Source: Rhea pennata (Eukaryota > Chordata > Aves > Rheiformes > Rheidae). From it: 64,000 bases of DNA. Below the pieces are notes generated by a model that worked only from the letters and a program-made list of their open reading frames with translations, was not told the DNA's origin and did no database searches. The stretch is from the NCBI RefSeq assembly GCF_028389875.1, contig NC_084682.1, positions 4,908,001 through 4,972,000 on the forward strand, in the 5' to 3' direction. Below, one piece after another: positions 1 to 64,000 of the stretch. Position 1 is the stretch's first letter, and every line of letters starts with the position of its first letter. The translations under genes and the position numbers were made by a program.

Positions 1-1364
1 AGAGAATTTAATCTATGAAAAGGGAAGCAAAGGGTCAGAGGTTCTAATGAGATAAATCAGACACAGATAGGATAAAGTTGGAGGAAACAGAGGAGATGCA
101 AATAGAAATCAAATTCAAATCTAATTTTCAAACACTGAAACCTAAAGGGTTCAGAGTTGGGATTGTTGTTTGACTCTAAATGTACAGGGTACTGTTCACT
201 CTCTGATGTAAACCTCTAACCTAGAACACTCAGACTGAAACTATAGATCAGGAAGTGTCTTCTGAACTGCACAGAGGGATCCTCTTCCAGCAGTGTGAAT
301 ACAGATAAAAGCAATGTTGATGCTATAGTGGCAGTCTCATAATAATAGAAATAGGGAATATTTAGAATATGACCCTAAAAAAAATTGCATTATTTGAATA
401 ATACAATCTTACTGGACCCTTTAGCAACCCTTCATTCTAGGTGCCATTTTTTTTATCCAGGCTACTTTGACAGTTACTTAAGTACCCAAGGATTGACTGT
501 GTGGTCACAGGTAGTAGAATTCATCCATTCCTATCTTTTTTTTATGTCTAATATTAAGAGTTTTTGAGACTGTTCACAATCTAAGATCAGATTAAAAGAC
601 AGTATATTCTGTCATTCATATTAACAAAATACATGCAGATATTACAATCTAAAGAGACTATGTTTCTCCTTCCCAAGGAAGGGACACTGCATTCAGTGAT
701 ACATGCATAGACAACGAAGTCCCTCAGATATGCAGTGTAGGTACTGCAAGTCAGTCTCCGCTTTGATAATGGACCATCTTCAAAACTGAAAATATACAGC
801 TGAAAAATATTGACACAGAAATAAAAATTGCAAGCCCCTAGACCCTGAACTCATAAATGAGAGTAACATCACTTGCATTCATCCTGCTGAAAAAGTTTCT
901 TGTTCGAAAAAACACATACTTTTTGGACTGCAGCATATGTTTGTCTGCCATTTCTGGTGAGTTCATATAGGCTCAGTGGGAGAGTAGCCTTGTCAGCTCA
1001 ATAGGTTTTCCCATCCTTCAGCTAAGAGGAATAAAAACTTGAAGTGAAGGGAGTAGGGAAGGAAGAACTACTATATTTCACTCTCAAAGACATTTTTAGC
1101 TTTGATAAATATAATTTAACCAAAATCTAAGAATAAAAATGTTTGGGCATGAGGAGACAGTCATAACATGCTTCAGCTTTGGTAGATGGGCTACACAATT
1201 TTCCTAAACCCAACAGATCAGAGAGTACATTGGTTTATTTAGAGGCTTTTTGGTAGCACTTATTGCTGTAATTATCTGATTTCTTCACTTAAACCAAAGA
1301 ATTAATCAGCACATAAACTTCTCAGTTGAAAAATTCCCTCTATTATTTAATGAACAAAGAGCCC

Positions 1365-1440
1365 AGAGGCAGCTAAAATAACTTGGCCAAGGTCACAAAG
1401 AAAGTCTGTGGCCTATCCAGGGCCTTAACCATAATTACTT
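1365..1440 (+). repeat. Possible MIR-like SINE remnant
   Basis: The run 'cagaggcagctaaaataa' followed by 'cttggccaaggtcacaaag' resembles the tail of mammalian/amniote MIR elements, where a 'gaggcacagagag..taacttgcccaaggtcacacag' pattern is typical. It is short and diverged. A second weaker resemblance lies near 6960-7035. A repeat-masking run would decide. Confidence 0.3.
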
Positions 1441-2030
1441 TCACATATCCAGGATCAGGGGAAAAAAATCAAATAAGGATATAAAATTTTGTTTAAGAGT
1501 CTGCCAGACTCACACTCAACTTGTATATTTGGTTGACAGACAAATGAACAGTTAGCAAATTGGTTACATGATGGCCCATCCACTAGCACATCCATGTCCC
1601 ATGACGCTGCAACAAGGGAGGAGCCTTAGACCAAACCCCATTAATCAATACACCTGCACCTCAAATACTGCATTGAACTTAAATTTTTTTATATTGCAAC
1701 CTGCATTGCCTACACACTTTTATAACAACAAATGTGGATGAGACAACATTATGGAATCAGTGAAAGGCAGAGTTTGTAGTGGCATAGCTCATCTGAAAAG
1801 CAAACGCACTGAAAAAGAGTGGGAGAAAAAAGGTTCATAGAAGGAACATATAAGATTAAAAATATCTTTGTAGTTACAGGTATTTATGCTATATTTAACT
1901 GTTTTTGTGCATGCAACAACCTCAATTACAAAGACAGAGATTCCATAATCAAGGCTATTATGTCAATAACAATGTCTTTTTAAAGCAAGTCTTTAATTCA
2001 GATATAAGACTTGGAGCAATACTGTCTGGA

Positions 2031-2033
<3 letters not shown>

Positions 2034-2069
<36 letters not shown>
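2034..2069 (+). repeat. (A)36 homopolymer tract
   Basis: Thirty-six consecutive A. It could be a retroposon tail or a mononucleotide microsatellite. No clear retroposed gene precedes it. It pairs with the T tract at 2527-2557, which is in the opposite sense. Confidence 0.95.
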
Positions 2070-2070
<1 letters not shown>

Positions 2071-2524
2071 GAAAGTAATTACAAAGGAAAGTCTTCAACA
2101 GACAGTGGGTATTGCTGGAGACAGACCATGGCTTTGGGACAGTATTTACTCCCTCTCTTTCCTCCTCTTTGTACATAACTGATATAAACTTCTTTTTATT
2201 TTCTCAGTTCCACTACAGATGTCAGGAAGTTCAAGGAGCTAGTAGACATTTGCAGAATGAATCACGGGGCACCAGTTTCCATTTTGACAAAAACAACTGC
2301 TGTTCAGTCAACAAGATGATGCTGATCAAATGGGTGGGTATAAAAAGTGAACTTCTGGAATTGTTGCCAGAAAGGCTCCACCAGCGTGAGAAAGCTATGT
2401 GTGCAGGCTTTGAGAACAGTTCTTTCCTGCATTTAGGAGAATATTACGTGGCTTCATGTTTCCATCCATGTACCTGAGAAGCTCAGCCTGTGTCATGGCT
2501 ACCAGCTTTGACTTACAACTAGAG

Positions 2525-2526
<2 letters not shown>

Positions 2527-2557
<31 letters not shown>
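2527..2557 (+). repeat. (T)31 homopolymer tract
   Basis: Thirty-one consecutive T, ending directly in GTAG. On the + strand this would act as a very strong polypyrimidine tract for an acceptor at 2561/2562. On the - strand it looks like a poly(A) tail. Confidence 0.95.
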
Positions 2558-2558
<1 letters not shown>

Positions 2559-2561
2559 TAG

Positions 2562-2759
2562 GAAGAAACTGGAATCATTAAAGTTGGAAAAAAGCAGCTA
2601 TATTTTATGGAACAGGGAGTGCTATATGAGATGAAAAAACAACTTCCTTTGTTGCCTGTTGCCAAAATTTCTGAAGACCAGACAACAACTTTAAAATTTC
2701 CAAGGGAACAGCCACTAAGTATGTCAAAAATTAGAATTAGAAAACAGACTGTTTCAACA
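2562..2759 (+). other. Exon-like open stretch, unidentified
   Basis: A 66-codon open frame in phase 0 at both ends, preceded by a (T)31-GTAG acceptor and followed by a good donor (ACA|GTAAGC). It begins EETGIIKVGKKQ and includes LYFMEQGVLYEMKKQ. I recognise no family. A second exon-like piece upstream (2208-2316, frame reading STTDVRKFKELVDIC) runs into a TGA at 2317, so the two cannot simply be joined. A 42-nt phase-0 candidate with an ACTCAG acceptor and GTAAGA donor lies at 4288-4329. These may be chance, a decayed gene or an unknown gene. Confidence 0.2.
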
Positions 2760-5700
2760 GTAAGCATCTGTAAGAGGCTGCAGCATTTTTTAATACTTCT
2801 CTCATTTCCAAATAGAACAGAGAATAGTTAATAAACTGCTATTTACCACATGCTTCCCCCCAACCAAACCCGCAGAATGGTGCAAAATGAGGAAAGAAAT
2901 CTATGCGGTGATGGAAGACTCACATAAACTATGTAATTCATTTATTTAAAATAAAAGTCTCTGATTACTTCTGCACACATTTAACCAAGCAAGGTTATTT
3001 TTCTCTGCATTTTTCAAATGTCTCTGTACTTTATTAGGTATCATGGCACAGCAACAAATCAAGGATAGCTTTACTGGAATCATCGTTATTCAGAATGAGG
3101 ATAAAACTAAATATGTGGGGGGAAAAAAGGCAATTCTCTGTGCTTCTGCCTAAAGGGTGGAGATATACCTACTTTCAGTGGTCTTTTTGACTTCTTATAA
3201 ATAACAGAAACTTTGTACTTCAATGACTAAGTCAAAGATTTAATGTGGGGGGGAGGGTCTCCAATCTTTAATTCCTCACTGCTCTTTTTCTGCTGTATAG
3301 GTTATAATGCAGCACTCATTAACAATTCGTAGAGAATTCAAGCAGCACAGCAAGTTCCCACTACCTACACAGGCAAAATACTGCACAATGCTGCTTGCTC
3401 AACCCTGCTTGCTCCTTTCCCTTATTGTTCCAGATGGATCATATCCCTAAAAAGCTAGCATTTTATCACCTAACAGAAAAGAATTAGAACAGGTGTCTAT
3501 TAAAAACAGTAAGAAACTTTCAATATAAATAATTTCATTAGATTTTTGCTGTTCACTTGACACTGCAGAACTGTGCAGGAAAATTAGGAACTGGGAGAAT
3601 GTTTGTGAAACTGCCATAGAATTAAAAAAAAAACAGTAAGATGGTGTAAGAATGTCCCACTGCTTTAAACTTTTCAGTGCATTTCAGGTTGATGCAAATA
3701 ATACAACCAAGTTTTCAGCTTTGTTTTAGAGGGACTGATACTTGAATTGCTGACTTAAGTGGAAGCAGAACTGCAGGATATGCCTCTTACAGAGTGTTTA
3801 CTGCAAGAAGCCCAGCAGCAACAAGAACTAGGACAAGTTAACAGAGAAAAATGATAAAGTACAGCGAGTTCAAATCCCTGGAGATGAACAAACTCTCTAA
3901 CATAGATTAGGATTTCAGAGAAAAGTTGTGAGGTTTGATTCTCTATACTGTAATATCTCTGAGTTTGTCTTGTTCTTACTCTCTACATCTACTTCACAGG
4001 TTACTTAAACGGAATCAACTAATCATTGCTATAGATTATTTAAGATCCTCCCAGTATTAACTATAATGTTACATAATAAATAACAAGAAATATTCAATGA
4101 CATAATGCAAGGAAATTCCATTCTAAGATCCTGGTTCTGCTTTCAAGATTTCTTACAAAAATTACTTGCTTAGATTTTTTGGTTACTAACCGTTACTTCA
4201 AATTTGGAGCCCTCAGTCCAAAAGTATTTGGTATACAATAAAAATCTCATGATATCTAAAATCAGTTATGAGCACTTTTTAACTCAGCAGGAAGATCTTA
4301 ATATGCAGATCATACTGCCTACAAGGCAAGTAAGAAGAAATACCTGTACTTCATCAGCATGAACTCTTTGTGTCATATAGGTACATAGTAACACTTGCCC
4401 CAGCTCTGTCATGTCTGTTGTCCCTACACACAAATTCAGAAAGTGAATGCAATTTGCTTCTGTCCTTAAGGTACATAAATCAGCCTCTCATTTTCTTATA
4501 AAGACTAGCTAAAGAATTGGCCTGTTGTACAAATGGAAGCCTCACTTACTTTTAACGGCCAAAATCAGCAGGCCATATAAACAGACGAATAAGGTGCAGA
4601 AATAGTTATGTATATTTATTGGAAAAATTTACCATTTCCAACAAAGGAGGAAACATTTGATTTGTAAATTAAACACAAAATTTCTAGCTGTTAATGGCAT
4701 AGAGAAGCCTAGGTCTGGGTCCAAAGAATAATGAATGCAATGGAGTTACTTGCATTAGATACACTGGATTACGTCTAAAGATAATCAAGCCATTACTAAG
4801 TATTTGGTTCAGATCTCTCTCACACACAAAGTTACCAATAATCCTTACTTTCTGGTGATTATCCTGCATTGCATGAATTAGAACACCTTGGATTTGTTCA
4901 TGCAGTTCCCTTCACAGCTACTAACACTAATTAGTTCACTTCTTGACAGTATCAGTAGAAAGGCCATCAATAGAAAGTGTTGGATCAGCCAATGAATGTG
5001 ACTTCTTCCTACTCCTAAAAGAGCTCAATGGTGAAGACATGTTCTTCAGGGAAAGCTTGGTCCATCACTGTCCATGTCACTGTCCTCTATTCTTTGATTT
5101 GAGGACTTCATACTCTAGAATCACCGCTCTTACTCCTTTAGTACCATTAACATTCACTGTTATTAAAAATTAGAAATACATAATTTTCCTCCTTGATAAC
5201 GAGTGTGATCTCATTCAAAGTGTGAATACAACAGCCTAAGCATTATCCCTATAGTAACTCATGGAGCTGGAAACCTTCTACCAAGAAGAAGCTCACTTAC
5301 AGCAGTTACCATGGTGACACTCAGTAATAGATATTTAAAGGCAGCTCAATCATAATCACATAAATTAGATATCAAGAGGCTTTAGTAAGAAGGACACAAA
5401 AAGCTTGAAACAAGACTGCCAGGTCTAGTGGTGGTTTAAGTGGACAAGGAATCTACAGAGTGAGATCTGCTTATACCACCACTCAGTTGGACACAAAACA
5501 TCCATTCTGTTCAAATCTGCACTGAAGTTTGTAAAATAAACTGTTTCAAATTAGTCATTAAAAAAATTGTTCTGAAAACCTTATTTCAATAGCTGTGGCT
5601 CTATCAATCCTTTCAAAGTTGTCACTGCCAGAAATATAATAAAAAGGTGTGCTTCTGTTCACCCCACATTAGAATCAGGCTGCTAGAAACTGCCCTATCT

Positions 5701-8700
5701 ACCAACATCACCTCAAGAGGGCTGCTTCAAACAGAGAAACGCTGGCAGCAGCAAATACTGCCCTTCCCCTTCACCCTGACAGTGCAATGCCCCCAAACAG
5801 ATAAGCCCCATTCCTGCAGCGCAGCCACAGATTCAACTAGAAAGGGACCTTGCCTCTACATCTGGAGGGCTGAGCTACCCTAAAGAAAAGTGCCATGCTG
5901 CTTTTTGGGGGATTACAGTGCAGTGAGTAATCATGAATCTGTATAAACCTGAAGCTGTCTGAATTGAAGAGGAATCTTTGGTGAACTAGAGATACGAATG
6001 TTTCTTTAGGCTCTGATATGTAGGGCTGCAGTCCACTGGAATATAATATAGAGACTCTTCAGGATCAGATCGCTAGATATGAAGACACTTCACTAAACTG
6101 GCAAAGTCTATGTAACGTTTATCTAATTGAGATTTCCTTTCTCTTTTTGCTGCATATTTCCATGACAACTTTCCCTCAGTATCAACTTCTTTATATTGGA
6201 AAGATCTCTCAAAAGAAAATGTAGGCTTCTATAGCAACAGCTAAAATCCCTGGGAGATGATGATGTCTAAACTTTATACAGATCTTTTTTTAGTCCATGA
6301 GTTACAACATAAGCACATTTCAAGTTTAATAGGTGAAAACAATAGTATGGCTGATATTAGGTAAATGATGAAGAAGGAAATGAAAAGCTTGCTGAAGCAG
6401 CACAAACACAGAGAAACTACCTTACTTTCAAAAGAAGTAGGAGAAAAGATGTGTGCTCTAAGATTATAAAATGTTAAAGAGGGAGATGATAGGATCAAAG
6501 CTTTTAAAAACCCACATCCTACTCCTTCCTCCCCACTGAGCTACAAAACAGTCACATGAAACAAGTCTGTTGATCCTAAAAGATTTTATTTTAAAACATA
6601 TATACATATATCTACAGTCTGACCTGAAAAAAAAAAATCAGGGAGTCAGGGTACCTTTTTGGTTTTAACTTCCCTGTATCTGCCATTTCTAGCTACAAAG
6701 ATTTTGTCAGTATTTTAGCTGTTTGCCATCATAGTGGCAGTGCTTTTCATCATGAAAAGCCTTGTTACCTTAGAAGATTCATGTAGGCCAAGGGAAGTAC
6801 AGAAGTTAAACCAAATTTCATTAGCTGACTTTAGGCATAGCTCACAAAGCAATTTACTTCTCCAGTGCCCTTTCAGACATAAAATCTAAAAATCTTCTAA
6901 CCAAAATACTATTACATTCACAATCTGAATGAGAGGTAGGAAAGCACTAGCATTAATTTGCAGATGGGTAGACTATAGAATGGAAATGTAAAGTAGTGCT
7001 GCCAGAACCAGAAACAGAACCCAGCAAGCCCCAACTCACTTCCTTTTATAGCCAATGGAAACTCTTTGCTATACATAGGAGGCAAGGTGACCTATTAATG
7101 CAACTAGAAAACAGCCATACCTTCTTCACCTCTTGTGTGCCTGAAAGGTTTTCATTTTTTTCCATAAAAATATCTATTGATCCATTATCTCTTCCTCTCG
7201 TATCCCTGGATGATCACTGTTCCAGTAAGGGAAAAGGGAGCAGGTGGACAGGCATAAGAGTGAAAAAAATACATTAAACAAATTAGTTTGACTTCCATCT
7301 TCAGCCACTTTGTGTCCAGTTAGATAATTACAGAAAAGGCTCTGGAACTGGAGTGATTTATAAAACAAAGTTGAGAGCAATGAAAACACCTTTTTTATAG
7401 CAATACCAAAAATGACAGCCTAAGTCTATTGAAAAGCTAGGAGTTCTACAACCAAGACAGGGACACAAAAACAGCATTTCAGGCAGAAGTGCTTTTTTCA
7501 TGGTTTAAATTCTTTAGAACTTTTTGGAGAATATTGAAATGTTGGAGAAAGGCTGAGTGACACTGCTGCACATACTGGTCAAGCAAAACTGAAATATTTA
7601 ATAATATTTATTTTTTTAGGCGCTGCCCTTCGCTGAAACAGACACAACACATCAGCACACTGGCATTGTAGTCTCATGTAACACTATCATCACATAGGAA
7701 CTTTCTCTCTCCTCCCCCCCCGCCCCGACTCCCCCCAAACACACACCTGAAATGTTAAAAATAGCCTAATGTCTTACACTGGACTTCAAGCTCCAAGACT
7801 CTAGTCCAATCCAAGTGTGATTTTAGGCACACCATTCAGATGAGAGCCTTGTGAAGGAAGATCAAATGCACTGGCTACACATCTGCAATAGTGAAGGTCC
7901 ACAGGATTATGAAAGAAAATAAACAGCTTGAAGTTTCATATAAAGAGCTCATTAACCAAAGATGTGTTGAATTGGCCTGGATTGCCCAGACCTCAACCCT
8001 CCATCTAATTTCACTCGCATGAAAAGCCCATTCAAGCTGATGAGGTTATTCAAATAATCAAGTGCATTTATTTGTTTATATGTGAAACACAGATCTGCAT
8101 GTATGGAAAAATGAGAAAAACATTTAAATACCTAGAGAGAGAAAAAAAATAGAACAAATAAATATACAAATATTTGTTTCTAAATATAAATATTTATGCA
8201 AATATGTTCATAAACATTTTATTGTATTTGTAAACAAATATAAATGCCACATTTTCTCCAAAACCCAGGAATAAAGAAAGTCAAAACAACATTCCAGCTA
8301 TACATGTAAGCTCTCAGTGCTCAAATTCCAGATCCAAGATATCCTTTTTTCTTTGTGCCTTTGGAAAATAGGCTTTGCAGTGTGACTTCAAAATCAGTCA
8401 AGCTAGGCTATTTTGGATCAAGGAGACGATTGAAATCGAAAGTTCAGGATTCCTTAGGGAGATGATCCTGCCAGCAACCTTCTCTTCCACATAAAGATAC
8501 TGTTTTACTAGATTGCAACAGAATGCTTTTCTACTGTTTCTGATCTTAAAAAAGAAAAGAAGCCCCCCTCTACTCTCAAAACAAGAGTGAAGAGGAACAG
8601 CACTGAGCAGGTCTGATGATTCAACCAGTAGAGGGCAGTGGAATTTTAGAGGAAAGTTGTCGACAATTAATGTCATATAAGGAAACACTTGAAGTGGTAA

Positions 8701-9968
8701 AATCATCAATTTATATTGTTATTTGAACTTATTTATCCAGTTCAGAAGATATAAACACGATACAACGCAAAGGATAAATGAAGAAAAAAGAACAGATTAC
8801 TTCAGAATTTCTAAAATCTGAGTTTCATGGTGTGCTGTCAGGACAAAATAATAATTATTTTAAAGTAATTAAAATAACTAACAAAAATTTTAAAATTATT
8901 GCAAAATTTTATATCATTTTAAATTATTGAAATACGCTGCTTTGAAGTATCCTATTGAAACCATCACAACTATTTCTCAGGAGTAAAAGGACTATAGATA
9001 ACTTTTTAATTTAAAAAGAGAGAAAACATTTTAAAAAAAGAAGTCAACAAAGCTGATTTTTATAGACATATCCATCTTCACTTGTGCTAAGTTGAGCAGC
9101 AAACTGTTTCTAGCCCACAAGAACAAGAAGGTTAAACAGGCTATGCAAATGAAACACAAGCAAACCACATACAGAAGACTTTTAATCTTGACAGCTCCCT
9201 GGTTACCAAAGTAGTATGAATGAAACAACTCTCACCTCATTACCAAGCAGAAAAAGCATAAAAGAGCTATACTTTTATGTGATTCAACACTAGTTAAGTT
9301 TGTCATTTGTGACCAAAAGTCTAGAGGAAATGCTCTGACCTTCTCACCTTTTCACTTAGCATATGGAAAAGGTGGAAGACAGGAGGTTCCTGTCCAAGCT
9401 CAGGCTAGGACCTCATAGCCTGAAATTGCCCTATGGCGTGAAGCTTTTTTGGGTCTCACCTCAGAAGACACAGGGCGTCCACTGGGGCACACCACAATTT
9501 CCCACACATCTGTGTGGGACACTTTAGGCAACGAACCGTTGCTCTCCAGAAGGACTTGGGCAGGACTTTGTCCCTGTGGGGGGATGGCGGTGACACCGAA
9601 CGAACGGTGGCAGGACATTACCTGCTGGGTTGCGTCGCCCTCACTGGAGCACGCTCCGGACTTGCCCTGACAGCTCGAAAGATCGTACCGGGGCAGGCTG
9701 CCCCGTTCCCGGACGGGCTGCGGCAACCGCCCGACCGGCGCAGGGGCCTGGGACTTGTTGCCCCCACAGACACCGGCGCGGTCAGTCAGGTGGGAAGCCG
9801 GAGGGGGGGGGGGGAAGAGGCGCACACTGCAGTGCCTCCCACCCCCTCCCCGCATCTCAGCCGGAGCAGAGGGACTCAGACCCGCACCACACCGCCTCAG
9901 CCCTTCCGCAGCCCCGGCCCCACCCCGGGCGAAGCTCCCCGGCCTGCCCCGGCCCCGGCGCCGCTCAC

Positions 9969-10150
9969 CTGCCGCCGCCTCCGCCGCCTCCTCTCGAGGA
10001 TGCTCTGGCAGCTGGTGCTCTCGCCTCACCTGTAACGGTCCTAACGGCCGCCAGGGGGCTGCCGCAGAGCACGCCGGGTAGCGTAGTTCTCCCCTCAGCC
10101 CCGAGGGACTGCCAATCCCGTGAGCCTCCGCGCGGCCCACACCGCCCTCC
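9969..10150 (-). other. Putative first exon of a divergent transcript
   Basis: On the - strand the CpG island contains a strong donor, CAG|GTGAGC, with the last exonic base at 9969. Upstream of it is GC-rich sequence with no convincing coding start. This looks like a non-coding first exon transcribed away from TIMM22. I cannot identify a downstream exon in the AT-rich segment, and the 5' limit is a guess. Confidence 0.3.
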
Positions 10151-10168
10151 GGCGGCGCGGAGCCTGTC

Positions 10169-10181
10169 GGGAGCTGTAGTT
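10169..10181 (-). promoter_or_regulatory. ZNF143-type (SBS) motif
   Basis: The - strand reads AACTACAGCTCCC, which fits the ACTACAnnTCCC core bound by ZNF143. This motif is typical of bidirectional CpG-island promoters of housekeeping and mitochondrial genes. It lies about 170 bp upstream of the TIMM22 start codon. Confidence 0.5.
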
Positions 10182-10349
10182 CCTGCGGGGCAAAGAGCGC
10201 GAGGGAGCGCTGGCGGCGGCGGCCCTTAGCGAAACTACAACGACCGTGGGGCGCTTCGCGGGGGGGAGGAGGGGGGGCGCGAAGGTTGGGGCGCGTTAGC
10301 GGCGGGTCCCCCGCTGCCGCGCTGAATCCACAGGCGGGCGAAGCCGGTC

Positions 10350-10563
10350 ATGGCGCCGCCGCCGGCCTCGGAGGGCCCCGAGGCGCCGCCACTGCAGTAC
10401 AGCCTGCTGCTGGAGCACCTGGTGGGCGAGCGGCGGCGGCCCCGCGCCTGGGACCCCGCCGCCCTGGGCGGCATCCCCAGCCCGCCCAAGAGCGAGGAGC
10501 AGAAGATGGTGGAGCGGGCCATGGAGAGCTGCGCCTTCAAGGCGGCGCTGGCCTGCGTGGGAG
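10350..10563 (+). CDS. TIMM22: TIMM22 coding exon 1
   Basis: Starts MAPPPASEGPEAPP and ends ..ALACVG plus one base. Donor GGAG|GTGCGG. It holds the hydrophilic N-terminus and the beginning of the first membrane helix. Confidence 0.95.
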
Positions 10564-13249
10564 GTGCGGGCAGGGCCGGGGCCGGCGAGGCAGCTGCCGC
10601 GCGGGGCGCCCCGCGGCCTGCTCCCCCGCGCTCCTTGAGGGAGAGCCGGGCCTGAGCTGCCCCGACCCCCGGGAGAGGCGGGGGGGGGAGGAACCTGCTC
10701 TGGCGTCGCTCGTTTTACACCTTCTGTCCTCCGCAGGGTTTGTTCTGGGGGGCGCGTTCGGCGTGTTCACAGCGGGCATCGACACCAACGTCGGGTTCGA
10801 CCCCAAGGACCCCTACCGCACCCCGACTGCAAAGGAGGTCCTCAAGGACATGGGGCAGCGAGGCATATCCTATGCGAAGAACTTTGCCATTGTGGGCGCC
10901 ATGTTCTCTTGCACCGAGTGTCTGGTAGAGTCTGTGAGTAACGATTTCCTCAGCGTTATAAAGCGTTGTCTTGTATGTAGATCTAAATAAATATGTGTTT
11001 CCCATTAAAGGGAGGGGGGTGCAGACAGGCATAGGCTAAAGTCTGTTCTGCTTCTTGGCCCACAAAGCTTTTCAGCTTTGAGCAGCGACTTCAGAACTGC
11101 TGTTCTCTGTAGTGGAATAAGCACGAGTTCATTGTGCTCCAGGTCCACATGATAATGAAGTGCTTGTCAGTTCAGGGCCTGAATGTATGGGCAAGTAAAC
11201 AATACTGTTGAAACCCCAACTACAATTACTTGTTATTACTTTAAAACATCAGTCTGTGACTTGCAACCTGGTAATTTGAACCTATAAAAATTCCAGATGC
11301 AGAAGGGATCCTTTGATGGAAATTCTTTAGTAACAGGCCTTTTTTCATCCAGCCCCTAAAGCAAAAAATGACTTTGTGCAGCTCATTGGTAAATCTCTCA
11401 GCCATTTACTTAAATAGGAAAACTAGCCTGTTTTAAATTTTAGTGCTGCCTTTTAATTGAAAGGCACAATTATTTCTTAGCTCATCTAGAAGAAAAGTGC
11501 ATTCACTTGCACAATGGAGCAGTACATAGAGATCTTTCTGCACCAGTGAAAAATTAGTATGTTCTAGCTATGGAAATTTGTCTTCATCAGCAGAGTGCAA
11601 CAGCCTGTGCTTGTGCTCAGAAATGAGCTGGCTATGTGGACAGGCTCAGTGTTGCACTTGTTGGATTGTTGTGCCTTTAAAAGTCTCTGAGCTGGCACCA
11701 CTTCACAATGCTGTGTTCTGGGGGCTGTGTCAGATCACCTGAGAATCTTTGCCATAACACTGCATTGCACCATATGGCTATGACTTACCTCTCCTAGTGA
11801 CCTGTTTCTTCCCCTCCTTCCGCCCCCAGAATTCTTAGATTTGAAAGTGCAGGGGGCCATCTGCTGAGAACAGAGGGGAAAACATCTTCAGCTCAGAAGA
11901 AACTAGAAGGACATTTTAATATCTGTTGGCATTAGCATGGATACTGAGTGTTCGTTCCATATTTGCTTTTTGACTCTGATTTTTAATTCCACAGTATCGT
12001 GGAAAGTCGGACTGGAAGAATAGCGTTATTAGTGGCTGCATCACAGGAGGAGCAATCGGCTTCAGAGGTTGGTAGTGCCTGCTGTGAGGGGCTTCTGTGA
12101 TGAGTCCATAATTTGATTAAGTAGCAAGCAGTGTTTTTAAGGCAATGCACAAATCTCTTTGCATGGGATTATGATGATGTGTGAGTGAGTACTCCAAACT
12201 GGCAGAACTGCTATCTCCATCACTTTCCTGTCAGCTTGAAAGATTTGTGTGGGTAGGGAAGGCTGGTTGTACAGGACAGTGAGATATGAGAAAATTTAAC
12301 ACAAGTGACTTGAAAGTTAATCAGAAAATGCTCTTTGCTATCTGCAGTCTTCTATGGTGTTACAGTGAGTGAGCCAAAAATACATAGTGAACAACTCACT
12401 GATGTTTTAGCTTTTGTGCTAACAGAGCTCTGCTTTATATATAGTATTTCATTGTCAGGAACTCTGTTAGCTTCAACAGTGTGCAAAATGCTACCCTCCC
12501 TGCCCTGAGATCAAATCAAACAGGCAATTCTACCTGACTGTACAAAAGCAGGAAACACTGGGATTTTATAGTCCATCAGTCCCTAGTAGGGACCTTGCTG
12601 GCAAGCCTTAAGGGAAAAGACAGCTGGAGAGAATCTGCAAGTAGGAAGAGGGCTGCTCTGCTCATCAGAAAAATTAAACTTCTTTCATCTCTCCTTTAAA
12701 AAACAAACAAATAAAAAAGCTGTCCAAAGAACATAAAAGAAAGAGCTATTTGAAAATCCTATTTGAGCTTGTTACGCTATCCTGGACTTATTCCTCCTAG
12801 AGCTTTTAAAGCAGCAGTTGCTCTTCCTGTCCATCTATTGTCCAGCAACAAAGATGTTTGCAGCGCTCTGATCAGAGTGCATTGAAGTTAGCCAGAAGCA
12901 CTGGAGTTTTCTCTTCTAGCCTTTGGGTGGAGACTGGGAAACACAGAGGCTAATCAATGTGTCGAGCTAGTCGAGCCCTGGGAATGCAAGTCGAGTATGT
13001 GCCAGGTTACCCCCATCCACTTGGGCAGGAGCAATGACAGCTTTCCCTGGTAGAGGACTATGAGGTTTCTGCAGCTGTAAGCTCTTCAAGACAGCAGTGG
13101 AGGCTAGTTACTGGGAGGAAAAAATCTTTCCTATTTTTTTTCTCATTCGTTCTAATCCCTCTTGCATTGCAGCTGGTTTGAAGGCAGGGGTTATCGGATG
13201 TGGTGGATTTGCTGCGTTCTCTGCAGCAATTGATTACTATCTACGGTAA
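10350..13249 (+). CDS. TIMM22: TIMM22, mitochondrial import inner membrane translocase subunit Tim22 (four exons)
   Basis: Coding exons 10350-10563, 10737-10933, 11995-12067 and 13173-13249 join to 561 nt, 186 aa plus TAA (human about 194 aa). Every intron is GT-AG. The product is the pore-forming subunit of the TIM22 complex, which inserts multi-spanning carriers into the inner mitochondrial membrane. Family hallmarks are visible: a hydrophilic N-terminus, a first membrane segment around residues 65-88 (ACVGGFVLGGAFGVFTAG), the conserved VGFDPKDPYRTP loop, YAKNFAIVGAMFSCTECLVES as the second segment, and glycine-rich third and fourth segments ending IDYYLR. Cysteines of ESCAF and FSCTEC are near those reported to form the intramolecular disulfide. 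The start in GTCATGG is the first ATG of the CpG-island exon. The gene is convergent with ABR, as in human. Confidence 0.97.
10737..10933 (+). CDS. TIMM22: TIMM22 coding exon 2
   Basis: Acceptor TCCGCAG|GG, donor TCT|GTGAGT. Encodes GFVLGGAFGVFTAG, the NVGFDPKDPYRTP loop and the helix up to CLVES. Ends in phase 0. Intron 1 is only 173 bp. Confidence 0.97.
11995..12067 (+). CDS. TIMM22: TIMM22 coding exon 3
   Basis: Acceptor TTCCACAG|TAT, donor AGAG|GTTGGT. Encodes YRGKSDWKNSVISGC and the glycine-rich ITGGAIGFR. The donor is somewhat weak (GTTGGT), but the phase and protein match are exact. Confidence 0.93.
13173..13249 (+). CDS. TIMM22: TIMM22 coding exon 4 (terminal)
   Basis: Acceptor CATTGCAG|CT. 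Encodes the last membrane segment, GLKAGVIGCGGFAAF, and the C-terminus IDYYLR followed by TAA at 13247-13249. Confidence 0.96.
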
Positions 13250-13547
13250 CAGCAAGATCCCACAGGGCAAGTTTCCTCTACATCACAGCAGAGGAACCAT
13301 CAGGCGTACCTTTCCACTGCCTTTTGAGTCCTGATCAGTGCAAGCTGGAGGGCACTGGCAGCTCTTCCTGAATGACTAACAATAATCTGGCTCTGAGCCC
13401 TGGCGTGCTGCTTCAGGCGGAGTTGCAGGAATATGCGAGGATGGAGCGAGCCAGACACAGTGAGCAGTATCACCAGTATGGATCAGCTGACTGTCGGTTT
13501 CCAGGAATCAAGCCTGGAGCTTTCTAGATCCTTTGGGTCTGATTTTA

Positions 13548-13553
13548 ATTAAA
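13548..13553 (+). terminator. Candidate TIMM22 polyadenylation signal
   Basis: ATTAAA, the commonest variant of AATAAA, about 300 bases after the stop codon. No canonical AATAAA is evident nearby on this strand. Confidence 0.35.
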
Positions 13554-14741
13554 TCTGTTGCTAGCATCGAAAGAGGCAGGAGGACAGTCTTTGTAAAGAA
13601 ATGCACTGGTTTAGGTTACTGTGTATTTGAACATGCTGCAAGTATTTAACAGTTACCACTTTGCTGCTTGCTACTCTGTTGGGGAGAAGTAAGATCCTGT
13701 GGAGAAATACTTTGTTCCAGGCTTTTCTTAAAATATCAACTGAAGACAAACCGCCATCTGCACAACTTGTCTTATTTCAAGTACAGAGATGAGAGCCAGA
13801 TTTCTTTACTATGTTTTAAATGGAAAAGCAAAAAGGAATTCTTAGCCTTAGAACTGTGTGGTTACTGGCAGATGAACAAAACAGTTTAAGGGGGGAACGG
13901 AAAAGAGGTAGTTGCAGAAGTATAATTCTCTATAGCCACTTGGCTAGCCTGACTTAACCTCGCTGTGGGAGTACAAATAATCTTGCTACTGCTTTAACTG
14001 CTACAGGCTCACACCATTAGTTCCAGCAGCTTGATGGCTAGACTAGAAAGCAGAGTTTTAAGAGTAAATCACTGTTGGACCGATAGAGGCATTCACTTAG
14101 CACACAGACTGTTTCCCATGATGTTTTTGCACCACCCCTGAGTGCCCCAGTGTTACTCTGGGGAAATCAGTCATTTCTGCTGTATTTCTGCAAATCATTG
14201 ATATTGAAGTCAAAACACCTGTTTGTGAGCTCAGGGAACTGCTCCCTTTTTGATCTGCACTCGTGTTAGGTATCTTGCTGTTATAACCAAACGCTAGAAA
14301 CACTGTTGCCAGACCTCAGGGGATGACTTTTAAACTCAGAATTGTTTAGAATAGTTTTAACCTTCCTTAAGCCACTCTACAAAGGCGAATACCTACCATT
14401 GTGTTCTAGAGGCATTGGGATTTCAGATTCAGTGTACTCCTCTATTGAGGGTTCCCTCACCACTTCCCATTCTGCACATCCATGTTTTGACATCCCAGAA
14501 CAGCAACAGCACTTGCCTTACCTTGGAAGAGCAATACAAGCAGAGTAGTTTGGCTGTTAAGGTGGTCAGTTTGGAGACATATTGTTTCCCATGCCCAATT
14601 AGGCAGCACCATGTGATCTATCAGCTGAGGTTTCTCAATTGCCAGCTCTCCTTTGCTGCACCTGTCCAGTATCCTCAGGCCAGAAGCTGTGCAGGTCAGC
14701 TGAATTTGAAGCTTGAGTAATTCTGGACTGATTAAACAAGC

Positions 14742-14785
14742 TAGCTCCAGACAGTCCAGGTTTTAGCTCCAGACAGTCCAGGTTT
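14742..14785 (+). repeat. 22-bp tandem duplication
   Basis: The unit beginning TAGCTCCAGACAGTCCAGG occurs twice in direct tandem (14742-14763 and 14764-14785) without visible mismatch. It is just upstream of the CR1 fragment. Confidence 0.9.
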
Positions 14786-14829
14786 TTGCTCCAGAATGTA
14801 CTGAAGTGCAAGGCTGTAGCCCAAAGCAT

Positions 14830-15152
14830 AAGATCTCAGTACCTGAAGGGAGGGTGTCAAGGGGACAGGGACAAACTCTTTTCAGTTGTCCCGTGTGACA
14901 GGACAAGAGGCAATGGGCAGAAATTGAAGCACAGGAAGTTCTGCCTGAACATGAGGGGGAATTTCTTCCCTGTGAGAGTGACGGAGCGCTGGACCAGGTT
15001 GCCCAGAGAGGTTGTGGAGTCTCCTTGTCTGGAGATACTCAAGGCCTGCCTGGATGCAACCCTGGCTAACATGCTCTAGGTGACCCTGCTGAGCAGGGAG
15101 GTTGGACTAGATGATCTCCAGAGGTTCCTTCCAACCTTACTGATTCTATGAT
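14830..15152 (+). mobile_element. CR1 LINE, 3'-terminal fragment
   Basis: This segment matches the end of chicken-repeat-1 type non-LTR retrotransposons: 'tacctgaagggagg', 'ggacaagaggcaatgg', 'tgcccagagaggttgtggagtc', 'ggttggactagatgatctcc', 'gaggttccttccaacc' and a terminal 'attctatgat'. It is 5'-truncated, as nearly all CR1 copies are. The 3' end with the octamer-type ATTCTATG repeat and no poly(A) is the CR1 hallmark. It supports an avian or close sauropsid origin. The 5' boundary is approximate. Confidence 0.92.
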
Positions 15153-15299
15153 CTCTCTTAAAAGATTACCTGGCACAATGCCTGTGTTTGTACCACTGTC
15201 TCAAAACACATAGCAGAATTTCCATGTCGAGGGAGAAGCTACGATGCTACGGTGTTCAGTTAGTGCAGAGCGCAACACCACAGGGCTCTTTTGTGCAAA

Positions 15300-17687
15300 T
15301 GTTGGGGCTTTGCATTTTTATTAACTTTTTTTCCTCACGTGGTTTACAGCCATTTAAAGTTTATAATCTACAGAAATTGAAACAGAACACAAACAAAAAT
15401 ATATCCTTAACAACTTTTAAAAGTCAAATATTAATTAACAGTTCTATTCTACCTGTAGCTGCAAGAGTCCATCCCCCCTTCTTTCCTTTCTGTAGGGACA
15501 AACAAAAGCCAGTCACTGGGACGGCCGCAGCCTGTTGTGCCAAGGCTGTGTGGACCAGGCCTCCAGCCACTGACGTGCAGGGGGGAAACTGGCTGTAGAG
15601 AGTCTCCATCTGGAACGACACTATCGTGGACAGAGACTTGGATACGTGTAACAAATCAGACACACACAGGGATCCCTTGTGCAGTCAGATCTAAAACTGA
15701 GCCTCCTTACTGGGTCCAGGGCCAAGAAAGACACTCGGTTATTTTCTACAATGCTGTTTCCCTTCTGTTTAGCTGGTAGTCACGAGGAGTGGGGTCTGGA
15801 GTGTGAGCCCTTTAGAAGGGGACCAAAAGGCCTCCCCTCCTTTAGTTGCGTTGCTGGTGCAGGGCTGGCAGGTGCCACCTTTGCTGGGGAGGTGGGCTTG
15901 GGACACACCTGGTGCATCGGTGGAACACGATGGGCTCTACCTGGAACAGTCTGTTAGTCAGATGAGTAAAGGCAACACCACTGCAAGCAGGGATACGCTT
16001 GGCCACTTCTGGTCCATCTCCCTTTGGCACAGGAGAGTGCAGGGCCAAGACAACTGAGGAGGGGGCTTTCCCCACAAGAACACAGACTCGTCTCACAGAG
16101 CGAAAGGATTTGTGTCCCAACAGGTACCAGCACCTACCTGTAAGCATGGGAGGGTGGGGAGATACTGGGAGCCAAGCGCACAGGCAGCCAGAGCAGATCC
16201 CGGTGGCCAGTGCGTGCAAGCTGCTGTACTGCCTTGGGACATGGCTTGACAGCTCCAGCCATCAGCCTTTGGGTCAAGACCTGGCGCTGTAAATTAAAAA
16301 TGGAACTGACCCAGCTGGGCATACCTGACCCAGCAGCGATCGCTTTGTGAGAAAGAGCAAAAGAACCACTTCTGCCTTCAGTGCTGAGGGCCAAGGCAAA
16401 CAGAGCCTCCAAAGGCTTTCCCTCCTCTGGGCCTCCTGAACTGGTGCTCGGGCTGGGTCGCTGGCCAGCTGGAGCACAAATAGCATTTGCCTCTGGCAGC
16501 CTAGCTAGCACTGAGGCAGAGCCGGTTGTTTCCATTTGCCTGGTGCTCAGGGCAACAGGGAACAGCCAAGGAGGGTAAAGAAACTCCCTTTCCGGTGGCC
16601 ACGGCAGGCCACTCCACTGGGTTGCAACAAGAAGCTGCAGCAGGTTTGGTGGCCAGGAGTCTGTAACCCTTTTGGCAGTGCTCAGCTGGAGAGCGGCCTG
16701 TGCAGACAGCTAAGGCAGAGATGCGGACGTACAGAAATGGCGGGGACGCATCCTCTTGCTTGGCAAGAGCAAGGCCTAAACCCCATTCCTTTCCTCACTA
16801 GGGCCTGTTGAAGAAATTTTTAACCTTCGTGGCCTGATGGTCATAGGCTAGAACACAGGTCTGGGGTCAGCCTAGGGCCAGAAGGAGCAGATCCAGCCCT
16901 GCTGGCCTTCCCTTGAGCCTGCTATGGTTCGGGACCAACACAGCACCTCTCATTCCAGCCTTGGAATAGCAGGTTAACCCAAAACGCTGCTCAGGAGACA
17001 AGAAACAGCGAGGGGAAGTAACCACCATGCTACACACGCACAGGCAAAGCACACGCAAGGGCTATAGAGGAACTTGCCTGAAAGCACCCGGAAGAGACGT
17101 GGTGAGGAAGATGCAGTACCCTACTCCTGTGCCCTCACAGTCGTAGGTTTGCTCAGGGCAGAGCAGGGTCCAGGCACAGGGTCCAACATTTGCGCAGGCA
17201 GCAAGCCAAAAGGGAGCTGGCCGTCACTGTCACCAGGGAGCTCCCAGCCTCTGAAGCGAGCCGGTGCTGCACATGCAGGCATGGGGCAGGCGAGCTGGGC
17301 AGAGAAACAGGCACTCGTGGGACGCTGCAGTCTTCGAGCTGGGCAAGACGTGAGGACGCTTGGTTGTAGTTAGAGGGCAGAAAGGAATCCAGGAGAAAAC
17401 GAGCCAAGGGGGAAGCCTGTGTCCACAGCCCTTGTCAGTCACTACCTCTTCGGTTGAACAAATATACATAAAAAACAATTCCTGAACACAAGAAGGGACA
17501 TAAGACAACTACTTTACAGACGGGCACGGCGCCTGGGGCAAGACCAGGCCACTGGTACGAGATTGTACAGGAGCTGCAGGCGGCACCATCCTGGTCCAGG
17601 CTGTTCTCCCTGGGAGGCAGCGATCCAGTCCATGTCCCCCAGCAGGGAGGCTGGGAGTGTTCGCAGCTGGTGCCTCCCCCCTGCAGG
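15300..17687 (-). other. ABR 3' untranslated region
   Basis: From the TAG at 17688 the - strand continues about 2.4 kb to a canonical AATAAA in an AT-rich context (GTTAATAAAAATGCAAAG on the - strand). The distal 150 bases are AU-rich (TTAATTAATATTTG, ATATATTTTTG), as is usual before a cleavage site. Another AU-rich island, possibly conserved, lies at 17455-17515. The length is similar to the human ABR 3' UTR as I recall it. No other reading frame here is credible. Confidence 0.6.
15317..15322 (-). terminator. Candidate ABR polyadenylation signal
   Basis: 'tttatt' on the + strand is AATAAA on the ABR strand. It is the first AATAAA I see after the stop codon and lies in an AT-rich block just before the CR1 fragment. 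Confidence 0.55.
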
Positions 17688-17777
17688 CTACACGTCCGTG
17701 GAGAAGTAAAGTGTGTTGCGCTTCAGCTCAGTGAAGGAGATGGGAGGATGCTGCAGGTAGTAGAGGAGGACCTGGAC
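17688..17777 (-). CDS. ABR: ABR coding exon 23 (terminal)
   Basis: Acceptor CTCCCACAG|GTC. Encodes [15 protein letters not shown] and ends LYFSTDV-TAG (stop at 17688-17690). This is the end of the RhoGAP domain and the ABR-type C-terminal tail. BCR ends LFSTEV instead. Confidence 0.97.
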
Positions 17778-20700
17778 CTGTGGGAGGCGAACGGAGCGTG
17801 TTTGGAAAGAGCTGGAAAGAGGCAGAGCTGCCAGGTCCCAGTTTGTCTCTGCACTGACATTTCCAGCAGAGAAGGATAAATCTACCCAGACAGGCAGGTA
17901 AAACCCTCCTCTCCGGCCTCCCTCCGCTTCCCGTGAGTGTCCGGAGGGCCTGGGCTAGCGCAACCCCAGCGAGACCTGTGAGCCCGCAGCAGTGCTGCGG
18001 CCGCAAGCTCGTGCTCTGCTCTGAGTTGCAGAGTCCCCGCGTTTCCAGGCCTCTGCATGGGGACAGACCTCCACAGCGAGGGCTGTCCGGAGGCAGGGCC
18101 AGCCTCTGCAGCCGCGGCCGCGCACGTTGCTGGCAGCCACAGCGCCGGCATGGGGCTGGCGATGGGCCGGTGAGCAAGTGGGGAGGACAAGGCCACATCG
18201 CAGCGCTGCCCCAAGCTTTGTGTCAGCCGCAGGGGACACTTCCCTCCTCGCCTTGGGACCACGGACACGTGTCAGCGAGCGGCCAGGGCAGGGCAGCGCC
18301 GGCGGGGGCCGCGTCCCAGCACGGCCAGCACACCCTGCACAGCCTTACCTGGGCCATCACGTCATGCGACCAGATGTCAGAGGCCAGGGTGAGGTGTCCT
18401 TTGCTCTCCCCCTCTGAAGGTCTCAGCAATGTTGGCCCAAAGACTGTGGCCAAGTTGTGGAGTGACATTTTATTGATGGGCTCCTTTTCAGCTACCCTGC
18501 AGGATGGGGAGAGAGGGCAAGTGTCAGACCCTAATATTTTTCTCCCAGAGCAATGCAGCCATGGGGCAACCGGGGCGGGGGGACAAGTGCTCCTCTCCCT
18601 TCCGGCTTCCAGCCCCTGCGGGGCAGCTGCTGCTTGCAGCTGCCCTTCACGCCCCCCCTTCCCCCCCCCCCCCCCGCAAAACCAGGGGCAGGGCAGGCAG
18701 CTCTGCCCCCCACCCGGCCTCCGCTGGAGCCGGCCGGGCCTGGCCGCGAGCCCCGGCTGTGATGTGGCAGTGACCAAGCCCTCGCTTGCTGATGTGCTGC
18801 CGAGCCTCCGCCCTCCCCGAGCCCCCGAAGGGTACGGGGAGCTCTGCATCAGCCCGGGCCTCTCGGCACCGACTCCCCCAAGACGCTCCCAGCCCCTCCA
18901 GCCCCGCTGGACCGCAGCCAGCCCTCACCAAGGGAACCGGGGCCACAACATTGCCATGTTAGGAGACAGCTGTGCTCCCCCGGCACAGGCTGCACCGCTG
19001 AGCCCCGGCCAGGGGAGCAGATGTGGGAACTGGCTGTGCCCGGTTCTCAGGATGGAAACTGAACGGATTTTCCTCCTCCACCCCCGGCAGCAATCACTTT
19101 TTCTGTTTGATTTTAGCCAAACCAGAGAAAAACGTTTCATGATGCAAGTAACATGAGCCACGAGCGCCGTTCCCAAACTCGAGGCAAGCTCTCTGGCCAG
19201 GTCCTGCCTGCGGGACCACAGCCCTGTGACAGCCCTGTGCCCTCTGCAGGGTTTGGGGTTCCAGAACTGCCCTTGCCCAGGCTCGGATGGACTCTCCCAG
19301 CTGCAGATGGACCCAGGCTCAGCCAAGGTGAAGCAGGTATGGGAGCACAATTAGGGATACAGCCACTGGGACCACTTGGCAAGCCACATATTGCTGCATT
19401 TGTCCCAGCACCAGCAGCTCCGTGCAGCACGGGGGCATCACCACAGAGCTGGAGAGTTCCCAGGGCTCAGCCACATGCTGCAGGCAAGTTACAGGAATTA
19501 CTGCAGCTTGTTTTGCAGGGGCGTGAGTGGTGGGAAGGGACATGACATTCAGTTTTCCTGCTAAGAGTGACATTGCGCAGCCCCGAACGGACACCTCCTC
19601 CCGCACCGAGGCCAGCCGGTCCCTATGGAGAGCTCATCTGACCAGCTGCACAGCTGGGCTGAGGCGGCCAAGAGCTGCGTCTTGCCCAAGGATGTGCGCT
19701 GCCTGCGGAACAGGCCTGCACGAGCGCCCCTGCTCAGCCGCACTGCGGGCTCCCCGCTGGCACCGTCAGCAGTGGGGCTGCTCTGTGGGGCCTCGCTACG
19801 CAGAACTGCCCCAGGATCCCTCCAGGATCCCACAGGGCCCATGGAGAGGAGCCGCAGGAAGCCCAAGGAGAACATCAACATCAGCCAAAGGGGCTCACAG
19901 TATCTGAGCCCAAACAAACTGCAGCCCACGAGGCCTGGCCACCGCTCCCCACGAACGCACCAGAGCCCAGGGCGATGGGGCTGGGCACACATCTAGTCTG
20001 TACCCAGCCAGCACCAAAGCGCCCCAGAGCAGACTCTGCAGGGCCACACCGCAGCCCCCCAGCATATCCTAGGCCTGGCAGTTCCCCGCCCTCACCCTGG
20101 CTGCCCCACAGCACTGTCCCAGGCCTTGCACCTCTCGGAGGGGCTGGCAAAGGGCCACGCTGCAGCCTACCCAAAGCAGCTGCTGCCGCCGGCGGTGCCG
20201 CCCGCCCGGAGCCCCATGCTGCACCTGCACGGTACCATCTGCTCCGTCAGGGAGCAGCCCGCAGCCACCGCGCAGCCCGCGGGACACAGACAGGGGCTCG
20301 AACTCTGCTCTTTTCCCCAGGCCCACGGAGAGGCAGGGAGAGGGGCCTGTCCTGCACGCATCCCGCCTGTGCTGGGCAGGCCCTGGGAGCCACCGCTTGC
20401 TCTGCTCAGCGGGCCGAGCTGTTACCTTTTCAAGTGCTCCAGCAGGAAGAGGAAAGTGATGAGATTGGGGTCAGGTAGTGAGCGGAGAAGGTGCATCATG
20501 CAGTTCTCCTTGGCAGCAGGATCCGAGAGGGCTGGCGACAAGGAGAGAAAGCTCAGAATGGGTTGCCAAAACCCTACGTCTTGGGTCACTAGAGCACTGA
20601 ACAGGCGCACGCAAGCAGCTGGATGTCGCGGGGCAGGGTGGAATACCAGCAAGTCTCGCACTAGACCCACTGCCAGGAGAGGTCCGAGGGTGCTCCAAGG

Positions 20701-23700
20701 GGTGCCTAGCCTCCAGCAACGGCACTGGCAAGGGTGCCTGTCCCAGGCAGGCAGCTGGCACCTCCGAAGCAGCGGGACTGGACTCCTCTCTGCAGCCAGC
20801 CCTGAACTGCAGGGCTGTGCCTGGACCCCGGAGCTGCATCATGATCCCGGGGCCAAGGGCAGCCGGGACGCTGCTCAGCAGCCCGCCAAGCCTAGGCCAT
20901 GCAGGGAAGGACTCTGGGGAGTCTCCAGCCTCAGGGCAGGTGATGCCAAACAGAGCTGTGCTTGGGGACCCAACCCCTGCTCATCCCCAAACACTTACCA
21001 ATCCCCTCCATGAACGCGGGGTAGAGCCTGTCAGTGAGGAGAGGCTCGGGCAGCTCACGAAAGTACAGCTTCAGCGTGCCAGCTATGGCATTGATGTCCA
21101 TGTCACTCAGCATCACAAGGATGTCCTTGTTATCTGTCCAGAGAGCACCCACGCGTGACACCTTTGCCTCTGCTCTCAGACACCTGCATCACCCCAGCTG
21201 ACTGAGCTGGAGGAGCAGGGACAGGGCTGCAGACCCGGCTGCGCTGCCACCTGCTCGGGGCTGGCACTCAGAGACACACCAAGAGCCCCCTGGGCTTGCT
21301 GAGCCCCAGGAACAGGGACGCGCGGGCTAACGTAAGCATTAACCCAGCTCCTGCCCGCAGCAGCGAGCGGCACTTAGCCTCGCTGTGCACGGGAACCGCT
21401 GAGCGGCTCCGACCTGCCCCGGCAATGGCACGCGGAACAATTTGCAAATCCATTTGCAACGTTTCCCTGACTCAGTGTCTCCCGCGGAGCCAGCCAGGCA
21501 CAGAGGCAGATCAGAGAGGGCAACACACAAATGCTACTGAAAACAGGTCAGGGCAGAGCAAGGCTGCCGGGATCCCTCGCGGGGGCTGGCAGGGCTGGCA
21601 TGGCCGCCCTTGCGCTGGCGGCGATTCCAGCGGCCTCAGCCCGGACGCCCGGACGCAGCCTCTCAGCGCTTGCTCTTCCAGCTGCAACTTCCTCCTCGTA
21701 CCTAAGGCCCTTGCCGGGCACGCCTGCACGCTTGGCACAAGTGCCGCGCCAGCCCCCCAGCTTGCGGGGCCAGATGTCACAGGAAGCAGCTGGAGGGGAG
21801 CCAGCAGGGCTCCCGACACGGGGCTCGGCGCAGGCTCGGCCTGGGGTGCCCAGCCAACGCGGTCCCTCGCCCTCAGAAACCACAGGCTTTCTGAAACGCT
21901 GCTTTAACCCCAAGCTCTGTCGAGCTCAACTGGTGAGCGACAGCCCTGGAGGCTCAGCAAAGCCTGCGAAGGCTCCCAGAGCGGCCGGATGAGCAGGGAA
22001 GAGACCCGCCAGGCCACTCACTTGCATCGAAGACTGCCTTCAAAGCCTGGATGTCTGTGGCGACCCCGGAGATCCTGTAGATGCCAACCTCCTCGATGCC
22101 CCTCTTCTCCACCTCCTCGACGCACTGGCGCACGATGTAAGGCACCTTGGAGCGCTCGCGCCTGGCTCAGAAAGCAGAGGCGTGAGCACAGGTGAACCCG
22201 CCGCGGCCAGCCCAGCCCTGCAGCCCCCGAGCCAGGCAAGACCCCCACGCGTGGTGGCAGGGACGGCGCGGGCGAGGGAACGGGTGGAGACGGGCCCAGC
22301 TGAGGCAGGGGACGCACGGTGAGCGTGGAGCGAGTCCCCAGGCCCCATGGCTCACAGCGACAGGAACAGGCCAGCCACCCCCCGGCCCAGACGTACTTCG
22401 TCACGACGCTGATTTTGACTCCGAAGACACCAGTCTGCTTTTTGGACGGGGTCCTCTTCAGGCTCATGTCCCTGCTTGTGAACTTCATGGAGAACTCCAC
22501 CTTGATCTGCAGGAGACACAGGTGGGCCCCAGCCCACACCTCCGTGATGCATGAGCCCACAGTACGGCCCCCATGCGCCCTATGAGCCCCGCAGGCCCCA
22601 GCTGGTCACCCCCAAAAGGAAGGGGCCAGCCGCTCCCCTCCCGCTGCCATCACCAGGGGCTTTGGGGCTCCCCTCGGCCCCACTTACCCCGTTCATCTCA
22701 ATCACGTCCATGTGCCAGTTCTTGGTCTGCACGGCCTGCGGGTCCAGCTGCAGGGAGAGAGGGCACGTGAGGATCCCCCCGCGCCGGCAGCCCCGCGCCG
22801 CCCCCGCTGCCTGCCCCAGCCCCACGTGCCCTGGGGCCTCTTCACCAGCCACTGAAGCCCTTGGCCTGCAGATGGTCTCGCGCACCGGGCACCCTGTCCC
22901 CCAGGGACACGGGGGGATGGAGCTCTCCTCTCCACCTGCCCCAGGGGGCAGCGCAAAGCCCCCCGCCGAGCCCCCGCGACACCACCGCCCAGTGCAGACC
23001 CGCGCAACGAGAAACTTCCAAGAATCACAACTATTTCTGGAGGCAGATTAATGAAACAGAACTAGGGCAGCATTTTCCATGCAGAAAAACAACATCTTCC
23101 GATAGCCAAGGCTATTTATAACCCCTGGGAATGACGGGCTCTGCTATTTCTGGCTTTCGGGCTAGCAGGGGACTCTGGTACGCTTCCCTCGGGCCCGGCC
23201 CGCCGCGGCCGCGGCTCTGGCGTTCCCAAGGCCCGGACACGTGCCGCAGCGAGCGCGGCGCGGCTGCAGCCGGAGGCCCGGCGCCCCCAGCCCAGCAGCC
23301 GGCCGGAGGGCGCACGGAGCTGCCCCAGCCCCCCGGCGACGTGGGGCCCTGCCCGGAGGTGACAGCAGCGGCTGCAGCCCCCAGAGGGGCCGGCAGCGGG
23401 GCTCAGCCCCCGGAGGGGCGATGAGCTCCAGCTGCGAGCGCTGCCGTGGCCCCAGGGGGAGGCAGGGAGCGGAGCCAGGGCGAGGGAGACCGCTTGTGCC
23501 GGGACGGCCGCGCGGCACCAGCTTTCCTTCCCGCGGGGACAGGGACGGGGGCACCGCAGCCACCGCACTGGCCTTCGCTCCAGCTGCCTTCTGGGGCTTT
23601 TGGTCCCCAGCTGGCGGCATCGATCCGTCCCCATCGATCCATGTAATGCACGGCACGGGCGGCGGGTGGGCGGCAGGGCAGAGCCCGGCACTAATGTGCC

Positions 23701-26700
23701 CTCCGGGAAGGGGAAGGGACAGGCTGGGCTGGGCTGCACTGCGCTGCGCTGGGGGGGCTCTGGGGGCTGCGCGCGGGGCTGCCAGGCGAGGCCTGCGCCA
23801 ACCGCGGCGCGGCGGCGGGTCACTGCTCAAGGACGCGGGAGTTTCCCCCAGCAGCTGCTGGCTCAGGAGATGCTTGGCACGCGCAAAACACCACGGAGCG
23901 CCGCCGGCCCGGCCGCGGAGCTGCCCTCGCCCTGCCCCGGCGCCGGCCACCCCGCGGGGCTGCTCCGCCACGCGCAGGGGACCCTGCGGTCCCTCGCGCC
24001 CCACTCACGCACCGAGGCCCCGTGCTCCCGAGGGGAGGCTCCCAAGCCACCCTGGCCCCCCAGCACAGACCCGGTACTGAGCACCCCCTTGCTCAGCATC
24101 TCCCACGGAGGCAGGATAGGGCCCGCAGCAGCAAAGGGGAGAAGCAGCAAACGAGGATCCCAGCGATGGGGCCGCTGCCAGAGGACGGGGAGACGCCAGC
24201 AAACGGGCCCCGCGGCGGCCCCAAGCAGCGCCCGGGCCGGCCGGCCCACGGCAGCCAGCCCCGAGGCCGGACCCGCCGCGCGCCCGCGAGCCCCGGGCCT
24301 GGCCGGGCGGCGGCGAGCGCGAGCGGCCCCGGTGCCACGTGAACCGGCTGCGGCTTCCAGCGCGCGGCCCAGGAACGTCTCCTCGCGGACCCCTCGCCGG
24401 CGCCCCAGCGCACCGGAGAGCCCAGGCGAGCCCTGCGGCGGTCGGGAACAGCGGCTGGGCAGAGGAGGAGGGGGAGGGGGAGGGAGAGGAAGGCTACAGC
24501 TGCCCTGGGCTCCTGGGGGGCCCTGCAGCATGTCTGGGCACAGGGATCACGAGGCTGCAGCCAGCCCGCAGCCAACTCTGGTCCTGCCGCTCCGAGTCCC
24601 CCGTGTCCCTCCCTCCCTCCCGGGCAGGGTCCCCCCCCCCCCGGCGTGCCGGCTGCTGCGGGGAACGCCAGGGCCCGCACGGCACGGCCGCAGCCTCCGC
24701 CCAGCACGACGACGACCGAGACCCTCCACGTGGGAGCACCCTGCTCCCAGTCCCAAGGTCCTGCCCCCGTCCGTGGCACCCTCCGCTTTTCCCTGTGCAG
24801 CCCGTTTACGGCACCGACAGCCTTGGGGGCGAGGAAGGGAGCGTGCCCAGCCCCGCGAGCCCCGGGAAGCTGCCCATCGTCACCCCAGCCAAGGGCAGCC
24901 CCGGGCCTCCCCACTCCGCAAGGTTAATCGGAAACAACGCACGCTTCTTCCCTGTCCCGTGGGACCCCGAGCTCCGCCAGCCCCGGCGCCTCGCACCTGG
25001 AAAGGGCTTAGCAGGACTCCGCGCAAAGCTTTAATAAAAGCCAGCTCGGCTGCCGCCAGCGCCGCAGACCGGCCTCCCGAGCACACGGTGTCCCTGCGGC
25101 TGCTCGCCCCGCCGTGGCCCCCGGCACCCGTGCCAGCGGCACGCGAGACGGCACAGTGACGTGCTGCTGTCACAGACCTGGCACCGTGTCGGTGCCCGGT
25201 GCATCCCCGCTGGAGCCGGGACAGCTGCCCAACCTCGTCCAGGCACAGACACGTATCAGCCCCTGCCCAGCAGCTCTGCACCGGATGCAGAACAAGGCGT
25301 TCAGAGGTGCTCCCAGGCCCCTGGGCTTCGCCAGCTTCGAACACCCACCTGTGCCAGGGCACACGTCTCGGCCGGGTGGCTGACCCTCTCCAGAGCTGCT
25401 CGCGCCTTCGTCTAAGCGGACTCTCAGCAATGGGACACCCGCGTCAGGCTGGCACCGAGACTGCTGCAACACAGCTCTCACCCACAGCAAGGTGAAACAG
25501 CCCCAGCCGCAGCCAGCGGCCCACAGACATTTGCAGTCATCCCATTTTGCCAAATTGTCCGCAGCTGTTTGCTTGCAGGACGAGGCCCCTTGGCCCTGCG
25601 GGGCCCAGGGCAGTGCATGAGCATCCCGGCAGCCCCGCAGAGCCTCCTGCGTCCCGGGCAGGCTCCGGCGGCAGCCTCCTCCCCGCCGCCCGGGCCTGCT
25701 GCTCGTCCCGTGCACAGCAGGACGCTGGACTCGAAGGAGACGAGGCTGCATACTTGGATTTTGTCCTCAAAGCACCTCCGGGCCGTGCGCTGCCGATACA
25801 GCCGCCGCGTGGGCGGCGGGAGCCACACTGTGCCGGGATAGGTACAGCCGCCGGCGGCTGCGCCGGGCCGGGGCCGAGCCGGGCTGCTGCGCCGCTGGCT
25901 CCCCGGGGCTCCCGGGAGAGGGGCTGGCAACGGCCTCGGCCGGCTCCAAACCCTCGTGGCGGCTCTGCAGAGTCCCGAGCAGTGGGACGCCGCGGCAGGG
26001 CAGGGGCTGCCAGGCCGGCACGTCCCTCCCTCCTGCCCATGAGGTCACCCAGCGCATCAGCCCTGGGGAGACGCCGGCATGAGCAAACCGGTGACTCAGC
26101 CGGCGAGACCGTCTCCGCTGGGGCAGACCCGCGCCCGGCCGGCCCCGCGTCACCCTGGCTGCCGCATCCCCGGGAGCTGCTGCAGTCACAGCGCCCCGTC
26201 CCGTCCCGTCCCATCAGCACGGCACCCACGGGCGCCCCAGCCAGGCCCTGCCCTGGCTGCACCCACACGTGCCCCTGCCCGCACCAGCTCCGGCGGGCCA
26301 GGGGGTGCCCCCCCCGCCACCGCGGCACCTTCGCTAGGGAACCAGGCGGTTGCTAAGCTGCTCCGCGCCGCGGGGGCAGAGCAGCCCCCGCAGCAGCCAA
26401 CGACGCTGCCGGCAAAGCGCGGCCCCAAAGTAGCGGCGATTTGCGGCCCCGGCCGACAGCAAGCTGAGAAGCGGCACGCGCCCGCGGCACGCCGGAGCCC
26501 TGCCACGACCCACGCGCGGACCGAGCGGGGCCGCGGACGGCACCCGCAGGCGGGTGAAGCGCGTGGAGGGCTCAGCCATGTGCGGGGGCCGAGCGCCGGC
26601 GCCTCCCGCGCGGCCTCAGGGCCCCTCGGCTGGGCAGCAAATGGCTCGGCAGGGGAGCTGCTGGCGCGGGGCTGGGAGCACTCGCTGGAGAGCCACTGGG

Positions 26701-29700
26701 CTCCGCGGGTTGCGTTACAGCCGCTCGCACCCCGCAAAACAACCAGGGGCTGGTTCCCAGCCGGGAGAGGCCGCGGCTCCTTTGCGGGGTGGCTCGGGAC
26801 CGCGCATTCCCCGCTCACCCATCCCACCCCCCCCCCCCCCCCGCCAGCAGCCGCGGGCAGGAATCATGGAGCCGAGGGAAACAAAAGCACCCCGGGGTTG
26901 GACCCGGCGGCACGGCAGCCAACGGGCGGCCCCGCGGCGCAGCCCTCGCCGCCCCTTAATCCCGGCTGCACAAAATCGAGGTTAATGCCGCTGCGTCACA
27001 GCCAGCCCTGCCGGCACCCAGGCGAGCGCTGCTGCCGAGCAAACCTCGGCCCCAGGGGGGCCCTCGGCTCCTGCCCGCGGCCCCGCTCCTCCCCGCGGCG
27101 GGAACCCCGGCAGCCCGGGTCCCCCGTGAGAGACGCCGGGAGCCTCGGGGCAGCCTGCGACGGCGCCTTCGCCTCGCTGCGCCCAGCCCCGCACCGTCTC
27201 CCCCCGCGGCCGCACAGCGCCCGCTAACGCAGCTGCCGCCCGGCTCCAGCCTGGCCCGGAGGAGCCCGCCGCGGACCAAGGGCGTCTGCAAAACAAGCAG
27301 CACCTATCGCCCATCTGGAGATGCGGCACGCGGGCACTGGGTGCTGCGGCTCCCCAGGGCCCGCGAGCAGCGCTGCGTCCCCGCAGCACAGCCAGCCGAC
27401 GGCCGCGGCCGGGCAGGGGGCTCCCCGCCGGGCCCTGGGACGCGGCCGCGTCTCCTCCCCGCCGGCCCCGCGCCGCCAGGGCGCTGCACCCCGCGCCGCC
27501 GGCCCCGGGGCACCGGCCAGCCCCGCACAAAACCAGCCAGCCGCTCCGGGGGGCACGGCTGCCCCCGGCACGCAAAGGGGGAGAGCCCAGGAGAGGGGAA
27601 GAGACAACAAGCACCAGGGACAAACTACTCCTGAGAGCCGCGCAGCCGAGGCACCCCCATACCCAACTCGCCCCCTGCAAGCAAAGCCACCAGCCAAAAT
27701 GCCACCGGGTAACGCAGCCCCCGCCGGTGCAGGGCCGCCCCCCGGCCGCCCGCTCCGTGCCCCCAGCCCCAGAGAGGCACCTTCTGCCGGAGCAGCTTGC
27801 TGCGCACCCTGCCCCAGAGGCGGGCGCCTGTGTTGGAGGGCCGCTTGCCGTCGGGCTCCTCGATCCGCTCCAGGCAGCCGCGCTCCAGCCGCTCGCACAC
27901 CGAGCCGGGGCTGCAGTCCGGCTGCACCAGCACGTCCGTCATCGCGACCGCTTCGGGCTCCGGCGACGCCAGGCGGCAGGGATCCCCCGGCGGGGGCAGC
28001 GGGCGCGCGGCGGGGTGGACGGCCCCGGCTGGCTTAGGAGAGTGCCGGCATCCCCGCCGCGGCCGGCCGGAGGGGAGCTAGCGGCACCCGGGGCGGCTCA
28101 TCCGGGAGAGGCGAGCGGCGCTCCGGCAGCGCGGCGGCGAGCAGGCAGGGCTCATCTTCCCGGGTGTGAGCCAGGCGGCTCGGCAGCCCCCAAAGCCTCC
28201 CTCCCCCTCCGAGGAAGTGACTCAAAGGCAGGGCCCCCCCCCTGTCCCCCCCCTCCCGCGTTTAACTCTCGCCGCGCCGCCCGCCGCGGCTGCTCGCCCG
28301 GGAGCCTCGGCCGGGCTGTTCAGCCCCGCGGCGGCCGGCCGCCGTTAACCGCTTCCCTGCTCGAGCGGGAGGCCTGGCCGTGCGGCAGCGGCCGAGGCTT
28401 CCCCGGCCCCCCGGGGCCTCGCCGGCCTTGCTGGCCGGGGCCAGGGCTCAGGGCCAGCCCTTCGGGGGCTCCTGCTGGGCCTGGGGGCAGGCTGGGGAGC
28501 GGGGTCCCCTCCGCATCTCCCCAGGCTGCCGCAGCCCTCGTCACCTCGGCTCCGGCAGAGCTGCCTGGGGCGCCGGGTGACCCTGCCTGCACCCCTGTCC
28601 CGGCACGGCTCTGCCCGCCCGCGGCGCTCCTGGCACCGGGATGGCGGTGAGATGCCACCAGGCGCAAGCTCAGAGACTCGCGCTGCCCCCATCCCCATCC
28701 AGGACTGAGCACCGGGCAGGATCTAGTCCTTGGCAGCCCAGGCCTGCGGCCCCTCGCAGGGCCAGGGAGGCGGCGGAGCCCTGACACCACAATCCTGCCC
28801 CCTCCAGAGCCTCTACCAGCCGGGCAGGGAGCCGTTCCCCGTGCCAGGCACCCATGGCCACGTCTCCTTCCCGTGCATCACATGGGGCTGCACAGCCGGG
28901 AAGGGGCTGCTCCATCCAGCCCCATGACGCCTCCTGCCAGAGACCCCATCCAGCACCGTCTCCTCGCCCACCCCAGGGCCCGGGGGCTGGACTGCTCTCT
29001 CCCCTCCGCACGTACTCGCGGGCTGCTCTGCACGACCCCGGCACCTACCTGCCGCTCACCGCGGCACCGGGCAGCCCTGCCCGCCCAGCCCTGGCAGCAC
29101 CAAGCATGGCCGCCCGGCTGCGGCAGGCTCCGAGCTGGGCTTAGCCCCATCGTGCTGGGAACACGGAGCTGCTGCGCCTGCACCCCTGCGGCACAGCTAC
29201 CCCCATGGCAGCCCGGCCTGGCCTTGGAGACGGCACGCAGAACGGGGTCAGCGCAAGCTCGGAGCGGCAGCGGAGCCATCCCCACGCACGGACGCACCTT
29301 CACCCGGGCCAGCCGGCGAGGCAGCAGGGCCCACGCGGCCCCATGGGCGTCCCGGCCGCGGCACGGGGCTCCCTCCGGCAGCCACGGAGATGCTTGGCAC
29401 ACCACAGACCCCTCCGGGGCTCGGTGCTGGGATCCTCGAGGTGACCCTGGGCAACGACTGCAGCACCATCCCCAACCACGTCCTCGATGTTGGCACAACG
29501 TGACCTGCCCGTGTCCCCTCCACACTCACGGGGCTTCCCCGCCGCTCCCCCGGGAGAGGCGCTGCGGCGTCCCCCTTGCACGCGACCCGCTCCCCTGCCC
29601 GGCATCCGACAGCTGAGGCCGAGGCTCAGGGAAGGTCCTGGGAGCAGCCAGCTGCTTCCCATTGCATCCCTCCTGCCCCCGAGCGACTGCGGGGCCGGGA

Positions 29701-32700
29701 CAGGGACGCACGGCACGGCATGGGGAGGGCACTGGGAGCCAGGCTGCCGCGGCCTGGAGGTACGGAGCGAACGGGGCAGAGGCCAGCGCCTGCCTGGGCT
29801 CCGAGAGCGAAGGCTCAGAGGCCCCCAAACTCCCTCCAAGGGCCGGCGCTCCCTGCAAGCCCCAAACAGCCCCAGCCCTGTGCTCCCTCCACATGTCCAT
29901 TGCTAGGGGGTAAGCGCTGGCTCTACCGGTGACATGAGGTCCCACGGCAGAGGGATGACCCGCCAGCGCCAGCCCCTGCCCCAAGCTCTGGCACCGGGTG
30001 ACAGCGGGACGGTCTCGATCCTGCCCCACGAACACTGCTCCGTCCAGCCAGGCCCCCTCTGGAGCCAGCAGCGCTGGGGCCTCCTCGCTCCCGTTCTTCC
30101 TCCTCGACTTTTGCACGGCGGAAACAGGCTGTGCTGTCCCTGCCCCAACTCACGCGTCCCCCAGGGTGACTCATGTTTGTTGACACAGGCTATTTCCGAG
30201 AGTGAGAGCGCAGCTGAGCTGGCTCCCTGGGGGCGCTGAGGCCCTTCCCTGCCCCAGCCCTCCTGCGCATCGCAGCACCCAGTGCCACCCCTGTCCCCAA
30301 GGTGGGGGGCAGCAGGGCAATTTCTGCCAGGGACAAGCTGTTGGCAAAGCTGAGCCCCTGTCTCCCACCTCGCATGGACCTGTCCCCTCCATAGCGCCTT
30401 CCTCCCAGCAGTGACGTTTCATGCTCCTTCCTCCTCCCCCGGGACCTGCCCTCGGGCATTTTCCCACAGAACAGGCAGCTGTGCCGGGCCCTGTGAAGTG
30501 GGCTCGCGTGGAGGGACATGTCCCAGGAGCAACACCGTCACGGGTAGAGGAGCAAAGGCAGCCAGGCTGGAGGTCCCCCACCAAGGCACTACATGGGGCA
30601 CCCCTGACCCAAACCATCTCCTGTTGCCCTGGGCCATCCCGCAGCCTGCCGAAGGTGGGACGCCACAGGGATGCAGGCCCCAAGGTCGTGCTGGCCCCCT
30701 CCTGCCCCGCCGACTTGCTCACCTGAGAGCATCTCAGGGCAGCCGAGGCCTCCATCCTCCCTGCCCAGCAACAGCCAATCCAAGGCAGCTCAGCCGTTGC
30801 CCTGGCAACACCGGTTGCCATAACAGCAGTGCTGATGGAGGTGCAGGCAAGGCAGATGGTGGCAGAGAGGGACAGCCGCGGCCGGCGGGGAGGGACGGCT
30901 GTGCTGCCATGGGGAGCGGGGCTGCACGCTCAGGGCCCCCTCTGGGGCGGGCAGCCGCCAGCATCGCGGCTGCTTCACCGGAGCCGGCCCCCCTCCCCGC
31001 GGCCTCCATCTGCCCGGCCATGCTGCAGCGCACCGGCAGGAAGGAAGCTCTCCCAGCCCGGCCCGTGCCAGCCTGCTCCTCTCCTGGTTCTCCGGCTGAC
31101 GCGCATTCACTGAGACCGACACGGGAGCTGTGCCGGGGCCCGAGGCCGGATGCATGCTTGGGGGCAGCTGCCAGCTTTGCCGCCTCCCCAGGATCCTGTC
31201 TCGCTTTGTCCCACGTTCTGCTGGCATGATGCCCCAGCTCATCACTCACATCCCTGATGTCTATCCACCTCACTCCCTTCAAACCCGAGCCGAGACCCCC
31301 ATGCTCTGCACCAAAGGCACAGCAGCCTGTTGGGCTTCTCCGATCCCAGACACAAGCTTGGAATGCCCCAGCACATACCTGGATCTGCCCCTTGCCCATG
31401 ATCTTGTCCACGATTTCATTGTTGTCCTTGTTGAGCTTGGTCTTGTCGTAGCATTTCTCATAGCACAGGATCCGCAGGGACTGGGAGCCCTCCAGCTCAA
31501 TCTCAAACTCCTGGGGAGCAGAGGGAGGGTGGCTCAGCCCCAGAACGACTTCAAAACTGGGGCTGGAAGGGAGAGGGAAGCACAGTCCTTTCCCTGTGTC
31601 CTGCTGCCTCCCCTCACCTCATTCCACTGCGGCTCAGTTGTGTCCCGGAAAACCCTGGTCTTGGCTTTGCTGACGAAGTAGCCGAAGGAGTCCACTTCCA
31701 GTGTGCAGTAAAGGTCTGGCAAAGAAGACACAGCTGAGTGCCTGAGTGACACCTCCCAGCGCTTGCACAGGGGACAGCAGCACTGAGCTCCCGGGACCCA
31801 TTGGCTCCTGGGCCTTTCCCACGGGACTGCTGAGCACAGAGCAGGGCCCCATCTTGGAGCCAAGCCCACACAGGTCCCTCTGAGTGCTCCGAGCCAGTCT
31901 GGGCACCCTCACTTACTGGCAGACTGCTTGAAGCCCTTGGCAGAGTGGACGATGACATGCAGGAACCCGTAGAGCCCGGGGGACTCGTCGTCTGCAACGG
32001 AGGGAGCAGAAGAACATTATTAGGGTTCCAGATTCAATCTCCAATGCCCCTAGGACCAGGGCATCCCCAGGACAGACTTCCCCATTGCAAGCCCCAGCAC
32101 AGACCACTGAGGTGCTGCGTGCCTGCAGTGACATTGCAGGGTCTCCAGCCCCTGTGGAGGGCTTCCCCAGAAGGCTGGGAAAGGACAAGTCTTCTGCTGT
32201 TGGACAGCTCTAGAGCACATTCCCAGTAGGACTGGCTGGTCTCACTCGGGGAACACCCTGGTCCTGCCCAGCCTGTGAAGACGTTGGAGGGACCCCAAAG
32301 CCAGCCGGGGAGCAGAGACCTCGGTGTGGCTGGGACACTACGCCCCTGTCCAACTCTGCCCCGCCAGTGCCACCTGGTGGGTGCATCTCCCCTGCACAGC
32401 CTGGACAGCCTGAGCAGAGCCCCCCATTCCAAGCAAGGGACCCTGCAGGCCCCAGGCCATGCTGCATGGGGACACTGTGCTCCCTAAGGAAGGAGAGGCA
32501 ATTGCCTGGAGGGAAAGCGGGGCTTCCAGTCCAGTGGACACTCACCATCCTTATTACTGGTGACTGGGATGTTGTGGACAGTGCGTAGCTTGAAGCAGGA
32601 TCCCGTGAGCACCTGCAGCTCCACTGAGCTCAGGACGAAGGCCTGGAGGTCTGGGAGAGGGCAGGTAGGGAGCCTCAGCAGGACGCAGCCAGCGCTGTCC

Positions 32701-35700
32701 CCAGGGGATCAGACTGCAGCAGGCTGCAATCCTGCAGGGCTCCCTGCGGCCCACAGGACCCAGGAGCTGTTATAGCTCCCACAGGGGCCAAGAGCCCCGA
32801 GGGGCCCTCTGCAGCCCAGGACTTACCCTTTTTCTGCAGTTTCTGAATGGCCTCCCTCCACTCAGACCTTTCATAGTCAGATGATAGCAGGAACAAGTAG
32901 CTCTGCAAGAGAGAGGGTGATGTACCAAGCCATACACACACAGGGCCGTGAACATCTTCTGCCCAGATGTGCCAGGGCGGAAGAAAATACAGCGCTGCTG
33001 GATGGTTGGGATGGAAGGTGTCTGTATGCTTGACCCTCCAGACTGCAGCTGAGAGGGGCAACACTTGTCTCTCTCTGGAGAGCACCGTGCAATATGGCCC
33101 CCTCCACTTCGCTCGCTGCCTCCAGCCTGCCCTCCTCACCTTGCCATTGCGGTTGTGGATGCGGAAGGGAATGGCAGGCGAGTTCAGAAGCAGCCAGAAT
33201 TCATTCTCAAACATCTTCTTTTTGAGGCGTTCAATGGCCCGGCTCTGCCCCTTGTTGGCTTTCTGTAGGCAAGGAGAGGACAGAGGGTCTGAGTCAGCCA
33301 GGGACGCGTGGGCGAGACTCCCCAGGCACCCCCATTGTCCGTGTGTCCAGTCTCCAGGACGAGGTGTTGGCTGCCCACTGGTGACCCCACATGGGGGCAG
33401 ATGGTCCAGCCCCATGGACATCCCAGCATATGGCCCACACCTGCACCGCTAGCCAGCTGAGTGGGCCCCATGACCTCACTGGCCCCCTGCACTCTTACCT
33501 CTTTCTGCACCTCGCTCTTGATGGCTGAGATTTTCATCTTCATGTCCTCCAGCTCGTGATCAGGGATGACATGGACCTGCGGGCAGTGCTCCGACTCCTC
33601 CGGTGATGGGAACACCAGATCAGCCAGGGGCACATACCACTTGCAGTCATACTGCTGGTGCTTCCTGCAGTTGAGAGTCAGGTGCTGAGCGATTCCTCCT
33701 GGCCCTTGACCAATTCTCACCGGCACATCTCCTGAAGACATCCTCTGTCCTGCTGGAGGATGGGGCATGCAGCACATCCACCCAAGCCCAGTGCCCTCCT
33801 TACCCCACTGCTGTCTTCTTCAGCTTGGCGCACAGCAGGACATCAGTGAAGAGGAAGACATGTCGCAGCTTCCGTGAGCCCTCCGACAGCTCCACCAAGA
33901 AGCCATCCTTGACCAGCTGCCGGGTCTGCAGGGAGGCAGGGCTGGTTTGAGAGCAGGCAGAGAGCGAAGGCCAACAAACCACAGGGGAGAGACACCTTCA
34001 TTCCACTCCAGGCCTGGCCAACAGGCCAGGGACATGGGAAGATCCATGTCCCCTCGATGCCATTATGGTCCCTTGCTCTCACTAGGGTGCCAGAAAGAAG
34101 CAAGGACTAGGTGCAGCCCCAATCCTGCACCTTGGGGCTGTGTCAAGAGGCCCTCTCTCTACCTCGCAGACAAGCTCTGTGGGGTGGCTCAGAGCAGAAA
34201 TACCAGCTGGGGGCTTGCAGAGAGCTTGACCATCACCCCGCGCCCAGGTACTGCCCTCCCTCCTGCCTCACCTCCCCCTTGGGGGTGGTGACTGCTGTCC
34301 TCCGTGGATCGATGTCCTCATTGATGCTGGAGAGGAAGTTCTGTGAGATGCGGAGGGCATCCTGGAGCAGCAGGTAGTCAGGGTGGTCAGCAGGGGTGTG
34401 CTTGAGGAGGTCCTGGAACAGGACAGCCACGGGTGAGCAACCAACAGTACTGTTCTCCTGCAGCACCCACTCTAGGGTGCTCCCAGAGGACCCCTGGCAG
34501 CAGTCCTTGGGACATGGGCAGCTCCTGGTGAAGAAGCTGCCAGGTGATTATCTCCCAGGAGCTATGGGACCCAACTGCAGCATGCCACAGGGATAGCAGA
34601 GCCACCAAGAGCTTGCTCCATGCCAGGAAGGGCCATTCCAGCCCCAATACCCACAGGAACACAGCCTCCATCAGCCATTTTGCTCCATGACATCTCAGTA
34701 TCCTCCCTCCACTCCCCACCTTCAGGCTGGCATCACACTCACGTGCAGGACGAGGGTGCTCCGTGTCACTCGATCAATGGGTTTGTACAGCAGCGCTGTG
34801 GGGAGACACAAGGTGTCAGCACCCACCCACCTACCGGGGCCCAGCACCTCTTCCCCCATCCTGTCCCTGCCACAGGAGCCAGCACAGTATCCTGTAAAGG
34901 CTCCTGCTGGGCCCTGGGCCCTGTTGTGCTGGGGGCAGGATAAATGGCAGCCAGGCTGGACACTGGAGCAAGTAGCAAGGTGTAGATGGGATGGCTGGGC
35001 TTGGCGGCCCAGTGGCAGCAGCTGCCCGACGCACACTTTGATTTTGGGGCTGCACCCAAGCGGTCCCCCTCTCTAAGCAGAGCACATGAAGAGCTGGGCT
35101 CTGCTCCCCAAGCTTTTCCCAACACACAGGATGAGGCCACGGACGTGCTCAGGACCCTGACTGCCACCACAAGCCAGCTCTGTTCCTCCTGCACCCAAGC
35201 CCCAAACGACCCGCTGCCCCATTGCTCGTTTCGAAGGACACACGGTACGACACTGGCAGGATCCCACGTGGGAGCTGAGTACTGATACAGAGCCGAGCCC
35301 AGACCCGCTGGCAGGGACAGTCCTGCCCTGCTGCAAGGGCTGGTGGACACTGTGCCATGAGGGTCTCTGTCCTCTTTAATGGGAGGTCTCCACAGGTGGT
35401 GACAAGCAAAGACAACGGCTGTGTGTGCTTCCCGCAGTGCCCTGCTCCAGGCACATCCCCACACCAGCCAGATCTGCCCTTGCCCTGGGACCAGGCATGG
35501 TGGGGACACTGACCCAGCACTGTCCCAGCTGTGTCACCCTCATGGGCCCAAGGTGGGTGCTGAGTGCATGTGCTGGGCCAGTTTCTCTTCCTCTCTGCAG
35601 AGGCCGGTCACAGACTGCAAAGCAAGAGGGGCTCCACCATCATCATCATCATCATCGCTCCACCCTACTTCACCTGGGCCACGGGACATCCCTACCGCAA

Positions 35701-38700
35701 CTGTGCCAACACATCTGAAAAAAGCAGCCAGTCTTGACTCAGGAGCTGCTGGCGCAATCCCTGCCAGCACATCTCTGCTGGCTAACGGCTCCCAGGCAGA
35801 TGACTTCCCCGAGCGCTCAACGGGCCTCCGTACCCGGCCACCTTGCTGTGACGCAGCTGCCAAGCGGAAGAGCCATGCGCTGTCACCAGCAGCTGGGAGC
35901 TTTGGCAGTTTCCCTTTTCCCTCATGGGCATTGGTGGGTCCCGCACGGAGCCGCTCCAGCCCTGCTCTCGCTGCGGGGGCTCCCAGCATCTCCAGGAGAT
36001 GCCCCTGGTGTCGCCCAGCCCGTCAGCAGCCCTGGCCCCAGCTGGCCCCGGGTGCAAGGGGAACTCGGTCCATCCCGCGGCAGCACGAAGCACAGCTAAA
36101 GACGCGGCCCCAGGGGTTGAAGCCTCGTCCCATCACCTCTGCCTGTGACTCCTCCCTGCATTTCCTCTGCTGCGCCTCCGTCACACCCCTCGTCCCCGCT
36201 TACAGAGGGGAGCAGAGCAGCTCTGTACAGGGAGGGGGTGCAGAACTGCCCCCTGCTCGGGATCGGGCTCACAGCACCTACCCCCTAGAGCGGGGGACAC
36301 CAACACCCCTTTTTCTCCCATGGAAAGCCTGCCACAACCCTCCCAGTGGGGAACAGGCGCGGGGGACTCTTTAGAGGCTGGATCCTCTTGCTCCCCATCC
36401 CCTCTTTCGGAGGGCAAACCACGGAGCATGCACACAGAACCGGCTCCCAGGGCCCCGGGGCTGGCCGCTTGCACGCCTCTCTGGGCTATTTATACCCAGA
36501 CAGATGCATCTGGATTTTCCCTTCGATTCAGATCACTTCCCCAAACTGAAGGGCCCAAGCGAGGACAGGCTTCAGGCAGGAGGAGAAGAGGGAAATGCAC
36601 AGCCTCTCCCTACGCTCGCTATGAGTCACGGAGAGGGGGTCCTATTTCGTTTCCCTCCGAGGAGCTCGGTGGAGGCAGAGGGTGGTGTTGAGTTGCACCA
36701 GGCCACAAGAGAAGAAGCTTGTGTCCTAGCAAGCAGGGGGTCTGTTTGGGAAGAGAGATCCTGGGACCGGCCCCCAAACCACGGGTAATTCCCTGTGCCT
36801 GTTGGCAGGGAGAAAAGACACCGCAGAGCGAGCCAGGACACTGGTGGCACCCAGCAAGAGCACCGCTCCAGGCTGCCTCAGGGAGGGAGGCGTTCGGGGT
36901 ATCCCCCCTTTTCATCCTGCCCCAGACCCACGGGACAGATGGAGCCTCCCACTGTCATCGTTAGGGATATATGCGAAGCACGCAGGAGCCCAACGTGTCC
37001 CCAGGAGGGGCCGGGCCAGGCCCCTCTCCGGCACAGTCCCCAGCAGCCAGGGACCTAGAGGCAGGTGGTGCGTGGCCGGGGCCGGCAGGCAGGCACGGCG
37101 ACAGGGAGAAGGGTGTCACAGCCCGAAGATGCTCGCAGCCCCCGGCGAGCGCACGGGGACCCCTCCCGCGGCCTCCCCCACCGCCGGCCCTGCAGCTGAG
37201 CCTGGCGGAGCAGGTCCTCTCCCTGCCCGCCCTGGCCCGTCGCCTTCCTGCAGCTGGCTCCACCGCCGGCACGAGACCCTGCCCTGCGGGGAAGGCGAGC
37301 GCGTGGCCACATGTGCCGGAGCCAAGACGATTCAATAGAGCCGGGAACAAAGAAACTCCCAACTTCAGGCTGCAGAGCACGATGCAACCGGCAGCCCCCG
37401 CAAGGACAGCATGCCCTAGGCCAGCTCCCCTCCCCTTGCCCCGCGGCAGGGGGCCAAGCTGCCAAAAACGCTCCCCACCGGAGCCCCTGCTGGGAGCCTC
37501 CCCCCATGCAGCCCCCCGCCTCACCGTAGGTGCAGTTACAGCAGAGCCGGACGACGACAAGGATTTCCATGGCAGCCCCGTCTCCGCGCAGCCATCTCTG
37601 CCTCCCCTCGGCAGCTCAGCCCGGCTGCGGCATGGCATCAGCCCCTCAGCACGGCTCTCCGCGCAGCCCGCGCGCGGGGAGGAGGGGATGGGCCGGGGGT
37701 GGGGGGCTGCCGCACGCCCCCGGCATCCTAACGAGGTGCGTCCCCCCGCGCCGCCGCCGCCGCCGCGCACGGCAACACAAAGGGCTCCGCTCCCGCGAGC
37801 CGCTCGGTAATTCACGCGCTCCGGTCCCGCGCGGAGACAAAAGGCTGCATCCCCCTCCCCACGCCCGCCTGGCGCATTCCCTACCCTCCATGGTGACGGA
37901 CGTGTGGCTCTCCTTCGAGTCCTTGGGGCCTTTCACCTTCAGCTCCTACGGAGGGAAAGGCCATGAGAGCAGCCCGCCGGGGGCTGGGGTCCGGGGAAGG
38001 TCATTGCTCAAGGTCACGGGGAACCCCCCCCACCCCAGTGCACCCAGAGATCTCCCACCAGCCCCAGCGGAGCGTCTCCTGGAGCGTCCCAACGCTGGTC
38101 CCGCTGAGCTGAACACAGATCTCGTGCTCCAGAGGGGTGGTAGGAAGTGGGGAACCAGGTCACGGCCACAGAAGCCCCCATTTCCTAGGGGAGCTCAGGG
38201 CAAGGCATGGAGGCGCAGCCGGGAGCCCGGAGGGAGAGGGGCGGCAGCTGACCAGCACCCAGCGCTGGAGGGAACGCAGCAGGCGCGCTCGCCGGGCCGG
38301 GACTGGGAGCTGTGCTGAGGCAGCCCGTGTGCGAAGACTCATCTCTGACGGTCTCCCAAACCCACTCGCAGCACCGCAGCAGTGGGTGCAAAGGGCGGCT
38401 GCTCCCTGCAAGGTACGCGCAGGGCTGGGATCTGACATCCCCCACGGCCACCCCCTGCACGGACATCACCCCAAACAGCTTGCACAGGGGGACCAAAGCT
38501 TGAAAGATTTGTTCTACCATCCTGCCCAGAGGCTACTCACCTCAAACTCAGCAAAGATGGCCTTGCCCAAGGGACAACTACTGACAGTCCTTAGGACAGG
38601 GACAGCACCTTTTATAGGGCATCAGGGAAGGACTCAGCCATGGGGACAATGTTCTCTGCCCCACATCTGCCCCCCATACCATGATGCAGGCTGTTGGAGG

Positions 38701-41700
38701 TCTGGCCACAATAGGGGCTATGCACAGAGGCTTCTCCCTGGCCCCACTGTGCAGAGCCTGCTGAGCTCACCTCTGAGATCTTCTGGAATTGGTAGTTGCT
38801 CTGGCTGCATTTCTCTGCTGTCTCCAGCGCAATTTTGTAGTTATCCACAAAGGCCTTGTACACCCCGAGCTGGCTGGCCTGTAGGGAAGGAGGTTAGCCA
38901 GGCACCCAGGGGGTGGTAAAGCCTCCAGCACTGAGAGAGGCTGGGTAGCAGTAGCAGGGACATACCCAGAGCTGTCCCCTGCCTGAGGGACAGCATGGTG
39001 ATGCTTGCACCCTCTGCCAGACCCCAGGGATCACAACCAGCCAAGGACAGAATTGAAGCCTGCATGGCTTGACTCTGCACGGAGAGCCCTTGGCCACGGC
39101 AGGTGGTGGGGCTCACACCAAGCTCCATGCCATCACCATGCCACCGACCCCCGACAGATCTCCTGAACGAGTAGTAGAGGTGGCTGAAGCTGTAGCTGCT
39201 TCCTAGCGCCCTTCAGCCTGTCCTCTCCCTGTCACATCCTCCAGCGAGGCCATGGCACAGCACACAGCAGAATCTATGCTCCCATTTACAAGTCAGAAGA
39301 AGCTGCAAAGCCCAGCGTGACCCCAGGGGAGCTGTCACCACAGCACCCTCCTGAGCCTGCGGGCAGCCAGCAGCCCGGGGCAAAGAGGAAGCAATTTCGC
39401 TGCCTCTCCCCAGAGGGCAACCCCTGCGGCTGCTCCTGCCCTCACCTGCAGAGAGCTCGTGCCAGCCCAGAGGCAAAGTCAACCCCTCTGCTGCAAGCCA
39501 AAACCGTACCAAGGTTTGCCCTGAGGGCTCACTGCTGCTCTGCAGTCGGCGGCTGTGCAAAGCAGCCAAGAAGGCAGCTGGTTCAGGCAGGGCCTGAGCC
39601 CACGGCCGACGAGCTGAGCACACACGCTGGTACACAGCATCCCTGCCACGCAGAGGGGCACCGAGGCTGCTTTCCAGCTTTCCAGCACTGGATAAACAGT
39701 GCTAATCTCTGTCCCAGAGGCCACATTAGTGCTCCCAGGATGGGAGGGATCGGGCAGCAAGTGGTGTACTCTGGACACAAGCAAACCAGACTGGGGCTGC
39801 TACAGGGAGGGTGCAACAAGTTCCCCAGCCCACGCTGCTAATGAGCATGTGGCAGCACAGGATCCGGGCAATGCAGTGGGACTGTTCTGAATGTCCTGCA
39901 TCAGAGCCTCCTGGCACTCCAGCCCTCCTCCTCTTCCTAAGCAAAGCAAGCCCCAGGGAAGGCACATACCAGTTTCTGGAAGAGGTGGCCCATGGTGATG
40001 TTGCTGTCCCACTGCTGCACCTTCGGGGACAAGCTGTCATAGAATTCTTTGTGGATCTCATAGATGTCCTGGATCTTGTAGAAAATTGTCTCAATCTGCT
40101 GGAGGGTGAGGACAGGCTGCGATGTGGTGGCTGTGGCCTTGAGTGGCTTCATGGGCTGTCAAATGAGGAGAAGGGAGAGTGTTTGAGCCCAGAGTTCAGA
40201 GGGAAAATGCCCCCAGAGACATTTCCAGACCATAACAGGGCTCACTGGAGGCCCACCACTGCCTAGAGCTGAACCCCAAGGTACTTGCAACCTTGCCAAG
40301 CCAGGACACCAGGTTGGTGCCAAACAGCTAGAGCTGTTTGTGCAGGGGTTGTGGGACACTTGGGGAAGGAGGATCTGAGTCAGGAGCAAATGTATCTGGG
40401 ACAGAGTCTCGAACAAGCATCTCTCTCTGAGTGGCCAGGAAACAGCCAGGAGTGGGGATGAGGGGCAGAATCACTGTGCAGGGGTCATGCTCAGCTTGTG
40501 CATCCTTGCAAACTTCCTTGTCCGTGGCAGTAGTGACCTCCATGTTGTGCAACTGCGTCTTTGCCACAACAGCCAGTAAGTCCACAAGAGGAAGCGGGGC
40601 TATAAATACCTCCACACCAGGCATGCTGATGGAGGGGGAGGTGAGACAGGATGGCCAGGCCAGAGCAAAGCTGGCTCCAGTGTGACTGCTGCTGCTTTGC
40701 TCCCTCCGAAGCAACTCTCAGGGCAGGCCCACTCAGGAGAGGCTGTCTGGGAAGAAATGACCCTCTCTATCCATCCCATCTGGGGGACATCCTTGGAGAA
40801 AGGTCCCCTTCGATCTGTGCTTACCAACAAGAGTGCCTCCAGCTGGTTGATGTAGATCTCCTCGCTAGCCAGGAAACCGGAGAGCACCAGCTTCCGCATC
40901 TCCAGGCCTTTGCCAGCATCTCGCTCACCCTGCGCAACACAGCAAGAAACCCAGCGGAGTCAGCAGCCAGCATGGGAAGAAACCCCGCATCCCTCATCTC
41001 TGCAGAATCCCAACACGGAAACACGTCCCTGCCTGGATAGGGGTAACTTTACCACAAGGACCAGTGAGGCCAGGCATATGCCCGCTGGGTGGCACAGCCA
41101 GACTGGAGCCAGCTGCAAGCCACAGGCTGGGCTGGCTTTGCTCCCCTCCCTGCTCCTGGCTGGCCGGGAGCCCAGTGCCACTGGCAGCACTCCAGGGTGG
41201 CGCGGGCCACAGCAGGACTCTCCCAGGGCAGAGTCCAGAGGCGCCAGTGAAGCAGTGCACGGCGGCGGACAGCGCGGCCACGTGATCCAGCACCACTCTT
41301 CTCCCCGGCTGGGGCTTTCCCCCGTGCCTGCGCCTGCTCCCCGGAGAAGCACCACCCCATGCAGCTGCCAGACACGCTCGGCTCCCACCGCCCAGCAGCA
41401 TCAGCGGCGGCCCTAAGCTGCGGCGGGATGCGGGAACAGTGCCCCATCCAACACGCCATTCCTCGGACAGGCCAGACCCTCCTCTTTCCTCCGCAGGCGA
41501 CGCGTCTCCCACCCTGCGACACCAGCCTGCAAACGCCAGCGTGGCTCACCCGGCACCCAGGCACGGATGCCCCATCCCCTGGATCTCCTCGAGCACCCAG
41601 TGTGCCCAAGCCTCCTGCACAAGTTGCCCCGAGAGACACAGTCGGGAGCTGGGCTGTGCCGCCGAGACCAGGGCCAAGCAGAGCACAACCCTGCAACCCC

Positions 41701-44700
41701 GCACGCTCCCCCCGGCTCGGCCTGCCCGCAGAGCATGTGGGTGCTCTGCCCCTGCCCTGGCACCAGTAGCCCACAGAGCCCGCACGGGGGTGGCCGGCTG
41801 TGCCCATGCAGCCGTGGCCTGCGCCCACGCAGGCGCGCGCTCACGTGGGGCAGGACGCACAGCTCCCGGGCCGGGTGGGTGACACTGCTGGCAGCCAAGC
41901 CAGGAAGTGCTCGCCCAGCTCCGGGCCCAGAGCAGCATCTGCCTGGCCCGCTCCAGTGGGTGCCCCACGCTGGCACAGCTGAGCCCCTGCTCCGCCAGCC
42001 AGCTCGGGGGGCTGCCATGGCCCCCACTGCTGCCTGGGTGCCCACCCTGCTCGGCCCCGGGGGCCTGCTCCCCGCAAAGCTGCACCCTTACGGCCGGGGC
42101 CGAGATTCCTAGCACGGTGGAGGGTGCTGGGGGGAGCCGGTTTTGTGTGCTCAAAGCTCACGGGCTCTTTCCACCGATGAGTCACGGGCTCTTCCTGCTT
42201 CCCCCGAGGCCGGGCCCTGCGAGGCAGCCTGGGAGATAAGGGGGCCCGTCCGCTCCCGGGGCCCCCAGCACCGCACGGGGCAACGCCAGCCGGACCCCCG
42301 CGACCTGGACGGGAGAGGAGCAGGGAGCCGGCCCCGGGGCAGCTCCCCACGCAGGAGAGCCCAAGGATGGAGCGGCTGCAGCTGCAGCCCCCTGCTCACC
42401 TGGGGTCCCTGGCCGGGGTGGCGAGAGGAGGGTGCAGAGCTGGGGCCAGCAGTGGCTGTCAGCACACAGACCCCCCCTCCGGGCACCGAGGCCTGGCTGG
42501 GGTGCCCAGGGCCAGGGTGCAGCGTGGGCACAGATGGGTTTGGGGCTGCGTTTGGGGGATTCGCCCGTGGCCGTGCGGTGAGTCGGTAGCACAGAATGGT
42601 CCAGCCTTTTCCGCAGCATCCAGCACCAGCTCTGCTGGGAGAGCCCCTGAGCCACGGCTGCCCACCGCCGGCCGGCACGACGGCTCCTGCTCCCCCCCGA
42701 GAGTGGGGCCAGACGCTCACCATGCTCTGCTCAGCCACTGGCTGAGCTCTCTGCAGCCAGCCCCTCTCATATCACTGCTCCCTTCCCACTGCTCCTGCCC
42801 TGGGACATCTCGTAGCCAAGCCCTCAGCCCTGCGCCAGCCCGGGGTACGGCGGGGCCGCAGCGATGCTCCCTGTGCCCCCCACGGCTCACCAGCGCCTTG
42901 CCGCGGGGTGCTGCTGCTGCAGTGGCTCAGGTGAAGAGAGCCCCCAGACCAGGACGCTGTTGGCACCAACAAAATGCCCTTTCTTCATCCCACCCACGGT
43001 CCAGCACAAGGCCCTGGTACCCCGAAAGGGAATCTGTGCCCACCTTCTCGCTGGCCAAGAACGGAGAGCCTGGGCTCGTGGGGGTTCCCGGCTCAGAGTC
43101 ATCTTCATCCTCTAGGACTTTATCCAGGTACCCTATGGCCTCCTCTTCCTCCTCCATGGCCTGCCGAGCACCGGGGGACAGAGGGGAACCTCAGGAGGCT
43201 CCAGATGGGAGGGCCTACGCCACAGAGCCAGCCTGGCCTGACTCAGCCCTGGAAGCTGGCCACAGCCTCTCGATGAAAGGAGCCATTATGGGATTGCCGG
43301 TGCTCCCGCCGGCCCCAGCTCAGGCCGTTGGCCCCGGTGTCCCGGCGGGAGCGTGAAGGCACTTCCCAGGCGGCTGCAGAACGGCCTCTGCGCCGCAGCG
43401 GAAACTCCCGGGCCGTCAGCGGCGGGGGAAGAGGGCCAGCTCAGCTCTTCCCTCGCCTCCGCCGAACCCCGCGGGGGGCTGCAAGCGGTGGAGGGCTGCT
43501 GCCCGCCGCGCTGCTCCGCAGCCAGCCCCGCCGCTCCGCCCTGCGCTCTCGCTACAGGAAATGCATGTCTTGGAGCTGGAGGTGGGGCCGCTCCGGTGGC
43601 GTGTGGTCAGCGCCGGGCGCGCAGCAGCCTGCCGCCCGCCCGCCTGCTTTTTCGGAGTTGGATTTTGCAACGCCGAGCGGCAGCGCGCTTGGCCTTGGGG
43701 AAGCCAGCTCCAGTCATCTGTCCTGCCCCTGTGGCGAGGGGGTCTCGGGAGGGAATCCAGCTCCCTCCAGGGACCTCAGCACAAAAAGCAGGACCTGCTG
43801 GTGGAGGGGTCCTGGCTGCATGCTCAGCACTGGCACAGCGGCACCTGCCCCTGTGCCAGCCACATCACAGCACGGTGCCCCAGCCTTGCCGGAGCAGCAC
43901 CTTTGCCTCCATCGGAGACCCACCTGGACCCGCTGTGCCCCCCTACACTGCTGCTCCCCAGTGCCTTCTTGTCCTGCCAGACAGAGCAGCAGCCATATGG
44001 GAGCATCCACCCTGCCTGCTGGCACCCACAGGGGCCCCCACCATCCTCCTGCGTCCCACAAGCAGGGGGACCACAGGACTTTTCACCAGCAAGAAGTGAC
44101 CCCAGGAAGACAGCAGACAGGATCAGCTTCCATAACAGGGACCTGGACCTCAGCTCCCCAGGAAAAGGGTTCTGGAGTCCTCCCATCCCACAGGAGACCT
44201 CAGCAGTTTGGCCCAAGAAACATGGCCACACAAATGCCCCTTCCTGGAGCATCTACTCAGCACCCAGCAGAAGGATGAGAACCAGTGCCTCGCTGCTAGC
44301 CCTGGCCAGATGACAACCCACCCCAGCAGCTGCTGGGGCAGACGGAGAGCCAGGAAACAAGCTCTGATGTGTGCATCTGTGTGGACATCTCCTGGGCCTC
44401 AGCAAACAGGGCAAGACTAGACTGGGGATGGTGACGGGTGCTTGAACCAATTATTTCAAGAGCCATTTTAGCAGTTCCCCCCTCTCCTCTGCAGTAAAAG
44501 GGAACCAGGGGCTGCTGGCGCTCTGCCTCCATGAGCCTATTTCTTCTCTTTGCTCCTCTCAAAGCCCGTAACAAATTCCTGGTGCCAGAAGCAAGGGCAG
44601 GAACACAGACACGGACTTTTCAGAGCCCACATCCAGCTGTGCACTTCCACGCTGAAGCTCCGTCTTGACACAGTCATGGGATAGGGGTCTCTCCCAGGAT

Positions 44701-47700
44701 ACCAGGACTCTGCACACAGTAGCCAGTCCTCAGGGCAGGGGAAAGCCCCCCACACCACAGGAAAGCCACCTTCCACCCAGTCCCTGACCTCAGCACACAG
44801 ATTTGTGGCAGGCGGCAAGCACACTGGGGATGTGGGGAGAAAGGCCGACAGCAAAGCACTATCCTGCCCTGTGCCAAACCCCACAGCATCCAAGGAGAGC
44901 CTGGGCCACCTACCTGCACAGGGATTGTGGCCTGTGCCAGGACACTCACATTTTCTAGGCAGGGAGACAGAGGGAGGGACTGTGTTTGCCCTCAGCTGCT
45001 GGGGGCTCCGGCCTCAGTCACAGCTACCCCAGGAGCTTGCAACAAGGGATGTCCTGCTAGAAACCCACTCTAGACCCCCGAGCTGAGGGATGTCACCCTC
45101 AAGCATGGAAAGGCAAAGATACTAGTCCCACCTCACCAGAGAACAGCAATGAGGCTGTGCCAGGCACCCCATGTTATCCGGACACAGGGATCAGCACACT
45201 ACCTTGTGCCCACCTTGAGGCTGGAAGCACAAAGAGATTAAAGCTGTCAGCCCCAAACTGGTGTATTCAAACGGCACTCAGCTAAGCTCCAAGGCAAGCA
45301 GCTGCAGATAAAGAGATTGGAGGCAGAGCCGGCAGTGAGCTTTAATGCTTTCCAATCCTGTTAGCTCCAGGACAGCGCAGGGCCAGCGCTGAGCTGAGAC
45401 GGCCACTCGAGACCACTTCAACGCCTGTGTCTAGTCTGAACGGCTTCTCTCCACGCTCAGTCGGTCCCAGGGAGCACACCTTTGGCAGCACCCCCGAGGA
45501 CCTCCCCATCCACCTTCCTATGTCTCCAGGATCACCCTTCACTTTCCTTATCAGCCCCTGGAGAAGGACACTATCTAACAACATATCCACCAACAAGTCC
45601 CAGTGCCAGTCTCAGGCGCTGTAGCTAGCTTGTCCCGGGGGACAACTAAGCTGCAATGCGGGACCCAAAGCCTGGGTGGTTTGCACCCAGCCCTGGGACA
45701 CTGCTCCTGTGTGTTGCCTGGTGGGGAAGCAGCAGGATGGCCTCTCTCTCGGTGGAGGTAGCACAGCCCTTGGCTAGCTGGTGGGGTGCAAGAGGGCTTG
45801 GATGGGGCCCACCTTTGTGGCCGCCAGTGCTGGCTGCCCAGAGGATGCTGCGCTGCTCACCCTGGGCAGAGGCAGGGGAAGGCAGGGCAGGCACCCGCAC
45901 CCTGGGGAGGAAGCCACACCTCTCGGCTCCTCTGCCTCAACATCCGGGTTTAGGGCTTAACTCTTTCCATGACACAAACCCTCTGGCTCTCCAACGCAGC
46001 CTCCGCCAGCACGGACCGGCCCCCTGCAAAATCACAGACTTCAGCCCAGCTGCAGCCCACTGCGGGACCCTGGCAGCTCACCCTGCCACGCTGGGTGGCA
46101 GCAGGCACCGGCGCAAGGCTCCCCCACCCAGCGGCCCAGCAGGCGTTTTCTGAACCAGCCTTGTGCCAAGGGAGCGTGCCAGGGCCGGTGCCCAGGGAGC
46201 CGGGAACAAGGCTGCGGCACCGCCCGGCCGGAGCCAGCCCTCCCAGAGCACACCGGGAAAGGCAGCGCTGGGGACAGCAGCCCCCCTGCCCCCAGGCTTT
46301 AGGGAAACGGTTATTCCAAAACAAGTATTTTCTCCTTTTGATTTTCCAGTCCAAAACTTTCTAAACTTTTCTCCTTTAAAGATAACGGATGAAATCCCAA
46401 TGGCTTCACAGTTGCTACTAAGAGCACAAGGAGAGCAAGAGTTAAATCTAAGTTTCCCAGAGAAGAGGAGGGGATTGACAAGGTCAGTCTCCAGCTGGCG
46501 GATTGTCCCCTGCACCACTAGATGGAGCTGGCAGCCCAGCAGAGCGGCTGTCCCCTGTCCCCAAGGCTGGGCTCCTCCCCAGAGCACGGGGACAGGGATG
46601 CTAGGGACCTCACACCTCCTAGCAGCTGGAGATCCCAGCCACTCTCCGGTCGATTCAGGCAGCTCTGACTCTCCAGCAGCCAGACCCTGCTCTCCTACCT
46701 CCTTGTGCTCTCCTAGCTGTGCCACCAGCAAGGCAGGTGTGTTTTCACTTGTCCCAAGGGGCTGATGCCGATGTGACCCTCAGCTGCCACTTCCCCTGCT
46801 CCTTCCCACTAACACGGAATCCTTAAAGAGAGCAACCAAACAACGTGCTGCTCCTCCCGAGCTGCGAAGAGGAGCCCAAAGCATGGAGGGCCGAGGACAA
46901 CAGGGTTTGGGAAACCAACCCCAGCCATTTGGGTCACAGCAGCTCCAGACCATCACCACCACTGGAGACATGTCCAAGCTGGGCAGTCCTCCAGTGCCTG
47001 CTTCAATGGGGCCCAGTGCAACGCTCCACGTCCAGCCACCTACCCCTGTGCCGAGGCCGTCGGTGGGCGTGGGAGAGACGCCGTCCCCGCCGTCTTGGCC
47101 GCGGGCGCTGAGCTGGGGGGACATGGTGGGCGACTCGTCGATGTAGGGCATGGTTTCCGAGCCCTCCGGCAGGGCCTTGGGCTCCTCGTTCCCCTCGGCG
47201 TCGTAGTCGTCTGCACCATAGCTGAAGTCTACGAGGAAGAGAAGATGGCGGTGGTGAGAGTCCGGGAGCTGTTGCCACATCCAGGCCGCGGGAGGGGCAC
47301 AGGACCCCCTCGCCGCCCAGTGCCTACCAGCAGGAGAGCGGGGGGGTGCCAAGCGGGCGCCTCCATCGCCGCTCGCCCAGGCTCTCCGGCGCGCAGGACG
47401 CTCCCGAGCCCCGCGAGGGCCCTCCAGAGCCGCCGCGGCGCCCGGGGCCCTGCGGCGCGCGCCGGCCGCAGCCCTGCGCCCGCTCCCTGCCCAGCCCCGC
47501 GCGGCGGGCGTCCTGCTCCGAGACGCTTCCCTCCCTCTGCGGAGCACACGCAGCCGGAGGAGGAGGAGGCCGCAGCCGGCTCTGCCGAAGGGTGGGGGGG
47601 GGAGCCATTTTGGGGAGGATGGAGGAGGGACGGGAGCAAGGGTGCGGGGGGGGGGTCTGCGGTGGCCTCCCCGGCGCGGCGGGGGGCCGGGGTACGGCCG

Positions 47701-50700
47701 GGCTGTTGCCATGGAAACCGCGGCCGGCTGCGCGGCGGCGGGAAGAGGCGGCCGCAGCCGCCCCGAGATGCTGACAAAGGGGAGGGCGGCCGGCGCCGGC
47801 GGGGGAAGGGAGCCCGGCCGCGGCGCGGGGGTCCCCTGGGGTCACGTCTCGCGTCCCCCCGAAAGAGCTGTAGGACAACACGGGTGCCCCGTGCCCAGCA
47901 GGGACAGGGAGGAGCAGGGCCCCCCAGGGCCGCCCGAGGCGGGATGCGCAGAGGCGCCGCCATGCCAACCCGGCCCTGCACGGCGCCCGCTGCCCCGGCC
48001 GAGGGGGCTGCTCGGCGGCGCCCGCCCAGCTCCCACCGACGCCCATTAATGCCTCACGCGGCTTAATAATTAAAGCTGGCGAATCTTTAAATCAAAGAGC
48101 GGGGCCAACGCTGGGCAGGGAGGCAGGGAGCCCCGTCCTGCGGCCCAGGCGCGGGTGGAGAAGGGGAGGCCCGACACGGCCCTTCCCGCCCAGCCAGGCC
48201 AGACGCGTCCGGCTCCGCCAGGACCACGGAGCCGCTCTCAGCACACACTTCATTAGCAATTAGCTGCTAATGAGCTTCCACGGGTGCCGGCCGCCATCAT
48301 CCCGGCCGGGCGGCCATGGTGGCGTCTCCAAGGCGATGGCGGCTGCCGCCCCGGGGGCGACACAGAGTCACGCAGAGACGATCCCGGCTCTCCAGCACCC
48401 ACCACGACCCGAGCGAGCGGCAGCTCCGGGGGTGGTCACCGCCTCCCCCAGCCCAGGGATCTCCCCGGACCCAAGTGCCACCGGCAGTCTCCGCTGCTCT
48501 TTCCCAGTCCGAGCAGATCGGTGCCCCCGTTCCATGTCTGACTTGGAGACTCGAGACCTAAAGACCTTTGCACTACCCAAACAGGGCACCAAGAGCGGAC
48601 CCCTGCAGCGCTCGGAGAACTGGCTGGCACCTGCAGCACTGAGCAGCCTTCACCATGGTCTGGAGAGCCACCAGCCCGAGGTCCCACAGGAGAGCCCGTG
48701 TCACCACTGCCCTGGCCCCAGCATTGCCTCCAGCGGTGCCACCTGCTAGCAGGACCCATCAGGCTGCTCCTGAGCTGTGCATTATTTATCAGGCTCCCAT
48801 CAGGGGAGGATGGGCAGAGGTTTCCCACACATGGTTCCCCAGAGAGCCAGACAGCTCTAACTCATGCAGCAGAGAGGGGACAGCAATGTACCCTAGGACT
48901 TGCCAATACTACATCTCCAGCTGCAAGGAGACAAATCACCCACTAGCAGGAAAAATGACCACTTTTTGCTGTGCTCTTGACTCTGTGTAATGGGCTGGAC
49001 CTGCATCACTGGATCCATGCGGAGGAGATGCCTCTTCTTGCAACCAGGGACCATCTCTGACTCTCCACATGGCCTCCCTTCTGAGCCAAAGCAAAGCAAC
49101 CAACCTCTTGAGGACTCTTCATGGACCACTCTGCCTCTCTGGCAGTAGGGCAGCAGCTCTTGTTCCCACCAGATAAACACCACTCTTCCCTGGGCTGGAT
49201 TAGACAACTAGCCCTCCATGGAGCAAGACTCACACAGCCTCTGCACTCTCTTCTGGTTGCTACTTTCCCCTCAGCCGAGACAAGCAGGGAGAGGGCATGA
49301 GCCAGGGCGCACTGCATATGGAGCCCACCAGGCTGCATGCAGCCCCCCTGAGGGGAAGCATCATCCCTTGGCATGCCAAGGTCAGGGCCAAATGCCAGCA
49401 AACAGGCTGCATGGGCAAGGGAGGAAGGGAGGGCATGGACACTACTTCATCCTAGGGGCCATAAAAGATCTGTCCCCTGTATCCGCCTGCCTCAGTGGCT
49501 CCCCCTCTATCTAAATACCCAAGTCAAAATCCAGACTTATTTTTACTCCAGACACTTGGGTTTTAGTAGCAGCAGAAATTCTCCTGCTCTGCCCAAGGTG
49601 TGGGTGCCAAGGCAATGAAAGAAGCCTGGTCAAGCACAGCCATTTCCACTGACAAGGACACCTTAACCTGAAGCAGTCTCTTCCCACCATTTCTCCAAAC
49701 TGGTATGTGGTCCCAGGACAGTCACAGGACAGCAGGACCAGGACCTCTGCCAGGAAAACAACATTTCAGTTCTGCCACATCTTTTCAGGTGCAACCTAAG
49801 TTAATCCTAGAAAGGAGATCTCCAAACGGGAGTGCAGTCCAGGATAGCAGCCAGCTCCTTCACAGCCCAGGCCAGACCCAGGTCTCTAGCACAGTCACAG
49901 CAACTCAAGGTGCTTTTTTTTTTCCTTTTCCTGCCTCTGGGAGGGATCGGGCACACCTCAACAGCTCATTTGTCTTGTCCCATTTCCAATGGAGAAGTTC
50001 AATGTTAATGGGTAAGAGAATTTTGCTATTCTGAGTCTTCAAGGTTTGGGAAAATGCCATGTTTTTACTGTGGCTGGGTGAAAATTCACCATGACAACAC
50101 TGATGCATGATCTGGCCTCAGACCTGCCTTGCTCTTCACCACCTTCCTCCTCAAGTCTCCTTTGAAGGGTAGCTCACAACACAAACAGCATCTTTTCTGC
50201 ACCCTGCGCTCCCTTTCCCATCCCACCAGCACAGCCCTGTTTGCGCCCATCAGGTTGTCCTCTCAGGATGTTCAAAAACCAGAGTGCTGGGGAACACAGC
50301 TTGCTGTTGTCCTGACATGCCACAGTCTTGGCACCAATTCCAGTTGCCAGCATCCTCCAGGCAGTCACAGCAGGAAGACACCTGACAGCTGGAAGCGAGC
50401 CACACATGGCTGCACAGGAGCCGAGGATGGCAGCCAAAGCGCCCACGCAGGCAGTGCCTGGGCAGCCAGCTGCCCACGTGGCCAAACACCCCTCAGCAGA
50501 TGCACCCACATGGATGGAGACCACCAGTCACGAGCTTACAACATGGATGAAGAAGCCTTTCTTCAGTCAAAGCATAGCTCGCCTCAGGCAGGTGGAGGAG
50601 GAGACATCAGCACAAAAAGGCATCTGTCCAGAGACAGAGCCCTTCTGCAAAGTTATTCTCCAAGTGAAACACCACGGCTTGCCAGCCTGCTTGAAGGGGT

Positions 50701-52217
50701 CTTGGGCTGACCAGGCTACAGAAAACAGCTTGGCTTCTTGGAAGCCCCTTCTCACAGCTGCACAGACATACAGACGTGTGGGTCCACCATTGTCTTCACT
50801 TACATGATGAAGGCCAGAACTTGCCAAATATCCCAGGAAATATTTACATGTTGAACTGTCTCTCTTGGGCCTCTATTCTCAGCAGCAGAGGTGGTCAGAG
50901 AAGAAATCAGGAAGTGGGAGCCAAGCCAGTTTTTTTCGTAGAGATGCAACTGCTGGGAAGGTGTCCACGGATGCTAGGTCTTGATGTGGCCTCCAGGCTC
51001 TGTTCCAGCTGCCAGCACAGCCATAAGCAAGACATTGAGACTGATGATTTTGGAAGCAGCCTCCAGCTGTGGGTGTCTGTGTTGCAGGCTTCAGGCTGCA
51101 AAACTTCGGGGGGCTCAGCCTGCTTTCATGCCCAGCCCCACTCAATGAGCCGTCCAGCTGCTCCTGTGGCCTCCACTCCCACTCACTCCAGGTTCAAGGG
51201 CAAGTAGGTGCTAAATAGACGCAGGGAAAATGATTCCCCCTATTCTTTGGATTCCCATCTCACTATCCCACATGCTTGCATCAAACCTTGCTGCCCACTG
51301 ATCCATACCTCTGCAAACGCCAAACTCTAAACTCAATAGCTCCAGAGCAAACATCCTAAGGGGAATTCAGACCCCTAAAACTACCCACCTGCATGGCCAC
51401 ACAGCTCAACACTTCCCCAGAACCAACAACAGAGAACCTGCAGCTGAGTCCTCCTGCATCTCATAGCTGTGTCTCAGACTCCCTTAGCCATCTGCAAGAC
51501 AGCCAGTCTGCCCTGGGGCCCCCAGGCTGCCGTGGGGCCAGGACAGCTCTAGGGAATGCAATTCACACACCGGGTCCAGGTATGCCTAACCGTGGGGTTG
51601 GGAATCACACGCAGCCTGCACAGATGTGCTGCTGCAGGATCCCCTGGCCCCGGCGGCTGCCGGTCCTTGGATACAGACCCCACAGGACTGCATTTCCACA
51701 GCATCCTCAGCACAGCGCCTCGGAGCTCGCTGCGAAAATCACTGCTGGCGGAGAGGGAGAGGAGGCTTCCGAGGCCACAGAGAGCCAGCGACGGGACCCG
51801 GGGGAGAAAGTCCCCACGTCCCCAAAGACCCTGGTGGGCAGAGCAAGTTGTCAGCCTGCTCTGGCCCCGGCCCCAGCGAGCCCCACCGTGCCAGGGCCAC
51901 CATCACCATCCTGCTGGTGCAGCCCCTCGGAGCAGCTCCCCCAGGCTCCGGGGGTGCCTGCACTGACCCCGGCTCCGGGTCCCCCACGGCCTGCCCCCTG
52001 CCCGCGGCTCGGCTCAGCCCGCGGCCCTAGGGCGCAAGCTGGGATCCCCGGGCGCAGCATCCTTCCCCCAGCGCAACGCAGCGTTACACAACAGGTAGGG
52101 AGGGACCCGCCGCCCCTGCCGCAGCCCTCCCGGCCCCCCCTGCCCAGGGCACGTACTGCTGTAGAGGGTGTCGATCCAGGAGAGCCGCGGCAGGCCGCGG
52201 TGGCTCAGCGGCTCCAT
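17688..52217 (-). CDS. ABR: ABR, active BCR-related RhoGEF/RhoGAP (861-aa form, 23 coding exons)
   Basis: Twenty-three exons join in phase to 2586 nt, 861 aa plus TAG (human long form 859 aa). ABR regulates Rho-family GTPases at membranes and the cortex: the DH domain promotes nucleotide exchange and the C-terminal RhoGAP domain stimulates GTP hydrolysis, mainly on Rac and Cdc42. Approximate domains: N-terminal segment 1-92, DH 93-286, PH 303-461, C2 486-615, RhoGAP 649-847. The arginine finger in GIYRISG is residue 685 (codon 22074-22076). The C-terminus LYFSTDV matches ABR, not BCR. The gene is convergent with TIMM22, as in human 17p13.3. At least three further in-phase N-terminal exons exist (61762-62119, 37525-37570, 27781-27942) plus one symmetric exon (43044-43160). 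Assignment to ABR rather than BCR rests on exon-by-exon recall of both proteins. Confidence 0.97.
17778..18348 (-). other. ABR intron 22
   Basis: GC-rich intron of 571 bp with normal GT-AG ends. Apparent open frames on both strands here are composition artefacts. No repeat or regulatory element stands out. Confidence 0.8.
18349..18496 (-). CDS. ABR: ABR coding exon 22 (RhoGAP)
   Basis: Acceptor ATCCTGCAG|G, donor CCCAG|GTAAGG. Encodes [20 protein letters not shown] and [13 protein letters not shown], the conserved asparagine-containing helix of RhoGAP domains, to ..SHDVMAQ. Confidence 0.97.
18497..20425 (-). other. ABR intron 21
   Basis: About 1.9 kb, GC-rich, with a poly(C)-rich low-complexity run around 18650-18678. 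No exon with ABR-compatible phase was found. Long open frames here (for example 17933-19156 on +) have no recognisable domain. Confidence 0.75.
20426..20531 (-). CDS. ABR: ABR coding exon 21 (RhoGAP)
   Basis: Acceptor TCGCCAG|CC, donor AAAAG|GTAACA. Encodes [20 protein letters not shown] and [14 protein letters not shown], the central helices of the GAP domain. Confidence 0.97.
20532..20998 (-). other. ABR intron 20
   Basis: 467-bp GC-rich intron with standard splice sites. Nothing else seen. Confidence 0.8.
20999..21133 (-). CDS. ABR: ABR coding exon 20 (RhoGAP)
   Basis: Acceptor CTGGACAG|AT, donor GATTG|GTAAGT. Encodes [20 protein letters not shown] and [14 protein letters not shown], the GTPase-contacting block with the family motif [11 protein letters not shown], then LYPAFMEGI. 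Confidence 0.98.
21134..22021 (-). other. ABR intron 19
   Basis: About 0.9 kb, GC-rich, no recognisable element. Confidence 0.8.
22022..22161 (-). CDS. ABR: ABR coding exon 19 (RhoGAP arginine finger)
   Basis: Acceptor GAGCCAG|G, donor GCAA|GTGAGT. Encodes [19 protein letters not shown], then the catalytic GIYRISG. The arginine-finger codon is 22074-22076 and is intact, so GAP activity is expected. Confidence 0.98.
22397..22506 (-). CDS. ABR: ABR coding exon 18
   Basis: Acceptor CCTGCAG|ATC, donor GAA|GTACGT. Encodes [20 protein letters not shown] and [16 protein letters not shown], the linker between C2 and RhoGAP, nearly identical to human ABR as I recall it. Confidence 0.97.
22688..22747 (-). 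CDS. ABR: ABR coding exon 17
   Basis: Acceptor CCCTGCAG|CTG, donor GGG|GTAAGT. Sixty bases, phase 0-0, encoding [20 protein letters not shown] at the end of the C2 domain. Two different upstream exons (16 and the alternative start at 27781-27942) both end in phase 0 and can join it. Confidence 0.97.
22748..27780 (-). other. ABR intron 16, proximal part (CpG-rich)
   Basis: About 5 kb, extremely GC- and CpG-rich between roughly 23.1 and 27.8 kb, with poly(C)/poly(G) runs near 24630 and 26827-26842. Many long open frames on both strands (up to about 519 codons on +) are stop-poor by composition only. They show biased Ala/Pro/Gly/Arg content and no domain. The right part probably belongs to the island of the 27.9-kb alternative promoter. 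Confidence 0.65.
27781..27942 (-). CDS. ABR: ABR alternative first exon, RhoGAP-only form (316 aa)
   Basis: ATG at 27940-27942 opens 54 codons ([15 protein letters not shown].., ..[21 protein letters not shown]) ending AAG|GTGCCT in phase 0. This matches the phase-0 start of exon 17. There is no acceptor directly upstream and the exon lies in a dense CpG island, so it reads as a first exon. The product would be 316 aa: a basic/acidic novel N-terminus, the last strand of C2 and the complete RhoGAP domain, with no DH or PH. Short human ABR transcripts of about this size exist as far as I recall. Cysteine-rich start and dibasic pairs are notable. Start choice: only ATG in the frame near the island. 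Confidence 0.7.
27900..28420 (-). promoter_or_regulatory. CpG island at the internal ABR promoter
   Basis: Very CpG-dense sequence surrounding and upstream of the 54-codon exon. No TATA box was seen. Limits are by eye and merge with CpG-rich sequence on both sides. Confidence 0.5.
28420..31378 (-). other. ABR intron 16, distal part
   Basis: About 3 kb of GC-rich intron. CpG density falls after about 29.5 kb. No exon, repeat or RNA gene recognised. Confidence 0.7.
31379..31510 (-). CDS. ABR: ABR coding exon 16 (C2)
   Basis: Acceptor CCCCAG|GAG, donor ATCCAG|GTATGT. Encodes [20 protein letters not shown] and [15 protein letters not shown], then KIMGKGQIQ. Core of the C2 domain, phase 0-0. Confidence 0.98.
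31618..31715 (-). CDS. ABR: ABR coding exon 15 (C2)
   Basis: Acceptor TGCCAG|AC, donor AATGAG|GTGAGG. Encodes [20 protein letters not shown] and [12 protein letters not shown], a typical C2 beta-strand block. Confidence 0.98.
31917..31991 (-). CDS. ABR: ABR coding exon 14 (C2)
   Basis: Acceptor GTTGCAG|AC, donor GCCA|GTAAGT. Encodes [20 protein letters not shown] and KQSA, the first C2 strands. Confidence 0.98.
31992..32545 (-). other. ABR intron 13
   Basis: 554-bp intron with standard ends. No further element seen. Confidence 0.8.
32546..32650 (-). CDS. ABR: ABR coding exon 13
   Basis: Acceptor CTCCCAG|AC, donor GATG|GTGAGT. Encodes [20 protein letters not shown] and [14 protein letters not shown], between PH and C2. 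Confidence 0.98.
32827..32902 (-). CDS. ABR: ABR coding exon 12 (PH)
   Basis: Acceptor CTTGCAG|AGC, donor AAGG|GTAAGT. Encodes [20 protein letters not shown] and KLQKK, the C-terminal helix of the PH domain with its invariant tryptophan. Confidence 0.98.
33140..33262 (-). CDS. ABR: ABR coding exon 11 (PH)
   Basis: Acceptor CCTACAG|AAA, donor GGCAAG|GTGAGG. Encodes [20 protein letters not shown], then [20 protein letters not shown]. The tryptophan in EFWLLL (codon 33194-33196) replaces a leucine in the human protein as I remember it. Confidence 0.97.
33499..33664 (-). CDS. ABR: ABR coding exon 10 (PH)
   Basis: Acceptor CAACTGCAG|G, donor AAAGAG|GTAAGA. Encodes [20 protein letters not shown] and the linker [15 protein letters not shown], then the basic helix before exon 11. 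Confidence 0.98.
33804..33925 (-). CDS. ABR: ABR coding exon 9 (DH-PH junction)
   Basis: Acceptor CCTGCAG|ACC, donor GTGGG|GTAAGG. Encodes [20 protein letters not shown] and [17 protein letters not shown], the first PH strands. Confidence 0.98.
34272..34412 (-). CDS. ABR: ABR coding exon 8 (DH)
   Basis: Acceptor GTTCCAG|GAC, donor GGGGAG|GTGAGG. Encodes [20 protein letters not shown] and [18 protein letters not shown], the last DH helix. Confidence 0.98.
34743..34795 (-). CDS. ABR: ABR coding exon 7 (DH, CR3)
   Basis: Acceptor CACAG|CG, donor CTGCAC|GTGAGT. Encodes [18 protein letters not shown] (first residue split), the conserved DH region that contacts the GTPase. Both exon 6 and the alternative exon at 37525-37570 end in phase 1 and can join here. 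Confidence 0.98.
34796..37524 (-). other. ABR intron 6, 3' part
   Basis: About 2.7 kb. It contains a (CAT)6 run at 35638-35655 and CpG-rich sequence from about 37.0 kb that belongs to the alternative promoter. No other exon was found. Confidence 0.75.
37050..37870 (-). promoter_or_regulatory. CpG island around the 641-aa ABR start
   Basis: CpG-dense block with a GCC-type trinucleotide run at about 37748-37767 upstream of the MEILV exon. Limits by eye. It spans part of intron 6 and ends near exon 6. Confidence 0.55.
37525..37570 (-). CDS. ABR: ABR alternative first exon (641-aa form)
   Basis: ATG at 37568-37570 followed by [15 protein letters not shown] and one base, donor TACG|GTGAGG (phase 1), joining exon 7 to read [13 protein letters not shown]. 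Human ABR has a matching short start (MEILL..RFCCNCTY) as I recall it. The product is 641 aa and lacks most of the DH domain, so exchange activity should be lost while PH, C2 and RhoGAP remain. The hydrophobic, cysteine-rich start (CCNC) could be lipid-modified, which is inference. No acceptor lies upstream and the exon sits in a CpG island. Confidence 0.85.
37885..37945 (-). CDS. ABR: ABR coding exon 6 (DH)
   Basis: Acceptor CTCCGTAG|GAG, donor GAGG|GTAGGG. Encodes [20 protein letters not shown], the loop before the last DH block, ending in phase 1. Confidence 0.97.
37946..38770 (-). other. ABR intron 5
   Basis: 825-bp intron, GC-rich, no further element seen. Confidence 0.8.
38771..38878 (-). 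CDS. ABR: ABR coding exon 5 (DH)
   Basis: Acceptor CCCTACAG|GCC, donor TCAGAG|GTGAGC. Encodes [20 protein letters not shown] and [16 protein letters not shown], phase 0-0. Confidence 0.98.
38879..39969 (-). other. ABR intron 4
   Basis: About 1.1 kb, moderate GC, no recognisable element. Confidence 0.8.
39970..40155 (-). CDS. ABR: ABR coding exon 4 (DH)
   Basis: Acceptor TTTGACAG|CCC, donor AAACTG|GTATGT. Encodes [40 protein letters not shown] and the helix to GHLFQKL. Phase 0-0. Confidence 0.98.
40156..40824 (-). other. ABR intron 3
   Basis: 669-bp intron with standard ends. Nothing else recognised. Confidence 0.8.
40825..40929 (-). CDS. ABR: ABR coding exon 3 (start of DH)
   Basis: Acceptor TTGCGCAG|GGT, donor TTG|GTAAGC. 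Encodes [20 protein letters not shown] and [15 protein letters not shown], the first DH helix. Phase 0 at its start, so it can be joined by exon 2 or by the 43-kb exon. Confidence 0.97.
40930..43043 (-). other. ABR intron 2, 3' part
   Basis: About 2.1 kb of GC-rich intron. CpG density is raised at about 41.2-42.4 kb but I see no start codon with a usable donor there. Confidence 0.65.
43044..43160 (-). CDS. ABR: ABR symmetric acidic exon (cassette or alternative start)
   Basis: A 117-nt stretch reading [16 protein letters not shown].., [15 protein letters not shown].., ..FLASEK ends at donor GAGAAG|GTGGGC in phase 0. Directly before it is a good acceptor (TTCCCCTCTGTCCCCC..CGGCAG|GCC). It lies between exon 2 (ends phase 0) and exon 3 (starts phase 0), so it would insert 39 residues without shifting the frame. 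Alternatively the ATG at 43155-43157, in GGCCATGG context, may start a transcript giving an 817-aa form without exons 1-2. The local sequence is not CpG-dense, which favours a cassette. The coding sense is supported by the acidic/Ser-Pro-rich but non-repetitive composition. Confidence 0.65.
43161..47043 (-). other. ABR intron 2, 5' part
   Basis: About 3.9 kb. CpG-rich at about 43.3-43.7 kb, otherwise moderate. An AT-richer island at about 46290-46470 stands out against the GC-rich surroundings and might be a conserved non-coding element. No exon recognised. Confidence 0.65.
47044..47228 (-). CDS. ABR: ABR coding exon 2
   Basis: Acceptor CTCTTCCTCGTAG|AC, donor ACAGGG|GTAGGT. Encodes [40 protein letters not shown] and a Gly/Pro-rich tail. 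The [13 protein letters not shown] block is shared with BCR (PYIDDSPSSSPHLS). The exon accepts one base from the preceding exon (phase 1), from either 52157-52217 or 61762-62119. Confidence 0.97.
47230..48060 (-). promoter_or_regulatory. CpG island directly upstream of ABR exon 2
   Basis: A dense CpG block in intron 1. It contains one candidate 13-codon start exon at 47328-47366 ([13 protein letters not shown], donor CTG|GTAGGC, phase 0), which would fit exon 3 but not exon 2. Reading through the exon 2 acceptor also stays open from an ATG upstream ([15 protein letters not shown]..). Whether a transcript starts here cannot be told from sequence. Confidence 0.4.
48061..52156 (-). other. ABR intron 1 (inner part)
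   Basis: About 4.1 kb. It begins with two AT-rich homeodomain-type blocks (48050-48110 and 48245-48280) inside GC-rich sequence. From 48.8 to 51.3 kb the DNA is of ordinary composition. No exon, repeat family or RNA gene recognised. Confidence 0.6.
48251..48272. promoter_or_regulatory. 22-bp homeodomain-type palindrome
   Basis: CATTAGCA and TGCTAATG are perfect 8-bp inverted arms around ATTAGC. Three ATTAG/CTAAT cores lie within 22 bases. A regulatory role is inferred from the pattern only. Confidence 0.35.
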
Positions 52218-52620
52218 GCTCGCGAGGGCTGCGCCGGCTCTCAGTCTCGCCAGCCGGCTCTCATCTCACAACAAAGGCGGCGAGGGCGGGAGGCGGGGGG
52301 CCGCGGGCCCGGCGGGGGCTGCACGGCAGCGCTGGGCACGGCCGCCTGCCCGGCCGCGCCGCCGCTTTTCTGCCAGGGGCGCCCGGCGAAGGAGGTGCCG
52401 CCTGGCGATGGCAGCGCGTCCCGCCTCCCGCCTCTGCCTTGCCGGGGGGGAGCCGAGCCCAGCGTCCCCCGCACGCGGCCACGCCAGCCCCCAGCAGGTG
52501 CCTGGGGACCGGCGGCGGAGGGAAGGGAGGGGAAGGGAGGGGACGGTGGCAAGCATAGGGCACGGCACGGTGGGCTTGGGGGTGGGCAGCTGCCCCGCAG
52601 CCCCAGCTGGGGCAGCAAGA
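51950..52620 (-). promoter_or_regulatory. CpG island at ABR exon 1 (861-aa promoter)
   Basis: CpG-rich sequence around the MEPLS exon, continuing upstream on the - strand to about 52.6 kb. Limits by eye. No TATA box noticed. Confidence 0.55.
52157..52217 (-). CDS. ABR: ABR coding exon 1 (861-aa form)
   Basis: ATG at 52215-52217, then [20 protein letters not shown] and one base, donor AGCA|GTACGT (phase 1). It matches the known start of the long ABR form, as I recall it, residue for residue. It joins exon 2 to read LYSNFSYG. Confidence 0.97.
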
Positions 52621-55600
52621 ACGGGAGGGCCAAGGGGGTCCCCAGCTCTGCTGCTGCCGCTTGGTGACCTTGGCGTTGTCCCCCACCCCGCAACGGGGGG
52701 ATGCCAGGCTCTGCCCCCTCCGCAACGAAGCATTGCTAGCTCCTCGCCAGAGGCACCACCGGTTATCGACGAAGGCAGCAGACTCCTCCTCATCCCGCTC
52801 CCCGCCCGGCTCCGGAGGCCGTGGGAGGCACCCAGGACCCCCTACCAAGGCAGAGGCATCGGTGCCACGGAAAAGAGGCACGGGACTATTGCCGGCCCCA
52901 AGGAGCCATTCCAGCAACCCAGGGCAGCAGCTCGGTCACCGGCAGGTCCTGCCACGTCACGGACCGCTACACGGCGCCTGCTGGCCGGGAGCCAGGGACT
53001 GGCAGCTCCCTCGGCCCCACGCGCAGGGCTCTTGGGGGCTGGAGAAGGCAGCGAGCAGCCCAGGCAGGCAGGGGTTAAACTGTCCTCCCCGTCTCCATGT
53101 AGCCAAAGGGAATCCAAAGCGCTGGAGTCATCAACCCCAATATGTCAGCGCACCAGCCAAGCGTTCAGGCGCGGAGACTGCCCTCCTCCAGCTCGTACCA
53201 GCGCCGGAGGCACGGGCAGCCTCCAGATCCGGTGTCCTCGGCGACCTGCCCGCGGCCTCGGCCGCCCGGGGAAGGGCCTGGAGCGGGTGCTGGGACCAGA
53301 TGGGAAACGCGCGGGAGGGCTAACGCTCTGCTGGGCACGCGGGGATGGAAGAGCGGCTCGAGCGTGAAGTACCAGGGCACGGGCGGCATCAGCAACGGCC
53401 TTGCCTGGACAAGCTGAGCGGGACGGTGCCAGGGCGCTGCCACCACCGACCCTCCGCCACCGCCAACCCTGCGACGTGGCTGACATGTTTTGGGGGAGCA
53501 AGGCGACGCCAGGGAGCCGCGGGTTCGGACGAGGCCTGGCACGGAGGGAGAGGACTCGGCCCTGCCTCCCGCCGTGGGCCCGGCAGCCGCTCGCCGCGCA
53601 GGGACCCGCCACCCCCCGGCTCTGAATCAGCGAGCGATGAGTCACCAGCACAAGGTGCAGCCCGGCGCAGCGGGCAGGCAGCCGCGGTTTCCCACTCCCC
53701 GCGCGCCCGCGCCGGCCGAGGCCTCCCCGGCGCCAGCCAGCACCGAGTCTGCAGCCGACGCTCCCGTGCCCTGGCCTCGGGGCTGCAGGGCACGGAGCGC
53801 CGGCACTACTGAAGCGTCCCCTGTCCCCAGCGCAGCCTCAGAGGAACAGGCCCCTTTGCACCAGTCCTGCCACCCCCTGACTTCTCTCTGCCAGGGCAGC
53901 TCTGCGCAGAGGTGCATCCGAAGGAGCAGAGAGCGATGCTCGCGTCCGGCCGGCACTGCTGACCACGCTGAGCCCCCGGGAGCCGCGGCGCTCCCCCGGC
54001 TCGTTACGGCTCACAGCGGTGCTCAGAGGAGCCGGCCTTGCCGTGCTCGAGGCACCCAGGAGCTGCCCTCCCCGGGGCCCCTGTTACCCATCCCGGCCAT
54101 CCCGGCGGCAGCCCCCGGCCTCCCCCGCTCCCCCGCGGAGCCGGCGCCGGCGGCTCAGCCGCCACCGCGGTTCCAGGGGCTGCGGCAGGGCAAGGCGCGT
54201 CGCTGTGCCGAGAGCCCCGGCTCCGAAGGCGCTGGGGTCAGGGCGCCAAGTTGCCAGTCGCTGTCCCAGCCTGCTCTCAAGCGTTTTGAAGCTGGGGAAA
54301 CACCAGAAAGCACCGAGTGGCACCCAGCACTGCACAGAGCGGAGCGCAGGGAGGGAGGCGGGTGCTGGGCTGGGCTGGCAGCGCCCAGGCGAGCGCAGCA
54401 GAGAGCGCGCACACAAGCGCAGCAAGTGCCCGGTCCTCGGCAGCACTGGCACCCTGTGCAGCGAGCGCCGCGCTGCCAGGAAGGGGACAGCGGTTCAGCT
54501 GAGCGTGCACGTCTGCCCCGGCCCCGGCAGGAAACCGCGCTGCGCTCGTGCTTCGGAGGACGCGTGAGCAGCAGCAGCGCCGGCCCGAGGTCCGTCTCCC
54601 CCCACCCCCAGAAAGCGCCGAGCATCAGCTCGGGCGCAGCAGGCGGGCTGCCGCACGCAGCACAGCCCCTGCGGTCTCGCCGGCACCGGCAGAGCTGCAA
54701 GCGGCCTCCGCAGTGCCGTTCGGCGAGGTGCTGGGGGAGGCAGTACTGCTGCCCTGGCCGCAGGCCCAGCTCCCACCCCGGCCCCGCGTGCTCCACAGCT
54801 TGGCCCTGGGTCAGGTAGTGACAGCGGTGAGCCCAGGGCCCGCCACAGCCCGCAGCTGGGGGCACCCCGCTCCGCTCTGTGCAGGGTCCGGAGCTATTTC
54901 ACAGCCACGCGGAAACAGCTGGGGGGTTTGGGGAGCAAACGCTCATGGCACAGCTCATGCTGCGACCAGGAGAGCCGGGCGGCCCCGGGCAGGAGCCACC
55001 CAAGCACAGCGCCAGCAGGCACGCGGTGTCCCCAACACCGCTCCACCAACAGCACCGCCGCCGCCGCCACGGGGCCGAGCCAGCCCGACCCTCCGCGGAG
55101 CACCGGGCGCCCGCGGGCCCTGCGCGCCGGCGGCAGCGGGCTCGCTCGCGCTGCCCACCCCGCCGGCTTGGGGTTTTCACACGCTCCCCTCCGGGCCCTG
55201 CCCGCTTCCTGGCTGCTCCCAGCCAGGGCACGAGCCCCTCCGCCGCGGGGAGACCCCCCTTTGTGCTCCTTCCTGTTTACCCAGCGCGAGCTGAGCATTC
55301 AGGCGAGGAGCCACCTGCGCCAGCGCCCACGGGCCACCGCGGTCCCCCAGGCAGACCCTGCCAGGAGTCCCTCCGCTGGGCGCCCACGGGGTGACACTGC
55401 GCAGAGGGCACTGGCAGCGACGTGGGCCGAGGGGACCAGGGCAGGACAGGTCCCCGGAGCCAGGCTGGGCTAACTAAGGGAAAACGGTCCATGCTCCAAG
55501 ATGCCCAAACCAGAGCTATCCCTGTAGCACGGCTCAACACGCGCTACCTGGCAGCAAACAGGCGGAAAGGTGCCTTAACACAGCCAGGGCAAAGCAGCTC

Positions 55601-58600
55601 GCCCAAACCACACCGCCACTCGGGTTGTCTGGGGTTTTGTGCTCTTCTCACTTTGCAAAAAAAGACCTTCTAGGTAGCTAAACCGCCTCACCCCAGGCAC
55701 CACCCTGGCACACGTGTGCCCAGCTCTGCACCGCACACTGCACAGGCAGCAATGCTCTGGGCGGACACGTGGCTCCAGCACAGCTCTGGCACCAAGCAAA
55801 TGGCTGCAGAGAGGGGGAGGAGGTCAGGGCAAGGCAGCTCGCGGGCAGCGCAGGCGGTGGCCGCGCTGCAAGGAGGCACGAGGACACAAGGGACAGCAGC
55901 ACATCTGCAGGCCCCCGCTACCCGGCGGCATGCGGCAATGCAGACAAGGCCCTGGCGAGATGCTGGGAACCCCATCCTCAAACATCCCCAGCTGCCTCCC
56001 CATGCAACGCCGCTCGCCCCAGCTGGGAGCATCCTTGTGGTGAGAGCTGAAAGCTGAGTCCAGCCACCTCCCACACATGGGTCGGTCCCTCCCTGCCACC
56101 CGCGGGCCCTGTGCAGCCTGCCTGGTGTCTGCCTGTCTGCCTGGCCTCTGTCCAGCCGCTGCCAGGCAGCCCACGCGTTTCTATTTCTGGACGCTTGTGC
56201 AAGATGCTCTTCCAGTTGTGGCCACATGACCCTCAGCGCTCGCCCGGGCCAGGCTGGGCCGGGAGCTGGGTTGGAGTTAGCACACCCAGAAAGGGGCACC
56301 CGAGCAGCCAGCGACCGGTGCACGGGGCTGAGTGCTGCCCCGGCGCTGCCGGAGCTGCCTGCATATTCCACGCTGGCATGGGGCAAAGGGGGCTTCTCCC
56401 GATGGAAGAGCAGAGAGGAAGAGAGATGGGGAACACCGAGCGAGGGGCAGCGTTTGGGCAAGGACGAGGGAGCAGCCACTAGGCAGCACTGGGAGAGCAA
56501 AGCCTACGCTTCTGGAAATTGCTCCACCACATGCGCTGAAGCCATCGCCCAGCCATAGCCAGGAGCCAGGGCTCAACATGCCGGTCCAACTCAGAATTAC
56601 ACTTTTTCCCCAGTATTGGTTTCCTGCAGTATGGAGACCCCAAGGTTTGTGCAGCTCTGACTCCAAACTCGGCTCCCACCCTGGGGCACAGGCGGTCCAC
56701 AAGTGCCACTCGACTGGCAGAGGTGACCAGGGCGACGGCAGCTGCTCGGAGCCTCCTTTCTTCCAGGTCCCCCGCAGAGGAAGGCAGCGAGATGCCCTCC
56801 CAGTCTGGGCAGGGCAAAACCTGCCGCATGGCTTAGAAACACAGAAACGAGCCCCACGGGGACAACCACTTGGGAGCCAGCACAAACATCGGCGCTTCCA
56901 TGGAGAAGCCCCGAGGAACCTGCTGCCGGTACAGGACCACGTCTCCTGGGCAAACAGCGCTCGAGCGCGAAGTGCCGTCTGCTCCCGCAGGGCGCAAACG
57001 AGGGGCCGATTCCCCGGTTTGACAGGGCACTGGTTGGGCCCTGCCGTCAGCTCCGGCAGGCAGGGACAGGCCCATCCCCACGGGTGCCACCACGGAGGTG
57101 CCGAGACCTGCCAGATCCGTGCTCCAACACCCATGTGTCCCTCCTCTGCCAGCTCATGCCTTCCCCTGATGCAATTTCCACCTGGGAATAGCTGGTCTTT
57201 CCGGGCAGGGAAAGGGAAAACACAGCGCAATCGTGCTGGGGAACAGCCCTGCTCATTCAGCCTCTCAAAACAACAGATTCGACAGAAGGAAAGAAAGGTG
57301 GTGGCATCTCATAAGAAAAAAACTCTAATATCAGATTAAGGCCTGGTCCTGCTACCTGAGCAGCATCACATCTGTCTTCCTCGAGATAGCAGATTGGCTC
57401 GGTATCTCTCAGACACAGAGCACGAGCTAGTCTTCTGCTCAGCCCCTGTGGCCATTGCTGCCAAAATAACTTGGCTAGGTTTTCCTTAAGCTGCAGGATC
57501 TGGGAGGGAGAAGGAAGAGGTGTTGGTCTGCGCTATCAGAATTAAAACCACCCATGGAAGAAAGCCTCAGTGCTGGGCACAAACGTCTCCCCGTCTGCCA
57601 GACCTTCAAACAATCGCTGAACTTAGTGGCCGCAAGGTATCTCGGAGCAGATCTCCCAAACGCCCCTCTCAGCGCGTCGGTTCAGACACGGTCCAGGCTC
57701 TGCTTCTGAATCAAGTCCAAGGGAGCCATGAGGCATCGCTGCTCCTCATCTACATATGCAAAGTACCCTCATTAGCAAACACTGATAAAGAGATTAGGGA
57801 TGGAAAAGCCAAGTCTATTTTAAGATCTCTCTTAGAGGGGATGCAGCAAGATTTGCACGGTCCCCCGATGCGATGCCTTGGCGGCTGCACCCACACAACC
57901 GCCCCGTGGCTGCCCAGACCCAGCCGACGCTCGCGCCCCCAGCTGCCCCCAGCGGTGCTGCTGCCAGAGGGAAAAGCGCCGTTTTCCTGGCTAGACACAC
58001 GTTTTAGCGAGCTGCTCTGGCTAAAGGGGGCCTGCTGCGGAGGAGCATCTTCCCAGGAATGAATCCCAGATTTCACGGCTCTAATAAGACTTAAATGCAA
58101 ATGTATTCAGGACCCGGAGGGCACTTCTAGCTCGAGCTAGAACCAGCCACCAAAGGAGGGTTTCTGGTGAGTCCTGCCAGCCTGTACAACCACGCTGCGC
58201 CTGGCTGCCACTGCTCGCACCGATGGCAGAGAGCACCCAGGGGCCAAGGGGCCCGACGCGGCCAGCGCCGTGCCGAGCCAACATGAACCGCCCCAATTCG
58301 CGGCCCGGCCGCGAGGGCGCCGCGACGGAGGTGGGAAGGGGCCGGCTTTGAAAGAGGAACTCCATCATCCTGCGCCTTGCCCTCCGCGCCGCTTCCCGCG
58401 GCGCAGGAGCAGCCGGAGCTCGGGGACCTCCTTTCTTCGCTTTCTGAAGGAGCGGGGAACCGGAAAGGGGGAAAGCAGGAGAAGGACGGAGGCAGCCCCG
58501 CAGCGCCAGTGCCAGCCCTCTCCTCTCCCGCAGGACAACGGCGTTTGGCCCAAGGGAGCTCAGCATCTCCTCGGCCCCAAGGGCTGGGGGAAAAAACCTC

Positions 58601-61600
58601 TGCAGGGAAACCCAGACACCTGCCGCTCCCAGGACCGCGTACGCCTTCCCATCGCCCAGCCCGCCTGCGTTCCCGGGGCGCTCAGAGGGGCTGTGGCTCC
58701 CGAGAGAGGCGTTCCCCCATCTGGGAGATCCCGGGGTGCCACACGGCTCTGCCCGGAGCAGAAGCCCCCCAGCACCCGAGGAGCCGATGGCAGGTTTTAC
58801 TCTTTTAGCTCCTTCACAAACTGCTCCTCTGCCCTTGGGCCAACACAGCGAAGTTACGCCAAAACCCAGCACTTACTTACCACTTTCATTTAAAAGCCAT
58901 GAAGCCAGAACTGCTCAGCTCAAAGGCTTTTAACCTCCCGAACTTCTACATTTATTTTTTTTCCCCACTTTTTAATGGTGCCAGCCTGCCCCCAGCGCAA
59001 CCCTTCGGCCCTCGCGGCCCGTCACCGGCCGTGCCCGTCCCCCGCGAGGGCGACCTGCGTCCCGGCGCGGCGCGCGGCAGCCAGCCCTGGCAGGGGTTCT
59101 CGCAGAAACGCCACGTTCGGCACCTCCCCAAACCCCGCCGGGCCTCGGAGCAGAGGGAGACGGTTCAAAGGTCCCAAGCAGGGCTCGCTCGCTCGCTCGC
59201 TCACGTACGCCAGGCTGTGATTTCGTCCTCTCCTAAGCACACAAAATTACCCGCTGCAACTCTCCGCCTCCTTCACCCACCAGAAGAGGAGCTTTCAGCA
59301 CGTTCAGAACCAAACAAGCACTTTTCCAACAGCTGGGAAATACTGTTAAGTTAAAATTTAAAAAAAGTGAGGACACAAACTTTGCAGACGAGCCGTCCTG
59401 GCGCGCGAACTCCCATGCAGGGACCAACTCCAAGATCCTGTCCGTGCTTTAAAGACGGGGAAATGGGTGCACAGAGAAGGAAGCAACTTGGCAATAACAC
59501 GCCTGAGATCCTTCACCTTTCACGCACCGCGAGCACCCCGCACAGAAAGAGATGCCTCGAGATACACTTACGACTTTGCTCACTATCTTCTGTCCTCCTT
59601 TTGTTTGGGCTGGGGGGGATTTTACGAGGAAGGGACGAGGACACAGCAGGGTCCACAGGCGACCCAGGACAGCGGGACAGAGCCACGGCTCCAGCACTCC
59701 CCGGGCACGGCCAGGGCCACACCAAAGTGCCATTTCCAAGAGCATTTTGGCACACAGACCTTTCCCAAGGCTCCCGTGTTTCCGTGCTCACCAGCTCTCC
59801 GGCATGGAGACAGAAACCATAATTCCAGCTAAACACAGGGCTCAGGATTTCCTTTCCGACATGGCCCACACCCGCAGGGTCCTGCTGCGGCCAGAGCCAC
59901 CGGCCAGCCGCGCGGGGGCTCCCGGAGCCCTGCCGCCGCGGGTGCCCGGGCGCAGGGTGCTCTGCGGGGCGGGGGGAAGCGGACGGCGCCCCAGAGTCCG
60001 ACAGCGGCTTGCAAAGTCCCGGCAGCAAAGCAGCTCCGAGGTAGAGCCGGCCTTCTCCGAAGCCTCCCAAGGGCAGAGCAGGGAAACTGAACACCGAGGT
60101 CGTTCCCCCTTGGCGCAGCGAAGCCGGGAGCACCGGATGCAAAGCGTCTCCCGCAGCGCACCCTCTCCTCGGCCGCCGGCATGGCTGTGCCGCGGTGCTG
60201 AGCTCGCATGCAGGCGAGGACCCCTCCGGGCTACGAAGCTGGTGCTCTCGCAGGCCCAGAAAATTATTTCTTACACTACGCTCCAGGAAATCCCTTGAAC
60301 AAAATACATCCTCCCATCCACTAGCTCGAGAGCAGCATTGCACAACCTTGAGTATTGGGAAACATTCAGGAGCATCACGGAGATATAAATAAAATACAGC
60401 ATTTAACCGTCAATAAGAACGCATTGCCACACGCGGCGCTCGGTCGCTTGGACACACTCGAACCTCCCCGCGGCCACTGAGCAGCTCTCCGAACCCACAA
60501 ATGCTGCCCGCTAGCGGGCAGCGCTGAGGGGCTCGGGGCCGCGCTCCGGCACAGCCGGCGCTCCCGCGGTGTCCGGGCACAAGCTCCCACTCTCCCGCCT
60601 GCCCCGAGCCGGCTGCTCCCCATGGATTTGCGGCCGGACTCGGAGGGTCACAGAGCTGCATGCATGGGCACCTTACAGGGACGTGCCGCCGACACCGGCC
60701 ACGTGCCACGGAAGGGTCACCTCCGGACAGCTCAGGGATGCGAAAGGGAAGCCGAGCTCTTCTCTGGCTCCGGAGACTAATGCAATAAATATAAACTAGG
60801 CTCAGTAATAAGCATGTTTATAGATCAGAGTACTTGCTACCTGGGCAATCTGAAAAAAGTGCTATATAGGCTTGAAAAGAAACCCCCAAGCAATCAAGCA
60901 ACAACAAAATTAACTCAAGCCAGCTGCAGAACTAGCTGCAAAAAAAAACGTGACATTTGCTTGCTGTCAAGGCTGCGTTTGAACCAGGACTGAAGCGTGT
61001 GGGCTGATGCAATAACGACTTCCAGGCCGCTGGAAGTAGGACAGCGCGACACGCGACAGCGCGCTGGCTGTGCCCTCAGTGCCACCGAACACCCCATCGT
61101 GGGCGAAAAGCCACCGTCCTGAGCGGAGCTGGGGCCCCGCGGGCCCAGCACGCTGCTGCTGCGGCGGCTCCAGGGCCTCCCCGGGGAGGTCACGCAGCGC
61201 AGCGTCACCTGAGCAGAGATGTCCCCACGGCCAGGTCGCTCCCGGAGGAAGTGACCTTCACGCAGTGCCCCAGCTGTGGCTGGAGGTGGCTCCGGGGCCA
61301 GAGGCCCTGGCTGCACGTGGGATGTCACCAAGGGCCGGCCAGGTGGGGCCGGCCACCGCCCCTTGCTCACCTAGAGCTGAGTCCTCATGTAGGCAGGGGC
61401 AGACTGCGGTGGCACCGGATGCAGTTAGTGGTGGGATGAGGACAACACAGGGTGTTGGGTGGCCTTGCTGGTAGGACAGGGACAGCACAGGGGGTCAGAG
61501 TGGCCTCGGTGGTGGGACAGGGACAGCACAGGGGTGCAGGGTGGACTTGGTGATGGGATGGAGAGAGCACAGATGTGTGGGGTGGCCTCAGTAGTGGGAC

Positions 61601-61761
61601 GGGGAGAGCACAGGGGTGCAGGGTGGCCTCGGCGGTGGGACGGGGACAGCACAGGGGTGCAGCGTGGCCTCGGCGGTGGGACGGGCAGCGCCCGGGGGGC
61701 CCGGGGCGGCGTCGGCAGCGCGATGGGGCGAGCAGCGGGGCCGCGGGCGGGGGGCACCCAC
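52621..61761 (-). other. ABR upstream intron of the BCR-like form / upstream region of the 861-aa form
   Basis: About 9 kb. It is GC-rich with broad CpG-dense stretches (about 53.1-55.4 and 58.2-59.2 kb) and a (GCTC)5 run near 59183-59202. Two AT-richer islands stand out at about 57735-57840 (with ATGCAAA at 57756-57762, ATTAG and GATA cores) and 60780-60960. I find no exon whose coding sense I can support. The long open frames, such as 442 codons at 53490-54818 on +, have only composition-driven content. Confidence 0.6.
61409..61704 (+). repeat. 41-bp minisatellite, about 6.5 units
   Basis: Units starting GTGGCCT(C/T) recur at 61459, 61500, 61541, 61582, 61623 and 61664, exactly 41 bp apart, with a diverged and slightly longer copy beginning at 61409. 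A typical unit continues with GGTGGGACGGGGACAGCACAGG. The array lies 58 bases beyond the donor of the BCR-like exon, inside the intron of that transcript. Because 41 is not a multiple of three, its translations cycle through frames, which explains some long spurious open frames. Confidence 0.93.
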
Positions 61762-62119
61762 CTGCCGAGGACGCGTCCTCCGGGTCGGAGCTGCCGTCGC
61801 TGCCCGCCTCGGGGGAGCTGGCGGGCGGCGGCGGCGGCGCGGCGGGCGGCGGGCGGCGGCGCGGCGGCGGCGGCGGGGCGCGGGCGGGCGGCGGCGGGGC
61901 GCGGGCCAGCGCCGCCTCCAGGTACAGCACCTTGAAGCGCTCCTCGGCCAGGGCGCGCTGCAGGCGGCGCAGGCGGCGGCGGCAGCGCTCCAGCTCCCGC
62001 TCCATGGCCCGCACCGAGCCCAGCTCCATGCGCGGCGCCGGCTCCCCCGGGAACTCGGCCTGCCAGTGCCGGGCGAAGTCGGCCCGCGCCGCCGCCTCCT
62101 CCTCCGCCGCCGCCGCCAT
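61762..62119 (-). CDS. ABR: ABR alternative first exon with BCR-type coiled-coil oligomerisation module (960-aa form)
   Basis: ATG at 62117-62119 in GGCATGG context opens 119 codons plus one base, ending GCAG|GTGGGT in phase 1, exactly the phase needed for ABR exon 2. Residues about 14-73 resemble the BCR N-terminus: FARHWQAEFPGEPAPRMEL versus FAEAWKAQFPDSEPPRMEL, then ERELERC (BCR EQELERC) and EERFKVLYLEAALAR (BCR QERFRMIYLQTLLAK). I count 29 identities over 59 aligned positions against human BCR as I remember it. In BCR this is the tetramerising helix pair. Here it is followed only by a Pro/Arg-rich low-complexity run and an acidic SDGSSDPEDASSA tail. The BCR serine/threonine kinase part and the Grb2-binding YVNV are absent. 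BCR exon 1 also ends in phase 1. No acceptor lies upstream and the exon is in a CpG island, so it is a first exon. The joined product would be 960 aa. Confidence 0.8.
61816..61905. repeat. CGG/GCG-rich low-complexity run
   Basis: Nearly uninterrupted CGG, GCGG and GGGCGG units on + encode the proline/arginine/alanine run (residues about 74-100) of the BCR-like ABR exon on -. A second GCC/CGC-rich run covers 62085-62160 at and upstream of the start codon. Confidence 0.85.
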
Positions 62120-62859
62120 GCCCCGCCGCCGCCGCCCCCCGCCCCGCCGCCGCCGCCGGCCCCAACTTTCCCGGCCGCCTTCCGCCCCCGCCCCGGGCCT
62201 TGACGTCGGCCCCCGGCGCCGCCCCGGGCCCGGCCCCGGCGGGGCGGGGAGCGCCGCTGCCGCCGCCCCCGGCCCGGCTCCCGCCGCGAGCCCCGCGCAC
62301 GTCCCTCACCGCGGCCTCGCGGCGGCCCGCTGGCGGGGGCCAGCAGAGAGCGGCTCCGCTACGAGCCCAGGTTTCGGCCGCTCTCGCCTTCCGGCTCGGC
62401 CGCGGCTGGATAGGCCCCGCGCCCCGCGGAGCCCGCCTCGGAGCCGCCGGCCGCGGGGGAGCCGAGCGGCGCGGGCCGGAGGATGGGGAGCCGCGGGGAA
62501 GCGCCTGGCGCCGGCAGCGGCTGAGCGTCAGCAGAGCGGCAGCTAACGGCACCAGCAGTCCCGCACCCGGCGAGAGCCGCCGTCCCGAGGACGCGGGGCG
62601 GCTGCGGTGCCGCCGCCAGCGCCTGCCCCTGCGGGCGCCCCGCACCGCTGCCCGGGCGCACGCTCGCGGCCGTGCGAGCGCGTTTCCAGCCCGGCCGACG
62701 TCGTCGACTGGGCTTGCTGTGGCACGGGGCCCCCCCGGGGGCTCTGGGGCTGCCGGTGCTCCCCAGCTGCAGGACGGAGGCTTTCTAGCCCCCCCGCCCT
62801 GCCCTGGGCCGCAGGAGCCCGCGGGGCCTGCACGTGTCTGGGACATCCCGGGGGACCCC

Positions 62860-64000
62860 AGCAGCGCGGGGCCACGCTGGGTGCCACCGCGGGCGCAGAG
62901 GCGCCAGGGCTGCGCGAGCCTCCGGGCGACAGGGCCCCGGGGAGCTCCTCGCCCTGCTTCCTGCAGCGCTGCGGGGGCGGCTCGGAGCATCCTTTGTGCC
63001 CCAGCAGGGACAAAGCGCCCGAGTTATTTACCCCCAGGGCGCCGGCCCTGTCCCTGCCACCCCAGGGTGCCAGCCGTGTCCCTCCCAGCAGCCGCTGCCT
63101 CCTTCCCCGCCGCCTGGAGCACCCCGGGGCGGGGGGTCGTGCACAATCCTCCGCACGTGCCCATCCCCGGCTCGTGGGCGCCCGGCCGGGCACCAGCACG
63201 AGCTCCCTCCCCACGGGCTCCCTCCGGCACAGCCTCCTCCGGGAGGCCGGAGGCTGCCGGAGGCTGCCCAGCTGGGTGGGAGGCAGGCGGGCACCGCGGC
63301 CCATCAGGGTTGCCCCTGCACCGGCCGCGTGGATCTTGTCTCTACCGCAGCGTTCCCAGGTGCAGCCATGTCCCCGGGTGCTCCGGGAAGCTCTCCCCTG
63401 CCGCAATGGCGGTTTGGGGACACGGGGTGACATGGGGGGGGGGGTCTGATCTGGGACTGTTTGCAGGAGCTGCAGTCCCACTGCAGCAGTGGGGCTAGGA
63501 GTGGCGAGCTGGACTCTGGAGACAGGCGTTTTGGGTGTAGGACCAGTGAAAAATGTGAGGATGCCGCCCAGGCGAAGGCGGGAAGTGCCTGCGTCCCGCA
63601 CGCCACGGGCCAGCGAGGTGGCACATGCCCACAGGGCAGAGGCCTGCGTGGAGGCCGGAGAGGAGCGGGGTGCGTGGAGTGGCCTGATTTACGCGCGGCC
63701 TCGGATAATTACAGCGTGTTCAGCAGCCGTCAGGCAGCCGGGCCCGGCAGAGCCTCACAACACGGTTCTGCCTCCCTGGCTCAGCCCATAAATCTTCGGG
63801 GCACCCGGCCGTAAATCAGCGGGGCCGAGGGAGCAGGCCCGGGGGGCACGTCGCTCCCCGCCTGCCCACCCGTAATGGGCACGTCGGTAGGAAGCACCCG
63901 GGACGAGGTGGAGATGCCTGGCGGGATGCACTAATTACAGGCAGCGGGTGGCATCCGATGCTCCGTGATTTATGGTCCGGCCTCCCCCTCTGCTGCTGGA
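62860..64000. other. Region upstream of ABR, no gene recognised
   Basis: GC-rich to about 63.65 kb. I see no bHLH-coding sequence, so BHLHA9, the neighbour expected on this side from human, is not in the window. The last 320 bases contain a cluster of short AT-rich homeobox-type motifs listed separately. Confidence 0.6.
63684..63975. promoter_or_regulatory. Cluster of posterior-HOX/CDX-like and TAATTACAG motifs
   Basis: Four sites share the core (C/G)(A/G)TAAATC: GCGTAAATCAG (- strand, 63684-63694), CCATAAATC (63786-63794), CCGTAAATCAG (63809-63819) and CCATAAATCAC (- strand, 63965-63975). TAATTACAG occurs twice identically (63706-63714, 63932-63940). The (C/G)(C/A)(A/G)TAAA core fits CDX and HOX9-13 preferences. 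The cluster may be part of an enhancer continuing beyond the window. Confidence 0.35.

Follow-up and report, generated by a model that had tools for sequence, protein, structure and literature searches.

A short open frame at the upstream end of the ABR locus of Rhea pennata is very probably an alternative first coding exon of ABR, homologous to exon 1 of BCR, that would give ABR an oligomeric form of 960 residues. The frame, here called exon 1a, occupies positions 62119 to 61762 of the minus strand in the 64,000-nucleotide stretch of contig NC_084682.1 that was analysed (the window). The features on which the argument draws are the following, all positions being those of the window.

61762 to 62119, minus strand: coding part of the putative ABR exon 1a, 119 codons plus 1 nt, phase-1 end.
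61901 to 62083, minus strand: Bcr-Abl_Oligo domain, residues 13-73 (from Pfam, the whole-genome profile search, 1K1F and the structure model).
61817 to 61897, minus strand: Pro/Arg-rich linker, residues 75-101 (from translation and repeat analysis).
61756 to 61764, minus strand: predicted 5' splice site of exon 1a, CAG/GTGGGT, 5.94 bits (scored with a frequency matrix).
61619 to 62619, no strand: CpG-rich core around exon 1a, GC 0.84, CpG observed/expected 1.0.
52157 to 52217, minus strand: ABR exon 1b, MEPLSHRG..., phase 1, in-frame TGA upstream.
47044 to 47228, minus strand: ABR exon 2, acceptor ...TCGTAG/AC, where the 1a and 1b forms begin to share their exons.
43044 to 43157, minus strand: ABR exon 1c, MEEEEEAIG..., phase 0, fitting exon 3.
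17688 to 40929, minus strand: ABR exons 3-23 (DH, PH, C2, RhoGAP and stop).

An earlier sequence-only reading of this DNA had described an open exon of 119 codons on the ABR strand, upstream of ABR, and both the frame and its Pfam match confirm that description. The coding part of exon 1a is open over 358 bases (119 codons and one base), and its ATG at 62119, with G at both -3 and +4, is the first in frame past an in-frame TGA 63 codons upstream. Residues 13-73 of the translation match the Pfam family PF09036 (Bcr-Abl_Oligo) over profile positions 3-63 of 73 with 97.3 bits (E 5.1e-28), which is 74 bits above the curated cut-off of 23.1 bits, and the solved BCR domain, 1K1F, matches the same protein by sequence with an E-value of 9.9e-14. 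The likeness to BCR that had been noticed stands, and the estimate of about 29 identities in 59 positions compares with 29 of 61 by alignment against wild-type human BCR and 28 of 61 against the 1K1F segment, the chain of which has A at position 38. Over the six frames of the window, the 1K1F segment attains its best local score, 152, at exon 1a, and the next-best place scores 38.

At the scale of the whole 1.27-Gb genome, a PF09036 search gave nine matches, two of them over the cut-off (counts that may be lower bounds): BCR exon 1, with 132.9 bits, and exon 1a, with 97.8 bits. The other seven score 19.5 bits or less. Searching the genome with the exon 1a protein itself (P0001) returned 34 matches at E up to 10, with BCR at 5.8e-9; apart from the query itself and BCR, all were discounted as low complexity, the third-ranking match of the 34 (E 4.7e-4, residues 34-113) provisionally so. 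That match is not among the two places that exceed the PF09036 cut-off. A guessed BCR-like start pattern matched this genome three times versus ten times in the control and was attributed to chance. Scanning a prokaryote collection with P0001 yielded 592 stretches that fit a pattern, none of which encodes a relative, an outcome that was expected and is uninformative.

The gene downstream of exon 1a is the ABR orthologue, judging from exons that are nearer ABR than BCR and from its syntenic place. With human ABR as a probe, coding exons from 52217 to 17688 on the minus strand join into a complete protein. In its 1b form this protein shares 810 of 859 residues with human ABR; the catalytic part encoded by the locus is identical to human BCR at 553 of 774 positions. 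Exon 1b is the known first exon of ABR (MEPLSHRG..., that of the 859-aa human form) and exon 1c the known short alternative start (MEEEEEAIG...), which here gives a protein of 817 aa. An in-frame TGA precedes exon 1b, which is thus not an internal coding exon in that frame, so that exons 1a and 1b are alternatives. Exon 1a ends in phase 1 and exon 2, beginning at 47228, takes phase 1, as had been claimed, whereas joining exon 1a to exon 3 breaks the frame.

The preferred gene model gives 960 aa with exon 1a, the length first predicted, and 861 aa with exon 1b. It uses the second of two exon 2/3 boundaries; the earlier one, with which the two forms came to 958 and 859 aa, was replaced in view of its donor (0.25 versus 2.82 bits) and its pyrimidine tract (0.375 versus 0.75 for the newer one). 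At this junction (47044 / 40929) the protein seems to carry two residues more than human ABR, reading TGGERDAGK where the first model read TGVDAGK. In the predicted 1a form, the oligomerisation domain would be followed by the Pro-rich linker and then by DH-PH-C2-RhoGAP, and Pfam recognises PF09036, RhoGEF, PH, C2 and RhoGAP in the 958-aa version of it. The 1b and 1c forms come from the same gene and share the same DH-PH-C2-RhoGAP exons. They differ in their N-termini, which have no Pfam match at E 1, and the 1b form has the 20 codons of exon 1b where the 1a form has 119.

The structure prediction that had been suggested along with the exon gave a short helix followed by a long one, and the long helix has a heptad core by sequence. 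In the AlphaFold2 single-sequence model of the exon 1a protein (mean pLDDT 79.8, pTM 0.40), helices span residues 2-22 and 33-73, and block pLDDT reaches 97-98 over residues 41-70. A fold search with this model placed two 1K1F chains among its three matches, with a probability of 0.99; their E-values (0.022 and 0.042) and rmsd (6.6-6.7 A) indicate that the helix arrangement of 1K1F is not reproduced in the model. Within helix 2, in the heptad register that we assigned, 7 of the 11 a/d positions are identical to human BCR and the other 4 are conservative, versus 10 identities in the 28 positions elsewhere in the helix. The hydrophobic fraction is 0.92 in the chosen register and does not exceed 0.64 in any of the six alternatives.

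These signs of function bear on the best of the rival explanations, by which exon 1a is a relic that was functional after the ABR/BCR duplication and is now little used or decaying, with ABR made from exons 1b and 1c only. Several observations are in keeping with such decay: the domain has diverged faster than the rest of ABR (25 of 61 identities to BCR of the same genome, against the 553 of 774 for the catalytic part and human BCR), its tail is repeat-derived, most of the linker being encoded within an array of GGC-type repeats (about 61820-61904), and the charge of helix 2 has changed. We nevertheless consider a relic unlikely, because the frame is open, the strong donor is intact, CpG observed/expected is 1.0, the domain stands 74 bits over the cut-off and the a/d core is kept, all of which neutral sequence would presumably have lost since so ancient a duplication. 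As for the strength of the donor, only 0.7% of the 3296 GT on the minus strand of the window score equally high; 8 of the 22 ABR donors outscore it, and the exon 1b donor scores -1.3 bits. Since the CpG-island rule picks out 13 islands across so GC-rich a window, the CpG-rich core lends little weight to a promoter at exon 1a. Scanning 62119-62700 for bacterial-type promoters yielded none, a result that is uninformative on vertebrate promoters. About 75 bases past the exon 1a donor, in ABR intron 1, lies a 41-bp minisatellite (61428-61685, 6.3 copies, with a 123-bp period too).

The neighbourhood of the locus bears on whether the exon belongs to ABR at all. Downstream of ABR, on the plus strand, lies a Tim17/Tim22-family gene (TIMM22-like, 10326-10990; Pfam match in one of the two pieces tested). 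Past the other end of the window, 1.6-5.5 kb beyond it, two plus-strand genes are divergent from exon 1a, one with an HLH domain (BHLHA9-like, L004:1576-2439) and one with a CD225 domain (TRARG1-like, L004:5032-5500). This order agrees with the gene order of human 17p13.3, TIMM22-ABR-BHLHA9-TRARG1. Over a further 30 kb (L005-L007), ORFs of 200 aa and three probes revealed no other recognisable gene. Upstream of exon 1b by 9.5 kb and separated from exon 2 by 14.5 kb, the exon could conceivably belong to a different gene or to a read-through transcript. We hold this to be very improbable, given that both genes recognised upstream lie on the opposite strand (the 40 kb past the window being covered by long ORFs and the three probes), that the phase is compatible with exon 2 of ABR but not with its exon 3, and that the only other domain over the cut-off in the genome search is in the homologous exon of ABR's paralogue, BCR.

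Comparison with BCR of the same genome, which lies on a separate contig (17) and has an exon 1 of 505 codons, suggests where exon 1a came from. With exon boundaries read by eye from the sequence, BCR exon 1 ends ATACAG/GTGCGT in phase 1 (the best of four GT looked at) and exon 2 starts with AT after TTTTACAG, which makes the split codon GAT, for Asp. Exon 1a of ABR ends GGCAG/ and ABR exon 2 starts with AC, giving the split codon GAC, again Asp, and the two second exons resemble each other (E 8.8e-7). The same phase-1 end, the G/AY split codon for Asp and the homology of exon 2 together make it very likely that the intron is the same in ABR and BCR. Most probably, then, exon 1a is homologous by position to BCR exon 1 and is neither a chance likeness nor a recent copy, and the earlier proposal that the exon arose before ABR and BCR split is supported by the homologous phase-1 intron and the common split codon.

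A recent copy of BCR exon 1, brought upstream of ABR by duplication or translocation, would also carry the same domain, and yet it is even harder to credit than an exon of another gene. Over 61 positions exon 1a has 25 identities to BCR of its own genome, while that BCR has 54 to human BCR, a disparity that speaks against recent copying. The intron phase and split codon are moreover the same in the two genes, exon 2 is homologous as well, and searching the window revealed nothing further of BCR exon 1. Residues 76-505 of the genome's own BCR gave no match there at E 5 (tblastn, SEG filter on), so that the BCR kinase and Grb2 site, which the sequence-only reading had said were absent, are indeed not detectable in the window by this search; when the window was searched unfiltered with human BCR, the many matches were of low complexity, fell mostly on residues 64-175 and were in no case convincing. 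Chance resemblance of a GC-rich open frame to a coiled coil has a negligible probability even in a region of 84% GC with many frames open, considering the 97 bits, the single occurrence in the window with two across the genome, and the score of 152 for the 1K1F segment, against a maximum of 47 when the surrounding 2 kb was shuffled 200 times with dinucleotides preserved.

Exon 1a resembles the N-terminal domain of BCR (PF09036, 1K1F) in its helix pair, in the a/d core of helix 2 and in its N-terminal place, and BCR exon 1 in its phase-1 end with a split Asp codon and its position upstream of DH-PH-C2-RhoGAP. It differs in length (119 codons versus 505), in its Pro/Arg-rich linker and in the net charge of helix 2 (+6 versus -1). 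ABR may have lost the rest of a long exon, or BCR may have lengthened instead. Exon 1 of the BCR studied here is 79 codons longer than exon 1 of human BCR with its 426 codons; 65 of the 79 precede the region of the Grb2 site (KPFYVN at 239 versus 174).

If exon 1a is an alternative first exon of ABR, as we favour, the following course can be proposed. Transcripts would start at exon 1a in the CpG-rich promoter region, have 61762 joined to the start of exon 2 (47228) and code for the 960-residue ABR. By analogy with BCR, the N-terminal helix pair would self-associate as an antiparallel, domain-swapped coiled-coil dimer, with a tetramer possible, and two to four DH-PH-C2-RhoGAP modules would be held together through the flexible Pro-rich linker. 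Such clustering would be expected to raise avidity for the membrane and for Rac/Cdc42/Rho. Whether promoter 1a, 1b or 1c is used would then decide whether ABR is made as the oligomeric form or as one devoid of the domain.

Both homo-oligomers of ABR and mixed oligomers of ABR and BCR are plausible predictions by the same analogy. The net charge of +6 on helix 2 (BCR -1) may weaken self-association and, more speculatively, the charge difference could favour, if anything, mixed ABR-BCR pairs over ABR pairs. A bolder extension, which we think rather unlikely, is that an oligomeric ABR isoform has been overlooked in most vertebrates, humans included, that its basic helix would prefer the near-neutral helix of BCR, and that it would form mixed oligomers with BCR and with BCR fusion oncoproteins through paired exon-1 domains. 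Fusion of BCR itself occurs in chronic myeloid leukaemia.

An oligomeric ABR would differ from published descriptions. In one study, Abr is described as being without the N-terminal oligomerisation domain of BCR, and TG2 cross-links BCR through that domain and Abr not detectably (PMC3044668). The Abr construct of that study had the N-terminal end found in the non-neuronal isoform, and the experiment was therefore no test of the 1a form (PMC3044668). Other papers state that ABR shares the GEF and GAP domains of BCR without kinase activity (PMC6505627), that the coiled coil has a part in keeping BCR and BCR-ABL1 cytoplasmic (PMC12295760), and that mouse Abr holds third place for TSS switching in the cerebellum (PMC5470264). 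The last point is in keeping with many promoters. Among the matches listed in open-licence literature, none concerns an ABR form with the oligomerisation domain; we provisionally regard such a form as new, though one may already figure among the isoforms predicted in sequence databases. Annotation of bird genomes readily overlooks first exons of very high GC content, and this would account for exon 1a having gone undescribed.

In summary, the use of exon 1a would mean that ABR has an oligomeric form and that promoter choice is a switch between clustered and unclustered GEF/GAP. It would also show that the ancestral ABR/BCR gene had the domain, and pairing between ABR and BCR would become testable.
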